Part shown: one piece after another, positions 1-64,000 of the stretch
Layout: the number at the start of each line of letters is the position of its first letter
Position numbering within the stretch: position 1 is the first letter of the stretch
Assembly (NCBI RefSeq): GCF_014195635.1
Contig: NZ_JACICC010000005.1
Location: 248,001-312,000, forward strand
Source of the DNA: Pseudochelatococcus contaminans
GTDB taxonomy: Bacteria; Pseudomonadota; Alphaproteobacteria; Rhizobiales; Beijerinckiaceae
Direction of reading: 5' to 3'
Length of the DNA stretch: 64,000 nt
Position numbers and translations under genes: made by a program
Notes under the pieces: generated by a model
What the model saw: only the letters and a program-made list of their open reading frames with translations
Told to the model about the DNA's origin: nothing
Databases searched by the model: none

Positions 1-783
1 GGCAAGCGAGTTGTAGAACAGACCGACGATGCCGAAGAGAATGATGGTGAGGAACAGCAGATCGATTTCGAAAAGCTGGCTTCCCTCGGTCAGACGTCCG
101 CCAAGACCCGGGGCGATATTGAGGAAAAGCTCAGCCCCGACGGTGGCAAGCCATGCGTAGATCAGCGCCGCATGGAAGCCGGTGAAGATCGTCGGCAACG
201 CGTTCGGGATGGCGACGAGCCGCACGTAGTCCCAGCGGGTAAACGACAGGGATTCGGCAAGTTCCTTGTAGGTCTTCGGCACCAGCGTGAGACCGCGCCA
301 CGTGTTGATGACTATCGGCTGAAAGGCCGCGACCGAAATGAAGGCGATCTTGCCGACATCCGCGCCCCCGAACCACACCGACAGCAGCGGCACCCATGCG
401 AACAGGGCCGTCTGCCGCTGGGCGAGCACGGTCGGCCCGACGATCTTGGCAAAGCCGCTCGAAATGCCAAGCAAAGCACCAAGCGCCAGACCGATGAAAC
501 CGCCGATGGCCAGCCCGATGATATTGCGCCGCAGGGTCTCCAGCAGATCGGTCACAATCGTGCCGGAGTGAATTTCGAACCATAGCCTCTCGACGACCGC
601 AACGGGCGAGGGCAGGAACTTCGCCCGCACCCAGTTGAACTCGTAAGCTGCGAACCACAGGGCAATGATGGCCGCGAACGAGAGCAGCGGCCGCCAGTCC
701 AGCGCGCGGATGCGGCGGACAAGGGCGGAAACCGGATGCGGTACGGCCACCGCACGCGGCGGAATGATACTGTCAGCGCTCAT
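1..783 (-). CDS. ABC transporter permease, SsuC/TauC type (3' end outside window)
   Basis: Inner-membrane permease of the binding-protein-dependent family for sulfonates, nitrate or taurine. The reading frame is open from the ATG at 781-783 to the window edge, so the C-terminus is missing. The translation begins MSADSIIPPRAVAVPHP, then a first membrane segment (LLSFAAIIALWFAAYEF). The EAA-like loop that docks the ATPase reads ELAESLSFTRWDYVRLVAIPNALPTIFTG. Its start overlaps the stop of the next permease upstream (773-775) by 11 bases, so the two are co-translated and probably form one heterodimeric channel. The substrate is inferred from the neighbouring SsuA-type and AtsK-type genes. Confidence 0.85.
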   Translation of the reverse strand, partial: MSADSIIPPRAVAVPHPVSALVRRIRALDWRPLLSFAAIIALWFAAYEFNWVRAKFLPSPVAVVERLWFEIHSGTIVTDLLETLRRNIIGLAIGGFIGLALGALLGISSGFAKIVGPTVLAQRQTALFAWVPLLSVWFGGADVGKIAFISVAAFQPIVINTWRGLTLVPKTYKELAESLSFTRWDYVRLVAIPNALPTIFTGFHAALIYAWLATVGAELFLNIAPGLGGRLTEGSQLFEIDLLFLTIILFGIVGLFYNSLA

Positions 784-1633
784 CGCCAACCTCCGTTTTC
801 CAGTGCTGGCCCAGACCCTCGATCCACCGCAGGACGATGTTGAGCAGCAGCCCGATCACACCGATGATGATCATCGACACGATCACCAGTTCGAGCTGGA
901 AGAGCTGCCGTCCCCAGACCATGAGATAGCCAAGCCCTTCGAAAGAGGCGAAGAGTTCCACCAGCACCAGCGTCTGCCACGCATTGGCAAGCCCTTCGCG
1001 CAGCCCGGTGAAGATGGAGGGCAGCGAAGCCGGCAGAACGATCAGCCGCAGCCTGTCGCGCGTGCGGAAGTTGAACGCCGCCCCGAGTTCGAGCAGCGAT
1101 GGCGAAACGTTCTCGATGCCGCGCGCCGTGCCGAGAATGATCGGGATTGCCGTGGACCATGCGATGATGACGTATTTCAGTTCCTCGTCGATGCCGAGGA
1201 ACAGCGCAAGAAGCGGCATCCACGCCAGCACGTTGACGCGCGCCACCGCCTGCACGGGCGGATAGAAGTAAGCCCGGAACGTTGGCGACAGACCCGAGGC
1301 CGCGCCGAAGATCAGGCCGAAAAGCGCGCCAAGGGCAAAGCCGACCGCCACCCGCTCCAGACTGGCCCAGGTATGGACCCATAGAGAGCCGTCCTGCAGC
1401 AACTCGGCGAAGCTTTCCCATATGACAAGCGGCGCGGGCAGAATCTGTGCCGGCAGCCAGCCTGCATCGGAAGATATCCACCACAGGGCCAACAGGCCGA
1501 GCGGAAACGAAAGCCCCCACAGCGTGGTCTTCAACGCGGCGGTTCTCGCGGGGGTGAGCAAGCCGGCGACACTCGCCCTGCCCCGTGTCGCGCCCGTGCG
1601 CGCTGGCGCGGTCAATGTCTGGGAAATGGTCAT
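773..1633 (-). CDS. ABC transporter permease, SsuC/TauC type
   Basis: 286-residue inner-membrane permease with a cytoplasmic N-terminal tail of about 35 residues and around six hydrophobic segments. The EAA-type coupling loop is visible near residues 180-215 (LELGAAFNFRTRDRLRLIVL, then PASLPSIFTGLREGLANAW). The ATG at 1631-1633 has a GAGG ribosome site just upstream. Its product would pair with the permease that overlaps its 3' end. The binding protein lies upstream at 1768-2853. No ATPase of this set is visible, so it is probably beyond the left edge. Family is certain; aliphatic sulfonate or sulfate ester as substrate is inferred from context. Confidence 0.88.
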   Translation of the reverse strand: MTISQTLTAPARTGATRGRASVAGLLTPARTAALKTTLWGLSFPLGLLALWWISSDAGWLPAQILPAPLVIWESFAELLQDGSLWVHTWASLERVAVGFALGALFGLIFGAASGLSPTFRAYFYPPVQAVARVNVLAWMPLLALFLGIDEELKYVIIAWSTAIPIILGTARGIENVSPSLLELGAAFNFRTRDRLRLIVLPASLPSIFTGLREGLANAWQTLVLVELFASFEGLGYLMVWGRQLFQLELVIVSMIIIGVIGLLLNIVLRWIEGLGQHWKTEVGDER

Positions 1634-1767
1634 CTCTGCCTCAGTATCACTGCGGAATCGGCCTTGATGCCGGGGTCACGCTGGAAACACCGCGCTTTCC
1701 CCGTTGTGGAAACCAGAGAGGAACGCCCGTCCGACGCTCCTCCCGGAAGGCGCAATCGCCTGACAGA

Positions 1768-2853
1768 TCAATTGGTTTTGGCCGTGTCGATGACACCGCG
1801 CTTGACGATCTGGCCCTTGGCGTCATGCTCTGACCAGAAACCCTCAAGCTTCAGATCCTTGAGCGCCTGCTCAAGAAAGCTCCGGTCGAACCAGCTGTCG
1901 ATGTCGGGATCGCCCTTGAGCAAACCGTATTTTTTCGCCGCATCCGCCTGCTCCTTGTAGCGGGCGACAACATAGTCATCGATCAGCGGGTTGGCGTAGT
2001 GCGACAGGCGGATACCGTCGAAGTTTTCCTCGAAGGTTTCCTTGGGCAGCCCTGAGCGCGTCCACGCGTCGAAGGCCTCTTCGCGGTTCTCGTCGAGGGA
2101 GATGGTGTGCGCCGCCTTGACGAAGGTATTGACGACGCGCTGCGTCAGCTCCGGATTGTCCTTGGCAAACTTCGTCGTGACGAAATAGGACGAATTGCGG
2201 CCCAGCGTGGGATCGTCTTCCTTGGTGCTGTAGACGATCTTCACCACGCCCTTGCGTGCCAGCGGGATGTACTCCTGACCGCCGAACACGGCATCGACAT
2301 TGCCCGATGTCACGGCTGCGATAGCCGCATTGGCGTCGAGATTGACGAACCGCACGTCCTTTTCCGTCAGGCCATGCAGCTCAAGAATGCGGTCGGTAGC
2401 GTTTTGCAGGTTCGTGCCTTTGAAGAGCGCAACCTTGCGGCCCTTCACATCTTCCACGGATTTGATATCGCTCTCCGGCGGCACGGCGAGGTAAATTGGG
2501 TTGTTGCGGTTGGTCGCGAAGATGAACTTGTGATCAAGCCCGCGCGTGCGCCCCACGATTGCCGGGAGATCGCCAAGAAGGAAGAAATCGAGCTGGCCCG
2601 AGGCAACGGATTCATTCAGCGCCGGCCCGGCGCCACGAAAATAGGTCCACTCGACCTTGATATCCTTGTCGTTCTCGAATTCCTTTTCGATCAGCTCGCG
2701 CGCGCGGGCATATGTCGTCGCGTCTCCGTGAGAATAGGCCCGATTGTCAGCGCCAACGCCGGGATGCCCAAAACGGATGACCGTTTCGGCAGCCGCCGCT
2801 CCGCCGAGCAGAATAACGGCTGCGAGCGCCGATACCAGATGCTTCAGTTTCAT
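1768..2853 (-). CDS. ABC transporter substrate-binding protein, SsuA type
   Basis: 361-residue periplasmic binding protein. A Sec signal peptide is clear (MKLKHLVSALAAVILLGGAAAAET, cleavage near AAA-ET). The mature part starts IRFGHPGVGADNRAYSHGDATTYA and has the SsuA/TauA-like body: ASGQLDFFLLGDLPAIVGRTRG, then VKGRKVALFKGTNLQNATDRIL and SGNVDAVFGGQEYIPLARKG. A GAGG ribosome site precedes the ATG. It sits between the dioxygenase gene (upstream) and two permeases (downstream), all on the minus strand, which fits uptake of an alkyl sulfonate or sulfate ester whose C-S or C-O bond is then cut by the dioxygenase. Exact ligand unknown. Confidence 0.87.
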   Translation of the reverse strand: MKLKHLVSALAAVILLGGAAAAETVIRFGHPGVGADNRAYSHGDATTYARARELIEKEFENDKDIKVEWTYFRGAGPALNESVASGQLDFFLLGDLPAIVGRTRGLDHKFIFATNRNNPIYLAVPPESDIKSVEDVKGRKVALFKGTNLQNATDRILELHGLTEKDVRFVNLDANAAIAAVTSGNVDAVFGGQEYIPLARKGVVKIVYSTKEDDPTLGRNSSYFVTTKFAKDNPELTQRVVNTFVKAAHTISLDENREEAFDAWTRSGLPKETFEENFDGIRLSHYANPLIDDYVVARYKEQADAAKKYGLLKGDPDIDSWFDRSFLEQALKDLKLEGFWSEHDAKGQIVKRGVIDTAKTN

Positions 2854-2953
2854 GATTGTATCCTCTTAAATGCCGCTCTCCGGCATCGCGCGAGCCCGAT
2901 GAAAAACCCGGCCGGCCGCCTCGACAAAGGGGCAGGCCAGCCGGATCCTGGGG

Positions 2954-3940
2954 TTAGGCCGATTTACCGCCCTCGATGGTCTCAAGGCGGGGCTTGGCGT
3001 AGCGGGAACGCGTGACGCTCTTGCGCCCGTCAACGCCGACCGGCACCTCGCCGTCGATGGTCACCCGGCGCACGAGGCGCGCCTTGTCGCCATAGTCGTT
3101 GACCGCGTAGTGCTGCGTAGCCCGGTTATCCCAGATGGCGACGTCATTCGCCTTCCAGACCCAACGCACGATGTTCTCGGGCGCGGTGATGTGGCTCTGG
3201 AACAGCTCATAGAGCCTCGCGCTGTCGGCCCGGTTCTGGCCGACGAAACGCTGCACGAAATTGCCCAGAAGCAGCGTGCGCTCACCCGTTTCCGGATGGA
3301 CGCGCACCACCGGATGCTCGGTTTCGTAAATGGTGCTGGTGAAGTAGGTGTTGTATTGCTTGTGGTCGTCTTCGTTGGCGTGCGGACGCACGGCGGCGTA
3401 GTCGTAGGCATTGCTGTGAACCGCCCACAGGCTGTCGGCAAGCTGGCGCAGTTCGGGCGAGAGATGCTCGTAGGCCGTGACAGTGTTCGCCCACACGGTA
3501 TCGCCGCCGAAGTCCGGGATCTCGACACCGCGCAGGATCGAAATCTTGGGATATGCGTCGACGAAGGTCACATCCGTATGCCACTGGTCGGCGCGGCCCC
3601 CGCCCTGACCGGAAGCGCGCTCACCTGTACGGTTCGCGTCAAGCTCAAGCACGGATGACGTGCCCGCAACCGAGCCCACGGTGGGATGAGGCACGAGATC
3701 GCCGAAAAGCTTGCCAAAGGCCTCCTGCTGCGTGTCGTCGAGATGATCCTGATCGCGGAAAAACAGCACCTTGTACTGCAACAGAAGACGATGAATGTCG
3801 GCAAAGACATCGGCCGGCAGATCGCCGGAAAGCCTGATGTTGTCGATACGCGCCCCGATGTGTCCGGACAGCGGATGGATATCGGATTGCGGAATGGTGG
3901 AAACAGCGGCCTGTTCGGCGGGGATGACTGATGCACTCAT
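2954..3940 (-). CDS. TauD/TfdA-family Fe(II)/2-oxoglutarate dioxygenase, AtsK (alkylsulfatase)-like
   Basis: 328-residue cytoplasmic dioxygenase that should use 2-oxoglutarate and O2 to release sulfite or sulfate from an organosulfur compound. The iron facial triad is visible: H121 and D123 in the motif QWHTDVTF, and distal H277 in RATQHYAVNDYGD; R291/R292 just after it is the expected 2-oxoglutarate anchor. The C-terminal stretch RRVTIDGEVPVGVDGRKS resembles the AtsK/Rv3406 alkylsulfatase branch more than taurine dioxygenase. This is from memory of those families. GGGAG precedes the ATG. First gene of the minus-strand sulfur operon, divergent from the LysR gene at 4249. Confidence 0.87.
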   Translation of the reverse strand: MSASVIPAEQAAVSTIPQSDIHPLSGHIGARIDNIRLSGDLPADVFADIHRLLLQYKVLFFRDQDHLDDTQQEAFGKLFGDLVPHPTVGSVAGTSSVLELDANRTGERASGQGGGRADQWHTDVTFVDAYPKISILRGVEIPDFGGDTVWANTVTAYEHLSPELRQLADSLWAVHSNAYDYAAVRPHANEDDHKQYNTYFTSTIYETEHPVVRVHPETGERTLLLGNFVQRFVGQNRADSARLYELFQSHITAPENIVRWVWKANDVAIWDNRATQHYAVNDYGDKARLVRRVTIDGEVPVGVDGRKSVTRSRYAKPRLETIEGGKSA

Positions 3941-4169
3941 GATTGAACTCCCTTGCTCGATATCTCGGAGATGACAGATGAAGGCATGCGCCCCGCCCGG
4001 GTGACGCCGGCCTGCCGTGGCTGCCGATCCAGCTGCTCACCCCCGCAAATCTCCCGGCCATTGAGTGGGCGCGGTCCGCCGCCAACCGGCGCAATGCGGT
4101 GGAGAAACGGCTGATCGCTGGGGGTTGTTTGCCGACGGACATTTGCGATCGAAAAAAGCATAGGCTGGA

Positions 4170-4188
4170 AACTATCAAATTAATAGTT
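4170..4188. promoter_or_regulatory. LysR-type operator candidate in the 3941-4248 divergent region
   Basis: A perfect inverted repeat AACTAT-N7-ATAGTT with the T-N11-A geometry of LysR binding sites lies in an AT-rich patch of the 308-bp region between the dioxygenase gene and the LysR gene. It is 60 bp upstream of the LysR start. The adjacent AT-rich stretch (about 4185-4217) is the most likely place for the divergent promoters. Otherwise I see nothing coding in this gap. No binding data; assignment rests on geometry and position. Confidence 0.5.
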
Positions 4189-4248
4189 ATTCTATAGAAA
4201 TTATCATATAAAAAGGAATGTCGGAGCGATAATCAGGAGCTATCGGTC

Positions 4249-5193
4249 ATGCTGGATCGACGCGTGCGTTATTTTCTGGCCATTATCGAGCACGGCAGCC
4301 TTCGCAGCGCTTCGAAGGCGCTGCGCCTGTCGCAGCCGACGCTGACAAAGGCTATCCACGATCTGGAGATAGAACTCGGAAGCCCGTTACTGCGCCGCCA
4401 CGGCCGAGGGGTGTCAATGACGCCGACAGGGCAGATTCTGCACCGGCGCGCATCGAATATGGCGCTTGAGGATCGTTATGCGCGCACCGAGATCGATGCC
4501 TCGCGCAACCGCGTCAATGAAGTTTTGCGCATTGGCGCGGGCCCGGTATGGGCGTGCCGTTATCTGCCCGATGCCCTGGCGGCGTTCACCCGTCAGTGTC
4601 CCTCGTGGTACGTTACATTGCAGGTGGGAATAACCCGCACGTTGCAAGATCGTGCGGTGTCGGGCGACCTCGATATCTGCTTCGGATCAATCGACGATCT
4701 CCGGGATACCCACGAAATCGATTTCAACTATGAGCCGCTCACCACTTTCGACATGGGCGCTTTCGTCCGCGAAGGCCATCCGCTGCTGGCTGCGAACGAT
4801 ATCTTGAGGCTGCGGGATATGCTGGCCTACCAATGGCTGACATACCAAAACGATCTCGATGTGATCAGCCGTATCAATAACAGCTTCAGAGAAGAGCAGT
4901 TACTGCCGCCGAGGGTGAGCATAAACACCTCGTCGTTATTGGCGGGGTTCGCCATAACCAGCACGAGCGACGCCATATTCTGCCTGCCTGAGCCGATGGT
5001 TCCAGAAGCTGCCCGGCACGGGCTCGAACGACTTCCCATCCGCCTCTGGACCTACAAAGCCGGCGTGTGGCTGCATCAGGCGGCCCAACGCAAGCGGGAG
5101 GTGCATCAATTATTGGCGATTGTCCGCGCGCAATTGGCTGCCTGCGGCATCCAGACAGAGCATGCAGGCAGGGCAACGCATACGGCGGGTTGA
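4249..5193 (+). CDS. LysR-family transcriptional regulator of the sulfur-source genes
   Basis: 314-residue regulator. Residues 1-60 are the winged helix-turn-helix (LRSASKALRLSQPTLTKAIHDLEIELGSPLLRRHGRGVSMT in two pieces), followed by the linker helix and the type-2 periplasmic-binding-protein effector domain (residues about 90-300). AGGAG lies 10 bases before the ATG. It stands between the minus-strand dioxygenase/transport operon and the plus-strand flavoprotein operon, so it could control both. The repeat at 4170-4188 is a candidate site. The inducer is unknown; a sulfur metabolite would fit. Confidence 0.85.
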   Translation: MLDRRVRYFLAIIEHGSLRSASKALRLSQPTLTKAIHDLEIELGSPLLRRHGRGVSMTPTGQILHRRASNMALEDRYARTEIDASRNRVNEVLRIGAGPVWACRYLPDALAAFTRQCPSWYVTLQVGITRTLQDRAVSGDLDICFGSIDDLRDTHEIDFNYEPLTTFDMGAFVREGHPLLAANDILRLRDMLAYQWLTYQNDLDVISRINNSFREEQLLPPRVSINTSSLLAGFAITSTSDAIFCLPEPMVPEAARHGLERLPIRLWTYKAGVWLHQAAQRKREVHQLLAIVRAQLAACGIQTEHAGRATHTAG

Positions 5194-5266
5194 CTGTAAT
5201 TCTACAAATTGCATATATTTAGTATGTTATATTCAAATCCAATACGATTCACTGGAGCGTTCAGGG

Positions 5267-6877
5267 ATGGAGCCTTTCCGAATTCACGCAGCCGCACGAG
5301 GCGCAATCGAGATCGAGGCCGATGTCCTTGTGCTCGGCGGCGGACCGGCGGGCACCTGGGCAGCGGTTGCGGCGGCGAATGCGGGTGCACGCGTCGTGCT
5401 GGCTGACAAGGGTTTTTGCGGAACATCCGGCGCAACCGCTCCTTCCGGCAATTCCATCTGGTACGTTCCCCCGGATACCGACCGCCGACAGGCGGCGGCG
5501 GCAAGCCGCGAGGCGCTTGGCGGATATCTGGCCGACCGGCGCTGGTCGATGCGCGTTCTCGACAAGACCTATACCGGACTGGATTACCTGGCGGAGCGTG
5601 GATATCCCTTTCCGCAGGACGATGGCGGCGCGTCCGCCCGCGGGTCTTTGCAAGGGCCGGAGTACATGCGCCTGATGCGCAAGCTGGTCAAAGGTGCGCG
5701 CGTGCGCATCCTCGATCACAGCCCCGCGCTTGAACTGCTGGTTGACGGCGGCGGCGCGGTTGCGGGTGCACGAGGCGTGCGGCGTCAGAAGGGTGATGAC
5801 TGGGTTGTGAAAGCCGGAGCAGTCGTCATCGCGACGGGTGGCTGCGCTTTTCTCAGCGGCGCGCTCGGCTGCAACGTCCTGACAGGCGACGGACTCCTGA
5901 TGGCGGCGGAACTTGGCGCCGAGCTTTCGGGAATGGAATTTTCCAACGCCTATGGCATCTCGCCGGCTTTCGCATCGGTGACGAAGACACTGCTTTATAA
6001 ATGGGCGACATTCACAGACCCGGAAGGCCAGCCGATTCCCGGAGCCGCTTCGCAAGGCGGCCGCTCCGTCATTGCGAAATGGCTGGCGAAAGGGCCCGTT
6101 TACGCCCAGCTCGACAAGGCGGACCCTGCCCTGCGCCTTTCCATGCGCGAGGCACAGCCGAATTTCTTCCTGCCGTTTGACCGCGCTGGCATTGATCCGT
6201 TCGAGCAACGGTTCCCGATTACGTTGCGGCTTGAAGGCACAGTGCGCGGCACCGGCGGGCTGCGGATCGTCGGCGACGACTGCGCAACGACGGTTCCCGG
6301 CCTTTATGCCGCCGGGGATGCAGCGACGCGTGAACTCATTTGCGGCGGCTTCACCGGCGGTGGCAGTCACAATGCCGCCTGGGCCATTTCATCCGGTCAG
6401 TGGGCCGGCGCGGGAGCCGCCGCCTTCGCCCGCCGCGCGCGTCTTGGTGCGGATATCATCGGAGCCGGCAGGGTCGCGCTGCGCGAAGGCCGCGCTCGCG
6501 CCAACGATCCCGCCGCCACCATCCGCGCAGTGCAGGAAGAGGTTTTCCCTTACGAGCGCAACTACTTCCGCTCCGGCCCCAAGCTCGATGCCTCGCTCGC
6601 GCGGCTTGATCGGCTGTGGTCCGATCTACGCATGGCGGATGCTGCCTCCCTCGAAAATGTCATACGGGCGCGCGAGGCCGCAGCAATGACCGCCGTCGCG
6701 CGCTGGATGTATCGCAGCGCCGGGGTGCGAACCGAAAGTCGCGGCATGCACCGGCGCGAGGATTATCCAACCGTCGACCCCTCGCAGTTACATCACGTGT
6801 ACAGCTGCGGGCTGGATGACGTGTGGGCAGCGTCTGCCGCCCCCCTCGTGCGTCAGCAGGCCGAGGTAGCGGCATGA
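5267..6877 (+). CDS. FAD-dependent oxidoreductase, fumarate reductase/AprA-like flavoprotein subunit
   Basis: 536 residues. The N-terminal dinucleotide-binding motif VLVLGGGPAGTWAAVAAANAG (residues about 21-41) and the C-terminal FAD motif GLYAAGDAATRELICGGFTGG place it in the succinate dehydrogenase/fumarate reductase/adenylylsulfate reductase flavoprotein superfamily. The reading frame is open further upstream, but ATG 5267 is preferred because it follows the LysR gene and begins just before the FAD fold. Its stop overlaps the start of a 2[4Fe-4S] protein (ATGA), so the two probably form an AprAB-like dimer. Co-transcription with a sulfonate-type transporter suggests redox processing of an imported organosulfur substrate. 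The reaction is unknown. Confidence 0.82.
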   Translation: MEPFRIHAAARGAIEIEADVLVLGGGPAGTWAAVAAANAGARVVLADKGFCGTSGATAPSGNSIWYVPPDTDRRQAAAASREALGGYLADRRWSMRVLDKTYTGLDYLAERGYPFPQDDGGASARGSLQGPEYMRLMRKLVKGARVRILDHSPALELLVDGGGAVAGARGVRRQKGDDWVVKAGAVVIATGGCAFLSGALGCNVLTGDGLLMAAELGAELSGMEFSNAYGISPAFASVTKTLLYKWATFTDPEGQPIPGAASQGGRSVIAKWLAKGPVYAQLDKADPALRLSMREAQPNFFLPFDRAGIDPFEQRFPITLRLEGTVRGTGGLRIVGDDCATTVPGLYAAGDAATRELICGGFTGGGSHNAAWAISSGQWAGAGAAAFARRARLGADIIGAGRVALREGRARANDPAATIRAVQEEVFPYERNYFRSGPKLDASLARLDRLWSDLRMADAASLENVIRAREAAAMTAVARWMYRSAGVRTESRGMHRREDYPTVDPSQLHHVYSCGLDDVWAASAAPLVRQQAEVAA

Positions 6878-7212
6878 TCGAGTTGATCAGCACAGAGCGG
6901 TGTACCGGCTGCAATATCTGCGTCAGCATCTGCCCGACGAATGTCTTCGATATCGTTGTGTCGGCGGGAACGAAGCCGCCGCCCGTCATCGCGCGCGGCG
7001 CGGATTGCCAAACCTGCTTCATGTGCGAACTCTACTGCCCGGAAGACGCGCTGTATGTCGCGCCGGATGCCGATGCGTCAGTGGCCGTCGATGAGTCCGC
7101 ACTGACCGAAGCCGGGGTTCTCGGCAGCTATCGCTCCATGATCGGGTGGGCGCCGGGCACCACGGCGCATCGCAAGGTGGATTCCACCTTCCGCCTCATC
7201 AAGGGCTTTTGA
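6874..7212 (+). CDS. 2[4Fe-4S] ferredoxin-type subunit
   Basis: 112 residues, cytoplasmic. Two cluster motifs are visible: CTGCNICVSICP (residues about 11-22) and CQTCFMCELYCP (about 47-58), each CxxCxxCxxxCP. The C-terminal 45 residues (DASVAVDESALTEAGVLG, then SYRSMIGWAPGTTAHRKVD) have no cysteine and look like an interaction tail. Start ATG overlaps the flavoprotein stop by four bases, strong evidence for translational coupling and a complex similar in layout to the AprB/AprA or fumarate-reductase-like pairs. It would shuttle electrons to or from the FAD subunit. Confidence 0.87.
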   Translation: MIELISTERCTGCNICVSICPTNVFDIVVSAGTKPPPVIARGADCQTCFMCELYCPEDALYVAPDADASVAVDESALTEAGVLGSYRSMIGWAPGTTAHRKVDSTFRLIKGF

Positions 7213-7294
7213 AGCGTTTCAGCGAAATGCCGAGTTGCTCTCGTTTTTCTCCATCGTCCGGATGGCGCATCATCAACAATCAAGGAAAAAAATC

Positions 7295-8344
7295 GTGACC
7301 TCTTCCAACAACGGTTTGCGCAACAACGGTCTGCGTCTGGACAGGCGTCAGCTTCTGGCGGGTATCGCAGCAGGCGGTGCAGCGCTTTACGCGCCCACGA
7401 TCCTTCGCGCGCAGACATCGCAGACGGTCAAACTCGCCTATGGCAGCGTCGGCTATACATGGGCCGTTCCCTATGTCGCCGAAGCGGGCGGCTACTGGAA
7501 AGACCAGAACGTCGATCTCGTGACCACATCCTTCGATTCCGGTCGCGACGCGATGCAAGCGCTGCTCACAGGCGCGGCCGACTTCTCCGCCTCCACCGAT
7601 ACACCGCTGGTGTTCGCGGCCCTGAATGGCCTGCGCCCGATTGCCGTTGTGAATTACAGCCGCTACTCGCGCGACATGCGGCTGGCGGTGCGCAACGACA
7701 TCGGCATCGACCCGAGCAATCCTGCGGCTATCAAGGGCCGCAAGATCGGTACGCCGGTCGGCACGTCCGGGCAGTTTTTCCTGGCCAAGTATCTCGAACT
7801 TGCCGGTCTCAAGCCGGACGACGTCACGGTGGTCAACGTGCCGCCGGGCAATCTGGCGACGACGCTTGCACGAGGTGACATCGACGGCTTTGCATGGAGT
7901 AGCCAGGCCGTGGCCGTCGCCGACAAGCAGACGGGCGGCAAGGTTGTGGAAATGACGTTGGAAGGCATCGAGGTGTTTTTCCAAAGCCATCAGCTCTTCC
8001 TCACCACGGAAAAGGTGCTCAAGGATAAGCCGGAAGCCGTGACGGCAGCCGTCAAGGCATTGCATGCCGCGGAAAACCGCATCCACACCGATCCAAACTG
8101 GCCGGACCTCATCGCCGAACGGATCAAAACCCCTGCTGAGCAGATCCGCAAGGCGACATCCACCTTCATCTTCCGCCTCGGCTTCGACGAGCGCTTCCTC
8201 GACGATCTGGTCAGCGAGGCGGAATGGGCGATTGCCGCCGGCCTCGGCAAGCAGCCGCAGGGCGATCTGCGCACGCTGCTGCGCGGGCTCGTGGATGTAG
8301 AGCCGACGAGAGCGCTGTATCCTGACCGGGTGACCCTTCCGTGA
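7295..8344 (+). CDS. ABC transporter substrate-binding protein (SsuA/NMT1-like) with Tat-type signal
   Basis: 349 residues from the GTG at 7295, chosen because AAGGAAAAA precedes it and the export signal then sits normally. The frame is open back to 7235, so ATG 7262 is an alternative. The signal has a twin-arginine core, DRRQLLAGIAAGGAALYAP, ending near RAQT. The mature protein shows VKLAYGSVGYTWAVPYVAEAGG, GRKIGTPVGTSGQFFLAKYL and the PGNLATTLARGDIDGFAWS stretch typical of the sulfonate/nitrate/taurine binding proteins. Followed directly by the ATPase gene (overlap 4 bases). Ligand unknown. Confidence 0.85.
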   Translation: MTSSNNGLRNNGLRLDRRQLLAGIAAGGAALYAPTILRAQTSQTVKLAYGSVGYTWAVPYVAEAGGYWKDQNVDLVTTSFDSGRDAMQALLTGAADFSASTDTPLVFAALNGLRPIAVVNYSRYSRDMRLAVRNDIGIDPSNPAAIKGRKIGTPVGTSGQFFLAKYLELAGLKPDDVTVVNVPPGNLATTLARGDIDGFAWSSQAVAVADKQTGGKVVEMTLEGIEVFFQSHQLFLTTEKVLKDKPEAVTAAVKALHAAENRIHTDPNWPDLIAERIKTPAEQIRKATSTFIFRLGFDERFLDDLVSEAEWAIAAGLGKQPQGDLRTLLRGLVDVEPTRALYPDRVTLP

Positions 8345-9117
8345 ATACTGCGTCACCCCTGATTGCCGCCAGTCGCGTCTCGCAGATCTATGCTGGGCGC
8401 GACGGGTCGCCGACATGGGCTTTACGGGACGTGTCGCTTCAGATCGGGCGCGGTGAGTTCGTTTGTCTCATCGGCCCGTCCGGTTGCGGCAAAACCACGC
8501 TTCTGCATCTTGTCGCCGGTTTCGTGACGCCCACCAGCGGTACGGTTTCCTTTGCTGGAAAGCCCATTGCCGGCCCCGGCCCGGAGCGGGTGGTAGTGTT
8601 TCAGGAATACGCCCTCTTCAACTGGATGACGGCGCGGCAGAACGTCGAGTTCGGCCTGCGCACACGCGGCCTTGGCCGCAAGGAGCGCCGGGAACTGGCG
8701 CTCGGCGCGCTGGAGCGGGTGAACCTCCGCCACGCCGCCGACCGTTATCCGCATGAATTGTCCGGCGGCATGCGCCAGCGTGTGGCCGTGGCCCGGGCGC
8801 TCGTCGTGGAGCCGGAAGTGCTGCTGATGGACGAACCGTTCGCCGCCGTGGACGCAATGACCCGGCAGGCCCTTCAGGAAGACCTGCTGCGGCTGTGGCA
8901 GGAAATCGGAATATCGGTGATTTTCGTGACTCACAATGTCGACGAGGCGGCTTTTCTGGCCCAGCGGGTCATCGTGATGGGCGCGCATCCGGGCAATATC
9001 CGCGCCGATCTGGCCATCGACGCGCCGCATCCGCGCGATCGTGGCTCGGCGGAATTTGCCGGGCTCTATGCCGTCGTGGCGGATGCGCTGGCAACGCACA
9101 CCCGGAGGGCATCATGA
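8341..9117 (+). CDS. ABC transporter ATP-binding protein, SsuB/TauB type
   Basis: 258 residues from GTG 8341, which overlaps the preceding stop (GTGA). All ABC motifs are intact: Walker A GPSGCGKTT, Q-loop FQEYALFNW, signature LSGGMRQRVAVA, Walker B VLLMDEPFAAVD and H-loop FVTHNVDEA. The C-terminal end matches the short SsuB/TauB/NrtD family without an extra regulatory domain. The stop overlaps the permease ATG by four bases. With the binding protein and permease this makes a complete importer inside the flavoprotein operon. Confidence 0.92.
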   Translation: MNTASPLIAASRVSQIYAGRDGSPTWALRDVSLQIGRGEFVCLIGPSGCGKTTLLHLVAGFVTPTSGTVSFAGKPIAGPGPERVVVFQEYALFNWMTARQNVEFGLRTRGLGRKERRELALGALERVNLRHAADRYPHELSGGMRQRVAVARALVVEPEVLLMDEPFAAVDAMTRQALQEDLLRLWQEIGISVIFVTHNVDEAAFLAQRVIVMGAHPGNIRADLAIDAPHPRDRGSAEFAGLYAVVADALATHTRRAS

Positions 9118-9980
9118 GCCTTGCATCGTCCGAGCAAAGCCTCATTCCCGCTGAAAAGCAGGCAACCGCCGATTTCGAACAGACATTCAAGGCCGACCAC
9201 CGGCGGCGGCATCGCAATGCCGCCCTGTGGCGGGTGGCGCTGAATGTGCTGGGCATCGTCCTGTTTGTTATCGTCTGGGAGCTGACGCCGCGCTACTCCA
9301 GCTGGATCAACGAGGTTCTGTTTCCGCCGCCCTCGCAGGTGTTCCGCACCTTCATACCAATGTTCCTCTCCGGTGAAATTCTGGAGAATATCCGCGTCAG
9401 CCTCGTGCGGGCCGCATCCGGCTTTGCGGTGGCGCTCGTGCTGGGCATCGCCGCAGGCGTCATCACCGCACGAGTCAAAGCCCTGCAATATCTCGCCGAG
9501 CCCTTGCTGCACGGCTTCCGCTCCATTCCGGCCATCGCGCTCATTCCGCTGTGCATTCTGTGGTTCGGCATCGGCGAGGTGTCGAAAATCGCCCTCATCG
9601 CCTGGGGGGCTTTCTTTCCGCTGTGGATCACCACCTTCATCGGCGTGCGGGACGTGAACCCCATCTATCTGCGCTCAGCGGCATGTCTGGGTGCAGGCCG
9701 GGTTACCACGCTGTTTCTGGTGGTTCTGCCAGCGGCCCTGCCCTTCATTCTCACCGGCATCCGGCAGGCGCTCTCCATCTCGCTGGTCGTGCTGGTGGCG
9801 GCGGAAATGTCGGGCGCATCATCGGGCATTGCTCACATGATGTCGGAAGGTCACCAGCTTTTCCGCGTCGACATCATGTTCATCGGCCTCGTCGTGCTGG
9901 GGACTTTCGGCTTCATCGTCGATCGCCTCTTCGTCGCCGTCGCCCGCCGACTGTTTCCCTGGTACCAGATCACGTCCTGA
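9114..9980 (+). CDS. ABC transporter permease, SsuC/TauC type
   Basis: 288 residues. A long polar N-terminus (residues 1-40) precedes a first membrane span (VALNVLGIVLFVIVWEL); five or more spans follow. The coupling loop reads RSAACLGAGRVTTLFLVVLPAALPFILTG (residues about 185-213), the EAA motif variant of this family. ATG 9114 overlaps the ATPase stop. A single permease gene implies a homodimer, unlike the two-permease systems elsewhere in this window. Next gene (amidohydrolase) starts one base after its stop. Confidence 0.9.
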   Translation: MSLASSEQSLIPAEKQATADFEQTFKADHRRRHRNAALWRVALNVLGIVLFVIVWELTPRYSSWINEVLFPPPSQVFRTFIPMFLSGEILENIRVSLVRAASGFAVALVLGIAAGVITARVKALQYLAEPLLHGFRSIPAIALIPLCILWFGIGEVSKIALIAWGAFFPLWITTFIGVRDVNPIYLRSAACLGAGRVTTLFLVVLPAALPFILTGIRQALSISLVVLVAAEMSGASSGIAHMMSEGHQLFRVDIMFIGLVVLGTFGFIVDRLFVAVARRLFPWYQITS

Positions 9981-9981
9981 C

Positions 9982-11652
9982 ATGTCCGACAGTTCCGCCA
10001 CAACAATCCTGCGCAATGCGCACATTCTGACCTTCGACCCCGCCCGGCCCCGCGCAACGCATCTTGCGTGGCACAAGGGGCGCATCACAGCAGTCGGCGG
10101 CGAGGAAGTGCTTGATCTCGCCGGAGCACGAACGCGAGTGCTCGATCTTGGCGGGGCAACGGTCATTCCGGGTATCAACGACACGCACGCCCACATGGAG
10201 CGCGAGGGGCTGAAGCACCAGCGGCCTTCCCTTGCCGGCGCACGGACAGTTGCGGAGATTCTCGACCGCGTGCGCGAGGCAGCGAAGACCACGCCGCAGG
10301 GCGAATGGATCGTCACCATGCCGGTGGGGACACCGCCATTCTTCTTTGACGGGCCGGATACCCTTGCAGAAAAACGCCTGCCGGATCGTTATGAACTCGA
10401 TGCCGCTGCCCCCTCCCATCCTGTCTATATTCAGGGCGTGTTCGGCAACTGGGGCAAGCCGCCCGGTCATTCAGCGCTCAACAGCCGGGGGCTGGCACTG
10501 AACGGCATCACGCGCGACACCGCGCCGCGCATCGCCGGTGTCGAAATCCTGAAGGATGCAACGGGCGAGCCGACTGGCATCATTATCGAACGAAACAACC
10601 GCCCGACGGTCGAGTTCGATATTCTGCCCGCCGTTCCCCGCTTCGGGTTCCAGAACCGTCTCGATGGCGTTCGCCTGTCCCAGCGACTTTACAACGCCAA
10701 GGGCACGACCAGCATTTACGAGGGTCATGGCTCCGCGGCGGAGACCATCTCGGTCTATCGCAAGCTGTGGGAACTGGGCGAGCTGACGGTGCGGGTGGGG
10801 CTCGTCGTCAGCCCGAGCTGGTCGGACCTCGCAGAAGCGAAAAAGATCATGCGCGACTGGCTGGCCACCGCCCGCGGCTCCGGTCTCGGTGACGCATGGC
10901 TGCGCGTTTCCGGCGTGCATATCGCTTACGGCGGCGATGCGGCGACGGCCTGCTGCGCGCGTGCCCATCTGCCGGATACAGGCTGGTCCGGTTTCGTCGA
11001 ACAGGCGGTGACGCCGGAAGACTACCGCGAAGCCTGCTTTCTCGCCGCCGAACATGACTTGCGCCTGCATACAATCGTCAGCGACCAGTTGCATGAAGTG
11101 GTGCCTGTGCTGGAAGCGGTCAACGAAAAACATCCGCTTTCAGGGCGGCGCTGGGTGATCGAGCACATTGGCCGTGCGCGTGCGCAGGATATCGCGGCAC
11201 TGGCCCGCCTTGGCATTTTCGTCACCACCATCCCGACCTATTTCCTCTGGAAGGGAGGCTGGAAATACCTTGATGAGCCGGACAACGGCAACTGGATGGT
11301 GCCGCATCGGCATCTGCTTGATGCTGGCATTCCGTTGTCGCTGGCCACGGACAACATTCCCTACGATCCTTTCTTCTCGCTCTGGGTGGCGACCACCCGG
11401 CAGGAGCGTCAGAGCGGCCGCGTCATTGGCCCGGATCAACGCCTGGATGCCGAGACAGCGCTTGAACTTTTCACGGTTTCCGGCGCGCAGCTCACCTTCG
11501 ACGAACACTGGAAGGGCCCCCTCAAACCCGGCTACGCCGCCGATCTGGCCGTTCTTTCCGACGATCCAACAACAGCGCCCCCGGCAGCGCTACGCGACAT
11601 CACCTGCAACCTGACCGTGGTGGACGGGCGAGTTGTGTACGGCGCAGATTGA
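9982..11652 (+). CDS. YtcJ-like metal-dependent amidohydrolase
   Basis: 556 residues of the amidohydrolase superfamily, cytoplasmic. The N-terminal metal motif is GINDTHAHMERE (HxH), later histidines appear in LRLHTIVSDQLHE and RWVIEHIGRA, and the closing aspartate region is LATDNIPYDPF. C-terminal domain ends in the beta-sandwich signature GYAADLAVLSDDPTTAP. The family includes N-substituted formamide deformylase and exoenzyme-regulatory-type hydrolases, so the bond cut is probably an amide, formamide or related C-N bond. It starts one base after the permease stop and closes the operon that begins at 5267. The true substrate, which should tell what the transporter carries, is unknown. Confidence 0.82.
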   Translation: MSDSSATTILRNAHILTFDPARPRATHLAWHKGRITAVGGEEVLDLAGARTRVLDLGGATVIPGINDTHAHMEREGLKHQRPSLAGARTVAEILDRVREAAKTTPQGEWIVTMPVGTPPFFFDGPDTLAEKRLPDRYELDAAAPSHPVYIQGVFGNWGKPPGHSALNSRGLALNGITRDTAPRIAGVEILKDATGEPTGIIIERNNRPTVEFDILPAVPRFGFQNRLDGVRLSQRLYNAKGTTSIYEGHGSAAETISVYRKLWELGELTVRVGLVVSPSWSDLAEAKKIMRDWLATARGSGLGDAWLRVSGVHIAYGGDAATACCARAHLPDTGWSGFVEQAVTPEDYREACFLAAEHDLRLHTIVSDQLHEVVPVLEAVNEKHPLSGRRWVIEHIGRARAQDIAALARLGIFVTTIPTYFLWKGGWKYLDEPDNGNWMVPHRHLLDAGIPLSLATDNIPYDPFFSLWVATTRQERQSGRVIGPDQRLDAETALELFTVSGAQLTFDEHWKGPLKPGYAADLAVLSDDPTTAPPAALRDITCNLTVVDGRVVYGAD

Positions 11653-11846
11653 AACGGTCACTTCCGTCGAAGTGGCATCATTTCCGGTGTAGCCACGCAA
11701 TTGCGCCGCTCTTCGCGAAGAAAACGCTTTAGGGACTATTCATCCTTCTAAATCACAACCCACAGAGCCACGACAGCTTCCGGCTCTTCGCCAGATCAGC
11801 GAGGCTCTGGTGGATCGCCCTTGCGTCACAGAAGATTGCACACCGG

Positions 11847-12854
11847 TTACTTCAGTGCCTCGCTGGTAATGTCGAGCGTGTAGGCGCCCACAGGCTCGCG
11901 CGTGATGACGGGATCGGAGCCGCCTCCGAGCAGGGTCTTGACGGTGCGCTCGTAATCCGCCACGTCGAGTGCGCCGTTCGATCCGGCGGTGAGCTTCGCC
12001 ACCTCGCGGGCCATGCGCTGCTGCTGCTGCTCCGTCTGCGCGCCGGATGCGTCGTTCTCAAGCACGATCTCGGCCGTTTCGTCCGGGTTTTCCTCGGCCC
12101 ATTTCCAGCCCTTCATCGACGCCCGCACGAAGCGCACGAGCTTGTCGCGGAAGGCCGCATCCTTCAGCCGATCCTCCAGCACGTAGAGGCCGTCTTCCAG
12201 CACGGCGACGCCTTCGTCCTCATATTTAAAGGTGACGAGGTCGCCCTCGGCAATGCCGGCGTCGATCACCTGCCCGTATTCGTTGTAGGTCATCGTGGAA
12301 ATACAGGCCGCCTGCTTTTGCAACAGCGGATCGACGTTGAAGCCCTGCTTCAGCACGGTGACACCCTCCGGGCCGCCATTCGTGCCGATGCCGAGGTGGT
12401 TCATCCAGGCGAGAAAGGGATATTCGTTGCCGAAGAACCAGACGCCCAGCGTCTTGCCGCGAAAATCCTCCGGCTTCGTGATGCCGCTTTCCTTCAGGCA
12501 GGTGAGCATCATGCCCGATGTCTTGAACGGCTGCGCGATATTGACCAGCGGCACGCCCTTTTCCCGCGTGGCGAGCGCGGAGGGCAGCCAGTCGACGATG
12601 ACATCCGCCCCGCCGCCCACGAGAACCTGCGGCGGCGCGATATCGGGACCGCCGGGCCTGATCTCGACGTCAAGGCCCTCCTCCTCGTAGAAGCCCTTGT
12701 CCTTCGCCACGTAATAGCCGCCGAACTGGGCCTGCGTCACCCATTTCAGTTGCAGCGTGAGCTTGTCGGCGGCCTGAGCCGGCAGCGCCGCCATCTGGGC
12801 TGCGAGCAGCGAGAACGCGCCGATGCGGATGATCCGTGCCAATCTGCTTTTCAT
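11847..12854 (-). CDS. Pyrimidine-type ABC transporter substrate-binding protein (NMT1/THI5-like)
   Basis: 335-residue periplasmic protein with signal peptide MKSRLARIIRIGAFSLLAAQ, cleaved near AQA-ADK. The mature start LTLQLKWVTQAQFGGYYVAKDKG is the NMT1/THI5 signature; AACISTMTYNEYG carries the CxxTYNE-type residues known from pyrimidine-binding (ThiY-like) members. GGGGAACAGG precedes the ATG. Last gene of the minus-strand transporter operon that diverges from rutR; location next to the rut genes implies uptake of uracil, thymine or a related pyrimidine. Ligand is inferred from context. Confidence 0.87.
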   Translation of the reverse strand: MKSRLARIIRIGAFSLLAAQMAALPAQAADKLTLQLKWVTQAQFGGYYVAKDKGFYEEEGLDVEIRPGGPDIAPPQVLVGGGADVIVDWLPSALATREKGVPLVNIAQPFKTSGMMLTCLKESGITKPEDFRGKTLGVWFFGNEYPFLAWMNHLGIGTNGGPEGVTVLKQGFNVDPLLQKQAACISTMTYNEYGQVIDAGIAEGDLVTFKYEDEGVAVLEDGLYVLEDRLKDAAFRDKLVRFVRASMKGWKWAEENPDETAEIVLENDASGAQTEQQQQRMAREVAKLTAGSNGALDVADYERTVKTLLGGGSDPVITREPVGAYTLDITSEALK

Positions 12855-12882
12855 GTCCTGTTCCCCTGTTGATGTTGAAAGC

Positions 12883-13746
12883 TCAGGCGCGACCGCCGCG
12901 GTTCGACGGGTGCCAGAACGTCAAGGCGCGTCCAGTGAGTGCGACGAGACCGTAGAAGAGCGAGCCGACCACCGCCGCGACGGCGATTTCGGCCCAGACC
13001 ATGTCGATGTTGCTGCGCCCTACTTCCGTGGCGATGCGGAAGCCCATCCCGACCGTTGGCGTGCCGAAGAATTCGGCGACGATGGCGCCGATCAGCGCTA
13101 GCGTGGAGTTGATCTTCAAGGCGTTGAAGATAAACGGCGCGGCCGCCGGCAGGCGCAGCATCAGCATGGTCTGCCGCCAGTCCGCCGCGTAGGTGCGCAT
13201 GAGGTCGCGTTCCATGCGGCCCGCCGCCGCAAGCCCTTCGACGGCACTCACCAGCATCGGAAAGAAGGTGACGATGACCACCACGGCGACCTTCGACTGC
13301 CAGTCGAAGCCGAACCACATCACCATGATCGGGGCCACGCCCACCATCGGCAGCGCGGAGACGAGGTTGCCAATGGGCAGCAGGCCCCGCTGAAGGAATG
13401 GCGAGCGGTCGATGAGGATTGCCGCGACGAAGCCCGCGCCGCAGCCGATGATGTAGCCCGGCAGCACGGAGCGCAGGAACGTCTGCTCGAAATCCGCCCA
13501 CAGGACAGGCACCGACACGGCGAGCCGCGCGGCGATGGCGCTGGGCGGCGGCAGCAGGATCGGCGAGATGGCGAGTCCGCGCACCGTGCATTCCCACGCC
13601 ACCAGCACCGCGAGCCCGAACAGCGCCGGCACCGAAACACGCGCCGCCACCGCGCCGGTTGGCGTGGCGAAGGCATGGCTCACCAGCGCGCCGTTGACCG
13701 CCCAGGCGGCGATCCAGAAGGCGAGCGCGAAAACGAGATAGCCCAT
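12883..13746 (-). CDS. Pyrimidine-type ABC transporter permease 2
   Basis: 287 residues, inner membrane, with a hydrophobic N-terminus (LVFALAFWIAAWAVNGALV) and about six more spans. The coupling loop is LMRTYAADWRQTMLMLRLPAAAPFIFNAL. It starts two bases after the stop of the preceding permease, so both are translated together and likely form a heterodimer. Sequences of this type beside rutA are the usual replacement for the RutG permease in rhizobia and relatives (family knowledge). Confidence 0.88.
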   Translation of the reverse strand: MGYLVFALAFWIAAWAVNGALVSHAFATPTGAVAARVSVPALFGLAVLVAWECTVRGLAISPILLPPPSAIAARLAVSVPVLWADFEQTFLRSVLPGYIIGCGAGFVAAILIDRSPFLQRGLLPIGNLVSALPMVGVAPIMVMWFGFDWQSKVAVVVIVTFFPMLVSAVEGLAAAGRMERDLMRTYAADWRQTMLMLRLPAAAPFIFNALKINSTLALIGAIVAEFFGTPTVGMGFRIATEVGRSNIDMVWAEIAVAAVVGSLFYGLVALTGRALTFWHPSNRGGRA

Positions 13747-13748
13747 GA

Positions 13749-14633
13749 TCAGCGGCCCTCCATGCGTCTGAGAACGACCGATTGCACCAGCCCGACCAGC
13801 GCGACGAGACCGGCGCCGACCACGGCCGCCATCACCAGCGCCGACCAGATCTGCACGGTCTGGCCGTAATAGGAGCCGGACAGCAGCCGTGCCCCAAGCC
13901 CGGCCACCGCGCCGGTCGGCAACTCACCGACGATCGCCCCCACCAGCGCCGCCGCGACCGCGATCTTGAGCGAGGCGAAGACATAAGGCAGCGATGACGG
14001 CCACCGCACTTTCCAGAAGATCTGCGCCTTGCTGGCGCTGTACGTGCGCATCATATCCAGCAGCAGCCTGTCGGCGCTGCGCAGCCCGGTGACGGCCCCG
14101 ACCGCCACGGGAAAGAAGCTGAGATAGGCGGAAATCATCGCCTTGGGCAGCAGGCCGGTGATGCCGACCGCGTTCAGCACCACGATCACCATCGGCGCGA
14201 TGGCGATGATGGGAACTGTCTGGCTCGCAATGACCCACGGCATCAGCGAACTGTCGAGCACACGACTGTGGATCAGCGCGATGGCGAGCCCGATGCCGAG
14301 CAGGCTGCCGATGACGAAGCCCGCGAGCGCGGCCGACAGCGTGACGGAGGCGTGATAGATGAGACTGCGCTTCGAGGTGATGGCCTTGTTGACCGTCGTG
14401 TCCCACAATTCGGCGGCGATCTGGTGCGGCGCCGGCAGCACGGGCCGCGTCTGGCTGAATGTACGCGGCACGATTTCCGCGAAGCTGGGAGACATGCCGG
14501 CCCTCGCGGCCTGATCGCGCTCGAAAGGCGCGTTCATCACCACGACGAACACATGCCAGACGACGAGAATGGCAGCGACGACCACCAGCACCGGCAGGAT
14601 ACGCTCGCGCAGCAGTGACGTGGCTGCCCTCAT
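13749..14633 (-). CDS. Pyrimidine-type ABC transporter permease 1
   Basis: 294 residues from ATG 14631-14633; the frame is open much further upstream but only as antisense of the ATPase gene. First span LPVLVVVAAILVVWHVFVVVM, followed by a periplasmic loop of about 60 residues and five further spans. Coupling loop MMRTYSASKAQIFWKVRWPSSLPYVFAS, nearly the same as in the partner permease. ATG overlaps the ATPase stop (ATGA). Pairs with the permease at 12883-13746. Confidence 0.88.
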   Translation of the reverse strand: MRAATSLLRERILPVLVVVAAILVVWHVFVVVMNAPFERDQAARAGMSPSFAEIVPRTFSQTRPVLPAPHQIAAELWDTTVNKAITSKRSLIYHASVTLSAALAGFVIGSLLGIGLAIALIHSRVLDSSLMPWVIASQTVPIIAIAPMVIVVLNAVGITGLLPKAMISAYLSFFPVAVGAVTGLRSADRLLLDMMRTYSASKAQIFWKVRWPSSLPYVFASLKIAVAAALVGAIVGELPTGAVAGLGARLLSGSYYGQTVQIWSALVMAAVVGAGLVALVGLVQSVVLRRMEGR

Positions 14634-15427
14634 GCGTCGGCTCCCTGTGCGTGGCCAGCGACCAGTCCGGCGCGGACGCGGCGCGCGATTTCCAGGAACT
14701 CGGGCGTCTCGCGGATGTCGAGCGGCCTGTCGCGCGGCAGCGGCGAGGTGATGACGTCCACCACCCGTCCCGGCCGCGGACTCATGACGACGATGTGCGT
14801 CGACAGATAGACCGCCTCGGGAATGGAATGGGTGACGAAGCAGATCGTCTTGCCCGTCCGCTCCCACAATTGCAGGAGCTGCTCGTTGAGCCGGTCGCGG
14901 ACGATCTCGTCCAGCGCGCCGAACGGCTCGTCCATCAGCAGCAGGTCGGCATCGAAGGCCAGCGCCCGCGCGATCGACGCCCGCTGCTGCATACCCCCCG
15001 ACAATTGCCACGGATATTTGCGGCCGAAGCCTTGCAGATCCACCATCGCCAGCGCCTGCTCGATGCGCTGCTTCCGCTTGCTTTCGGGATAGCCCATGAT
15101 TTCCAGCGGCACGGCGATATTGGCCTCGATGGTGCGCCACGGCAGCAGCGCCGCCGCCTGAAAGACATAGCCGTAGGAGCGGTCCTTGCGGGCGTTTTCC
15201 GGCGTGGTGCCGTTGACCGTGATCTCGCCCGAGGTGTGCTGCTCCAGATCGGCGATGACACGCAGGAACGTCGTCTTGCCGCAGCCGGACGGGCCGATGA
15301 AGGACACGAAGTCGCCCTTCTTCACGTCCAGATCGACATCGGACAGCGCATGCACCGGGCCGTCTGCGGTGTGGTAAACGAGGCTGAGCTTGCGGGCGCG
15401 TATCACTGAAAATGTCGAGGCATTCAT
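14630..15427 (-). CDS. Pyrimidine-type ABC transporter ATP-binding protein
   Basis: 265 residues from ATG 15425-15427 (GGGAG upstream); an earlier in-frame start at 15499 would add an unlikely basic leader. Walker A GPSGCGKTTF, Q-loop FQAAALLPW, signature LSGGMQQRASIA, Walker B LLLMDEPFGALD and H-loop FVTHSIPEA are intact. First gene of the four-gene minus-strand operon. A sigma-54-type promoter lies about 190 bases upstream (15614-15630), so the transporter is probably switched on under nitrogen limitation together with rutA. Confidence 0.9.
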   Translation of the reverse strand: MNASTFSVIRARKLSLVYHTADGPVHALSDVDLDVKKGDFVSFIGPSGCGKTTFLRVIADLEQHTSGEITVNGTTPENARKDRSYGYVFQAAALLPWRTIEANIAVPLEIMGYPESKRKQRIEQALAMVDLQGFGRKYPWQLSGGMQQRASIARALAFDADLLLMDEPFGALDEIVRDRLNEQLLQLWERTGKTICFVTHSIPEAVYLSTHIVVMSPRPGRVVDVITSPLPRDRPLDIRETPEFLEIARRVRAGLVAGHAQGADA

Positions 15428-15613
15428 GGGCGGCTCCCTGTCGTGCGAACCGCACCGGGACGACGACGACCGATCGCGCGTGCGGCCGATGTCGTACACG
15501 GCGTTGATCCCGTCTTGCCCCCCGACATGCTGACGTTTATTCGATTCATGTTCTCGCTCGCTGCTGGTTCGGGTCCGCGCGATTGCCTGCCCGAATACGT
15601 CGCCGGAATATCA

Positions 15614-15630
15614 AGCAAGGTCCGTGCCGA
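15614..15630 (-). promoter_or_regulatory. Sigma-54 (-24/-12) promoter candidate for the pyrimidine transporter operon
   Basis: Read on the minus strand the element is TCGGCACGGACCTTGCT. The invariant GG (-24) and GC (-12) are exactly 10 bases apart, and it matches the sigma-54 consensus YTGGCACG-N4-TTGCW at all but one informative position (C for T before GG). It faces the ATPase gene at 15427. The perfect palindrome TCTGATCAGA directly abuts its upstream side (15631-15640) and could be a regulator contact. I did not find a convincing NtrC site. Confidence 0.55.
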
Positions 15631-15681
15631 TCTGATCAGAGCGCGTAAAAAATTTGATCCCGATATCAGGCGGGGAGACAG

Positions 15682-16353
15682 ATGTCAGACAGTGGAAGGC
15701 CAGCCGCGCCCCGGCGCACGCGCATTCAGGACGAGAAGGAGAACCTCATTCTCGAAGCCGCGCTCGACGTGTTCGCAAGCCATGGATACGGCGGCGCGAC
15801 GCTCGACCGGATCGCGGCCGCCGCCGGCCTGTCGAAGCCGAACCTGCTCTATTACTTCAGCGGCAAGGAGGCGATTCACAGCGCCCTGATCGCTCGTGTG
15901 CTCACCGGCTGGCTGGAGCCCTTGCGTGCCTTGCAGGCGGATGGCGACCCGCACACCGAAATCCGGTCCTACATCCGGCGCAAGCTGCTGATGTCGCGCG
16001 ACTACCCGCGGGAGAGCCGGCTGTTCGCCAACGAGATCCTGCAAGGCGCGCCCCGCATCGGGCCGGCGCTGGAGGGACCGTTGAAAGAACTGGTCGACGA
16101 GAAGGCCGCCGTCATTCGCGGCTGGGCGCGCGGGGGCCGGATCGCCCCCTGCGATCCCTACCACCTGATCTTCGCCATCTGGGCCACGACCCAGCACTAC
16201 GCGGATTTCGACGTGCAGGTGCGGGCCGTGCTGGGTGCGCCGGCGGCGGTCGAGACTCGCTATGAGGACGCGGCCCGCTTTCTGGAGCAGCTCTTCATCC
16301 ACGGCATCCTGCATGCCGGCAACGCTGCCGACAACGACTGCGGCAAAAACTGA
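15682..16353 (+). CDS. rutR: RutR, TetR-family repressor of pyrimidine catabolism
   Basis: 223 residues. Helix-turn-helix at residues about 35-55 (TLDRIAAAAGLSKPNLLYYF), followed by the RutR-type ligand domain with RDYPRESRLFANEILQGAPRI and HLIFAIWATTQHYADFDVQV, which closely parallel E. coli RutR as I remember it. In E. coli the protein binds uracil or thymine and releases TTGACCA-N2-TGGTCAA boxes. Here it sits between the divergent transporter operon and rutA. Two such boxes start at its own stop codon. ATG 15682 is preceded by GGGGAGACAG. Confidence 0.9.
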   Translation: MSDSGRPAAPRRTRIQDEKENLILEAALDVFASHGYGGATLDRIAAAAGLSKPNLLYYFSGKEAIHSALIARVLTGWLEPLRALQADGDPHTEIRSYIRRKLLMSRDYPRESRLFANEILQGAPRIGPALEGPLKELVDEKAAVIRGWARGGRIAPCDPYHLIFAIWATTQHYADFDVQVRAVLGAPAAVETRYEDAARFLEQLFIHGILHAGNAADNDCGKN

Positions 16354-16384
16354 CCAAACGATCAATTTTTTATCATTTGATCAA
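16350..16384. promoter_or_regulatory. Tandem RutR boxes
   Basis: Two 16-bp sites match TTGACCA-N2-TGGTCAA at 11 of 14 defined positions each: CTGACCAAACGATCAA (16350-16365, overlapping the rutR stop codon) and TTTATCATTTGATCAA (16369-16384). Their centres are 19 bp apart, roughly two helix turns. They lie about 130-165 bp upstream of the sigma-54 promoter of rutA. Matches were made by eye against the consensus recalled for E. coli RutR. Confidence 0.5.
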
Positions 16385-16514
16385 AAAAAGCGGCGCATAT
16401 CCCATCGCGGCAACCTCGCCTCCCCTGACGGACGGCCTGCCGCACCCCCCTCCGCATCCAGTCAAAGGCACGCTTCCCGGGGCAGATAACGCCTTCCGGC
16501 CACCGACTCTCCTT

Positions 16515-16531
16515 CTGGCACGCAAGTTGCA
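16515..16531 (+). promoter_or_regulatory. Sigma-54 (-24/-12) promoter of rutA
   Basis: CTGGCACGCAAGTTGCA fits the sigma-54 consensus YTGGCACG-N4-TTGCW completely, with GG and GC exactly 10 bases apart. It is 70 bp upstream of the rutA ATG; transcription should begin about 12 bases after the GC. E. coli rut is under nitrogen (NtrC) control, which agrees. An enhancer site for NtrC was not recognised in the 160 bp upstream. Confidence 0.72.
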
Positions 16532-16600
16532 AGACGATCGCCATCAAGGCCGCGCGCCGATGGCACGGTCGCTGTTCACAGGCTGCAAGGAGGAGTTACT

Positions 16601-17691
16601 ATGCAAGTCGGAGTCTTCATCCCGATCGGCAACAACGGCTGGCTGCTGTCCGAGAATGCGCCTCAGTACAAGCCAACCTTCGCTTTCAACCGCGAGATCA
16701 CGCTCAAGGCCGAGTCCTACGGGTTCGATTTTGCGCTGTCGATGATCAAGCTGCGCGGTTTCGGCGGCAAGACGGAGTTCTGGGACTACAATCTCGATTC
16801 CTTCACGCTGATGGCGGGACTTGCCGCCGTCACCAGCCGCATCCGCCTGTTCGCCACCGCCGCAACCCTCGTGATGCCGCCCGCCATCGTCGCGCGTATG
16901 GCCTCCACCATCGACTCCATTTCCGATGGCCGCTTCGGCGTCAACCTCGTGACCGGATGGCAGAAGCCGGAGTACTCGCAGATGGGGCTGTGGCCGGGCG
17001 ACGATTACTTCAGCCGGCGCTACGACTACCTCACCGAATACGCCACCATCCTGCGCGACCTGTGGGACACGGGCCGCAGCGACCTGAAGGGCGAGTTCTT
17101 CCAGATGGACGATTGCCGCGTGCTGCCGCGCCCGCAGGCCGATATGAAGCTCATCTGCGCCGGCTCATCGAACGCCGGCATGGAGTTCTCGGCACGGTTC
17201 GCGGACTACAATTTCTGCTTCGGCGTCGGCGTCAACACCCCCACGGCCTTCGCGCCCACCGTCGATCGCCTGCGCGCGCAAACCGACAAGACCGGCCGCA
17301 AGGTGGACTCGTTCGTCCTCTTCATGGTCATCGCCGACGAGACCGACGAGGCCGCCCGCGCGAAGTGGGAGAACTACAAGGCCGGCGCCGACGCCGAGGC
17401 CATCGCCTGGCTTGGGCTGCAAGGCGCCGCCGACACCAAATCCGGCAGCGATACCAACGTGCGTCAGATGGCCGATCCGGTTTCGGCGGTCAACATCAAC
17501 ATGGGCACGCTGGTCGGCTCCTACGCTTCGGTTGCGCGGATGCTCGACGAGGTCGCCACCGTCAACGACACCGGCGGCGTCATGCTCACCTTCGACGACT
17601 TCCTCAAGGGCATCGACGATTTCGGCACCCGCATCCAGCCGCTGATGAAGAGCCGCGCGCATGTCAGCCTTCCCGCGCAGGGAGCGGCGGC

Positions 17692-17695
<4 letters not shown>
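16601..17695 (+). CDS. rutA: RutA, flavin-dependent pyrimidine monooxygenase
   Basis: 364-residue luciferase-like FMN monooxygenase that opens the uracil ring between N3 and C4 to give ureidoacrylate (peroxyacrylate in some reports). The full RutA signature is present: [21 protein letters not shown] at the N-terminus, [35 protein letters not shown], and [14 protein letters not shown] near the end. AGGAGGAG precedes the ATG. First gene of a compact rut operon (stop overlaps the rutB start) under the sigma-54 promoter at 16515. It needs reduced FMN from RutF. Confidence 0.96.
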
Positions 17696-18429
<734 letters not shown>

Positions 18430-18456
18430 AACATCCTCAACAGGAGAGATATCGCC

Positions 18457-18846
18457 ATGCCCAAGACCGTTATCCTGCCGCCCGGCACCACGACGCCCAT
18501 CGCCCCCTTCTCGCCCGGCACACTCGCGGACGGCGTCGTCTATGTGTCGGGCACGCTCGCCTTCGACAAGGACAACAATATCGCCCATCCCGGCGATGCG
18601 GCGGGGCAGACCCGGCACATTCTGGAGACGATCAAATCCGTCATCGAGACGGCCGGCGGCACGCTGGCGGACGTCACCATGAACCACATCTTCATCACCG
18701 ACTGGAGCCACTACGGCGCGGTCAATACGGTCTATGCGGAATACTTCCCCGGCGACAAGCCCGCGCGCTACTGCGTGCAGGTGGGGCTGGTGAAGCCCGA
18801 GGCCGTGGTCGAGATCGCCACCGTCGCCCATATCGGCGGCCGCTGA
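18457..18846 (+). CDS. rutC: RutC, RidA-family 3-aminoacrylate deaminase
   Basis: 129 residues of the YjgF/YER057c/UK114 (RidA) family, acting on 3-aminoacrylate to give malonic semialdehyde and ammonia. Typical features: [21 protein letters not shown] at the N-terminus, [18 protein letters not shown], and the active-site arginine region [29 protein letters not shown] lies before the ATG. Together with RutD it handles the step that also runs spontaneously. Confidence 0.93.
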
Positions 18847-18913
18847 TTGCCGGCTGCGGCGACACTCGCAGACCGTCACGAGAGCAGACCATCCAAGACA
18901 CGGAGCTTGTCCA

Positions 18914-19459
18914 ATGCGGCTCACCGCTTCCCGTATCGACATATCCCCGCCGACGCCCGCCGTCAGCATGACGGACTATCGCGATGCGATGGCGCGCCTC
19001 GCGGCCGCCGTCACCATCGTGACCACGGATGGCGCGGCGGGCATGGCGGGCTTTGCCGCCACCGCCGTTTGCAGCGTCACCGACAGCCCGCCGACGCTGC
19101 TGGTCTGCCTCAACCGTAGCTCGTCGGCCCACGCCGCCGTCACCGCCAACCGCGTGCTGTGCGTCAACGTGCTGGACAACCGGCACGCGGCGCTCGGCAA
19201 CCTGTTCGGCGGTCGAACGCCGATGCCCGAACGCTTCGCGGCGGCGGCATGGCATCCGCTCGCAACCGGCGCGCCGGCGCTCGACGAGGCGCTGGTGTCG
19301 TTCGACTGCCGCATCGCATCGGCGAGCCATGTCGGCACCCACGACCTCCTCATCTGCGAGGTCATCGCCATTGACGGCGGCACGGGCGCCCGTCCGCTGC
19401 TCTACTTCCAGCGCAACTACCACGCCATTGCCGCCCCTCCGCCCGCTTCGGAGCACTGA
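18914..19459 (+). CDS. rutF: RutF, FMN reductase partner of RutA
   Basis: 181 residues of the flavin-reductase-like (HpaC/RutF) family, supplying FMNH2 to RutA from NADH. Conserved blocks: [23 protein letters not shown] (two joined parts), [39 protein letters not shown], and [25 protein letters not shown] 18914 has GGAG 8 bases upstream and adds about 18 residues before the family start; ATG 18968 is the alternative. Gene order here is A-B-C-F-D rather than the E. coli A-B-C-D-E-F-G. Confidence 0.92.
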
Positions 19460-19462
19460 TCC

Positions 19463-20275
19463 ATGCATGTCGACATCACCGGCCAGACCGGAGAAAACGC
19501 GCCCACCGTCCTGCTGTCGTCCGGGCTCGGCGGCGCGGGGGCCTACTGGACTCCGCAGACAGAGGCGCTGGGCGAGCATTTCCGCATCCTCACCTACGAT
19601 CATCGCGGCACTGGCCTGACGGGCGGCGAGGTGCCGGAAACGGGCGGTATCGGCGCGATGGCCGACGACGTGCTGGGCATCGCCCGCCGGCATGGCCTCT
19701 CGCAGTTCGACTTCGTCGGCCATGCGCTGGGTGGGTTGATCGGGCTCCATCTCGCGCTGCACCATCCCGATCTCGTCCGCCGGCTGGTGCTGATCAATGC
19801 ATGGAGCGCGGTCGATGCCCACACCGAACGCTGCTTCGACGTGCGCATCGATCTGCTGAAGCATGCGGGTGTGGCAGCGTTCGTGCGCGCGCAGCCACTG
19901 TTCCTCTATCCCGCCGCATGGATGGCGGACAACCCGCAGCGCCTCTCGCGCGAGGAAGCGCACGCGCTGGCGCATTTCCAGGGCCAGACGAACCTGCTGC
20001 GCCGGATAGAGGCCCTGCGCGCCTTCGACATCGACGCACAGTTGCACGCCATCACGACGCCGGCGCTGGTCATCGCAACGCAAGACGACCTGCTCGTGCC
20101 CCACGCCCGTTCCCTGCATCTGGCACAGGGACTGCCGAATGCGCGGCTGGCGCTGCTGCCGCGTGGCGGACATGCGGTGAACGTCACGCAGCCGGACCTG
20201 TTCAACCGCCTCCTGATCGATTTCCTCACCGCGCCCGATGGACACGACATTGAGAAAGCCGCGACCCATGGTTGA
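19463..20275 (+). CDS. rutD: RutD, aminoacrylate-processing alpha/beta hydrolase
   Basis: 270-residue alpha/beta hydrolase. The oxyanion region LLSSGLGGAGAYW and DHRGTGLTGG are clear. The nucleophile elbow reads VGHALGGLIG, with Ala where a serine nucleophile is usual; this loss is also known in E. coli RutD, so it is a family trait and not a mutation here. Base histidine in RGGHAVNVTQPDLFN. ATG is 3 bases after the rutF stop; its 3' end overlaps codA. Role: speeds removal of toxic aminoacrylate. Confidence 0.92.
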   Translation: MHVDITGQTGENAPTVLLSSGLGGAGAYWTPQTEALGEHFRILTYDHRGTGLTGGEVPETGGIGAMADDVLGIARRHGLSQFDFVGHALGGLIGLHLALHHPDLVRRLVLINAWSAVDAHTERCFDVRIDLLKHAGVAAFVRAQPLFLYPAAWMADNPQRLSREEAHALAHFQGQTNLLRRIEALRAFDIDAQLHAITTPALVIATQDDLLVPHARSLHLAQGLPNARLALLPRGGHAVNVTQPDLFNRLLIDFLTAPDGHDIEKAATHG

Positions 20276-21593
20276 TCTCGTCATCCGCGATGCCAGCCTG
20301 CCTGATGGCCGTAAAAACATCGACCTGCTCATCGCCGACGGGCGTATACTGGCCATCGGCCCGGGCCTCGCCGCGCAGGCGACGGCCGGCGAAACCATCG
20401 ATGCCAGCGGCTATCTGCTGTCGCCGCCATTCGTCGATCCCCATTTCCACCTCGACGCCACCCTGTCCCTGGGGCTGCCGCGCCTCAACCGCTCGGGAAC
20501 GCTGCTCGAAGGCATCGCCCTTTGGGGCGAGCTGCGTCCGACGCTGACGCGCGAGGCGCTGGTTGAGCGCGCGCTGCGTTACTGCCACCTCGCCATCTCG
20601 CAGGGTCTGCTGGCGATCCGCAGCCATGTCGATGTCAGCGATCCGCGCCTTGTCACGGCGGAAGCCTTGCTTGAGGTGCGCGATATCGTTTCCCCCTACA
20701 TCGACCTGCAACTCGTCGCCTTCCCCCAGGATGGCTACTACCGCGCGCCGCAGGCGGCATCCGCGCTCGAACGGGCCCTCGACATGGGCGTCGACGTCGT
20801 CGGCGGCATTCCGCATTTCGAGCGGACCATGGCCGACGCAGCGGCTTCCGTCACCGCATTGTGCCGTCTCGCAGCCGAACGGGGGCTGCCGGTCGACATG
20901 CACTGTGACGAAACCGACGATCCGCAGTCGCGTCACATCGAAACGCTGGCGGCGGAGACAATCCGCTTCGGCCTGCATCGACGTGTGGCCGCGTCACACC
21001 TCACCTCCATGCATTCCATGGACAACTACTATGTGTCCAAGCTCATTCCGCTGATGGCGGAAGCGGAAATCAGCGTCATCCCCAACCCGCTGATCAACAT
21101 CATGTTGCAGGGCCGCCACGACAGCTACCCGAAGCGCCGCGGACTGACGCGCGTGCGCGAACTGATGGATGCCGGCATCACCGTCGGCTTCGGCCACGAC
21201 TGCGTGATGGACCCCTGGTACACGATGGGTTCCGGCGACATGCTGGAAGTGGCGCACATGGCCGTGCATGTCGCCCAGATGGCAAGCGTGGAAGACCGGC
21301 ATCGGGCATTCGACGCCATCACGGTGAATTCCGCGCGCATCATGGGGCTCGAAGGCTATGGGCTGGAACCCGGATGCAACGCCGACCTCGTGCTCCTGCA
21401 AGCGCGCGACCCGCTGGAGGCGATCCGCCTCAAAGCCACCCGTCTCGTCGTCATCCGCCGGGGGACGGTGATCGCCCGCGCGCAGCCGCGTGTCAGCACG
21501 CTCACCCTCGGCACGGACACCCGCACCGTCAACGGCGCCGACTACGCGCCTTTTTCCGCCGGACCATCTCCCTCACCCATGCACAAGGACTGA
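20268..21593 (+). CDS. codA: Cytosine deaminase (CodA-like amidohydrolase)
   Basis: 441 residues from ATG 20268 (overlaps the rutD stop by 8 bases); ATG 20238 in frame would give a 10-residue longer form. Closely follows E. coli CodA: PPFVDPHFHLDATLSLGLPR (first metal HxH), IRSHVDVSDPRL, LQLVAFPQDGYY, VDMHCDETDDPQSRH, VAASHLTSMHSMD, and FGHDCVMDPWYTMGSGDML with the metal/catalytic Asp. Converts cytosine to uracil plus ammonia, feeding RutA directly. Its translational overlap with rutD makes it part of the rut operon, an addition not found in the E. coli operon. Confidence 0.9.
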   Translation: MVDLVIRDASLPDGRKNIDLLIADGRILAIGPGLAAQATAGETIDASGYLLSPPFVDPHFHLDATLSLGLPRLNRSGTLLEGIALWGELRPTLTREALVERALRYCHLAISQGLLAIRSHVDVSDPRLVTAEALLEVRDIVSPYIDLQLVAFPQDGYYRAPQAASALERALDMGVDVVGGIPHFERTMADAAASVTALCRLAAERGLPVDMHCDETDDPQSRHIETLAAETIRFGLHRRVAASHLTSMHSMDNYYVSKLIPLMAEAEISVIPNPLINIMLQGRHDSYPKRRGLTRVRELMDAGITVGFGHDCVMDPWYTMGSGDMLEVAHMAVHVAQMASVEDRHRAFDAITVNSARIMGLEGYGLEPGCNADLVLLQARDPLEAIRLKATRLVVIRRGTVIARAQPRVSTLTLGTDTRTVNGADYAPFSAGPSPSPMHKD

Positions 21594-21596
21594 ACC

Positions 21597-22583
21597 ATGA
21601 GATTCCGCATTCCACTGACCCGACGCTCCATTCTGATATCCGGGCTTGTACTCGGGATGGCCGCATGCGCCGGCACGGCGCGCGCCCAACAACCCCTCAA
21701 GGTCGCCGCCGTTCACGCATCGCCGGTCGAGAACGCCTGGAACTCCCGGCTGCACGACGCCCTTCGCGCGGCGGCGGACGAAGGGATCATCACCTATGAG
21801 TTCTCGGAAGGCGTCTCGGCAACAGATTACGCGCGGGCGTTGCGGGACTATGCCGAAAAAGGCAACCAGCTTATCGTCGGCGAAGCCTATGCCATCGAGC
21901 GGGAGGCGCGGCAGGTCGCCCGCGATTATCCCGATACCGCTTTCCTCATGGGGTCGAGCGGCGAGCCGCAGGGCGACAACTTCGGCGTGTTCGGCACCTG
22001 GAACCATGACGCCGCGTATCTCGCCGGCATGCTGGCGGGCGCGCTGACCAGGAGCGGGACGGTCGGCTCGGTGGGCGCAATGCCTATTCCCGAAATCAAC
22101 ATGCTGATCAACGCCTTCGCCGCCGGTGTCAAGGAAGTCCGTCCGGATGCGAAACATCAGGTGTCATTCATCGGCACGTTCTTCGATCCGCCGAAAGCCC
22201 GCGAAGCCAGTTTCGCGCTCATCGACTCCGGGGCCGACATCCTGTTCGGCGAGCGCATCGGCACCGCGGACGCCGCAAGGGAGCGTGGAGTCAGGGCGGT
22301 GGGATCGCTGACCGACTATACATCGCGCTATCCCGACACCGTCTTCGCGAATGCCGTCTGGAATTTCCGTTCGATTCTCGATGCGGCTGTCCGTGACGTG
22401 AATGCGGGCAAGACCACCGGCAACAACTACACCCCCTTCAGCCTGCTGAAGGAAGGCGGCAACGATATCGTCTACGTCAAGGGAGTGGCGCCGGCCGAGG
22501 CGGAAGCCGCCATGGAGGCGAAACGCGAGGCCATCAAGGCGGGAACGTTCGTGACGCCGATCACGACAACTCCGCCGTCATAA
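21597..22583 (+). CDS. BMP-family substrate-binding protein (nucleoside/purine type)
   Basis: 328-residue exported protein of the basic-membrane-protein (BMP/PnrA) family, which binds nucleosides or purine bases. Signal peptide residues 1-29 (SILISGLVLGMAACAGTARA); a cysteine at MAAC resembles a lipobox but lacks the usual -3 residue, so cleavage at ARA-QQ is equally likely. Family blocks: IIVGEAYAI-like LIVGEAYAIEREARQVARD, FGVFGTWNHDAAYLAGMLAG, and SGADILFGERIGTADAARE. Starts 3 bases after codA, so transport and deamination are co-expressed; cytosine or a pyrimidine nucleoside is the likely ligand. Confidence 0.85.
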   Translation: MRFRIPLTRRSILISGLVLGMAACAGTARAQQPLKVAAVHASPVENAWNSRLHDALRAAADEGIITYEFSEGVSATDYARALRDYAEKGNQLIVGEAYAIEREARQVARDYPDTAFLMGSSGEPQGDNFGVFGTWNHDAAYLAGMLAGALTRSGTVGSVGAMPIPEINMLINAFAAGVKEVRPDAKHQVSFIGTFFDPPKAREASFALIDSGADILFGERIGTADAARERGVRAVGSLTDYTSRYPDTVFANAVWNFRSILDAAVRDVNAGKTTGNNYTPFSLLKEGGNDIVYVKGVAPAEAEAAMEAKREAIKAGTFVTPITTTPPS

Positions 22584-22615
22584 CAGATCCCTCGCAGCGC
22601 AACGGGGCATTGGCA

Positions 22616-24166
22616 ATGTCATCGCGACCCATCCTGAAACTCTCGCGCATCACCAAGCGCTTCGGCGCCGTGATCGCCAACGATGACGTCTCGATCAGCC
22701 TGGCGCAAGGCGAAATCCTTGCGCTGCTGGGAGAGAACGGCGCCGGCAAGACGACATTGATGAACATTCTGTTCGGTCACTACGCACCGGACGAGGGCAC
22801 GGTGAGCGTCGATGGCGCCCTGTTGCCGCCGGGTCAGCCACTGGCGGCAATCAGGGCCGGCGTGGGCATGGTCCACCAGCATTTCTCGCTGGCGCCCAAC
22901 CTGACAGTCCTGGAGAATGTCATGACCGGCACCGAGCCTCTCTGGTCCTTCCGCTCCGCGAGGACCGGGGGCAGAAGGAAGCTCGTCGCCCTCTCCGAGC
23001 GTTTTGGCCTCATTGTCGATCCGGATGCGCGTGTCGGAGATCTGTCCGTCGGCGAGCGGCAAAGAGTCGAGATCCTGAAGGCTCTCTATAACGACGCCCG
23101 TATCCTGATCCTTGACGAACCGACCGCCGTGCTGACCAGGCAGGAGGCGGAACGCCTCTTCGCGGTCCTGCGGCAGATGGCCCGGCAGGGGCTGTCGCTC
23201 GTGCTCATCTCCCACAAGCTCGACGAAGTGATGACGACCGCCGACCGGGTCGTCGTGCTGCGCGGCGGCAAGGTGGCGGCCGAGCGGATGACAGCCGACA
23301 CCGACAAGGCCGAGCTTGCGGAACTGATGGTCGGCCGGCGTGTCACACGGCCCGCGCGCGCGGCGGCGAAGCGGGGCGCCATCGCGTTCGAGGCGGCGGG
23401 GCTGTGCGCCGCCGGTGCTGGCGCCGCGCCTCTGGATACCGTCAGTTTCCGGCTGTACGAGGGGGAGATCCTCGCCATCATCGGCGTTTCGGGCAATGGC
23501 CAGACGACGCTGGCGGACGTCATGTTCGGGACACGGAAACCGGACGCCGGCGATCTGCTGCTGCACGGGCGTCCGTTCGAGGGCGGCAGCGTGTGGGCCG
23601 TGCATGAAGCCGGTATCGGCCGCATCCCCGAGGACCGCAACCGCGAAGGCGTCGTCGGCGATATGACCATCTGGGAAAATGCAGTGCTCGAACGCATCCG
23701 GTCGCCGCGCTTCTCCCGCCGGGGGATCGTGGACCGGGCGGCGGGAATCGCGTTCGCTGAACAGATCATGGCGGAATTCGACGTGCGCGGCGGCACGCCC
23801 ACACGCCGGATACGCGCGCTCTCCGGCGGCAACGTGCAGAAGCTCATTCTTGGCCGCAACCTGCTCGACAACCCTCGTATCATCGTGGCCGCCCAGCCCA
23901 CGCGGGGGTTGGACGAGGGAGCCGTCGTCGCCGTTCACGACCGGCTGCTCGAAGCCCGGCAACGGGGGGCCGCGCTGATGCTGATCTCCGAGGATCTCGA
24001 CGAGGTCATTGGCCTCGCGGACAGGGTCCAGGCCATCGTGAAGGGCCGGCTTTCGCCGCCAGTACCGGCTGACCGGGCCGATCCGCGCCTGCTCGGCCTG
24101 ATGATGGCGGGAGACTGGCAGCGCGCCGGGGACATATCCGCCGGGGAGATGGCCCATGCGTCTTGA
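22616..24166 (+). CDS. ABC transporter ATP-binding protein with two ABC domains (BMP/nucleoside type)
   Basis: 516 residues from ATG 22616; a TTG six bases earlier is possible. Domain 1 (residues 1-245): Walker A GENGAGKTTL, signature LSVGERQRVEIL, Walker B LILDEPTAVL. Domain 2 (260-510): degenerate Walker A GVSGNGQTTL, the family insert IPEDRNREGVVGDMTIWEN, signature LSGGNVQKLILGRNL, and AQPTRGLD in place of DEPTRGLD. This tandem layout is that of RbsA/YufO-like ATPases, where the second site is often weak. Downstream permease gene overlaps its end by 11 bases. Confidence 0.88.
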   Translation: MSSRPILKLSRITKRFGAVIANDDVSISLAQGEILALLGENGAGKTTLMNILFGHYAPDEGTVSVDGALLPPGQPLAAIRAGVGMVHQHFSLAPNLTVLENVMTGTEPLWSFRSARTGGRRKLVALSERFGLIVDPDARVGDLSVGERQRVEILKALYNDARILILDEPTAVLTRQEAERLFAVLRQMARQGLSLVLISHKLDEVMTTADRVVVLRGGKVAAERMTADTDKAELAELMVGRRVTRPARAAAKRGAIAFEAAGLCAAGAGAAPLDTVSFRLYEGEILAIIGVSGNGQTTLADVMFGTRKPDAGDLLLHGRPFEGGSVWAVHEAGIGRIPEDRNREGVVGDMTIWENAVLERIRSPRFSRRGIVDRAAGIAFAEQIMAEFDVRGGTPTRRIRALSGGNVQKLILGRNLLDNPRIIVAAQPTRGLDEGAVVAVHDRLLEARQRGAALMLISEDLDEVIGLADRVQAIVKGRLSPPVPADRADPRLLGLMMAGDWQRAGDISAGEMAHAS

Positions 24167-25208
24167 AAAACGGGAAAGCCGTTCGCCAGCCCTCATGCTG
24201 CTGGCGCCCTTGATGGCGGTGGCGGTGGCGCTTGTCATCGTTGGCGGGCTGATAACGCTGGCGGGTGCATCGGCGCCCGAAGCCTTCCTGAAGATTATAA
24301 CGGGCGCGTTCGGCAGCCGGCTGGCGCTCACCGAGACGTTGACACGCTGCGTGCCGCTCATCCTGACCGGTCTGGCGGCCGCCGTCGCGTTCCGCGCCCG
24401 GGTGTGGAACATCGGCGCGGAGGGGCAGTTCTACCTCGGGGCCGCCGCGGTCGCGGCAGTCGGATCGGGCGCGTTGGGCACGATATTGCCCGCGCCTGTC
24501 CTGATCGGTCTTCTGGCGCTCACGGGCGCCATCGCCGGCGCTGTATGGCTGCTGCTGCCTCTGTGGATGCGCTTGCGGTTCTCCGTCGACGAGGTGGTGA
24601 CGAGCCTTCTGCTCAACTTCGTCGCTCTCCTGATCGTCTCCATGCTGCTCGACGGTCCGATGAAAGACCCGCTGGCCTTCGGCTGGCCGCAATCCCTGCC
24701 CGTGCCGGACGACGCCATGCTGCCGAAACTCATCGAGCGCTCACGCCTCCATATCGGCCTGCTGGCGGCGATCGCCATCGCCCTGCTCCTGCATATGGTG
24801 CAATCGCGCACCGTGTTCGGCCTCCAGACCCGCGCGACGGGACTGAACCCGGATGCGGCCAGGTTCGCGGGCGTCCCTCCTGTGAGCACGCTGATCAAGG
24901 TCGCGTGCCTTTCCGGAGGTTTCGCCGGGCTGGCGGGCGCGATCGAGGTGATAGGCGTCAAGGGATACGTCACCAGCGACCTGTCCCCCGGCTTCGGCTA
25001 CTCGGGCATCGTCATCGCCATGCTCGCCAATCTGCATCCGATCGGCGTCGTCGCGGCGGCGCTTTACACAGCGGCGGTTTTCATCGGGGCGGACAGCATG
25101 AGCCGTTCGCTCGGGGTGCCCACCGCCATCGCCGACGTCACCGTGTCCCTGTCGCTGTTGACGATGCTGGTCGCCGTCTTCTTCACCCAATACAGAATAC
25201 GCGCATGA
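24156..25208 (+). CDS. ABC transporter permease 1 (YufP-like, BMP/nucleoside system)
   Basis: 350 residues, about eight to nine membrane spans, BPD_transp_2 fold. Family blocks: VWNIGAEGQFYLGAAAVAAV, DEVVTSLLLNFVALLIV, and the conserved FAGLAGAIEVIGVKGY near residue 255. Start overlaps the ATPase stop by 11 bases. Together with the permease at 25222 it forms the heterodimeric channel of this nucleoside-type importer. Confidence 0.88.
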   Translation: MRLEKRESRSPALMLLAPLMAVAVALVIVGGLITLAGASAPEAFLKIITGAFGSRLALTETLTRCVPLILTGLAAAVAFRARVWNIGAEGQFYLGAAAVAAVGSGALGTILPAPVLIGLLALTGAIAGAVWLLLPLWMRLRFSVDEVVTSLLLNFVALLIVSMLLDGPMKDPLAFGWPQSLPVPDDAMLPKLIERSRLHIGLLAAIAIALLLHMVQSRTVFGLQTRATGLNPDAARFAGVPPVSTLIKVACLSGGFAGLAGAIEVIGVKGYVTSDLSPGFGYSGIVIAMLANLHPIGVVAAALYTAAVFIGADSMSRSLGVPTAIADVTVSLSLLTMLVAVFFTQYRIRA

Positions 25209-25221
25209 AAGGCTTGCAGAG

Positions 25222-26181
25222 ATGACGGAGCTTACGGATATCCTCTCTGCCGCGGGGCTTTGGGCGGCCATGTTGCGCATCGCCACGCCCCTGATTTTCG
25301 GAACGCTCGGCGCGCTGATCGGGGAGCGTGCGGGCGTGCTCAATCTCGGCATTGAAGGCATCATGACCTTTGGCGCCGTCACCGGCTGGCTGGTGGTCTT
25401 CAATGGCGCCGATCTGTGGGTGGGCGTGCTGGCGGCCGCGCTGGCCGGGATGGCTTTCGGACTGCTGCACGCTCTCATGACCGTGACGCTGGGGCTTTCG
25501 CAACATGTCACGGGCCTCGGCATCACCCTGTTCGCCTCCAGCCTGGGCTACTTCATTTTCCGCCTGACGACTCCCGCAGCCTCGACGCCTCCGACGATCA
25601 CGCCCTTCCAGCCTCTTTCATCGGCGATGCCGGGGATCGCATCCCTGTTCGACGGGGGATTCTGGGGTGCTGTCGTGTTCAGCCAGACAACCCTGACCTT
25701 CGCCGCGATCGCCATGGCTGGCCTGCTTGCCTACATTATCCGCGCCACGCCGCTGGGATTGGCCATCCGCATGTCCGGCGAAAATCCCCACGCAGCGGAA
25801 GCGCAGGGCATCAATCCCGTCGTCATCCGGTATGGGACCGTCATGATCGGGAGCGCGCTCATGGCGATCGGCGGCGCATTCCTGACCTTGTCGGCATTCA
25901 ACAGTTTCTTTCCCGGCATGGTGCAGGGACGCGGCTGGATATGCATCGCACTCGTCGTTTTCGCCACTTGGCGACCCGAGCGAGCCTTGTTCGGTGCTTT
26001 GCTGTTTGCTTTCTTCGATGCCTTTCAGCTTCGGCTGCAAGCCGTCCTCGCGGATAGCGTTCCCTATCAGTTGTTCCTCATGGTTCCCTATCTGATATCC
26101 ATTCTGGCGCTGATCGTCATGGCGAGACAGGCCCGTGTTCCGCAAGCGCTGATGCAACCATACAGGCGCGGGGAGCGGTGA
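25222..26181 (+). CDS. ABC transporter permease 2 (YufQ-like, BMP/nucleoside system)
   Basis: 319 residues, BPD_transp_2 fold with about eight spans. Typical blocks: TPLIFGTLGALIGERAGVLN, LGIEGIMTFGAVTGWLVV, and the C-terminal GMVQGRGWICIALVVFATWRP. Starts 13 bases after the partner permease. Last gene of the run that begins at rutA; beyond it base composition changes sharply to AT-rich. Confidence 0.88.
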   Translation: MTELTDILSAAGLWAAMLRIATPLIFGTLGALIGERAGVLNLGIEGIMTFGAVTGWLVVFNGADLWVGVLAAALAGMAFGLLHALMTVTLGLSQHVTGLGITLFASSLGYFIFRLTTPAASTPPTITPFQPLSSAMPGIASLFDGGFWGAVVFSQTTLTFAAIAMAGLLAYIIRATPLGLAIRMSGENPHAAEAQGINPVVIRYGTVMIGSALMAIGGAFLTLSAFNSFFPGMVQGRGWICIALVVFATWRPERALFGALLFAFFDAFQLRLQAVLADSVPYQLFLMVPYLISILALIVMARQARVPQALMQPYRRGER

Positions 26182-27534
26182 TCGTTCCGCGGGCGGATGA
26201 ACCGTATAGGCTCACCGAAAAACCTTTCGAGAGCGCCCGTGCAAATCCCATGCTTACCAAAGATGAAATCACTCGTCTCACACAGGAATTCTACAATCGC
26301 ATTCCGGAAAACCCGGCGCGGTTCAGGAGGACATAGCCTTCATCCACTAAAGCATTTCTCTTTTTGCTCTTTTTTCTTGTGGAGTTCATGTCGCATCGCT
26401 TCATTGCGAAGGCTCGCATCATGCCGATCCCAAGCATTGACGCTTTTTTTCCATGAGCGGAATACGATCTTCGGTAACTTGAAGTTCTTGGCGAATATGA
26501 TATTGCATTGCCCAAATTGATTCATATTCCACTCCCTCAAAAATATACTTCTTTTCTTTTAAATGTAAAATATGTTGCTTCATCTCGGAAAGAATATTTT
26601 TAGCATCGCGCGTTAGGATTTTAAAAAATATTATGTTCTTTTTATTATTGTCATTATTTTTGAAAAATTCAACTTCACGCTCTATGATTTTAATCTTTTC
26701 CAGCGTTTTATCGATGGCACGCAAATTTTTCAGATATTTCTCTTTCTTTGCTTGCAAGTATGAAAGCTGAAGCACTGCGTCTTCGTGGCTTGCAGCAAAT
26801 TCACGAGCTGAAGTTCTCACCGGAGTGTAAGAGCGCCGCTTGCTCCACCTACTCCATCTACGTCGCCTACCCATCGTTCATCTCAAGAATCATAACCTAC
26901 GAATTGAATGCCATAGTCTATTCATATAACTTAACAATTCGAAGTGGGAGGCGCTTGAGTTCGTACCTGTTTTCACAGAAAGTGCGCTCAGGCTTCAGCC
27001 TGTTGCAGCCTGACACCATGGAGCGGCCATCGTCAGATAGCGATTAAGGTGCTGCATCTGTGTAGGCGACCGCGCTGATTAAAAAGCGCAAAAAGCACAA
27101 TGATTTTATGACGTATAGGATGAAAATCTCATTGCAATGCCCATGAATCGTGTTGGACATTCCCGCGCATGAGAACCGCGCATCTCCGTAACAGTCATGC
27201 CTGCGTTTGTGTCGGTTCGGGGGATAAGCTGCGTTAACTATGCACGCGCGATCATCCGGCGCTGACGGTTTTTGGATTTTGCGCGGGGGATAGCGGGGGT
27301 GCTGTTAGGTAGGTGGTAAAGATATGCGACATGCAACACGAATCGCACCCTCGACACGGCATAGCATGAATTCACGATGAGACGCAGCACAAAGCAGTTT
27401 TTTGGAAACAAAGCACGGCGTTTGCGAAATCCACCGTAACAACCTTGCTGCCTATCTGCTGCCTGGCGCAACATGCATTGCAAGTGTGTGTCTGACTACT
27501 CCAGTGTAACCTGTTATTATAGCAGGTTTGTCGA
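26182..27534. other. AT-rich gap with ORF fragments, next to tRNA-Lys 3' end (possible island scar)
   Basis: 1.35 kb with no confident gene. About 26340-26790 is strikingly AT-rich compared with its neighbours. A 28-codon frame at 26250-26336 (MLTKDEITRLTQEFYNRIPE and 8 more) looks like a truncated N-terminus. The minus-strand frame 27238-27483 ends 51 bases from the tRNA-Lys 3' end and its basic C-terminus (PRAKSKNRQRRMIARA) might be an integrase remnant, but I do not recognise a domain. The hypothetical ORF at 26419-26874 is listed separately. I read the gap as the decayed end of an integrated element. Confidence 0.4.
26419..26874 (-). CDS. Hypothetical coiled-coil protein, AT-rich
   Basis: 151 codons, unrecognised. 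The N-terminal 25 residues are very basic (MGRRRRWSRWSKRRSYTPVR), then residues 30-135 are lysine/glutamate-rich helix with heptad character (LQAKKEKYLKNLRAIDKTLE, EMKQHILHLKEKKYIFEG). AAA/AAT-rich codon use is very unlike the GC-rich neighbours, which points to foreign origin. The basic N-terminus may be read-through of non-coding sequence and the true start may be internal. No ribosome site is obvious. Could be a real small gene of a mobile element or a chance frame. Confidence 0.35.
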   Translation of the reverse strand: MGRRRRWSRWSKRRSYTPVRTSAREFAASHEDAVLQLSYLQAKKEKYLKNLRAIDKTLEKIKIIEREVEFFKNNDNNKKNIIFFKILTRDAKNILSEMKQHILHLKEKKYIFEGVEYESIWAMQYHIRQELQVTEDRIPLMEKKRQCLGSA

Positions 27535-27610
<76 letters not shown>

Positions 27611-27926
27611 ATCGACACAGAATCAGGAAATAAATTTCCTTGCGTTGCCCGTCAGGCCAACGCCTTGTGTGATTGCTGATTACCAAACCATTGCCGGCTT
27701 GTCTAGCGATTCACGACATTTTTTTCTGTTTTTGTTTTCGCAGCTGCCACAGCCACGCGAAACCAAGGCAGAGCAAGGAGTTGTGAATCGATGTGAAAAA
27801 ACATCATATATCGTCATGAATGATGCATGACTAATCTCGCACGGAATGTGCTTCATATCTGTCGTGGGGCTTGCTCTGTTTTCAGACAAACAAGCGGTGG
27901 GCAGGTTATAGGCAACTATTTATGCT
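27611..27926. other. Non-coding gap between tRNA-Lys and thiL
   Basis: 316 bp. It must hold the tRNA-Lys promoter (near 27620-27660, minus strand) and the end of the thiL transcript. I see no gene, strong hairpin or repeat; the short open frames here cross the tRNA and are not credible. Confidence 0.5.
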
Positions 27927-28937
27927 TTAGAAGTGACTATATGATCCGCGGTCGATGAGATATTCAGTACCCTCAAGGAAAGCGCTCAGAGGAGCATTGC
28001 CCTCTTCTACCTTTCCGATAGCGGTCAATCCAACATTTTCCTGTGCGCATTGCGCGCGTAAGGCTTCAAATCTGGCAGGCGGAACAGAGCAGAGAACTTC
28101 ATAGTCGTCGCCGCCAGTAACAGCCGTTTTCAACAGTTCCGGGGACAGATCAATTGCCGCACGGGCGGCCTGCGACAGCGGTACAGATTCAAGGTCGATC
28201 CGTCCGCTGACACCCGATGTCCGCAGGAACTTGCGTGCGTCGCCAATCAGTCCGTCAGACACATCCATAGCCCCGCTGGCATAATCGCGGATCGCTGACG
28301 CGATGGCGTTGCGGGGCTCAGGCAGCAAATAGCGTTGCGTGAGGTGCGCATACTCAAGCGGCGTCAATTCATCGCGCCAGCCGAGATTGCCGTTGGATTG
28401 TCCTTCTTCTGCCAGGCGCAATGCAAGTCCAAGCGCCGAATCTCCGATTGTGCCGGTAACGGCAAGGATGTCTCCGACGCGCGCGCCGGTGCGACGCACG
28501 AGATAACCGCTAGGCACACGGCCGACGGCTGTAATGGAAATTGTCACCGGCCCTTGCGTGCGTACTGTATCGCCGCCCAGCAGCGGACAGTCATAGGCGC
28601 GGGCATCGGCCCCCAAGCCTTCGGCAAAAGCCGCAATCCATGACAGTGATGTCTGCGGAGGCATGGAAAGCGAAAGCAAAAAGCCCAACGGCTCTGCCCC
28701 TTTCGATGCAAGATCCGAAAGGTTGACGCGGAGCGCTTTGCGCGCCACCGCGCCGGGTGGGTCTCCGGGAAAATAGTGGACTCCGCCCACAATTGTATCC
28801 ACGGTTAGCACCAGTTCCGAGCCTTGTGGCGAAGGCAGCAAAGCCACATCATCGTGCAAGCCAAGAGCGCCATCGCCAGCAATGGGTGCGAAAATCTGGC
28901 TGATTAATTCATCTTCGCTCAGCGAGGAAACTGTCAT
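27927..28937 (-). CDS. thiL: Thiamine-monophosphate kinase
   Basis: 336 residues, usual length. Phosphorylates thiamine monophosphate to the diphosphate cofactor with ATP. PurM-like fold: N-terminal acidic helix (SEDELISQIFAPIAGDGALG), metal-binding HDDVALLPSPQGSELVLTVD, SDLASKGAEPLGFLLSLSMP, GGDTVRTQGPVTISITAVG, and GAMDVSDGLIGDARKF with GGDDYEVLCSVP. In alphaproteobacteria thiL commonly lies just downstream of nusB, as here, with a 211-bp gap. Confidence 0.95.
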   Translation of the reverse strand: MTVSSLSEDELISQIFAPIAGDGALGLHDDVALLPSPQGSELVLTVDTIVGGVHYFPGDPPGAVARKALRVNLSDLASKGAEPLGFLLSLSMPPQTSLSWIAAFAEGLGADARAYDCPLLGGDTVRTQGPVTISITAVGRVPSGYLVRRTGARVGDILAVTGTIGDSALGLALRLAEEGQSNGNLGWRDELTPLEYAHLTQRYLLPEPRNAIASAIRDYASGAMDVSDGLIGDARKFLRTSGVSGRIDLESVPLSQAARAAIDLSPELLKTAVTGGDDYEVLCSVPPARFEALRAQCAQENVGLTAIGKVEEGNAPLSAFLEGTEYLIDRGSYSHF

Positions 28938-29080
28938 CGCGCAACCTCACATGCGATAAAGTCAAGTGCGGATCATTATACCGCATGACAGATTGATCTC
29001 GACCGCTCATATTGAAAGTATACGATATTCAGTGCCTTTTCCGACACGATGTCAGGCATTGAAGGCACTCTTTTTACTTC

Positions 29081-29120
29081 AACTTGTGTCCAACCTCGAC
29101 GATCGACCTGGACACAAGTT
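29081..29120. terminator. Hairpin downstream of nusB
   Basis: Perfect 12-bp inverted repeat AACTTGTGTCCA / TGGACACAAGTT around a 16-base loop, 29 bp past the nusB stop. No U-run follows it in the nusB direction, so it is a weak intrinsic terminator or an mRNA-stabilising stem between nusB and thiL. Confidence 0.45.
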
Positions 29121-29126
29121 ACTTTT

Positions 29127-29159
29127 CTAACTCAGTGACGCGGCTAACTCAGTGACGCG
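29127..29159. repeat. 17-bp-period tandem duplication over the nusB stop codon
   Basis: CTAACTCAGTGACGCG occurs twice (29127-29142 and 29144-29159), period 17. The right copy contains the nusB stop and last codons; the left copy repeats them after the stop. It looks like a slippage duplication with no effect on NusB. Confidence 0.8.
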
Positions 29160-29613
29160 CAAGCAATTCCTCGTTGCGGTCACTGCGGGCCAGTGTATCG
29201 AGAACGGCATTCACAAGGCCGGGCTCGTCGCCGTCATAAAACGCGCGCGCCACGTCCACGTATTCCGTAATCGTGACACGCGGCGGAACATCGCGGCGAA
29301 AGAGCAGCTCGAACGCGGCAACACGCAGAATCGCGCGCAAAACCGTTTCGATACGTCGCAGCGGCCATCCTCTGGCCAATGCTTCGTCCACCCGCCGGTC
29401 GACGGTTTTCTGCTCCCGCACAACACCGGCGACGAGATCGCGGAAAAACGCATCCTCGACAGGTTTGAAGGCGAGCCCCTCCACCTCTTTGCCGATCCAG
29501 AATCGCTCGAATTCAACCGTCGCGTCGACAACGCCTGCGCCGGTTATCTCCATCTGGTACAACGCCTGCACCGCGGCCAAGCGGGCCGCGCTGCGTTTTT
29601 CCGCTTTCGACAT
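29149..29613 (-). CDS. nusB: Transcription antitermination factor NusB
   Basis: 154 residues, all-helical RNA-binding factor that with NusE binds boxA in rRNA leaders. Family blocks: SAARLAAVQALYQMEITG, LVAGVVREQKTVDRRVDEAL, RIETVLRAILRVAAFELLFR and the C-terminal ITEYVDVARAFYDGDEPGLVNAVLD. The start codon follows the ribH stop directly with no spacer. Co-occurrence with ribH is the general bacterial arrangement. Confidence 0.95.
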   Translation of the reverse strand: MSKAEKRSAARLAAVQALYQMEITGAGVVDATVEFERFWIGKEVEGLAFKPVEDAFFRDLVAGVVREQKTVDRRVDEALARGWPLRRIETVLRAILRVAAFELLFRRDVPPRVTITEYVDVARAFYDGDEPGLVNAVLDTLARSDRNEELLARH

Positions 29614-30102
29614 TCAGCCCTCGACCTTGTCTGCAATCTGACGGCGAATAGCCACCAGCGACAGTGCGGCGCGCGCCGCAAATCCACCTTTGTTGTCAGC
29701 CTTCACACGTGCGCGCACCCATGCCTGCTCGACATTCTCCACCGTCAGAATGCCATTGCCGATTGGCAGAACATAGTCGAGCGCAAGCTCGGTCAGCGCA
29801 CGCGAACTTTCGCCGGCGACGATATCGTAATGGCTCGTCTCGCCGCGAATGACGGTGCCGAGCGCTACCGCCGCGTCGACATCCAGCCCCTCTTCCAGAG
29901 CGATTGCAATCGCGGGTGCGATCTCAAGCGCGCCTGGCACCGTTATCACCTCGATATCAGCCCCGGCTGCCTCCAGGACTTCGCGGGCGCCTTGCAGCAA
30001 TTCGTCAGCGATATCCGCGTAATACCGAGCCTCGACAATGAGAACCCGGGCGCCCGAAACAGCGGAAAAATCGTCATCTGTAAGCCGGATCGACTGTGCC
30101 AT
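29614..30102 (-). CDS. ribH: 6,7-dimethyl-8-ribityllumazine synthase
   Basis: 162 residues from ATG 30100-30102, preferred over the GTG six bases earlier because AAGGAG then has 7-base spacing. Joins the pyrimidine and butanone phosphate to make lumazine. Motifs: VPGALEIAPAIAIALEEG, VALGTVIRGETSHYDIV (catalytic His in this block) and LPIGNGILTVENVEQAWVRA. Part of the minus-strand nrdR-ribD-ribE-ribH-nusB run. Confidence 0.95.
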   Translation of the reverse strand: MAQSIRLTDDDFSAVSGARVLIVEARYYADIADELLQGAREVLEAAGADIEVITVPGALEIAPAIAIALEEGLDVDAAVALGTVIRGETSHYDIVAGESSRALTELALDYVLPIGNGILTVENVEQAWVRARVKADNKGGFAARAALSLVAIRRQIADKVEG

Positions 30103-30141
30103 GTCCACGCTCCTTCAACGCAGGTCGCATCATGCTACCTG

Positions 30142-30783
30142 TCAGTAACCCGCCGCCCGCGCTTCCGCAAGTCGCGCGGCGTAACGGGCCAACAGATCAA
30201 CCTCTATGTTGACGTGATCGCCCGTCTTCCTCTCGCCCCACGTGGTCATTTCCAGCGTGTGCGGAATCAGAAGCACCGAGAAAAGCGCTTCCTCGACCGT
30301 GTTGACGGTCAAGGACGTGCCGTCCAGCGTCACAGACCCCTTGGTGGCGATGAACGCTGCCAGCTCGCGCGGTGCGCGCAAAGTGAATTGCGTCGTTGCC
30401 CCCCAGGCGGCACCGTCCTGACTGGTGATTTCATCACGTGCGACGATCTCCGCCAGACCATCGACATGCCCGGAAACGAGATGGCCGCCCAGTTCGTCAC
30501 CGATTTTCAACGCCCGTTCCAGGTTGATCCTCGTGCCGGCCTTCCAGTTTCCTACGGTGGTGAGTTTCAGGGTCTCGGCAGCAGCGTCGACTTCAAACCA
30601 CGCGCCGTCTTCCAGCGCGCCGAAAGCGACGACAGTCAAGCAAGCGCCGCCGCACGCGATGGATGCGCCAAGCTGTATCGTGGCCGGATCGTAACGCGAA
30701 TGGATGCGCAAACGGCTGAGTGTGCCCTGATAAGCCTCGATGGAGATGACTTCACCGACGTCTGAAATAATGCCCGTAAACAT
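30142..30783 (-). CDS. ribE: Riboflavin synthase (alpha chain)
   Basis: 213 residues with two homologous lumazine-binding repeats: repeat 1 [14 protein letters not shown] to about residue 97 (SIACGGACLTVVAFG) and repeat 2 from LVSGHVDGLAEIVARD on (VTLDGTSLTVNTVEEALFSV). Converts two lumazines to riboflavin plus pyrimidine. Start overlaps the ribD stop (TGATG). In some naming schemes this gene is ribC. Confidence 0.94.
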   Translation of the reverse strand: MFTGIISDVGEVISIEAYQGTLSRLRIHSRYDPATIQLGASIACGGACLTVVAFGALEDGAWFEVDAAAETLKLTTVGNWKAGTRINLERALKIGDELGGHLVSGHVDGLAEIVARDEITSQDGAAWGATTQFTLRAPRELAAFIATKGSVTLDGTSLTVNTVEEALFSVLLIPHTLEMTTWGERKTGDHVNIEVDLLARYAARLAEARAAGY

Positions 30784-31940
30784 CAGTCAATCCTCTCAAA
30801 TTCTTCGCACACGTCATCGCCCCAGATATCACGCCGCCAGAGCCTGAAACGAGCAGCGTCTGAAACCGCTGCCATTAGCTCCGGCCCCGCCGTGCGTCCG
30901 AGGCCTGCCGTCGCACCAGCGCCACTCAAGCGCACCCCGCGTGCCGTGACAAGCACTATGTTGTCGACCAGCCCCGACTCGACAAGAGCATCTGCCAGCT
31001 GGGGGCCGCCTTCAGCCAGAACGCGTGCGATGCCACGTTGCGCCAGTGTGTGCAAGGCCGCAGGCAATGATACGCGGCCATCCAGAGTATTTTCGACGCG
31101 GATGATGTCCACCCCCGCGTGGCGCAATGCTTCTTCAGCCGCAGACGGCGCGGTGTCGGTGGTGACGATCCATGTCGGATACTCCCTGGCACCCGTCACC
31201 AATCGGGACATAAGCGGGGTCTGGAGCTTGCTGTCCAGGATAACGCGAATGGGCGAACGATTATCCATTCCCGGCAGGCGCACTGTCAGCAACGGATCAT
31301 CGGCCAGCACCGTATTCAGCCCCACCAGGATCGCGTCTTCATGCGCGCGCAGCAGGTGAATTCGCTGGTTGGCCGCCTGCCCCGTTATAAGCAATCGATC
31401 GTGCGAGCCACTGGCGACGAAGCCGTCAGCCGTCCGGGCAACTTTCAACGTGATCGCGGGACGCCCCTGCGTCACCCGCAGGACATGCCCCAGATGCGCG
31501 CGTGCGGCTTCCTCGGCAAGAATTCCGACATCCACCTGAATGCCCGCAGCGCGCATCCGCGCGTGCCCCTGCCCGGCTACACGCGGATCGGGGTCTTCCT
31601 TGGCAGAGACGACGCGGGCAACGCCGGCTGCGATAACGGCATCACAGCATGGGCCAGCCCGGCCATGATGAGCACAGGGTTCCAGCGTGACGTAGAGCGT
31701 TGCGCCGCGTGCCGCTTCACCTGCCCGCGCCAAGGCGACAGGTTCACCATGCGGACGCCCGCCGCTCTGCGTCGCACCACGCCCCAGAATGACGGGCACG
31801 TCACCTTCATGGCCGACGATAACGACGCCGACCGAAGGATTGGGCGATGTCAGCCCCTGCTGCCGCCAGCCCAGCGCCAACGCCTCGCGCATGAAGCGCT
31901 GATCGTGGAAGCTTTGCCGATCACGCGCTCGTTCCATCAT
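30783..31940 (-). CDS. ribD: Bifunctional riboflavin deaminase/reductase RibD
   Basis: 385 residues. N-terminal zinc deaminase domain (residues 15-150) with [16 protein letters not shown] and [20 protein letters not shown]-terminal NADPH reductase domain (about 160-375) with [37 protein letters not shown] and [19 protein letters not shown]. Start ATG-ATG overlaps the end of nrdR by about 20 bases, so NrdR and RibD are translationally coupled, a common alphaproteobacterial arrangement. Confidence 0.95.
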
Positions 31941-32460
31941 CGCCGCCGGTTTTCTTGTCGGTGGTTGTGCAACTGGACGGTGCCTCTTGGTCTCCAGCCA
32001 GTGCCGGGGTGCTGCTTGCCAGTTCGCCGACGAATTCCTCGAAGTCCCGCGCCTCGCGAAAATTGCGATAAACCGATGCGAAACGCACGAACGCCACGCT
32101 ATCGAGCTGACGCAACCCTTCCATCACCAGTTCGCCGATTTGCTCGCTGGTCACATCCGCATCGCCCGCCTGCTCAAGCTGGCGCACGATGCCGTTGATC
32201 ATGCGCTCAGTCCGCTCGGCGTCCACCGCACGCTTGCGCAGTGCAATGGTGATGGACCGCTCCAGCTTGTCACGATCGAACGGCACGCGCTTGCCCGACC
32301 GTTTCATCACCGTCAGCTCACGTAGTTGAACACGCTCGAAAGTCGTGAATCGACCGCCGCAATCCGGACAGGTGCGGCGGCGGCGAATGGTTGCGTGATC
32401 TTCGGCAGGACGGGAGTCCTTGACCTGCGTGTCAAGGCTCCCGCAAAACGGACAGCGCAT
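31921..32460 (-). CDS. nrdR: NrdR, ribonucleotide reductase repressor
   Basis: 179 residues; zinc ribbon CPFCGS ... [14 protein letters not shown] at residues 3-45, then the ATP-cone ([20 protein letters not shown] onward). Senses dATP/ATP and represses nrd operons. Longer than the typical 150-160 residues because of a polar tail after residue 155. Directly between glyA and ribD. Confidence 0.95.
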
Positions 32461-32470
32461 GCTGGAACGG

Positions 32471-33778
32471 TTACGCGTAAATAGGGAAGCGGTCGGTCAG
32501 CGCTTTGACCTTCTCGCGGACAGCGGCTTCGACAGCGGCATTGCCCTCTTCGCCATTAACGGCAAGACCATCCAGCACCTCGACGATGAGGCGGCCGATC
32601 TCGGCAAATTCTTCCGTACCGAAACCGCGCGTCGTGCCAGCCGGAGTGCCGAGACGGATACCGGACGTAATCGTCGGCTTCTCGGTATCGAACGGCACGC
32701 CGTTTTTGTTCGTGGTGATGTTTGCGCGGCCAAGCGCCGCCTCGGCGATCTTGCCGTTCAGCCCTTTCGGGCGCAGGTCGACGAGGAACAGGTGATTGTC
32801 CGTACCGCCGGAGACAATGGCATAGCCGCCATCCGCGATGGTCTTGGCCAGCACCTGCGCGTTGTCGACAACTGCTTGCGCATAAGTCTTGAATTCCGGC
32901 TGGAGCGCTTCGCCGAAGGCGACCGCCTTGGCGGCGATGACATGCATCAACGGGCCACCCTGCAAGCCGGGGAAGATGGCCGAGTTGATTTTCTTGGCGA
33001 TGGTCTCATCGTTGGTCAGCACGAGTCCGCCGCGCGGGCCACGCAGGGTCTTGTGCGTGGTGGTGGTGGCCACGTGAGCGTGCGGGAATGGCGAAGGGTG
33101 TACGCCGCCCGCGACCAGACCGGCAAAGTGCGCCATGTCGACGAAGAAATATGCGCCGACCGAATCGGCGATCTCGCGGAAGCGGGCAAAATCCCAGAAA
33201 CGGGAATAGGCAGAGCCGCCCGCGATAATCAGCTTGGGCTTATGCTCTGCGGCAAGGCGCGCGACCTGATCGTAATCGATGCGCTGGTCGTCTTCACGAA
33301 CGGTGTACGAGACGGGGTTGAACCACTTGCCCGACAGGTTCGGCTTGGCGCCATGCGTCAGATGGCCGCCTGCGGCAAGATCGAGACCAAGGAAGGTATC
33401 GCCCGGCTGGAGCAGAGAAAAGAACACGGCCTGATTGGCCTGCGAACCGGAGTTCGGCTGGACGTTGGCATATTCAACGCCAAACAGTTTCTTGGCACGG
33501 TCAATGGCAAGGTTTTCGGCGATGTCGACGAACTGGCAACCACCGTAATACCGGCGACCCGGATAGCCTTCCGCGTACTTGTTGGTGAGCACCGAGCCCT
33601 GAGCCTCGATCACCGCGCGGGACACGATGTTCTCGGACGCGATCAACTCGATATCGTCACGCTGGCGACCCAGTTCAAGGTCGATAGCGCGGGCGATTTC
33701 CGGATCGCTATCCGCCAGCCCGGCTGAGAAGAAGCTGTTGGAAAGGGCGTTGTGGGTCTTGGCTTCGGTGGCGCTCAT
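32471..33778 (-). CDS. glyA: Serine hydroxymethyltransferase
   Basis: 435 residues from ATG 33776-33778 (GGAG 8 bases upstream; the open frame extends 5 codons to a TTG). PLP enzyme interconverting serine and glycine with tetrahydrofolate. Landmarks: [35 protein letters not shown], and the PLP lysine in [16 protein letters not shown]. 10 bases upstream of nrdR. In a formaldehyde context it also feeds one-carbon metabolism, but the gene itself belongs to the core region. Confidence 0.96.
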
Positions 33779-34149
33779 TGACGTGCTCCGCAATGGGGAG
33801 AGATGTTCCCCTGTATTCTGGCAAGCGGAAGGATCAACGCGCCCGGAAAGGGCGCGCTGGATCGTCCGATACTATCGGTGAATCGTATATCCGAGGCTTC
33901 TCGCAGCGCATGACACCTGCCAAAAACACCTGACCTGAACGACTCGGGTGGAACCGTATCACGGGAAAAGCGCCGCTGCCAACGGCGCATTTGGCGACAC
34001 GCGCCAAACAACACAGGTCATACGTGTTTATCGTGGTCGCAGACGTTACGCGCGATGCCGAAAAGCAGTGTGCGTCCAACCCGGCGAAGCGAATTGGACG
34101 CACACTTGATCAGGCAATACAGTTTAGCTGCTTCGCTCTTCGACGTGGC
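33779..34149. other. Non-coding gap between glyA and the L,D-transpeptidase gene
   Basis: 371 bp that holds the glyA promoter on its left and the terminator of the upstream gene (34068-34105) on its right. No coding frame is credible. A further short inverted repeat GCGCCCggaaaGGGCGC lies at about 33839-33855, close upstream of glyA, and could be a leader stem. Confidence 0.5.
34068..34105 (-). terminator. Hairpin terminator of the L,D-transpeptidase gene
   Basis: Perfect 12-bp stem GTGTGCGTCCAA / TTGGACGCACAC with a 14-base loop, 45 bp past the stop at 34150. On the minus strand the stem is followed by TGCTTTTC, a short U-run consistent with an intrinsic terminator. Confidence 0.65.
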
Positions 34150-35424
34150 TCAGTGCTTCGATGCGTCTGAGTCGTTAGCTTCGAGAGCTGCGATCTGCCC
34201 GCCAAGACCCAGACCATCACGGTCATAGATGTCGGAGCGGAACTGCACGACACCATCGGGGGTCGCCCAGGCAGTGATATAGGTCCAGAACACCGGAACC
34301 GGGTTCGACACGGGTGCGTCGATGCGCTTGCCGGAGTCGATGGCGGCCTGAATTTTCTGGCGGTCCCAACCGGGGCTTTCCTCCAGCAGGAAGGCGATGT
34401 AGTCGCGCACATTCTGCATGCGCACGCAGCCGGAGGACACGAAGCGGAAGTCGTCTCCGAACACACCCTTCGCCGGCGTGTCGTGCATGTAAACGCCATA
34501 AGGGTTGGGGATGTTGATGCGGACGAAGCCCATAGAGTTCAGGTCGGCGCCGGGGTCCTGACGGAAGCGGTAGCGCGTGGCCTCATAGGTGTTCCAGTCC
34601 ACCTGGCTGGGTTGGATTTCCTGACCCTCGGCATTGTAAATGCGGATCTTCTGGTCGGTCAGGTACTTGGGATCCTGACGCATCTTGGGGATGAGATCCT
34701 TGCGGATGATCGACGCCGGCACCGTCCAGAACGGGTTGAAGTTGATCTCGGTGATCCGCGAGTTGAAGATCGGCGACTGGCGATCAACCTTGCCCACGCC
34801 CGCGGCATGGCGGGTTACGACGTGGTTGTTCGCCACCGTCTCCACCGAAGCGGCAGGGATGTTCACGATGACATATCGATTGCCGAGGTTGCCCGAGTAA
34901 GAGCGCAGCCGCACAAGGTTGACCTCAAGCTGGCGAACCCGCACTTCGGCCGGCACGTTCAGTGCCGCGACCGTGCCGGGGTTCACCACGCCCGTAGGCG
35001 CGAGGCCGTAGCGGAGCTGTGCCTTGCGCAGACCTGCCTCGACATAAGAGTCGAACACTTCGCCGCGGGCGGCGGAAGCATCCAGATCGCCCGAGAGCAC
35101 CAGCCGCTGCCGCAACACCTGCACAGCAGGGCCGCGCGAACCAAGTCGCAGGCGATCGTTGCCGATTTTGCCCCAGCCACCGGATTCGGCGAGCGAGCGA
35201 TAACGCGCAACAGCCTGCTCCGTTGCCGCAACCGCGTCCGGAGACAGGGTCGGCGTGTTGGAGCGGGTCTGGGTGCCGCGCTGGGCGGAATCATAATTCT
35301 GCTGCCACTCAGCCTGGCCGAAGGCCAGTTGCTGCTGGGCCGCAGCGGGCGTGTAGAAAGCGGACCCTACCAAGGCAATGCTGCCGGCAACGGCCGCAGA
35401 CAGACTGGCGAACTGAAATTTCAC
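34150..35424 (-). CDS. L,D-transpeptidase (YkuD domain, YcbB/LdtD-like), exported
   Basis: 424 residues from the GTG at 35422-35424, chosen because GGGGGTC precedes it and the signal peptide (VKFQFASLSAAVAGSIALVG, cleaved near AAA-QQ) then begins normally; the frame runs 39 codons further. A peptidoglycan-binding domain (residues about 90-170, GPAVQVLRQRLVLSGDLDAS) precedes the YkuD domain. The catalytic block is YMHDTPAKGVFGDDF ... SSGCVRM with the active Cys, the YcbB-type variant. Makes 3-3 crosslinks in peptidoglycan or attaches proteins to it. Single-gene unit with its own terminator. Confidence 0.9.
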   Translation of the reverse strand: MKFQFASLSAAVAGSIALVGSAFYTPAAAQQQLAFGQAEWQQNYDSAQRGTQTRSNTPTLSPDAVAATEQAVARYRSLAESGGWGKIGNDRLRLGSRGPAVQVLRQRLVLSGDLDASAARGEVFDSYVEAGLRKAQLRYGLAPTGVVNPGTVAALNVPAEVRVRQLEVNLVRLRSYSGNLGNRYVIVNIPAASVETVANNHVVTRHAAGVGKVDRQSPIFNSRITEINFNPFWTVPASIIRKDLIPKMRQDPKYLTDQKIRIYNAEGQEIQPSQVDWNTYEATRYRFRQDPGADLNSMGFVRINIPNPYGVYMHDTPAKGVFGDDFRFVSSGCVRMQNVRDYIAFLLEESPGWDRQKIQAAIDSGKRIDAPVSNPVPVFWTYITAWATPDGVVQFRSDIYDRDGLGLGGQIAALEANDSDASKH

Positions 35425-35658
35425 GAAACTGACCCCCACGAATCTGCCTCTGTCGGCTTGGCAGCGTCGATCATTCGGCTGATACGCACGCCGTGGCCCG
35501 CCGCCCTTCAAATATGCAACATCGACTTCTGCCGCATTCAATTGGTGACTTTGTACACCTTACAGCCATCGAAGTTAAGCAAACATGAGCAGGGCCGCTA
35601 TTCGTGCCACGCACGAACCTTGGCATTACCGGCTGCCGAAGGCTCTTCCGGACTCGTT

Positions 35659-36129
35659 TCAGGTCTCGATTCGTGAGGCTTGCCAAGACAATAGGAAATA
35701 AGTGACCACGAGAACACCAAGCGTCACGAGCACCGGCAGAGTGCTCACAACTGCGTGAGATGCCACGAAGACGGCCAGAAAATAGCTCATCGCAGCCATC
35801 AGCCAGATAACGCCGCCCCAACTGCTTGTCAGCCACAAGCCCACGGCGGCGACAAGGTCGATTACGGCGAAATAGACGACGGCAGATTGCCATTGCAGCG
35901 GCTGATCTTCGAACGGACCTGCCCACGGCAGGACACCCAGCAGAATCGCCCAGTACGTCAACCCTTTTGCCAGCCACAGCACGGCAACAAGCCGCATGAA
36001 CCAGACGAGGGCGAGATCCCAACGGAATGTGCGCTCGCGCACATCTCCCGTTTGCAGGGCGACGTCACGGGGAGGCAGTTCGCGAACGCGCGAATCGCCC
36101 GACTGAGCATGTTCCTGCTGGAACGACAT
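35659..36129 (-). CDS. DUF6163-family inner membrane protein
   Basis: 156 residues from ATG 36127-36129, which has GGGAGGAAG upstream; the open frame continues 23 codons to 36198 across a small 15-bp duplication (CGCCTGACGATCTCG twice near 36160-36190). Four hydrophobic spans: LVWFMRLVAVLWLAKGL, VVYFAVIDLVAAVGLWL, VIWLMAAMSYFLAVFVA and LPVLVTLGVLVVTYFLL. Function unknown; common in Hyphomicrobiales beside hemB, as here (divergent). Confidence 0.8.
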   Translation of the reverse strand: MSFQQEHAQSGDSRVRELPPRDVALQTGDVRERTFRWDLALVWFMRLVAVLWLAKGLTYWAILLGVLPWAGPFEDQPLQWQSAVVYFAVIDLVAAVGLWLTSSWGGVIWLMAAMSYFLAVFVASHAVVSTLPVLVTLGVLVVTYFLLSWQASRIET

Positions 36130-36356
36130 TCCGCGGGCTTCCTCCCTGTTTGCGTGCACGCCTGACGATCTCGCGCCTGACGATCTCGTATGAACCATGC
36201 GGCATCCATACCGGCAAGGTCAAATATCTGACCTGCCGTGCGCGGTGCAAAACGGCCGCGACACGGTGCGCAGGAACGAAGATGACGGGTGTGAGACGCA
36301 AATTATCCCCCTGCGACGACTTATCCATCTTTTTTTGAACCGTTCCTATGTGATAG

Positions 36357-37496
<1,140 letters not shown>

Positions 37497-37782
37497 TATA
37501 CGGTCACGTCTATACGGTCACTTCGCGTCGCGCCCGCATGTTGATGCAGGCGTCCGGCGCGCCGTGTGAACTTTCCCGCCCACGCATATTTTGCCACAAT
37601 GCTGCCCCGGCCGGTTGTCATGCTTGCCATTCAACATTGCAATCCGGCATAAGGTTTCGCGTTTGCGTGTGGATGGCTTTCCATGGGCCGCCTCTTGCGT
37701 TTTAGCGCGGACGGTCAGGACATGCTAAAGCTCTTGCCGGAGCGCGGCTTCGCCGCTCTGGCCGGATGGGGAGTTGGGGCCT

Positions 37783-38442
37783 TTGGTTCGTTTCGAGAAT
37801 GTCGGTCTGCGTTACGGCATGGGGCCGGAGATCCTGCGGGATCTGACTTTTTCCATAGAGCCGCGATCCTTCCAGTTTCTCACCGGCCCGTCAGGCGCCG
37901 GTAAAACCACCCTGCTTCGGCTCATCCTGTTGTCGCTCAAGCCAACACGCGGGCTGGTATCGCTGTTCGGGCGCGACATCTCCACGATTACCGGGCCGGA
38001 ACTCTCCGCCATGCGCCGGCGCATGGGGATTGTGTTTCAGGACTTCCGCCTGCTCGACCATCTGACGACGTTCGAGAACGTCGCCCTGCCTCTGCGTGTG
38101 CAGGGCAAGGAAGAGGCGCAGTATCGCGCGGAGGTCGTGGAACTGTTGCGCTGGGTCGGACTTGGCGACCGGATGCACGTTTTGCCGCCGGTGCTTTCAG
38201 GCGGTGAAAAGCAGCGTGCCGCCATTGCCCGCGCCCTAATTTCCCGCCCGGAACTGCTGCTCGCCGACGAGCCGACGGGCAACGTCGATCCCGCGCTGGC
38301 GCGCCGGTTGCTGCGCCTTTTCGTCGAGCTGAATCGCCTCGGCACCTCTGTCATCATCGCCACTCACGATCTGACGCTGATGGATCTCGTCGACGCGCGC
38401 CGCTTCGTGCTTGGCGACGGCCGTCTCCATATTTTTGACTGA
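37783..38442 (+). CDS. ftsE: Cell-division ATP-binding protein FtsE
   Basis: 219 residues from TTG 37783, which gives the family start MVRFENVGLRYG and lies 10 bases after GGGGAG; TTG 37774 is an alternative. Walker A GPSGAGKTTLL, Q-loop FQDFRLLDHL, signature LSGGEKQRAAIA, Walker B LLADEPTGNVD, H-loop ATHDLTLMD. With FtsX it controls periplasmic amidases at the septum. The 286-bp gap from hemB shows only a small GCGGC/GCCGC stem near 37743. Confidence 0.92.
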   Translation: MVRFENVGLRYGMGPEILRDLTFSIEPRSFQFLTGPSGAGKTTLLRLILLSLKPTRGLVSLFGRDISTITGPELSAMRRRMGIVFQDFRLLDHLTTFENVALPLRVQGKEEAQYRAEVVELLRWVGLGDRMHVLPPVLSGGEKQRAAIARALISRPELLLADEPTGNVDPALARRLLRLFVELNRLGTSVIIATHDLTLMDLVDARRFVLGDGRLHIFD

Positions 38443-38455
38443 GTCGGAGCTTTTG

Positions 38456-39451
38456 ATGAGCGATCATGCCGACACCTCTCGATCTCATGCTCCGGCACAC
38501 CCTGTGAGCGATGCCCCGCCCTCCTCTGGCCTACCGGAAAATCTGGTGCGTAATCAGCCGCTGGTGCCGCCTGATTCGGTATCCGGCCGCGCGCTCGTGA
38601 CGGTTGTGGCGATCCTGACGTTTCTTGCCGCGCTGGCGGCGGGCACGGCGCAACTCGTGGCCACTGCCTCAAGCAACTGGACCGACACAATTGCCCGCGA
38701 GGCGACCATCCAGATCAAGCCCGATTCGCGCCGCGACATCGAGGCAGATATCGCGCAAGCTGCGCAAATCGCGCGCGCATACCCCTCCATTGCGGGGGTG
38801 GACGTGATGTCGCGGCAGGAAGCGGAGCGCCTGCTGGAACCGTGGCTGGGCAAGGGGGTTGAGTTTGTCGAGTTGCCGGTCCCGCGCATCATCGTGCTGA
38901 CGCTGCGCGAGGGCAGCGCGACGATGGTGGAGGATATGGGCGAGTTGCGCCAGCAGCTATCCGATAGCGTACCCTCCGCCACGTTGGATGACCACCGCAA
39001 CTGGATCGAGCGGCTTTCGGCCATGGCCGGTACGGTGGTGCTGGTTGCCATCGTGATTGTTGCGCTCGTCCTGACGGCGGCCGCGCTGGCCATAGCCACC
39101 ACAACGCGGGGGGCGGTGGCGAGTGACCGGGAAATCCTCGATGTGTTGCACTTCGTAGGCGCTGACGACAAGTTCATCGCGCGTGAATACGAAATGCGGT
39201 TTTTCAAGATGGGATTGCGCGGCGGATTGTGGGGAAGCATCGCGGCTGTGCTCTTTATTGTCGGGGCCGGGCTGCTATCCTCGTGGTGGCGATCCAGCGC
39301 CGGCGGCGATCAGTTGCAGGCCCTGTTCGGCGCCTTCACAATGGGATGGGGCGGCTATGCCTCGATGTTCGGAGTGGCGGCCATCGTCTCGGTCGTCACT
39401 GCGGTCGTATCGGGCTTCACTGTGCGCCGGTATCTGACGCGGCTGCAGTAG
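38456..39451 (+). CDS. ftsX: Cell-division protein FtsX
   Basis: 331 residues from ATG 38456, 13 bases after ftsE. A polar N-terminal tail of about 45 residues, first span LVTVVAILTFLAALAAGTAQ, a periplasmic domain with SRRDIEADIAQAAQIARAYP and VPRIIVLTLREGS, then three spans (VVLVAIVIVALVLTAAALAI; AAVLFIVGAGLLS; FGVAAIVSVVTAVVSGF). Carries the conserved ILDVLHFVGADDKFIAREYE coupling block. Confidence 0.92.
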   Translation: MSDHADTSRSHAPAHPVSDAPPSSGLPENLVRNQPLVPPDSVSGRALVTVVAILTFLAALAAGTAQLVATASSNWTDTIAREATIQIKPDSRRDIEADIAQAAQIARAYPSIAGVDVMSRQEAERLLEPWLGKGVEFVELPVPRIIVLTLREGSATMVEDMGELRQQLSDSVPSATLDDHRNWIERLSAMAGTVVLVAIVIVALVLTAAALAIATTTRGAVASDREILDVLHFVGADDKFIAREYEMRFFKMGLRGGLWGSIAAVLFIVGAGLLSSWWRSSAGGDQLQALFGAFTMGWGGYASMFGVAAIVSVVTAVVSGFTVRRYLTRLQ

Positions 39452-39462
39452 CGAGGTTGCGG

Positions 39463-40182
39463 TTGGCAGAGCAGTTCAATAACGAGGCGAACGCCCGAGA
39501 TTCCGCTTCCAGCCGGCACAGGCCGCGTGAAAGGCGTTTCCGTTTCGCGCGCCGGTTGTCGCGCGGCATCATGCTGTTACTTGTCGCGGGCGGCATCATG
39601 CTCGCCGGCGGTTTTCTCGCCTTCGTGCAGATGGTGGAATCCTATCGGATCGATGCCAATGCCAGCGCCGACGGCATCGTCGTGCTGACCGGCGGTTCGC
39701 AGCGGATCGCCGATGCCGCTGCGCTGATGGTCGAAGGCCGGGCCAAGCGCATGCTCATCACCGGCGTCAATGAAGCGACGACGCGCGCGGAGATTGCCGA
39801 GACATATCCCGTCGTGGGAGAAGGCGGTTGCTGCGTCGATCTCGACTACCGCGCCTTGAACACGGTGGGGAATGCCATCGAGACCCGGCGATGGGTGGAG
39901 ACCAACAACTTCCACTCCCTCATCGTGGTGACGTCGACATATCACATGCCGCGCACGCTGCTGGAGCTTGAGAACGTCCTGCCCAATGTCGCGCTGACCC
40001 CCTACCCGGTTACCTCACATCGATCGGACGGAAGTGAATGGCTGACCGACAGTGACGCACTGCGCTTCCTGTTGTGGGAATACGTCAAGTATCTGGCGGC
40101 ATTCACACGTACGTCCGTGGAGACCGATCCGGAGCATTCGCCATTCGCAGTTCTTTTCGGAGGCAGAAAGCCGCTTTCCTGA
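39463..40182 (+). CDS. YdcF-family (DUF218) membrane-anchored protein
   Basis: 239 residues from TTG 39463 with GAGG 6 bases upstream; the open frame begins inside ftsX. One N-terminal span (GIMLLLVAGGIMLAGGFLAF), then the DUF218 fold: DGIVVLTGGSQRIADAAALM, RMLITGVNEATTRAEIAE, ALNTVGNAIETRRWVE and VVTSTYHMPRTLLELE. Members such as SanA/ElyC act in envelope integrity; exact reaction unknown. Part of the ftsEX-plsC run. Confidence 0.82.
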   Translation: MAEQFNNEANARDSASSRHRPRERRFRFARRLSRGIMLLLVAGGIMLAGGFLAFVQMVESYRIDANASADGIVVLTGGSQRIADAAALMVEGRAKRMLITGVNEATTRAEIAETYPVVGEGGCCVDLDYRALNTVGNAIETRRWVETNNFHSLIVVTSTYHMPRTLLELENVLPNVALTPYPVTSHRSDGSEWLTDSDALRFLLWEYVKYLAAFTRTSVETDPEHSPFAVLFGGRKPLS

Positions 40183-40295
40183 TTATGCGGGAGACGAACG
40201 GCCTTCACCCGCTGCTGTCCACGCCACCCGTTTGTGAGTATTCTGACTTTAAAGTGGCACCCAACTTTCGGGGCCAGGCTCTGGAATCGGTTGTC

Positions 40296-41072
40296 ATGCT
40301 TTTTATTCGCTCCGCGCTGTTCGCCGTGCTTTTCTACGCCAACCTCGCCCTGTGGCTGGTGGCGTGCCTGCCGCTGCTTGCCGCTCCGCCGCATTATCTG
40401 TTTCCGGTTGCGCGGGCGTGGGCACGCACGAACCTGTGGATGCTGCGCGTCGTGGCCGGGCTCGGCGTGGAGTGGCGCGGGCTGGATAACATCCCCAAGG
40501 GCGGGCTGCTCGTGGCCAGCAAACACCAGTCAGCGTGGGAAACTTTTGCTCTCGTGGCAATTTTCGACCGGCCGATTTTCGTGCTCAAACAGGAGCTGCT
40601 GTCGCTGCCGCTTTTCGGCTGGTATCTGCGCCGTGTCGGCATGATCGCCGTCGATAGATCAGCCGGTGCGTCAGCGCTCACCGGGATGGCCCGGGCGGCG
40701 CGGGAGCGCGTGCGCGATGGCCATCAGGTCATCATTTTCCCGGAAGGTACGCGCCGCCCGCCCGGTGCGCCGCCGGACTACAAGACGGGTGTCGCGTTCC
40801 TCTACGACAGCCTGAAAGTGCCTTGTCTGCCGGTGGCGCTCAACTCGGGGCTTTTCTGGCCAAGGCAAAGCTTCCTGCGCCGTCCTGGCACGGTGGTTGT
40901 CAGCATCATGCCGCCGCTGCCGCAGAACCTGCCACGCAAGAACGTGGTGGGCGTGCTCGAACAGCGTATCGAGGATGAATGCGCCCGCTTGACCGCAGGC
41001 AACGATGCCGCCTTTGCTACTGCACAATCGGCGGCGGAACGGTCTGCACCCCCGCGCAAACCGGAAACGTGA
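40296..41072 (+). CDS. plsC: 1-acyl-sn-glycerol-3-phosphate acyltransferase
   Basis: 258 residues from ATG 40296; the frame is open 74 codons earlier, overlapping ydcF, but the N-terminal membrane anchor (MLFIRSALFAVLFYANLALW) starts here. Acyltransferase motif I is KHQSAWETF, an HX4E form in place of HX4D; motif III is FPEGTRRPPGAPPDYK. Makes phosphatidic acid for phospholipid synthesis. The Glu substitution is worth noting, though similar variants occur in alphaproteobacteria (from memory). Confidence 0.87.
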   Translation: MLFIRSALFAVLFYANLALWLVACLPLLAAPPHYLFPVARAWARTNLWMLRVVAGLGVEWRGLDNIPKGGLLVASKHQSAWETFALVAIFDRPIFVLKQELLSLPLFGWYLRRVGMIAVDRSAGASALTGMARAARERVRDGHQVIIFPEGTRRPPGAPPDYKTGVAFLYDSLKVPCLPVALNSGLFWPRQSFLRRPGTVVVSIMPPLPQNLPRKNVVGVLEQRIEDECARLTAGNDAAFATAQSAAERSAPPRKPET

Positions 41073-41211
41073 AACGCTTATAGCGGTAACGGACCAAACA
41101 ACATCCACAGACATCTGCCGGCACAGGCTCGCCCTCTCGTAAAATCGCCGATATTCGAGTGGAGAATTCGCCCGTGCTGATCGTGCCGCGTCCATCTGGA
41201 GTTTATATCCC

Positions 41212-42288
41212 GTGAGCGAACCCTCCCAAACAGCGTTGTCCCCTTCGCTCAAACGTGGCGGCCGGGTGGCGCTCTTCCTGCCATTGGCGTTCCTTCTTGT
41301 GCTGTTGACAGCGTGGTCGGCATTCTGGTTCATCGCGCGCGCACGGGTGAATGATGCCATCACCATCTGGCTGGCGCAGGAGGCCGAACAGCAGCGCCAC
41401 TGGACGTGCCCGGACAGATCGCTCGGCGGTTTTCCCTTCCGCTTCGAGGTGCGTTGTTCCGATCTGCATTTCACAGGCACGACGCCGGCGGGCATCGTAA
41501 CGGGCACGGTGGCGCAATTTACGGCAGTGGCGCAGGTCTACAAGCCCAACCATGTCATCGTTCAGATTGAGGGGCCGCTTGTCGCTGACAGCGAAGGCGG
41601 CGAGCGCCTGACAGCAAACTGGACGGAGTTCGACGCCAGCGCCGTTTTCACAGGCAACCGGCTGGACCGTTTCTCGATATCCGTGGCCGAACCCGTCATC
41701 TATACCGGCACGACGACAAATGCGGACACCGAGGTTCTGCGGGCGGCCTCATGGCAATCGCATTTGCGTGTCGATCCGGAGCGTCCGGCGGAAGATCACG
41801 TCTACGACATATCGTTCACGTTGCAGGATGCGCGCATTCCGGCGCTCAATCTTCTTGCCGGTAACGAAGAAACGACAACGATCGCCTTCCATGGCGCGAT
41901 TACCGAGGCAGCATCCTTTACCGCTCGTGCGCCTTTCGTGGAGTTTGAGCGTTGGCGACTTGCGGGCGGAGTCCTCGAAATCGATCAGCTCAATGCGGTG
42001 AAGGGGCAGCAGCGTATTGAGGCGCGTGGTCAGTTTGCGCTTGATGAACTGCGCCGTCCGCAGGGACGGGTGCAGGCGTCCGTTGCGGGTCTCGAGGAAC
42101 TGCTGGGCCGTTTCGGCCTTGGTGGGCGTGGCAACCTGATCGCCAGCGGTCTGGCGATTCTCGGCGGCGGGGGACAGAGGCCGGAAAACGCCGACCCCAA
42201 TCTCACCACCCTGCCCCCCATAACGCTGCGTGACGGGCAAGTGCTCGTCGGGCCGCTGCGCCTGGGCATTCTGCGACCGTTATACTGA
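41212..42288 (+). CDS. DUF2125-family membrane-anchored protein
   Basis: 358 residues from GTG 41212. One N-terminal span (LFLPLAFLLVLLTAWSAFWFIA), then a long beta-rich periplasmic part beginning with the family block RHWTCPDRSLGGFPFRFEVRC. No enzymatic motif. It converges with tyrA and the two 3' ends overlap by 9 bases. Function unknown; conserved beside tyrA in Hyphomicrobiales. Confidence 0.82.
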   Translation: MSEPSQTALSPSLKRGGRVALFLPLAFLLVLLTAWSAFWFIARARVNDAITIWLAQEAEQQRHWTCPDRSLGGFPFRFEVRCSDLHFTGTTPAGIVTGTVAQFTAVAQVYKPNHVIVQIEGPLVADSEGGERLTANWTEFDASAVFTGNRLDRFSISVAEPVIYTGTTTNADTEVLRAASWQSHLRVDPERPAEDHVYDISFTLQDARIPALNLLAGNEETTTIAFHGAITEAASFTARAPFVEFERWRLAGGVLEIDQLNAVKGQQRIEARGQFALDELRRPQGRVQASVAGLEELLGRFGLGGRGNLIASGLAILGGGGQRPENADPNLTTLPPITLRDGQVLVGPLRLGILRPLY

Positions 42289-43266
42289 CGCAGTTTCCTG
42301 CACGGGCGCGGCTTCCGGATTGATCGGGGCAGCGCCGGTGCGGCCAAAGTCCGGCGCGCTGGTTTCCTGACCAAGTTCGATGATGTTGCGCCGGATAGCA
42401 CGCGTCCGCGTGAACAGCTCGAAAAGCTTGTCGCCATCCTCCCAGCGGATAGCCCGCGCCAGCGCCGCCAGATCCTCATTGAAGCGGCCGAGCATTTCCA
42501 GCACCGCCTCTTTGTTGTTGAGGAACACGTCGCGCCACATCGTCGGATCTGACGCCGCGATGCGCGTAAAATCGCGAAAGCCGCCGGCCGAAAACTTGAT
42601 GACTTCAGACTGCGTGACCTGCTCCAGATCCGCCGCTGTGCCGACGATGTTGTACGCGATCAAATGCGGCACATGGCTGGTGATTGCCAGCACGAGGTCA
42701 TGATGTGTTGCCGTCATGAATTCCACATTCGCGCCGATGGTCTCCCACAGCGACGCGATACGGGCGACAGCCTCATCATCCGCGCCGTCCGGCGGGGTAA
42801 TGATCGACCAACGATTCAGGAACAAAGTCGGAAAGCCGGCGTCCGGCCCGGAGTATTCCGTGCCGGCGACGGGATGAGCGGGCACGAAGTGCACCCCTGC
42901 GGGCAGAAGCGGCAGCACCTTGTCGACGACGCCCGCCTTGACCGATCCGACATCAGAAACAATCGCACCGGGCTTCAAGCTGCCGGCAATATCGGCAACG
43001 ACCGTCGCGATGGCTCCCACGGGAACGCAGATGATAACCACATCCGCCCCGATAGCGGCCTCAGCCGATGTCTCCGGCACCTCATCCGCAAGGTCGAGTT
43101 CCAGCGCCCGCCGACGGACATCCGGATTGGCATCCGAGGTCACCAGCGTTTCGGCGAGGTGTGTTTCGCGCGCGGCGCGCAGAATGGACGAACCGATAAG
43201 ACCGGGGCCGATAACCGCGACGCGCCCGAACAAAGGCGCGTCGAGGCGCTTCAAACCATCAATCAT
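42280..43266 (-). CDS. tyrA: Prephenate/arogenate dehydrogenase
   Basis: 328 residues from ATG 43264-43266; the open frame extends into hisC. NAD(P)-binding motif [19 protein letters not shown], substrate histidines in [18 protein letters not shown] and [18 protein letters not shown], and the C-terminal helical dimer domain. Oxidative decarboxylation on the tyrosine branch. Start overlaps the hisC stop by 8 bases; with hisC (aminotransferase) and the chorismate mutase upstream it forms an aromatic amino acid operon. No ACT domain, so feedback control must be elsewhere. Confidence 0.92.
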
Positions 43267-44371
43267 TAACCTGCCCCTGAAACTCCGCCAGCGTCGCGAC
43301 CAGAAGCCGGTTTGCCTCTTCCGTGCCCACGGAAATGCGCAATGCATGCGGCAAGCCATAGGCAGCGACCGCACGCACGATCACGCCACGCGCGGCCAAG
43401 AAGGCGTCCGCCGCCTGCGCATCCTTGCCCGTCTCCGGCGGGAAGTGAACCAGCAGGAAGTTGGCCGCACTCGGCGTTACCTCAAGGCCGAGTGCCTTGA
43501 GAGAGCCAGTCAGCCACTCAAGCCATTCGCTGTTGTGCGTGAGGGAACTGGCCAGATGCGCCTCGTCGGCAAGCGAGGCGATAGCTGCTTCGCTCGCTGG
43601 CGTGTTGACGTTGAACGGCCCGCGAATGCGGTTGAGGGAATCGATGATGCCCGCCGGACCATAAGCCCAGCCGATCCGCAGGGCGGCAAGCCCGTAGACT
43701 TTGGAAAAAGTCCGCGTCAGCACGACGTTTTCGTTCTCCGATACCAGTTCCGTACCGGCAGAGTAATCATTGGCGCGCGCGTATTCGGCATAAGCGCCAT
43801 CGAGCACCAGCACCACATGCCCCGGCAAGCTGGCATGGAGCCGCTTGATCTCGTCGAAGGGCAGATAAGTCCCGGTCGGATTGTTGGGGTTGGCGATATA
43901 GACGATCTTCGTGCGCTCTGTGACACGCGCCAGAATGGCGTCGACATCCGTGGTGAAGTTCGTTTCCGGCGCGATGACCGGGGTACCGCCCGCTGCCTGA
44001 ATCGCGATCTTGTAAACGAGAAAGCCATGCTCGGTCAGGATGCCCTCGTCGCCGGGGCCAACATAAGCCTGCGCCAGAAGATGCAGAATATCGTCCGATC
44101 CCGCCCCGCACACGATGCGCGCCGGATCAAGCCCGAAGCGCCGGCCAATGGCTTCGCGCAGGCGCGTCACCCCGCCATCGGGATAAGCTTCGATATGGTT
44201 GATTGCAGCGCGTGCGGCCTCTAGCGCCGCCGGGCTCGGGCCAAGCGGCGTTTCGTTGGAGGAAAGCTTGTACACCTTGCTGACACCCGTCGCCCCGCTG
44301 CGGCCCGGAACATAAGTATCGATGGCAAGAACGCCGGGCTTGGGAACGGGGCGGGTCGATGCGGTGCTCAT
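43259..44371 (-). CDS. hisC: HisC-type aminotransferase (histidinol-phosphate/aromatic)
   Basis: 370-residue class-I PLP aminotransferase. Landmarks: [57 protein letters not shown], and the PLP lysine region [21 protein letters not shown], ending with [18 protein letters not shown]. Annotated as HisC by fold, but its place between chorismate mutase and tyrA suggests it chiefly transaminates phenylpyruvate/4-hydroxyphenylpyruvate or prephenate. Confidence 0.9.
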
Positions 44372-44443
44372 AATAATAACTCCGGCAGGTCTTCAGACGA
44401 TATCATTCATAAAAGGGAGGCGGCGACAGCAAGGCGTCGTCGT

Positions 44444-45292
44444 TCAGGAGAGCTGGAAGCGGTTCGCGTGGCTACCGATTTCCGCAACCTCGACACGCCC
44501 GACGCGGGCATGCTCAAGCGCTTCCCGAACTGCTTCACTGCCAGTGGCGCCATCGATGGCGACGAGCAAGGACAGCCCGCCCTCGACGCCGGCAGATCCA
44601 GTGATCTCGGCTCCCGCGCTGGCGAGCGCCTGTTGCGTATCCTCGCGCCATCGCTCCACCCGGGCCGCGACCAGCACGGTTTCGCGCACAGCGGCATCCT
44701 CAAGCGGCTTCGACACGACATAAAGCGGCGTGCCGGCCGGATGGTCCGGTCGCTCGATAAACGGCAGGCGCGCGATGATCTTCGGAGCGTCCGGATTGCG
44801 CAGCGCCTCCCACCACGGGTTGACGGCGGTTTTCTGATCCGGCCGGAAAATACCGAGGTCCCCCTGCGAGCGCGCCACCGCGTCAATCACGGCAGCCGCT
44901 CCCGCATGCGGAACATAGGGCACCGTAAAGCCGAAATGAAACCGCGCCGAGTCGCGCATGGGGCCATCGCCGGCAGAGATGTCGGCATGGACGCTGAACG
45001 GCGCCTGCACATAAGTAAATGTGGAAATGATGATGCGCCAGATATTCTCGGCCGTATCGAGCGGCAGAATGCCACGGTGCCGGGCAGCCAGCCGGCGCAT
45101 CATATCCGCCTCGCGTCCCGGCCGGAACGCCTGACCGGACGAGCGTGTGCCCTTGACAGCAATGAGCGCGTTGACGATCTCACTGCGCTCGATCAACAGA
45201 CCATGCATCTCGGCATCGATACGGTCGATGTTCTGCCGCAGGTCCGCCAGCCGGGCGGCATCAGTCTTTTCTATGCTTTCTGGCGCACTCAT
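44444..45292 (-). CDS. Chorismate mutase (AroQ domain with C-terminal extension)
   Basis: 282 residues from ATG 45290-45292 (GGAA upstream). Residues 10-95 are the AroQ helical fold (LADLRQNIDRIDAEMHGLLI, then ERSEIVNALIAVKG), which converts chorismate to prephenate. Residues about 110-280 (RFHFGFTVPYVPHAGAAAVI; SQGDLGIFRPDQ) resemble a prephenate dehydratase-like lobe without its known TRF motif, so I would not call dehydratase activity. First gene of the hisC-tyrA operon. Divergent from metX. Confidence 0.85.
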   Translation of the reverse strand: MSAPESIEKTDAARLADLRQNIDRIDAEMHGLLIERSEIVNALIAVKGTRSSGQAFRPGREADMMRRLAARHRGILPLDTAENIWRIIISTFTYVQAPFSVHADISAGDGPMRDSARFHFGFTVPYVPHAGAAAVIDAVARSQGDLGIFRPDQKTAVNPWWEALRNPDAPKIIARLPFIERPDHPAGTPLYVVSKPLEDAAVRETVLVAARVERWREDTQQALASAGAEITGSAGVEGGLSLLVAIDGATGSEAVREALEHARVGRVEVAEIGSHANRFQLS

Positions 45293-45614
45293 CGTCTGTT
45301 CCATCGTCGGGCATATCCGCAAGGCTGGCGCAAGCCCGCATGCGAGCAGTCACGGACCGCAAGCATCTGGTATAAGGCCACGTTCACCGATATGCAAAGC
45401 CGTATGTTTCACCCGTCCGCATGCAGGTTGCAAAGGCTGGCAGAGCGCGCCGGAACCTTGTGAGCGGCGCGACATGCCCTTGACAGCGTTGCCGATCTGT
45501 CCGAAATGTTCGGAATAAAGAACGCTGATGGCCGTGGTGGAAAGAGGCTACCGACGGCCATTGACGCGTCTCACCCACCCGCCTGCTTTCGTGGACCCGG
45601 ATAATCCTTGCATC
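45293..45614. promoter_or_regulatory. Divergent leader between chorismate mutase gene and metX
   Basis: 322 bp. A TTGACA at 45480-45485 could be the metX -35, but no good -10 follows at 16-18 bases. Two stems lie in the metX leader: CCGAA-atg-TTCGG (45501-45513) and ATGGCCGT / ACGGCCAT (45528-45561, 18-base loop). I looked for the SAM-II riboswitch that often precedes metX/metA in alphaproteobacteria and did not find its conserved core. Confidence 0.35.
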
Positions 45615-46781
45615 ATGACGAGCGGCACCCTCCCCCAGATTTCCGCTTCACAAGTCGAATCGCCCGACAGCCTCGTGGCGCGTTTCGGCCCTGAGCGTCC
45701 GCTCGTTCTCGACAGCGGCGTGGAACTGTCGCCGTTGCAGATTGCCTATCAGACTTATGGTGAACTCAACGCGGCGCGTTCCAACGCCGTGCTGGTCTGT
45801 CATGCGCTAACCGGAGACCAGCACGCCGCCAACGTTCATCCGGTAACGGGCAAGCCTGGCTGGTGGAGCACGATGGTCGGGCCGGGTAAGCCCATCGATA
45901 CGGATCGCTATTTCGTCATCTGTTCCAACGTGGTCGGCGGCTGTCTGGGCACAACAGGCCCTGCTTCCATCAACCCGGAAACCGGTAAGCCCTGGGCGCT
46001 GACTTTCCCGCTGGTGACGATCCGGGATATGGTGCGCGCGCAGGCGATGCTGGTGGACTTTCTGGGCATCGACGAACTTTTCTGCGTGGCCGGCGGCTCC
46101 ATGGGCGGCATGCAGGTGCTGGAATGGGCCGCGAGCTTTCCCGAGCGTGTCTACAGCGCCATGCCCATTGCCACCGCTGCGATTCATTCAGCGCAGAACA
46201 TCGCATTCAGCGAAGTTGGACGCCAGGCCATCATGGCGGACCCCGAATGGCGCGGCGGGCGCTATCTGGAGGCCGGCACGCGGCCCGCAAAGGGGCTGGC
46301 GGTGGCGCGCATGGGCGCGCACATCACGTATCTTTCGGAAGAAGCCCTGCACCGGAAGTTCGGCCGGCGATTGCAGGATCGTTCCGCGCCGACATTCACT
46401 TTCGATGCGGATTTCCAGGTCGAGAGTTACCTGCGTCATCAGGGGGAAGCCTTCGTCGAGCGCTTCGACGCCAACAGCTACCTCTATGTAACGCGGGCGA
46501 TGGACTATTTCGATATCGCGGGCAGCCACGATGGCATTCTTGCCAACGCGTTTCGCGGCACGCGTACGCGATTTTGCGTTATCTCATTCTCATCGGACTG
46601 GCTCTTCCCCACCGGCAATTCCCGCAGCGTGGTGCACGCCCTCAACGCCGCCGGGGCGTCGGTGAGTTTTGTCGAGATTATCAGCGACAAAGGGCATGAC
46701 GCCTTCCTGCTGGACGAGCCGGAGCTTATCGCCACCACGAGCGGCTTCCTCGCGGCTGCGGCGCGGAAACGGGGCATCTGA
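45615..46781 (+). CDS. metX: Homoserine O-acetyltransferase/succinyltransferase MetX
   Basis: 388 residues from ATG 45615; the frame opens 29 codons earlier but the family start is [10 protein letters not shown]. Alpha/beta hydrolase fold: [40 protein letters not shown]-like [15 protein letters not shown], nucleophile elbow [15 protein letters not shown] (Ser), base His in [16 protein letters not shown]. Acylates homoserine, the entry step to methionine. Three bases separate it from metW. Confidence 0.94.
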
Positions 46782-46784
46782 CGC

Positions 46785-47483
46785 ATGGCGATTTCCTCTC
46801 CGCACTTCGATCACGACGGCGAACGCCTCGACCATTTGCTCATGGCGCGCATGGTGGAGCCGGGCTCGCGTGTGCTGGACGTCGGCTGCGGCGACGGCAC
46901 GCTCCTCGATTTGCTGGTGCGTGAGCGGGATGTGGATGGGCGTGGCATAGAGTTGTCACACGAGGGCGTCAGCCGCTCCGTGGCGCGCGGACTGTCAGTG
47001 ATTCAGGGCGACGCCGACGCCGATCTTGCCGCTTATCCGGATGACTGCTTCGATTACGTCATCCTGTCCCAAACGATACAGGCGACGCGCCGCCCCCGCG
47101 TCGTACTGGAGCATCTTCTGCGCATCGGCCGCCGTGCTATCGTATCGTTGCCGAACTTCGGCCACTGGCGCGTCAGAACGCATCTCGCATTGAAGGGTAC
47201 GATGCCGGTGACAAAGAACCTGCCGGACACGTGGTACGACACGCCCAATATCCACTTCTGCACCATCCGTGATTTCGTAGAGCTGTGCGACGCTGTCGGC
47301 GCGGATATAGAGCGAGCGGTCGCCCTTCACGCCAATGGCCGTCCGGTTGGCGTAAACGCCCCGTGGTGGCTGTGGAATCTGTTCGGCTCACAAGCAGTCT
47401 TCCTGCTCCGCCGCCGCACGCCATCAACAACGGATCATAACGTTGCCGACCAGAGAACTGTGGACCACGGGAAAAAACAATAG
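46785..47483 (+). CDS. metW: MetW, methionine biosynthesis methyltransferase-fold protein
   Basis: 232 residues, SAM-methyltransferase-like fold with GSRVLDVGCGDGTLLDLLV (motif I), RGIELSHEGVSRSVARG, and the MetW block FDYVILSQTIQATRRPRVVL, then SLPNFGHWRVRTHL. MetX-MetW pairs are widespread; MetW is needed for full MetX activity in several proteobacteria. Last conserved core gene before the tRNA-Arg junction. Confidence 0.94.
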   Translation: MAISSPHFDHDGERLDHLLMARMVEPGSRVLDVGCGDGTLLDLLVRERDVDGRGIELSHEGVSRSVARGLSVIQGDADADLAAYPDDCFDYVILSQTIQATRRPRVVLEHLLRIGRRAIVSLPNFGHWRVRTHLALKGTMPVTKNLPDTWYDTPNIHFCTIRDFVELCDAVGADIERAVALHANGRPVGVNAPWWLWNLFGSQAVFLLRRRTPSTTDHNVADQRTVDHGKKQ

Positions 47484-47850
<367 letters not shown>

Positions 47851-47927
47851 GCACCCGTAGCTCAGCTGGATAGAGTGTCGGCCTCCGAAGCCGAAGGTCA
47901 CAGGTTCGAATCCTGTCGGGTGCGCCA
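47851..47927 (+). tRNA. tRNA-Arg (anticodon CCG), intact
   Basis: Complete 77-nt cloverleaf: acceptor GCACCCG/CGGGTGC, anticodon stem TCGGC/GCCGA with loop CTCCGAA, T-arm CAGGTTCGAATCCTG, discriminator G and encoded CCA. The first 25 bases equal those of the broken copy 290 bp upstream, but the anticodon stem differs at paired positions, so this is a separate gene and not a simple duplicate. The LysR gene ends 12 bases past its CCA. Confidence 0.96.
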
Positions 47928-47938
47928 CCCATTTTTCT

Positions 47939-48850
47939 TCAACTTGATCTTTGCTCCAGTTCGACCGCCATATTTCTGGCGATGCCGAGCAGATGCAGGG
48001 CTGCGCGTTTGGGATTGGTATCAAGCCAGACGGCGCTTATCGTGCCGATGCTGTCCGGTCCGACGATTGGCCGCCATACCGTACCAGTGATATCGATGGC
48101 GTCGGCAAAGCTTACCCCGGTGACGGTAAAGCCACTGCCAATCTGCACTTTCAGAACGATCGTGGCCTGACAGGCCTGACACTGTTCGATAACGGGTGCC
48201 CGTTCTCCGGCGGAGATGCGATCTGTAAGCCAAGGCTCGAGCAGCGGACCGTCAGCGCCTTGCGGTACGAGCAGCCGATCCCCAGCAAAATCGCTCCAAG
48301 TCAAGGCTTCCTTTTCGGCAAGGCGATGATCGGCCGGCAGCAAAGCGACCAGGCCTTCACTCCAGATATCTTCACGCCGGCAGGGTCTAGTTTCATAGCC
48401 GCCGCACATAAAGGCTATGTCCAGATGGCGACGACGGATGGCGTTTGTATGGTTGCGGCATGAACCATCCTGAAACGTGACGGCAATGCGCGGATAGCGC
48501 TTTTCGAACCGATCAATGAGACGGACAAGGAACTCGCGACCGAACGGTGTGCTGAGGCCGATGCGGAGTAGGTCGTTATGTTTTGTTTGCTGATTGCCTT
48601 GGCTGAGCGCCGCCTCAAGCCCGCGATAATGTTCGCGCACACCCTCGATCCAGTCCCGTCCGGCAGCGGTCAGTCTGACGCCGTTATTGTGGCGTTCAAA
48701 CAGGAGCAGGTCGAGGCGTTGTTCGATGGCGGCAATGTTTCTGCTAACGGTAGACTCCTGAACGCTCAGGGCCTGCGCGGTCTTCCGCATGCTACCCAGT
48801 TCGACGACCTTGAGTACATATTTCAAATGCCGCAGGGCAGCTTCGTTCAT
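47939..48850 (-). CDS. LysR-family transcriptional regulator
   Basis: 303 residues from ATG 48848-48850 ([20 protein letters not shown]), the usual LysR start; the frame opens 17 codons earlier. Winged helix with [20 protein letters not shown], effector domain from about residue 90. No divergently paired gene, so its target is unclear; it is the first gene inside the tRNA-Arg junction and converges on the tRNA. Confidence 0.84.
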
Positions 48851-48951
48851 ACAGCGAAATCCTCCCGCATGTGATTGAGACGGCGGCTGTCGGTCTGGCA
48901 CCCTGTTGAACAGAGAGGAGGGCCTATCTCCTGCCGTCTTTTGTTCGTGCT

Positions 48952-49383
48952 CTAGAGATGCACGATCTCAACGTTAGGCCATTTTGTTGCTAAGTATTCT
49001 GCGACAAGTCGTCGATGACAGTGGTGCGGCTTGTCCTCGCTGCACAACAGGCATCCACCTTCAATTTTCTCCTTGTCGATCATCTCGATCTGGCGTCGCG
49101 ATATCAGATCCCGAAATCTTGCGGCATAACTGTTCCAGTCTCCCCCTCTTACCTTGAAATCTTCGAACATATCCTTCGTCGGTGCGAGTTCCGGCAGATG
49201 CTCATATTCCATTCCACACAGGGCTTCGGAAAAATATCTCAGGTCGTCACGCTTCGCGAAGCCTGATAACTGTGAAACATTATTGAGGCGAACATCGACA
49301 AGCCGTTTGGCGCCGGAGTCTCTCAACCTCGTGAAGAAGTGCTGAGCCGATGACTTGGTGAACCCAATGGTGAATATTCTCAT
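48952..49383 (-). CDS. DUF488-family protein
   Basis: 143 residues. Opening MRIFTIGFTKSSAQHFFTRL and DVRLNNVSQLSGFAKRDDL, closing CLLCSEDKPHHCHRRLVAEYL, the conserved C..C.CHR.L block of DUF488. The Cys/His pattern suggests metal or redox function; biochemical role unknown. Such genes are frequent on genomic islands. 165 bp downstream of uvrB; the space between holds nothing I can name. Confidence 0.82.
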   Translation of the reverse strand: MRIFTIGFTKSSAQHFFTRLRDSGAKRLVDVRLNNVSQLSGFAKRDDLRYFSEALCGMEYEHLPELAPTKDMFEDFKVRGGDWNSYAARFRDLISRRQIEMIDKEKIEGGCLLCSEDKPHHCHRRLVAEYLATKWPNVEIVHL

Positions 49384-49548
49384 CGTCCTGATCTACCCAA
49401 GATCCCCAGCCTCACGGATCTGTGCTGCCGAAGCCCGTATTTGCGTCGGACGAACCATCGTTCCAGGAAAAATACCTCTTTGCTCATTAATGAATGTACT
49501 TCAGCGGGTGGCCAGAACGCTTCAGATACCGATCCACGTCTAATGTGA

Positions 49549-51525
49549 TCATAGATAGATAAACTGGCCATATAGCTTGTCCAGGCGAAGGCGAATGTCT
49601 TCCGCCAGTGCGTCGTCGCCGGTGTCGACGGCCGACAGCAGACGATGCTCTGCCTCGCCGATCCGATTACAAAGCTCCGAGAGGTTGGCACAGAACGCTT
49701 CCGAGTGAACTGAAGGTTCGGACGCCGGAGATTGCTCGGAGGCGATTTTTCGGATGGATGAAGAGGGGGTGACGCCATGCTCTTCGTTAAAGGCAATCTG
49801 ACGCTGCCTTCGATCGATTGTTTCATCCATTGCCTGTTTCATTGCCGGTGTCACCACATCAGCGTAAAGGATTGCCTTCCCGTTGACGTTCCTGGCGGCT
49901 CTGCCGATCATCTGAATCAGAGTCGGCGCCGTTCGTAGGAAGCCCGCGCGATCTGCGTTGAGAATCGCGATCAGGGATGCCTCGGGAATATCCAGTCCCT
50001 CGCGCAAGAGACTTATACCGATCAGGACATCAAACTCGCCGGCGCGAAGGCCGTTTATGATCTCAATCCGGTCTTCCGTCTTAATATCGGAGTGCAGATA
50101 CCGCGCCCGAACGCCCTTGCTTTCAAGGAAGGCATGAAGATTTTCCGTGGCGACCTTCGTGAGCGTCGTCACCAGCACCCGCTCGTTTCTGGCCGCACGC
50201 TCGGTAATCTCGCGCAGCAGATCGTCGATGTCTCCCTCGCAGGGACGGACTTCGACTTCAGGGTCCAGCAGGCCGGTGGGTCTCACGATCTGGTCAACGA
50301 CGCGATCCTGCGAAATATTCAGCTCATATGCGGCAGGGGTTGCGGAAACGAAGATCGTCTGCGGCTTCATGGCCTCGAACTGCCTGAAGCTCAGAGGATG
50401 ATTGTTCTTGGAGGACGGCAGACGGAAGCCGAACTCGATCAACGTGTCCTTGCGACTCTGATCGCCGCTATACATGGCCGAGATCTGCGGAATCATCACA
50501 TGGGATTCATCGACGAACAGAAGGCCATCCTTCGGGAGGTAGTCGAGCAAGGTGATCGGAGGAAGGGAGGGATCGCGGCCACTCAGATAGCAGGCGTAGT
50601 TTTCCATGCCCGAGCAGTATCCGACCTGCCGCAGCATTTCGGCGTCGTTCGTAATCCGCTCATATAGGCGTTCCGCTTCCACATGGCGGTTTTCGCTGTT
50701 TAACTGAGCAACACGCCTTTCCATCTCTTCAAGGATCGCCGTGGCGGCGGTTTCCACCTGGCTTGCCGAGGCTGCCAGAACCGTCTTCGGCGAGACAAGA
50801 TAGTGAGCGATGCTCTCCAGTTGTTGTCCGGTAGCTGCGTCGATCCAGTCAAGGGTCTCGATCACGCCATTCGACAACCTGAGACGAATGGCCTTGTATT
50901 CCGAATCCGCTGGAAAGACCTCGACCATATCGCCGGTAACGCGATAGGTTCCACGCTTCAGCTTGTGCTCGGTACGATCATACTGCAATCGGGCAAAGCC
51001 ATGAAGAAGCTCGTTCAGGCTCAACCTCGCGCCCGGCGAGAGCGGAACCTGCAATGCCCGATAATCGTCGGGATCGCCCATTCCGTAGATGGACGACACC
51101 GAAGCGACGACGATGGTGTCTCGACGCTCGATGAGCGATTTCGTCGTGGACAGGCGCAGGCGCTCCAGATGGTCGTTGATCGCGGAATCTTTCGGGATGA
51201 ACCGATCACTACCCGGCAGATATACTTCCGGCTGGAAGTAGTCATAGTATGAAACGAAATACTCCACCGCGTTCTCAGGGAAGAACTGTTTCATTTCGTC
51301 ATAAAGCTGCGCGGTCAGCGTCTTGTTCGGCGCCAGGATCAGGGTGGGCCGCTTCAGGCGATGAATCACATTGGCCATTGTGAAGGTCTTGCCCGATCCG
51401 GTGATCCCCTTCAGGGTCTGATGATGCGCCCCCTCTTCGATGCCTGAGATCAGCCGTGCGATGGCTTCGGGCTGATCGCCCGAGGGGGTATATTGAGAGT
51501 GCAAAATGAAAACGCCGGTAGACAT
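49549..51525 (-). CDS. uvrB: UvrB-like excinuclease subunit B (probable second copy)
   Basis: 658 residues. Helicase motif I LKGITGSGKTFTMANVIHRL, beta-hairpin VEYFVSYYDYFQPEVYLPGS, motif II LFVDESHVMIP, motif VI QMIGRAARNVNGKAILYADV. The C-terminal UVR segment (LCNRIGEAEHRLLSAVDTG; AEDIRLRLDKLYGQF) is present but diverged. Alphaproteobacterial housekeeping UvrB proteins are usually longer, so this is probably an extra, island-borne copy; whether a second uvrB exists lies outside the window. It would recognise bulky DNA damage with UvrA. Confidence 0.88.
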   Translation of the reverse strand: MSTGVFILHSQYTPSGDQPEAIARLISGIEEGAHHQTLKGITGSGKTFTMANVIHRLKRPTLILAPNKTLTAQLYDEMKQFFPENAVEYFVSYYDYFQPEVYLPGSDRFIPKDSAINDHLERLRLSTTKSLIERRDTIVVASVSSIYGMGDPDDYRALQVPLSPGARLSLNELLHGFARLQYDRTEHKLKRGTYRVTGDMVEVFPADSEYKAIRLRLSNGVIETLDWIDAATGQQLESIAHYLVSPKTVLAASASQVETAATAILEEMERRVAQLNSENRHVEAERLYERITNDAEMLRQVGYCSGMENYACYLSGRDPSLPPITLLDYLPKDGLLFVDESHVMIPQISAMYSGDQSRKDTLIEFGFRLPSSKNNHPLSFRQFEAMKPQTIFVSATPAAYELNISQDRVVDQIVRPTGLLDPEVEVRPCEGDIDDLLREITERAARNERVLVTTLTKVATENLHAFLESKGVRARYLHSDIKTEDRIEIINGLRAGEFDVLIGISLLREGLDIPEASLIAILNADRAGFLRTAPTLIQMIGRAARNVNGKAILYADVVTPAMKQAMDETIDRRQRQIAFNEEHGVTPSSSIRKIASEQSPASEPSVHSEAFCANLSELCNRIGEAEHRLLSAVDTGDDALAEDIRLRLDKLYGQFIYL

Positions 51526-51676
51526 TAGAAACCCTCCTGCAAGCGTCGTTTCATGGTGAATATCTTCCCGGCATTACTGCCATTAGAACCTAAATACCGG
51601 TAGGCTCCGGCAATCCGGTCTTTGGAGGCGAGGCATGCTTCGTGAGCGCCTTTCGCACCCGAATTAGGTTGTCGGG

Positions 51677-53023
51677 TCATGTTCGATCCCTCCGATCCGG
51701 AAGCCCAGGGTCGCTATGAGAGTTCCTGATCCGCCGAACGGTCCACCATATCGCGAGCAGGACCACGGGAACGAGGGCAGAAATTACCAGTTCGGGTGAA
51801 ACGATATCGTGGTACCCTGGGAGGCCCTTTATGAGATAGGACAATAGTCCAATGACATAGTAGGAAATTGCCGCGACAGACAGACCTTCTACGGTCTGCT
51901 GAAGCCGCAGTTGCAGCCTCGCCCTATTGTTCATGGAGGCCAGCAGATCGCTGTTCTGTCGTTCGAGTTGCACATCGATCCAGGATCGAAGCAGCGTCGT
52001 TGCGCGCGCCAGCTTGTCGGACAGGTTGGCCTGACGCTCTTCAATAGAACGGCAGGTTCGCATTGCCGGAGCAATCCTGCGATGTAGGAAACTGCGCCAA
52101 CGATAGCAGCCGGGGACGAAAGTCTCGCCGAGTGCGGTCAGCCGTTCCTCGACGATTTCATAATAGGCGCGGCTGGCGCCAAAGCGGTAGAGGCTCGACG
52201 CCGTGTCGGCCTCAAGCGTTGCCGACAGGTCCGTCAAGCTGGACAGCAGCTCCTCGCTGTTGCGGCGCGCGGACTGGCGCATCTCGTCGGTGATGGCGGC
52301 AAGTCGCTTCTCGATCTCCCGCAGATGCGGTCCAAGCTGTTGGGTCATCGGGATGCTGAGAAGGGCAAGCGTCCTATAGGTTTCGATTTCGAGAAGCCGT
52401 TGGGCCAGGGCGCCAAGCCGTATTGGCGTTAGCCCCCGATCCAGAATGACAATTCGCGTCAGGCCATCGCTGTCCTGACGGAAATCGGTAATGATATCGG
52501 CCATGCCATCCTCGACAAGCGAGTGGCAGCGGCTGACCGGATCGAAGCGATCTATGTAAGACTGCGCACTCTCCTCAGTCCAGGTCACGACATCCAGACG
52601 GATACCCGATACGATCGGCCCAGGCGGGATGAAGCCATGTTTGAAGGGATCGAGACCCACCGGATTCCCGGTCTCAGGGTCAAGAGGTGCGCACCACAGG
52701 TAGGTGAAGAACTCAGTGTGCTTCTCGCGATGCAGATCGCCCTGCTCGAATGTCAGGCCGTGAAGGGGAGTGCTCTGATCCGGTAGTGAGGCGCCCACCC
52801 GGCTCGATAGTTCGGCCAGGGTTTCGCGATCCTTCGCCAGATTGCCTTCGTTCATGAAGGCAAGTTGCACCAAGGCGCGCGGAGCTTCTACCAAGGGAAA
52901 CGGGCGGGCATGAAGCTCATCTAGGGCAATCTTCCTGCTACCCAAGACTGGCATACCATAGACTGTAGAACTGCCAAGCGGTGTGGCGCCTCCTTCACTC
53001 AACTGACGGTCCTTCCTTGTCAT
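51677..53023 (-). CDS. DUF3422-family membrane protein
   Basis: 448 residues from ATG 53021-53023 (AAGAAG before it); ATG 53045-53047 is possible but has no ribosome site and overlaps more of ndh. Family blocks: LDELHARPFPLVEAPRALVQ, HTEFFTYLWCAPL, and a central helical region (residues about 240-370). Two membrane spans near the C-terminus (AAISYYVIGLLSYLIKGL; LVISALVPVVLLAIWWTVRR). Function unknown. Overlaps the 3' end of the NDH-2 gene, so it may serve with that dehydrogenase in the membrane. Confidence 0.8.
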   Translation of the reverse strand: MTRKDRQLSEGGATPLGSSTVYGMPVLGSRKIALDELHARPFPLVEAPRALVQLAFMNEGNLAKDRETLAELSSRVGASLPDQSTPLHGLTFEQGDLHREKHTEFFTYLWCAPLDPETGNPVGLDPFKHGFIPPGPIVSGIRLDVVTWTEESAQSYIDRFDPVSRCHSLVEDGMADIITDFRQDSDGLTRIVILDRGLTPIRLGALAQRLLEIETYRTLALLSIPMTQQLGPHLREIEKRLAAITDEMRQSARRNSEELLSSLTDLSATLEADTASSLYRFGASRAYYEIVEERLTALGETFVPGCYRWRSFLHRRIAPAMRTCRSIEERQANLSDKLARATTLLRSWIDVQLERQNSDLLASMNNRARLQLRLQQTVEGLSVAAISYYVIGLLSYLIKGLPGYHDIVSPELVISALVPVVLLAIWWTVRRIRNSHSDPGLPDRRDRT

Positions 53024-54353
53024 TCTTCTTTGCGGCGCCGTAACCATCGTAGTTGTTATAAGTAATCAGCCGGGAACCACGATATCCCATACCATGCGTC
53101 CACAACCAGCTTAGCGCAACGCTAAGACGATTCTGCACCCCGATCAGGAAGTAGATGTGAATGAGCTTCCACATCCACCATGCCAGTGTGCCGCGCAGCC
53201 GGATCCGCCCCATGTCGACGACGGCAAGACGGCTGCCTATCGTCGCCAGATTGCCCTGATGCCGATAGCGGAAAGGCGTGGTGGTCTTAGAGCCCCGCAT
53301 CCGCTGACGGATCAGCCGCGCCACATATTGCCCTGCCTGCTTGGCCGCGGGAGCGAGGCCGGGGACGGGCTTTCCGTCCGGGCCGGTAGCAGCCGCGGTG
53401 TCGCCAATCACGAAAATGTCGCGCTGGCCGGGCACTGTCAGGTCAGGTCCGACGATGACACGCCCGGCGCGATCAGCTTCCGCATTCAGCCAGCGCGCAG
53501 CCGGTGATGCCTGCACGCCAGCCGCCCACAGGATCGTCTGAGCGGGGACAAGCGCACCATCGACAATGACGCCATCGGACGAGCAGTCCGTAACCGGCAT
53601 GCCGAGCCTGACCTCGACACCCAGCTTTTCCAGCGCCTGGCGCGTATAGGCGGACATATCCTCCGGGAAGACCGACAGGAGGCGTTGCCCCGCCTCGATC
53701 AGCACCACGCGCGTCGCATCAGGGTCGATGATGCGAAAATCGTGCGCGAGCGTCCGATGGGCGAGTTCCGCTATCGTGCCAGCAAGCTCCACGCCGCTTG
53801 GTCCGCCTCCGATGATGACGAAAGTCTGCAAGGCGGCTCGCCGGGCGGTGTCAGTTTCGCGCTCGGCTTCCTCGAAAGCCAGCAGGACACGGCGACGGAT
53901 GGTCGTCGCGTCTTCGAGCGATTTCAGGCCGGGCGCGAAAGGCTCCCATTCGTCATGGCCGAAATAGGAATGCGTCGCCCCCGTCGCGATGACGAGCGTG
54001 TCGTAGGCAAGCGCCGGGCCGTCCTCCAGGAGGACGTGCCGCTCGTCCGTATCGACATGCCGGACCTCACCGAGCAAGGTGCGCACGTCCCTGCGCTTGC
54101 GGAAGAGCGCGCGGATCGGCCATGCGATGTCTGACGGCGACAGCGAAGCGCCTGCGACCTGATAGAGCAGCGGCTGGAAAAGGTGATGGTTGCGGCGGTC
54201 GACAAGGGTGACGGCGACACCGCTTCCGGCGAGCCTCTGCACAACCTCCAGCCCACCGAAGCCTGCCCCCACGACCACCACACGATGGCGACCTGAGGCG
54301 GTCTCAAGGCCCGATGCGGTTTCGCGCATGGGCGAAGATGCTGGCGCGGTCAT
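52995..54353 (-). CDS. ndh: Type II NADH dehydrogenase (NDH-2)
   Basis: 452 residues from ATG 54351-54353, overlapping the fghA stop (ATGA); the frame opens 40 codons earlier. FAD site VVVVGAGFGGLEVVQRLAGS, NADH site FVIIGGGPSGVELAGTIAEL, active region LYQVAGASLSPSDIAWPIRA, second FAD contact DIFVIGDTAAATGPDGKPVP, C-terminal membrane-binding part (LAWWMWKLIHIYFLIGVQNR). Non-pumping quinone reductase. Coupling to fghA suggests it reoxidises NADH made by formaldehyde oxidation. Confidence 0.88.
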   Translation of the reverse strand: MTAPASSPMRETASGLETASGRHRVVVVGAGFGGLEVVQRLAGSGVAVTLVDRRNHHLFQPLLYQVAGASLSPSDIAWPIRALFRKRRDVRTLLGEVRHVDTDERHVLLEDGPALAYDTLVIATGATHSYFGHDEWEPFAPGLKSLEDATTIRRRVLLAFEEAERETDTARRAALQTFVIIGGGPSGVELAGTIAELAHRTLAHDFRIIDPDATRVVLIEAGQRLLSVFPEDMSAYTRQALEKLGVEVRLGMPVTDCSSDGVIVDGALVPAQTILWAAGVQASPAARWLNAEADRAGRVIVGPDLTVPGQRDIFVIGDTAAATGPDGKPVPGLAPAAKQAGQYVARLIRQRMRGSKTTTPFRYRHQGNLATIGSRLAVVDMGRIRLRGTLAWWMWKLIHIYFLIGVQNRLSVALSWLWTHGMGYRGSRLITYNNYDGYGAAKKNDKEGPSVE

Positions 54354-55180
54354 TGGAACAGCGCCGCTGCATGATGGGCCATATGCTCGTCGATGAAACT
54401 CGCGATGAAATAGTAGCTGTGGTCGTATCCGGGCCTCTGACGGAGGATCAGCGGATGTTCCGCTGCCTCGCACGCTGCTTGCAGGAGACTCGGACGCAAC
54501 TCACGATCTGCAAACTCGTCATCAAGACCCTGATCGATCAGCAGCGGCAGGCGCTCTCGGACGGTCTTGATGAGTTCGATGGTATCATATTGCTCCCACG
54601 CAGAACGGTCATCGCCGAGATATGCCGTGAAAGCGCGCTCGCCCCAAGGCGCCTGGCTCGGCGCGACGATTGGCGAAAAAGCCGATACGCTGCGATAGCG
54701 TCCGGGATTGCGCAGTGCCGCGACGAGTGCGCCATGTCCGCCCATGGAATGCCCCGCAATCGCGCGACGGTCATCGGCCGGAAATGTGGCTTCGATCAGT
54801 GCCGGTAATTCCTCGACGACGTAATCATACATGCGGTAATTGGCAGCCCAGGGCTGCTGCGTCGCATTGACGTAGAAGCCTGCGCCATGCCCAAGATCAT
54901 AGCTGGGATCGTCTGCCACGCTTTCGCCTCGTGGGCTGGTGTCCGGCGTGACGATCATGATCCCATGCTCCGCCGCGAAACGCTGCGCGCCGGACTTGGT
55001 GATGAAATTCTGCTCGGTGCAGGTCAGGCCGGACAGCCAATACAGCACCGGCACGCGACCGTCCTTGACCTGGGGAGGCAGATAGACGCCGACCTTCATC
55101 GGACAACCCAGGCTGATCGAGTCATGCTGATAGACGTCCTGCCAACCGCCGAAGCTGGCGTGATGTTCGACACGTTCCAT
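54350..55180 (-). CDS. fghA: S-formylglutathione hydrolase
   Basis: 276 residues, esterase-D fold. Nucleophile GHSMGGHGALVAALRNP (Ser), conserved YWLSGLTCTEQNFITKSGAQ, DTSPRG and the His near the end in RQRPGYDHSYYFIASFIDEH. Splits S-formylglutathione to formate and glutathione, the step after AdhC. Same strand and same region as adhC, with the VOC gene between. Confidence 0.94.
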   Translation of the reverse strand: MERVEHHASFGGWQDVYQHDSISLGCPMKVGVYLPPQVKDGRVPVLYWLSGLTCTEQNFITKSGAQRFAAEHGIMIVTPDTSPRGESVADDPSYDLGHGAGFYVNATQQPWAANYRMYDYVVEELPALIEATFPADDRRAIAGHSMGGHGALVAALRNPGRYRSVSAFSPIVAPSQAPWGERAFTAYLGDDRSAWEQYDTIELIKTVRERLPLLIDQGLDDEFADRELRPSLLQAACEAAEHPLILRQRPGYDHSYYFIASFIDEHMAHHAAALFQ

Positions 55181-55325
55181 TTTTGTTTCCTTGCTTCGAC
55201 GGTTGGTGGACGGTGTGCCGATAGGCTCCTGTTCATGGCTGTTGTGCGGGGGAAGCGCCGGCGGCTGTTTCAGCGCCGGCGACAGCCAGTCATAGGGTTG
55301 CGGGTATCGCCATCACCTTCCGGCC

Positions 55326-55724
55326 TTAGATGAAGGTGTAGGAGCAGACCTTGTTGCCCGCCGGATCGCGCAGATAGGCAGCATAGGCACCCGGCAGGTG
55401 GCCACGGGGGCCAGGCTGGCCTTCGTCAGTGCCACCAGCAGCGAGGCCGGCGGCGTGGAAAGCATCCACTTCGGCGGGCGTCGCGGCAGCAAAGCCGACC
55501 GTCACGCCATTGCTGGAGGGCGCTTCGCCATTACCGGGGCGGGCAATGATGAAAGCGGGCTTTTCGCGACCGTACAGCACCCAACCATTGCCGAAGGGGC
55601 CGAGGTTGTTGATGCCCAGAGCGCCCAAAGCGGCGTCGTAGAACGCTGCCGACTGCTCGACGTCGGCAGCGCCGATGAAGACGTGCGAGAACACGCCGTT
55701 GCCGGAGATAACGGGGTCAGCCAT
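55326..55724 (-). CDS. VOC-superfamily (glyoxalase/bleomycin-resistance-like) protein
   Basis: 132 residues, a single VOC module: FSHVFIGAADVEQSAAFYDA at the start, AFIIARPGNGEAPSSNGVTV, then AAYLRDPAGNKVCSYTF with the last metal ligand region. Lies between adhC and fghA on the same strand, so it probably takes part in glutathione adduct chemistry; similar VOC genes are common in such clusters. Substrate unknown. Confidence 0.85.
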   Translation of the reverse strand: MADPVISGNGVFSHVFIGAADVEQSAAFYDAALGALGINNLGPFGNGWVLYGREKPAFIIARPGNGEAPSSNGVTVGFAAATPAEVDAFHAAGLAAGGTDEGQPGPRGHLPGAYAAYLRDPAGNKVCSYTFI

Positions 55725-55776
55725 GATATTCTTCCTTGAGGTTAGTTATTGAAGTTAACAGACTTGATTTGTCGGA

Positions 55777-57000
<1,224 letters not shown>

Positions 57001-57174
57001 GAATGCAAGAGGATGTCCAAATCAAGGATTGCCAGGGAGTGAAGGGAGGTTAGAGACTCGGAAAACCGCAGTAGCTGGCCGATAGTGCGGTCCGGAATGG
57101 TTTGGCTCGTCGATCTGGCGGCGTGCGCGATTGGCAAGCCAAGATTGGCATTCTTGCGTCAAGCCGTCCTGCGA

Positions 57175-57216
57175 AACCGGAATGCCCCCCGATCATGATC
57201 GTGAGACATTCCGGTT
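57175..57216 (-). terminator. Hairpin downstream of fdhA
   Basis: Stem AACCGGAATG / CATTCCGGTT, 10 bp perfect, with a 22-base loop that itself contains the palindrome GATCATGATC. It starts 8 bp past the fdhA stop. Only a short U-run follows on the minus strand (GGTTTCG), so termination may be partial, letting fdhA transcripts reach adhC. Confidence 0.5.
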
Positions 57217-57223
57217 GTGAGGA

Positions 57224-58435
57224 TCAGTGCTTCACCGAGCCATGGGGATCGATGACGTACTTGAATGCAGATCCGTCATCGAACTCCTTGTAGGCCGCCG
57301 GGGCATCCTCCAGGGCGATGAACTTGATATTCATCATCGGGGTCAGATAGGGCATCCGATCATTCAGGATCGCCCGCATGAGGGCATGGTTGTAATTCGC
57401 GGTCGGCGACTGACCCGCCGACATGCGCGGCGACTTGATCCAGCCACTGGCCCAATCGACTTCCATGCTGCCTTTTTTGCTGAGCGGATCTTTGGAGATC
57501 GGATTGGGGCAGTAAACGCCGACCGTGCTGGTCATCCCACCGAAACGGACATATTTCAGGAGCGCGTTGGTCACGGCATTCTCGACGATCTTGTCGGAAT
57601 CCGGCCCGAAGCCTCGACAGTCCAGCCCCACATAGTCGATTACGCGATCGACCTGACGCTTGCCGGTGATGCGTTCGAGGTGGTCCTCGATCGGCGTCCC
57701 GTCCGACAGGTTGATGGTTTCGATCCCGTGCGGCTTGAGCAGGTCGAGCCGCTCCTGAATGAAGTCGGCGACGATAATGGCGCCTGCGCCCAGCAGTCGC
57801 GCGCAAGCAGCACCCGCACGACCGACAGGCCCCGCGCCGAAGATCAGCACATTCTCACCGACGATATAGGAGGGCTGCGCCGGCCAGTCGGGTGCGGCGA
57901 AACCATGGAACGCGGTCGGCAGCACGTCCGACAGCAGCGTCAGATCACGGATCTTCTCCATGGCCGCGTCCTTGTCAGGGAAGGCCAGTAGGTTGAAATC
58001 CGCATAGGGGACGAACAGGTAGTCCCCTTGCCCACCGGTCCAACCGCCCAGGTTGAAGCCATAGGCTCCGCAATCGACTTCGGGATTGGTGTTTTCGCAC
58101 ACCTCCGAGCGCATGTGCTTGCAGTTGTAGCAGCGCCCGCAGCCCACGTTGAAGGGGACAGATACGATGTCGCCGACCTTGATATACTCGACATCAGAGC
58201 CGACCTCGATCACCTCGCCGGTCATCTCATGGCCCATCGTCATTCCCTTGGGGACTTCGAACGACCCTCTATAGATATGGAGGTCGCTGCCGCAGATGTT
58301 CGTGGTGACGATCTTGAGAATGGCGCCGTGCGGTGCCCTCTTGCCCTGCGGGGTAATCAGCTCCGGGAATTTGAAGGTGTTGACCTTCATTTCCATCGGT
58401 TTCTCGAAGGTTACGATCCGGTTGCCGGTAGCCAT
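57224..58435 (-). CDS. fdhA: Glutathione-independent formaldehyde dehydrogenase-like zinc ADH
   Basis: 403 residues of the PFDH branch of zinc alcohol dehydrogenases (bound NAD, Pseudomonas type). AGGAG before the ATG. Catalytic zinc TTNICGSDLHIYRG and MTMGHEMTGEVIEVGSD; structural zinc CGRCYNCKHMRSEVC; the branch insert YGFNLGGWTGGQGDYLFVPY; nucleotide motif VLIFGAGPVGRAGAACARL; and QSPTANYNHALMRAILNDR. It parallels P. putida FdhA block by block but is diverged, so a related aldehyde is possible. A second route for formaldehyde beside adhC-fghA. Confidence 0.83.
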   Translation of the reverse strand: MATGNRIVTFEKPMEMKVNTFKFPELITPQGKRAPHGAILKIVTTNICGSDLHIYRGSFEVPKGMTMGHEMTGEVIEVGSDVEYIKVGDIVSVPFNVGCGRCYNCKHMRSEVCENTNPEVDCGAYGFNLGGWTGGQGDYLFVPYADFNLLAFPDKDAAMEKIRDLTLLSDVLPTAFHGFAAPDWPAQPSYIVGENVLIFGAGPVGRAGAACARLLGAGAIIVADFIQERLDLLKPHGIETINLSDGTPIEDHLERITGKRQVDRVIDYVGLDCRGFGPDSDKIVENAVTNALLKYVRFGGMTSTVGVYCPNPISKDPLSKKGSMEVDWASGWIKSPRMSAGQSPTANYNHALMRAILNDRMPYLTPMMNIKFIALEDAPAAYKEFDDGSAFKYVIDPHGSVKH

Positions 58436-58835
58436 CAGATATCTCCTACGTTCTTTTCAGTGCCCCCTAAGCATTGATGAGAATAAAATTTGACGCGCCT
58501 CAATCTGCCGAGCCGAATAACTTCGACACAGCACAATAACGCCGTTGAGTGGCTCATCATTACCGTAGAAGCAGGATGCCCTCGCTTCTTCGTCGCGGCA
58601 AACTCGAAGATTCTATCCCAGGATCAGAAATTTCTATGAACACGCCGCGAGATGATGGCGGCTGCGTCAAAACAATACGATATAACATATCACAAACGTA
58701 GCGACATAATGCCTGTCGAAGAGAAGGAGCAGTTAAAGTTCATCGAGGCGCCTTCCACGCACACTCATCCGGCATTAGTTGTGTTGGCGGAACGCGGCCA
58801 GTCTAGTTATCATTCCTAGACAGAAAGGAGTCCTT
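58436..58835. promoter_or_regulatory. Divergent control region between fdhA and the SDR gene
   Basis: 400 bp without a gene. Two small palindromes: GATAT-aac-ATATC (about 58679-58691) in an AT-rich patch, and GTCTAG-N9-CTAGAC (58801-58821) immediately before the SDR ribosome site AAAGGAG. The second has LysR-like spacing and would sit on the SDR promoter or leader; the LysR gene at 59559 is the obvious partner. No FrmR-type site seen here. Confidence 0.4.
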
Positions 58836-59510
58836 ATGAAGCGCGCGATTGTAACAGGAGGGTCTGGGCTGATCGGTCAGGAGATATGCTCCGCCTTGTT
58901 GAGTGATGGATGGGAAGTCGCATCGTTTGATCTGAAGGAGGGGGCAATCGGTCAGCAGATTTATTGCGATCTTTCGAGCGAAAAATCTGTAACCGAAGCT
59001 TTCCGCACCCTTGGCTGGGATCAACTAGACTTGCTCGTCAACAATGGCGGGCTTGTTTACGACACATTCATGCAGCTCGGGGACACCTCACTCGAACAGT
59101 GGAACAACACTATCGGTAGCCATCTGACAGGGGCCTTTTTGATGTCGCGAGCGGCATCGCCCCTACTCACCGGCGGTGGTTCAATTGTCATGATGGCTTC
59201 CACGCGCGCGTTGATGTCGGAAGGCGTCGACTTTGCCTATGCCGCTGCAAAGGGTGGCATGGTGGCACTCGCGCAGGCGCTAGCTGTGCAACTTGGCCCA
59301 AAAATTCGGGTCAATACAATCGCACCTGGTTGGATCACGAACGAAACAAATCTGCGCGCCGAGGACGAGGCGCAGCATCCGGTGGGCCGGGTCGGTCGTC
59401 CCCAGGACATTGCCGAGGCCGTTCTATATCTGGCGTCGGCCGGCTTTGTTACGGGGCAAACGCTTGTGGTCGACGGCGGGATGACCAAGAAAATGATCTA
59501 CGTGGAATAG
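58836..59510 (+). CDS. Short-chain dehydrogenase/reductase
   Basis: 224 residues from ATG 58836, AAAGGAG 5 bases upstream. Cofactor motif VTGGSGLIGQEICSALLSDG (TGGxGxIG), NNGG in LLVNNGGLVYDTFM, catalytic Ser in SIVMMASTRALMSEG and the YxxxK in DFAYAAAKGGMVALA. Shorter than most SDRs (about 250). A reductase of aldehyde or keto groups; substrate not readable. Converges with the LysR gene. Confidence 0.86.
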   Translation: MKRAIVTGGSGLIGQEICSALLSDGWEVASFDLKEGAIGQQIYCDLSSEKSVTEAFRTLGWDQLDLLVNNGGLVYDTFMQLGDTSLEQWNNTIGSHLTGAFLMSRAASPLLTGGGSIVMMASTRALMSEGVDFAYAAAKGGMVALAQALAVQLGPKIRVNTIAPGWITNETNLRAEDEAQHPVGRVGRPQDIAEAVLYLASAGFVTGQTLVVDGGMTKKMIYVE

Positions 59511-59520
59511 CGGGTCGCGG

Positions 59521-59556
59521 GACCGTTCATGCCGCGTTGCCACGGCATGAACGGTC
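59521..59556. terminator. Bidirectional hairpin between SDR and LysR genes
   Basis: Perfect 14-bp stem GACCGTTCATGCCG / CGGCATGAACGGTC with 8-base loop, filling the 48-bp space between the convergent stops at 59510 and 59559. No strong U-run on either side, but position and stability fit a shared terminator. Confidence 0.7.
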
Positions 59557-59558
59557 GG

Positions 59559-60479
59559 TCAGCTCCCATCGGGTTGAAACTGGCGATACAGGTCCAAAGC
59601 ATCCTGTATCGCGGCGATTGTTTCGGGAGAGCGGACTATCTCCAAAAGTGCGGTCGAAGGCGTCGATTTCAGCTCATTTCTGATCGTAGCCAACCCAACA
59701 GCGGCATCCGTGCCTTCACCTGTGACTTCAACCGCCCGAATGTCGGGAATCCGAGCAAAATAGGTTGCGAGGGATTGCGGAAGGACGGTGGCATATCGCC
59801 CACTCGCTATATGGGCGGTGAGAACATCGACATTGTTGGTCCTGATCGTCTTTGCGGCACAGTGCCCGAGTCTGGAGTGCGCGGCTTTGGGTAGCGCGCA
59901 GTCCAAGATGCACTGGGGCAGATTTGCGACATCATCCCATGAGACCTGTCGCGGCAACGGGTCTCTGGTCGCTTGGAATATGACGATCTGCTCTCGGTAT
60001 AGAAGGTGAGTATCGAAGTCCTCCTCTGTTACGTCTTCGAGATAGACCAGCGCCATGTCTATTTCATGCGCCAGCAAGGCTTTGGTCAGCGACGAGAGCT
60101 GGGTCGCGCGAATGGATTGTTCAAGAAGAGGCATCCTTTCAGCGAGGGCCAAGCTGAGGATCGGCGCCACCACCGACGCACTCGACAGGAGGCCTAAGCG
60201 GAATTGCCCTTCAAGCCCACGTTTGAGAGCCGAAATGTCGCGCTCCAGCCCCTCGCAGTTGCTCTCGATCTTCTTTGCCCAAGCCAGCACGGTCTCACCT
60301 TCCAAGGTGAGGCCGTCATAGCGCCGACCATGCCGCACGATCTCGACGCCCAAGTCTTGCTCGAGCTGCTTGATGCCGGCGGAAAGCGTGGGCTGCGATA
60401 CGTTGCAACTCTTGGCCGCTCTGCCGAAGTGCCCCTCGCGATACAACGCAAGCAGGTATCCAAAATTTCTCACGATCAT
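59559..60479 (-). CDS. LysR-family transcriptional regulator
   Basis: 306 residues. Helix-turn-helix FGRAAKSCNVSQPTLSAGIKQLEQ (in two parts), start MIVRNFGYLLALYREGH; effector domain follows from residue about 92 (FRLGLLSSASVVAPILSLAL). LysR proteins of this kind are often found next to formate or formaldehyde dehydrogenase genes. Probable target: the SDR and/or fdhA promoter region at 58436-58835. Confidence 0.84.
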   Translation of the reverse strand: MIVRNFGYLLALYREGHFGRAAKSCNVSQPTLSAGIKQLEQDLGVEIVRHGRRYDGLTLEGETVLAWAKKIESNCEGLERDISALKRGLEGQFRLGLLSSASVVAPILSLALAERMPLLEQSIRATQLSSLTKALLAHEIDMALVYLEDVTEEDFDTHLLYREQIVIFQATRDPLPRQVSWDDVANLPQCILDCALPKAAHSRLGHCAAKTIRTNNVDVLTAHIASGRYATVLPQSLATYFARIPDIRAVEVTGEGTDAAVGLATIRNELKSTPSTALLEIVRSPETIAAIQDALDLYRQFQPDGS

Positions 60480-60641
60480 AGATCGCCTCCTATGCTAGAA
60501 CGGCGAGGAGAGCACCCGTTGTCAAACTCAAAACGCCTTCGCAGAATCAGTCGATCTGTTGCGGGGCTGGACGTCTCAAGCATCTGATGAACAAAGAAAA
60601 ATACTGATGTAAGAAGCGCGTTTCGTAACGACAGGGATGCG

Positions 60642-60932
60642 CTATTTGAGATAGGTTCGTAAGATCTTCATCACACCTTCAAGGTCTTCATCGTAATCAG
60701 TGGCCTTTGGAGCGGCTTTGGACTTGATCCGTGGATCAAAGGTCTCCCGAAGATGGCTCTCCATCACTTCCGCCATCAAGCCGTTGGTCGCGCCACGCAT
60801 CGCCACGATCTGCTGAAGCAACGCTGCGCAGCTGGCCCCAGCTTGGATCGCACGCTCAAGCGCTTCGGCTTGGCCCCTGATACGACGAATGCGAGTGACG
60901 GCCCGACTTTTCTCTTCTGGTGTGTATGGCAT
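60642..60932 (-). CDS. frmR: FrmR, formaldehyde-sensing CsoR/RcnR-family repressor
   Basis: 96 residues from ATG 60930-60932 (AGGAAG upstream), giving the family start MPYTPEEKSRAVTRIRRIRG. Pro2 and Cys35, the pair that formaldehyde crosslinks in E. coli FrmR, are both present, as is His60 (EVMESH). LLQQIVAMRGATNGLMAEVM is the tetramer core. All-helical DNA-binding repressor, released by formaldehyde. Its own upstream region has a matching operator at 60959-60974. Confidence 0.93.
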   Translation of the reverse strand: MPYTPEEKSRAVTRIRRIRGQAEALERAIQAGASCAALLQQIVAMRGATNGLMAEVMESHLRETFDPRIKSKAAPKATDYDEDLEGVMKILRTYLK

Positions 60933-60958
60933 CAAATCTTCCTGTTCGGCGCTGAGGC

Positions 60959-60974
60959 ATACTATACAGGAGAT
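60959..60974 (-). promoter_or_regulatory. FrmR-type operator upstream of frmR
   Basis: On the minus strand ATCTCCTGTATAGTAT; it lies 27-42 bases before the frmR ATG, where the promoter must be. It shares CTCC-N5/6-AGTAT with the adhC site and CTCCTG-N3-AGTAT exactly with the site at 61543. Autoregulation is expected for this family. The gap on to ybiI (60975-61193) shows only a small stem CGACGGT/ACCGTCG at 61116-61131. Confidence 0.55.
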
Positions 60975-61193
60975 ATGTTCATCCATGTGTGATGTCCACG
61001 CCTTTATCGGGTGGACGCCGACTTCCCGCCGCGAGGCCTTTGGATGCGGCCAAGCCAGAGGACCGGTCTTGTGCCTTCGTGCGCGGATTCTGATCGGCTT
61101 TCAGGCCACTAGGAACGACGGTTGACCGTCGAACGAAGATGACGACTCACGTCCACTCCGAAGCAAGCTTAAGAGCCGATCTGCACCTGCCAT

Positions 61194-61457
61194 TCAACGC
61201 AGTTGGCTATCCTTGTTGCCCCGGCGGTTGATCGCGGAGAACGTTGGTCGCTTATCGCGTTCGCCTTGGCAAGCAATACATGTCCTGACTGATGGAATGG
61301 CTTGGCGACGTCGCAGCGGGATCTCTTCTCCACACACCTCACATTCGAGGGTGCCGTCTCCCAAAGGAAGTCGAGAACGTGCCGCTGAGAGCGCATCCCT
61401 TACAGTAGCGTCAATCTGGTCCTGAACCCCGCCTTCGGGTCCCCATCCGTTCGCCAT
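61194..61457 (-). CDS. DksA/TraR C4-type zinc finger protein, YbiI-like
   Basis: 87 residues from ATG 61455-61457 (GGAG upstream): MANGWGPEGGVQDQIDATVR. Zinc motif CEVCGEEIPLRRRQAIPSVR followed by CIACQ, and the ending NRRGNKDSQLR, which matches the E. coli YbiI end closely. Too short to carry the DksA coiled coil, so an RNA-polymerase secondary-channel role is uncertain. Two genes away from frmR on the same strand. Confidence 0.88.
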   Translation of the reverse strand: MANGWGPEGGVQDQIDATVRDALSAARSRLPLGDGTLECEVCGEEIPLRRRQAIPSVRTCIACQGERDKRPTFSAINRRGNKDSQLR

Positions 61458-61542
61458 TTCCGGCTCCTTCAAAGCGCATGCGAGGTCAAATGGTTACATG
61501 GGCGCACGAGGCCCAAATATCCCAGCTACGCACATTTAGGAA

Positions 61543-61558
61543 TACTCCTGCCCAGTAT
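61543..61558 (+). promoter_or_regulatory. FrmR-type operator between ybiI-like gene and rarA
   Basis: TACTCCTGCCCAGTAT on the plus strand, 16 bp, equal to the adhC site outside its centre. It lies 86 bp before the ybiI-like ATG (minus) and 230 bp before rarA (plus), so it could act on either. Palindromic character is weak; similarity to the other two sites is the evidence. Confidence 0.5.
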
Positions 61559-61683
61559 CAAGGGCTATGACAGTTGCCTGCTCGATCCCTCCAGCGGAGG
61601 TCGCCTTCCGCAGCGCTGTCGGGCGGTCTCTCGGCGATGAGCGCTCCGAACGGATGAGATTCGAATGTTGCGCCCTGGAGTGC

Positions 61684-61712
61684 GTATACGGTATAGTAGG
61701 ACCGAGTATAAT
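61684..61712 (+). promoter_or_regulatory. Promoter candidate for rarA with overlapping palindrome-like element
   Basis: A perfect -10 TATAAT (61707-61712) about 75 bp before the rarA start; the -35 is poor. The bases around it, GTATAGTAGGACCGAGTATA, share GTATA-S-TAGG with the adhC operator, so this may be a fourth, weaker FrmR-type site. Confidence 0.35.
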
Positions 61713-61785
61713 CATTATTGGCTGGTGGATTCGGTTTGGCGTGGGAACGCTGCGCCATTCGATGCAATGACCCCATGAGGCGATC

Positions 61786-63099
61786 TTGACTGATTTGTTC
61801 ACGACAAAGCCCAGACCGCCTTTGGCAGAACTCCTGCGCCCCGGATCTCTCGATGAATTCGTGGGGCAGCGGCATCTGCTGGGTCCGGGAAAACCACTGC
61901 GCCTCGCCTTCGAGTCCGGCAGGTTGCACTCGTTCATCCTCTGGGGACCGCCAGGTGTGGGCAAGACCACTTTGGGGCGCCTGGCGGCACGCGCGACCGA
62001 CAGCCGATTCATCGCCATCTCGGCCGTGCTTGCCGGGGTGAAGGACATTCGGCAGGCCATCGACGAGGCCCAGGCTGAACTGGACAACCATGGTCGATCG
62101 ACAGTGCTTTTCGTCGATGAGATCCATCGTTTCAACAAGGCGCAGCAGGACGCCTTGCTGCCCCATGTCGAGTCGGGGCTCCTGACCCTGGTGGGGGGAA
62201 CCACCGAGCATCCCGGGTTGGCGGTGAATTCCGCACTGCTCTCACGCGCACAGGTCTATACCCTCGAACCGCTATCCGGCGACGAGTTGAACCAGCTCTA
62301 CGAACGCGCCCTGCCGCATCTTCGGGGCGTCACGTTGGATGCGGACGCACTGGACCTGCTCAAGGGCTTCGCAGATGGCGATGGCAGGCGTTTCCTCAAT
62401 CTGCTTGAGCAGGTGACGAATGCTGCGTCGGGCGCTGGCAAGGCTGTGGTCGATGGCGAGTTCGCCAGGCTGTCCACCAGCCCATCACTGCGCAGGTTCG
62501 ACAAGGGCGGCGACGAGTTCTACTGGCAGCTCTCGGCCTTCCACAAGTCGCTGCGGGGCTCCGACCCCGATGCAGCCTTGTATTGGCTGGCCCGCATCCT
62601 CGACGGCAGCGGCGACGTGAGCCAGGTGACCCGCCGCATGATAGTGATGGCCAGCGAAGACATCGGCAATGCCGACCCGCAGGCGCTGCAACTGGCACTC
62701 AACGCCGCGCTGGCCTACGACAGGCTGGGCTTGCCAGAGGGCGAGATACCGCTGGCGCAGGCGGTGACTTACCTCGCCCTCGCCCCCAAGTCGAATGCCG
62801 CCTATGCCGCCTGGGACCAGGCCAAGGCATTCGTCAAGCGCAGCGGCTCCCAGCCTGTTCCCCTCCATCTTCGCAATGCACCGACGAAGCTGATGAAGCA
62901 GATGGGGTATCACGAAGGCTACCGCTATGCCCATGACGAGCCCAGCGGCTATGCCGCCGGGCAAACCTATTTTCCCGAGGGCGTAGCGCGGCCGGGCTGG
63001 TACCAGCCAACCGACAGAGGCGTCGAGCGCAGGCTGGGAGAAAGGCTTGCTTGGCTGCGCTCGCTCGATGACGCAACGCCGCCAAGCGGGGACGCTTGA
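61786..63099 (+). CDS. rarA: RarA/MgsA, replication-associated recombination ATPase
   Basis: 437 residues from TTG 61786 (GAGG upstream). AAA+ module: Walker A ILWGPPGVGKTTLGRLAAR, Walker B TVLFVDEIHRFNKAQQDALL, sensor 1 VGGTTEHPGLAVNSALLSR, then the tetramerisation domain (DPDAALYWLARILDGSGDVS; MIVMASEDIGNADPQALQLA) and C-terminal QMGYHEGYRYAHDEPSG. Complete. Acts at stalled forks. Likely an extra copy beside a housekeeping rarA outside the window. Confidence 0.92.
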   Translation: MTDLFTTKPRPPLAELLRPGSLDEFVGQRHLLGPGKPLRLAFESGRLHSFILWGPPGVGKTTLGRLAARATDSRFIAISAVLAGVKDIRQAIDEAQAELDNHGRSTVLFVDEIHRFNKAQQDALLPHVESGLLTLVGGTTEHPGLAVNSALLSRAQVYTLEPLSGDELNQLYERALPHLRGVTLDADALDLLKGFADGDGRRFLNLLEQVTNAASGAGKAVVDGEFARLSTSPSLRRFDKGGDEFYWQLSAFHKSLRGSDPDAALYWLARILDGSGDVSQVTRRMIVMASEDIGNADPQALQLALNAALAYDRLGLPEGEIPLAQAVTYLALAPKSNAAYAAWDQAKAFVKRSGSQPVPLHLRNAPTKLMKQMGYHEGYRYAHDEPSGYAAGQTYFPEGVARPGWYQPTDRGVERRLGERLAWLRSLDDATPPSGDA

Positions 63100-63153
63100 C
63101 CGATCTCCCCCGAAATCGGCTCATCGCTACCGCACGAATTACAGGACAAGAAC

Positions 63154-64000
63154 ATGCCAGACTCTTCTTTCGGTGAATCCACGGCGAATATCAGACGGAG
63201 ACGAGTTGCCCACTATCTGCGCACGGAGCCTGGTGCTGCGGTGTTGCTGGTGATCGTCACGGTCGTGGCGCTCGTGTGGGCAAACTCGCCGCTGTCCGAC
63301 GCTTACTTTGCGTTGTGGCACCTGGATGTCGGGTTCAATTTCGGCCCGTTCGGCCTGCACATGGATCTGCATCACTGGGTCAACGACGGCCTGATGGTCG
63401 TCTTCTTCTTCCTGATCGGCCTGGAGGTGCGTCAGGAGTTTGCCCACGGATCTCTCCGGGACCGCAGCCGTGCCCGTCTCGCTCTGATCGCAGGGGTCGC
63501 GGGTGTCGTGCTTCCCGCACTGGTGTATGTCCTGATCGTGGGGCTGGCCGGAAGTGAGGGCCTGCATGGGTGGGGTGCGGTGGTCGGCACCGATACGGCG
63601 TTCATGCTGGGCACCCTGGCGATCGTCGGTCCGCGACTATCCGGTCAGCTGCGCGTGTTCTTGCTCACCCTGACCGTGGTCGACGACTTTCTCGCCGTGT
63701 CCATCATCGGCATCGTCTACAGCGAGGAGATCCGGATCGTCCCGCTGCTAATCGCCCTCGCCAGTCTCGTCGGGTTGTGGTTGCTAGGCCGCACCCGCCA
63801 GTGGCGGGCAACGCCGTATGTGCTGATCGTGATCGGGCTGTGGTTCGCAACCGTGTATTCCGGCATCCATGCCTCCCTTGCTGGGATGGCCGCGGGGCTC
63901 CTGATCCCTGCCTACGCGACACAGCGTCACAAGGTCGTCGCGGCAAGACAGCTGTTCCGAGATTTCTGGCAGTCTCCGAGTGCCGCATCGGCCCACGCGG
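63154..64000 (+). CDS. nhaA: Na+/H+ antiporter NhaA (3' end outside window)
   Basis: 282 codons to the edge, open throughout. Start ATG 63154 (AGGACAAG upstream): MPDSSFGESTANIRRRRVAH. Family blocks: PGAAVLLVIVTVVALVWANS, HHWVNDGLMVVFFFLIGLEV, AVVGTDTAFMLGTLAIVGPR and LLTLTVVDDFLAVSIIGIVY with the ion-binding Asp pair (DD). The variant VVDDFLAVSIIGIVYSEEIR resembles the actinobacterial NhaA branch as I recall it more than the E. coli AIIDDLGA type; some members of that branch carry a C-terminal thioredoxin-like domain, which would be outside this window. Confidence 0.9.
   Translation, partial: MPDSSFGESTANIRRRRVAHYLRTEPGAAVLLVIVTVVALVWANSPLSDAYFALWHLDVGFNFGPFGLHMDLHHWVNDGLMVVFFFLIGLEVRQEFAHGSLRDRSRARLALIAGVAGVVLPALVYVLIVGLAGSEGLHGWGAVVGTDTAFMLGTLAIVGPRLSGQLRVFLLTLTVVDDFLAVSIIGIVYSEEIRIVPLLIALASLVGLWLLGRTRQWRATPYVLIVIGLWFATVYSGIHASLAGMAAGLLIPAYATQRHKVVAARQLFRDFWQSPSAASAHA

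Follow-up and report, generated by a model that had tools for sequence, protein, structure and literature searches.

A sigma-54-type promoter with tandem repressor boxes upstream of rutA in Pseudochelatococcus contaminans, and a probable weaker sigma-54 element facing a divergent ABC transporter operon

One of the closest described counterparts of the locus examined here is the rutABCDEFG operon of Escherichia coli K-12, in which a sigma-54 element (TGGCATCCGCTTTGCA) precedes rutA, a repressor box lies 80 bp upstream of this element, NtrC-like sites are found at 103 and 124 bp, and the regulator gene is adjacent. In published work, the sequence CTGGCATCCGCTTTGCA at E. coli rutA lies beneath a sigma-54 ChIP-seq peak (PMC4591121), the rutA/rutR spacer is among the regions selected by RpoN in vitro (PMC8743547), and expression of rut is NtrC-dependent (PMC10891134). 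RutR regulons have been described for 68 genomes with taxon-specific motifs, and the site lists of that work may hold some of the boxes presented below (PMC5343134). A further parallel is offered by synthetic NtrC/sigma-54 enhancers in which a TetR-family site is placed between the NtrC site and the sigma-54 promoter; these are engineered constructs, and the natural test concerned Vibrio qrr loops, which have no repressor box (PMC4740811). Among open-licence papers, searched by title and abstract opening, none dealt with a tandem RutR operator or with sigma-54 control of the ABC transporter described here.

In the current study, a stretch of 64,000 nucleotides (the window) from the 4.1 Mb genome of Pseudochelatococcus contaminans was analysed (Table 1). 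An ABC transporter operon is divergent from a TetR-family regulator gene, and the rut genes lie downstream of the regulator. The locus differs from that of E. coli in that the regulator stands in tandem with rutA and belongs to another clade (that of the Pyd-type, or reductive pathway, loci, a label of our own), in that it has two strong boxes, at 147 and 166 bp from the sigma-54 element, as against a single good one in E. coli with no more than a weak companion (9 of 14), in that it has no NtrC-like site above chance, and in that an ABC transporter with its own probable sigma-54 element takes the place of RutG. The rutA promoters of Rhizobiaceae and Aurantimonadaceae share with the window the sigma-54 element, the upstream boxes and, in many cases, a pair of boxes 19 bp apart; unlike the window, most have boxes at 67-70 and/or 87-90 bp and have no regulator match within the flanks examined.

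Table 1. Features of the rut/transporter locus, with positions in the window
Feature	Position	Strand	Basis
NMT1/THI5-like substrate-binding protein	11847..12854	-	Pfam NMT1
ABC permease 2	12883..13746	-	Pfam BPD_transp_1
ABC permease 1	13749..14630	-	query stretch; coordinates approximate at start
ABC transporter ATPase, transporter operon gene 1	14630..15427	-	reading frame, profile matches
Probable sigma-54 element, ABC transporter operon, one mismatch (-26 C)	15614..15630	-	consensus match, matrix, orthologues
TetR-family regulator, RutR/YcdC type, Pyd-type clade (provisional)	15682..16353	+	profile matches and tree
Predicted distal operator box CTGACCAAACGATCAA, 2 mismatches (12 of 14)	16350..16365	.	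overlaps regulator stop codon
Predicted proximal operator box TTTATCATTTGATCAA, 1 mismatch (13 of 14)	16369..16384	.	19 bp from distal box
Sigma-54 -24/-12 element, rutA operon	16515..16531	+	consensus match, matrix rank, orthologue conservation
rutA	16601..17695	+	TIGR03612, 701 bits (cut-off 498)
rutB-like isochorismatase-fold amidohydrolase	17692..18429	+	Pfam Isochorismatase; start codon from sequence
rutC	18457..18846	+	TIGR03610, 235 bits (cut-off 169)
rutF-like flavin reductase	18914..19459	+	TIGR03615, 242 bits (just below cut-off 255)
rutD	19463..20275	+	TIGR03611, 373 bits (cut-off 238)
Cytosine deaminase, overlapping rutD end	20238..21593	+	NF005748, 776 bits (cut-off 438)

The rutB-like gene is 64-86% identical to genes that follow rutA in other rut operons. 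A pyrimidine role of the ABC transporter is supported by its gene context in several lineages, since in two Methylobacteriaceae loci (L062, L075) the rut genes are followed by the same transporter, while at a third locus (L231) it adjoins a regulator and a dihydropyrimidinase gene. Neither the regulator, at E <= 1e-40, nor rutA, at E <= 1e-120, was matched in two genomes of the same genus (G001, G002), from which it follows that the cluster is patchily distributed and that its regulation may be young.

An earlier note on this DNA had described a full-match sigma-54 element at rutA and a one-mismatch element on the opposite strand facing the transporter operon, both with a ten-base GG-GC spacing, and this description holds for each. 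The rutA element reads CTGGCACGCAAGTTGCA and has no mismatch to YTGGCACGN4TTGCW, which we take to be the sigma-54 consensus, with GG at 16517-16518 and GC at 16529-16530. A matrix scan of both strands ranked it first in the 64 kb at 19.4 bits (bit scores of this matrix are relative), and none of 5000 dinucleotide shuffles of its own spacer equalled this score. Among the 123 other regions examined upstream of rutA or rutA-like genes, 71 have an element of at least 12 bits and 52 have none of that strength. The 123 comprise 80 regions from the best of 538 confirmed candidates, a single E. coli K-12 region and 42 regions from other genomes, these last including rutA-like genes down to 53% identity; as four pairs of the 123 are identical, 119 sequences are distinct. 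In the first rutA set (81 regions including the window), the element was found in 53, as against one in reversed, 0.85 in shuffled and none in antisense sequence; a second copy of the window (L233) was left out of one of the comparisons. Elements of this type occur across alpha-, beta- and gammaproteobacteria. It is near certain, as a matter of sequence class, that a sigma-54 promoter precedes rutA, and given the elements of its orthologues and the sigma-54 ChIP-seq, RpoN and NtrC reports for E. coli it is a promoter of a known kind. Two more distant rutA-like genes (64% identity) in other members of the same bacterial family, at L269 and L272, have elements of 14.3 and 15.1 bits and no clear repressor box.

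A RutR-type operator does lie upstream of rutA. Matched to TTGAYCANNTGRTCAA, which we presume to be the RutR consensus, the window contains 14 sites with at most three mismatches compared to 5.0 expected, and the two predicted boxes of Table 1 fall between the regulator gene and rutA. The proximal box is one of only three places in the genome with at most one mismatch, while at most two mismatches are found at 46 places, compared to 13 in the backward control. In the transporter spacer no box with two or fewer mismatches is present; the best candidates there (10 of 14, at 15624 and 15654) were rejected, as 13 of 80 shuffled regions reach that score. Since the boxes occur on the rutA side only, the role of substrate check that the earlier note had assigned to RutR is visible for rutA alone, and the transporter operon is not visibly under the repressor.

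The two boxes form a tandem pair whose spacing recurs across the sigma-54 rutA promoters of alpha-, beta- and gammaproteobacteria, and this recurring 19-bp pair of predicted operators is new here and the most interesting result of the analysis. When rutA promoters are taken whose element scores 10 bits or more, the pair (both boxes at least 10 of 14) is present in 26 loci, namely the window and 25 others, and in 23 of the 25 the proximal box lies 68-72 bp upstream of the element start, the exceptions being L053 (58 bp) and L130 (80 bp). The 147 and 166 bp of the window compare with 68 and 87 bp in most pair-bearing relatives, so that its pair sits 79 bp further out. Of all box pairs at this threshold, 26 of 29 are spaced 19 bp. 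At 19 bp to either side of the best box, 30 of 83 loci have another box of 9 of 14 or better, compared to none or one at each of eight neighbouring offsets; the share is 26 of 60 where a sigma-54 element is present and 4 of 23 where it is not, and more than half of the loci, E. coli included, have no good second box. These counts are not independent, as many loci are close kin, and one locus with its box downstream of the element (L266) was excluded from the spacing counts. The cut-offs employed (12 and 10 bits; 9, 10 and 11 of 14; 11-12 of 15) were set while viewing the data.

Distances of 58, 67-70, 80 and 87-91 bp from the best box to the promoter in 62 loci had at first been read as steps of the DNA turn, on the basis of a Rayleigh value of 0.86 at 10.5 bp and seven changes of class on the RutA tree. 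This reading of helical phasing was withdrawn, since 68 and 87-89 bp for the most part represent the proximal and distal box of the same pair, and the true shifts besides that of the window (L053 by -10, L130 by +12 and the E. coli group by +12) are too few to establish phasing. Rhizobium rutA promoters (L083, L085, L088, L093, L095, L122 and kin) also have a recurring GATCAAAAA-type motif, often after a TTGAY-like half site, which lies further upstream than the boxes, at some 140-148 bp from the sigma-54 element.

The regulator gene had been named rutR in the earlier note, a name that has to be corrected. The protein scores below the cut-offs of both RutR models (TIGR03613, 240 against 368; NF011584, 214 against 230), and in a quick tree of 88 sequences with long branches E. 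coli RutR lies across a split with support of 97. The window regulator falls instead in a set of five sequences (support 99) with four regulators that are not beside rutA, there being no rutA match within the flanks examined. In the nearest four Pyd clusters the regulator is 63-73% identical, and in the Pyd loci tested its neighbours are dihydropyrimidinase, PreA, carbamoylase-family amidase or aminotransferase genes, unlike the window with its rutA; PreA, carbamoylase-family and aminotransferase genes are among those beside the regulators on the window's side of the tree. The Pyd clusters of G021, G058 and G020 further resemble the window in having the same transporter divergent from a regulator of its family. 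Two Aureimonas rutA loci (L063, L065) likewise have a regulator from this side of the tree. The tree omits short matches, duplicate sequences, sequences interrupted by stops, and L036, L037 and L043; L231 and L232 repeat two of the omitted rows, so that the G058 and G020 regulators are absent from it. Strictly speaking, then, the protein is no RutR; it groups with the regulators of Pyd-type loci, a placement that is provisional because the branches are long.

Concerning the transporter operon, its element (15630-15614, minus strand) reads TCGGCACGGACCTTGCT, with a single consensus mismatch, C for T at -26, and the same ten bases between GG and GC as at rutA. It ranks third in the 64 kb at 13.9 bits, a score equalled by 3 of 5000 dinucleotide shuffles of its own spacer. 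The regions used for comparison numbered 82, consisting of the window, one from each of 76 genomes, three relatives that share the divergent order, and two loci of Methylobacteriaceae; the 76 were drawn from 178 other genomes with a match, 29 as the best-scoring and 47 chosen manually before scanning, for the most part one from each genus. Two regions without a usable start (L196, L230) were dropped, and L230, which has the same divergent order, is counted only among the three relatives of that order. In the resulting 80 regions, an element of at least 12 bits was found in nine including the window, compared to 0.96 in shuffled, none in reversed and one in antisense sequence; put otherwise, it precedes 8 of 79 transporter orthologues examined where about one is expected, with the caveat that the operon may begin with a gene other than the ATPase in some genomes. 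Of the three same-order relatives, one has an element of 17.3 bits facing the ATPase gene, one (L230) has an element of 11.1 bits and one has none of at least 9 bits. Sigma-54 elements would therefore seem to have been put at the transporter in some lineages, and not in most of the regions examined. From the -12 C to the ATPase start codon there are 188 bases, and the transcript leader would be long, at about 175 bases.

Such matches have to be set against their background. Sites fitting TGGCACGN4TTGCA with at most three mismatches number 73 in the window where 80.7 are expected and so show no enrichment, and the numbers at higher scores are small, with six sites of at least 12 bits against four in the reversed sequence and three of at least 13.8 bits against one. 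Across the genome, YGGCRCGN4TTGCW, which fits both window sites, has 20 matches against 10 in the backward control, and TGGCACN5TTGC has 15 against 7; this twofold excess implies that about half of such sites taken anywhere are due to chance, and it is the position upstream of a gene that lifts the transporter site above this background. Elsewhere in the same genome a T-type sigma-54-like element precedes dctA, a classical sigma-54 gene, and a permease gene is preceded by one that has C at -26.

The genome contains a single rpoN gene and seven strong sigma-54 activator domains, NtrC (TIGR01818, 693 bits, cut-off 559) and NtrX being among those above cut-offs. The NtrC-site consensus applied is of the E. 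coli type, and most alphaproteobacterial rutA promoters fail it too. The upstream scan for NtrC sites advised by the earlier note gave nothing above chance: the best site before the rutA element scores 8.5 of 15, under the shuffled mean of 9.4, and the best before the transporter element scores 10.0, a value matched by 31% of shuffles. Nor did the transporter elements of 11 relatives have an NtrC-like site above chance, the best being that of L062, which 9% of shuffles reach. Among the 52 relatives with an element in the first rutA set, an NtrC-like site of at least 11 is present in 20 of 24 beta- and gammaproteobacterial loci versus 3 of 28 alphaproteobacterial loci, 25 of which thus have none. 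The lack of such a site here is therefore usual for alphaproteobacteria and compatible with control by NtrC, the link to nitrogen being a presumed one. The 62 loci with both element and box have 55 NtrC-like sites (at least 11), of which 53 fall between 92 and 134 bp upstream of the element, compared to 6.6 given by shuffles over the whole 200-bp stretch, and all 55 lie upstream of the best box. These spacing counts are descriptive, as they come from related sequences that are mostly of beta- and gammaproteobacteria.

Based on these findings, the following arrangement is favoured, with some confidence. The rut operon would be transcribed from the sigma-54 promoter upstream of rutA and the divergent ABC transporter operon probably from a weaker sigma-54 promoter, the element of which we are inclined, with slightly more reserve, to regard as being in actual use. 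Sigma-54 polymerase would wait at these promoters for an enhancer-binding protein to open them, in all likelihood NtrC when nitrogen is limiting, while the TetR-family regulator would bind the tandem boxes at 16350-16384 and keep rutA off until a pyrimidine ligand frees it. As the boxes of relatives sit between the NtrC-like sites and the sigma-54 promoter, the repressor is presumed to hinder contact between activator and promoter across the loop; this reading follows the order of sites in the synthetic enhancers (PMC4740811). The earlier note had gone further in proposing that uptake and ring opening are switched on together by nitrogen limitation: the two sigma-54 elements and the presence of rpoN and ntrC are consistent with this, and in view of the missing NtrC sites joint nitrogen switching rests on analogy.

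That the transporter match is due to chance, with a sigma-54 promoter at rutA only and the transporter operon read from a sigma-70-type promoter, is a possibility of some substance, though we doubt it. It would account for the merely twofold genome excess of the pattern, for the 71 of 80 transporter regions that have no element of at least 12 bits and for the long distance to the start codon; it is harder to reconcile with a score that so few shuffles reach and with elements of at least 11 bits in two of the three same-order relatives, and the transporter spacer has no sigma-70 consensus match, in a scan that covers alphaproteobacterial promoters poorly. With the transporter element read as probably functional, the transporter half of the arrangement is a plausible new variant, and the locus is one where uptake and degradation may both be under sigma-54 control with repressor boxes at degradation only. 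An activator other than NtrC, from among the seven clear sigma-54 activators of the genome, is the least likely of the alternatives weighed here. The choice of seven strong domains, NtrX included, and the want of an NtrC site above chance would suit it, against which stand the NtrC-like sites that relatives, mostly beta- and gammaproteobacteria, have 92-134 bp upstream of the element, and the NtrC dependence stated for rut of E. coli (PMC10891134).

The outward position of the boxes admits another explanation, which we hold to be rather unlikely, namely that rutA has two promoters, the sigma-54 promoter and a housekeeping promoter that overlaps the tandem boxes and is directly repressed, the window being a hybrid of the Rhizobium layout and a Methylobacterium layout with the regulator upstream in the same direction, a box and no sigma-54 element. 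Besides the shift of 79 bp relative to most relatives, the Methylobacterium-type rutA loci speak for it, as 18 of 21 (18 of the 21 being distinct) have a box of at least 11 of 14 and none has a sigma-54 element of at least 12 bits (L062, L066, L068-L077, L079, L087, L103, L110, L116, L234-L236 and L267; the identity of the L075 and L235 sequences places Methylobacterium in the family of the window). The boxes themselves, however, have no sigma-70 consensus match, and the sole such match in 15400-16620 (16575-16602, 9 of 12) falls on the rutA start codon. A more specific proposal may be made, tentatively and as one we would not yet expect to hold in full: that the rutA promoter is a natural loop-interrupting switch in alpha-, beta- and gammaproteobacteria, in which a 19-bp pair at a fixed distance between NtrC enhancer and promoter would allow two repressor dimers to quench the loop, as opposed to blocking the polymerase, and that in the window this pair was displaced outward by 79 bp once a Pyd-type regulator had taken control. 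If true, it would be the natural counterpart of the synthetic TetR/NtrC/sigma-54 enhancers, and the recurring two-box geometry between enhancer and promoter makes a designed mechanism testable in nature.

Two further sites were noted. The second-best sigma-54-like match of the window (38297-38312, plus strand, 14.8 bits) lies within a 222-codon frame; some 140 bases further on there follows a 331-codon frame, which has no NCBIfam match at 1e-40. The element with C at -26 before a permease gene (L180, G000:C8:4876-4891) is located about 5 kb from an enhancer-binding protein gene, and the nearest NCBIfam family of the permease, at a score below cut-off, is the urea-carboxylase-system permease.
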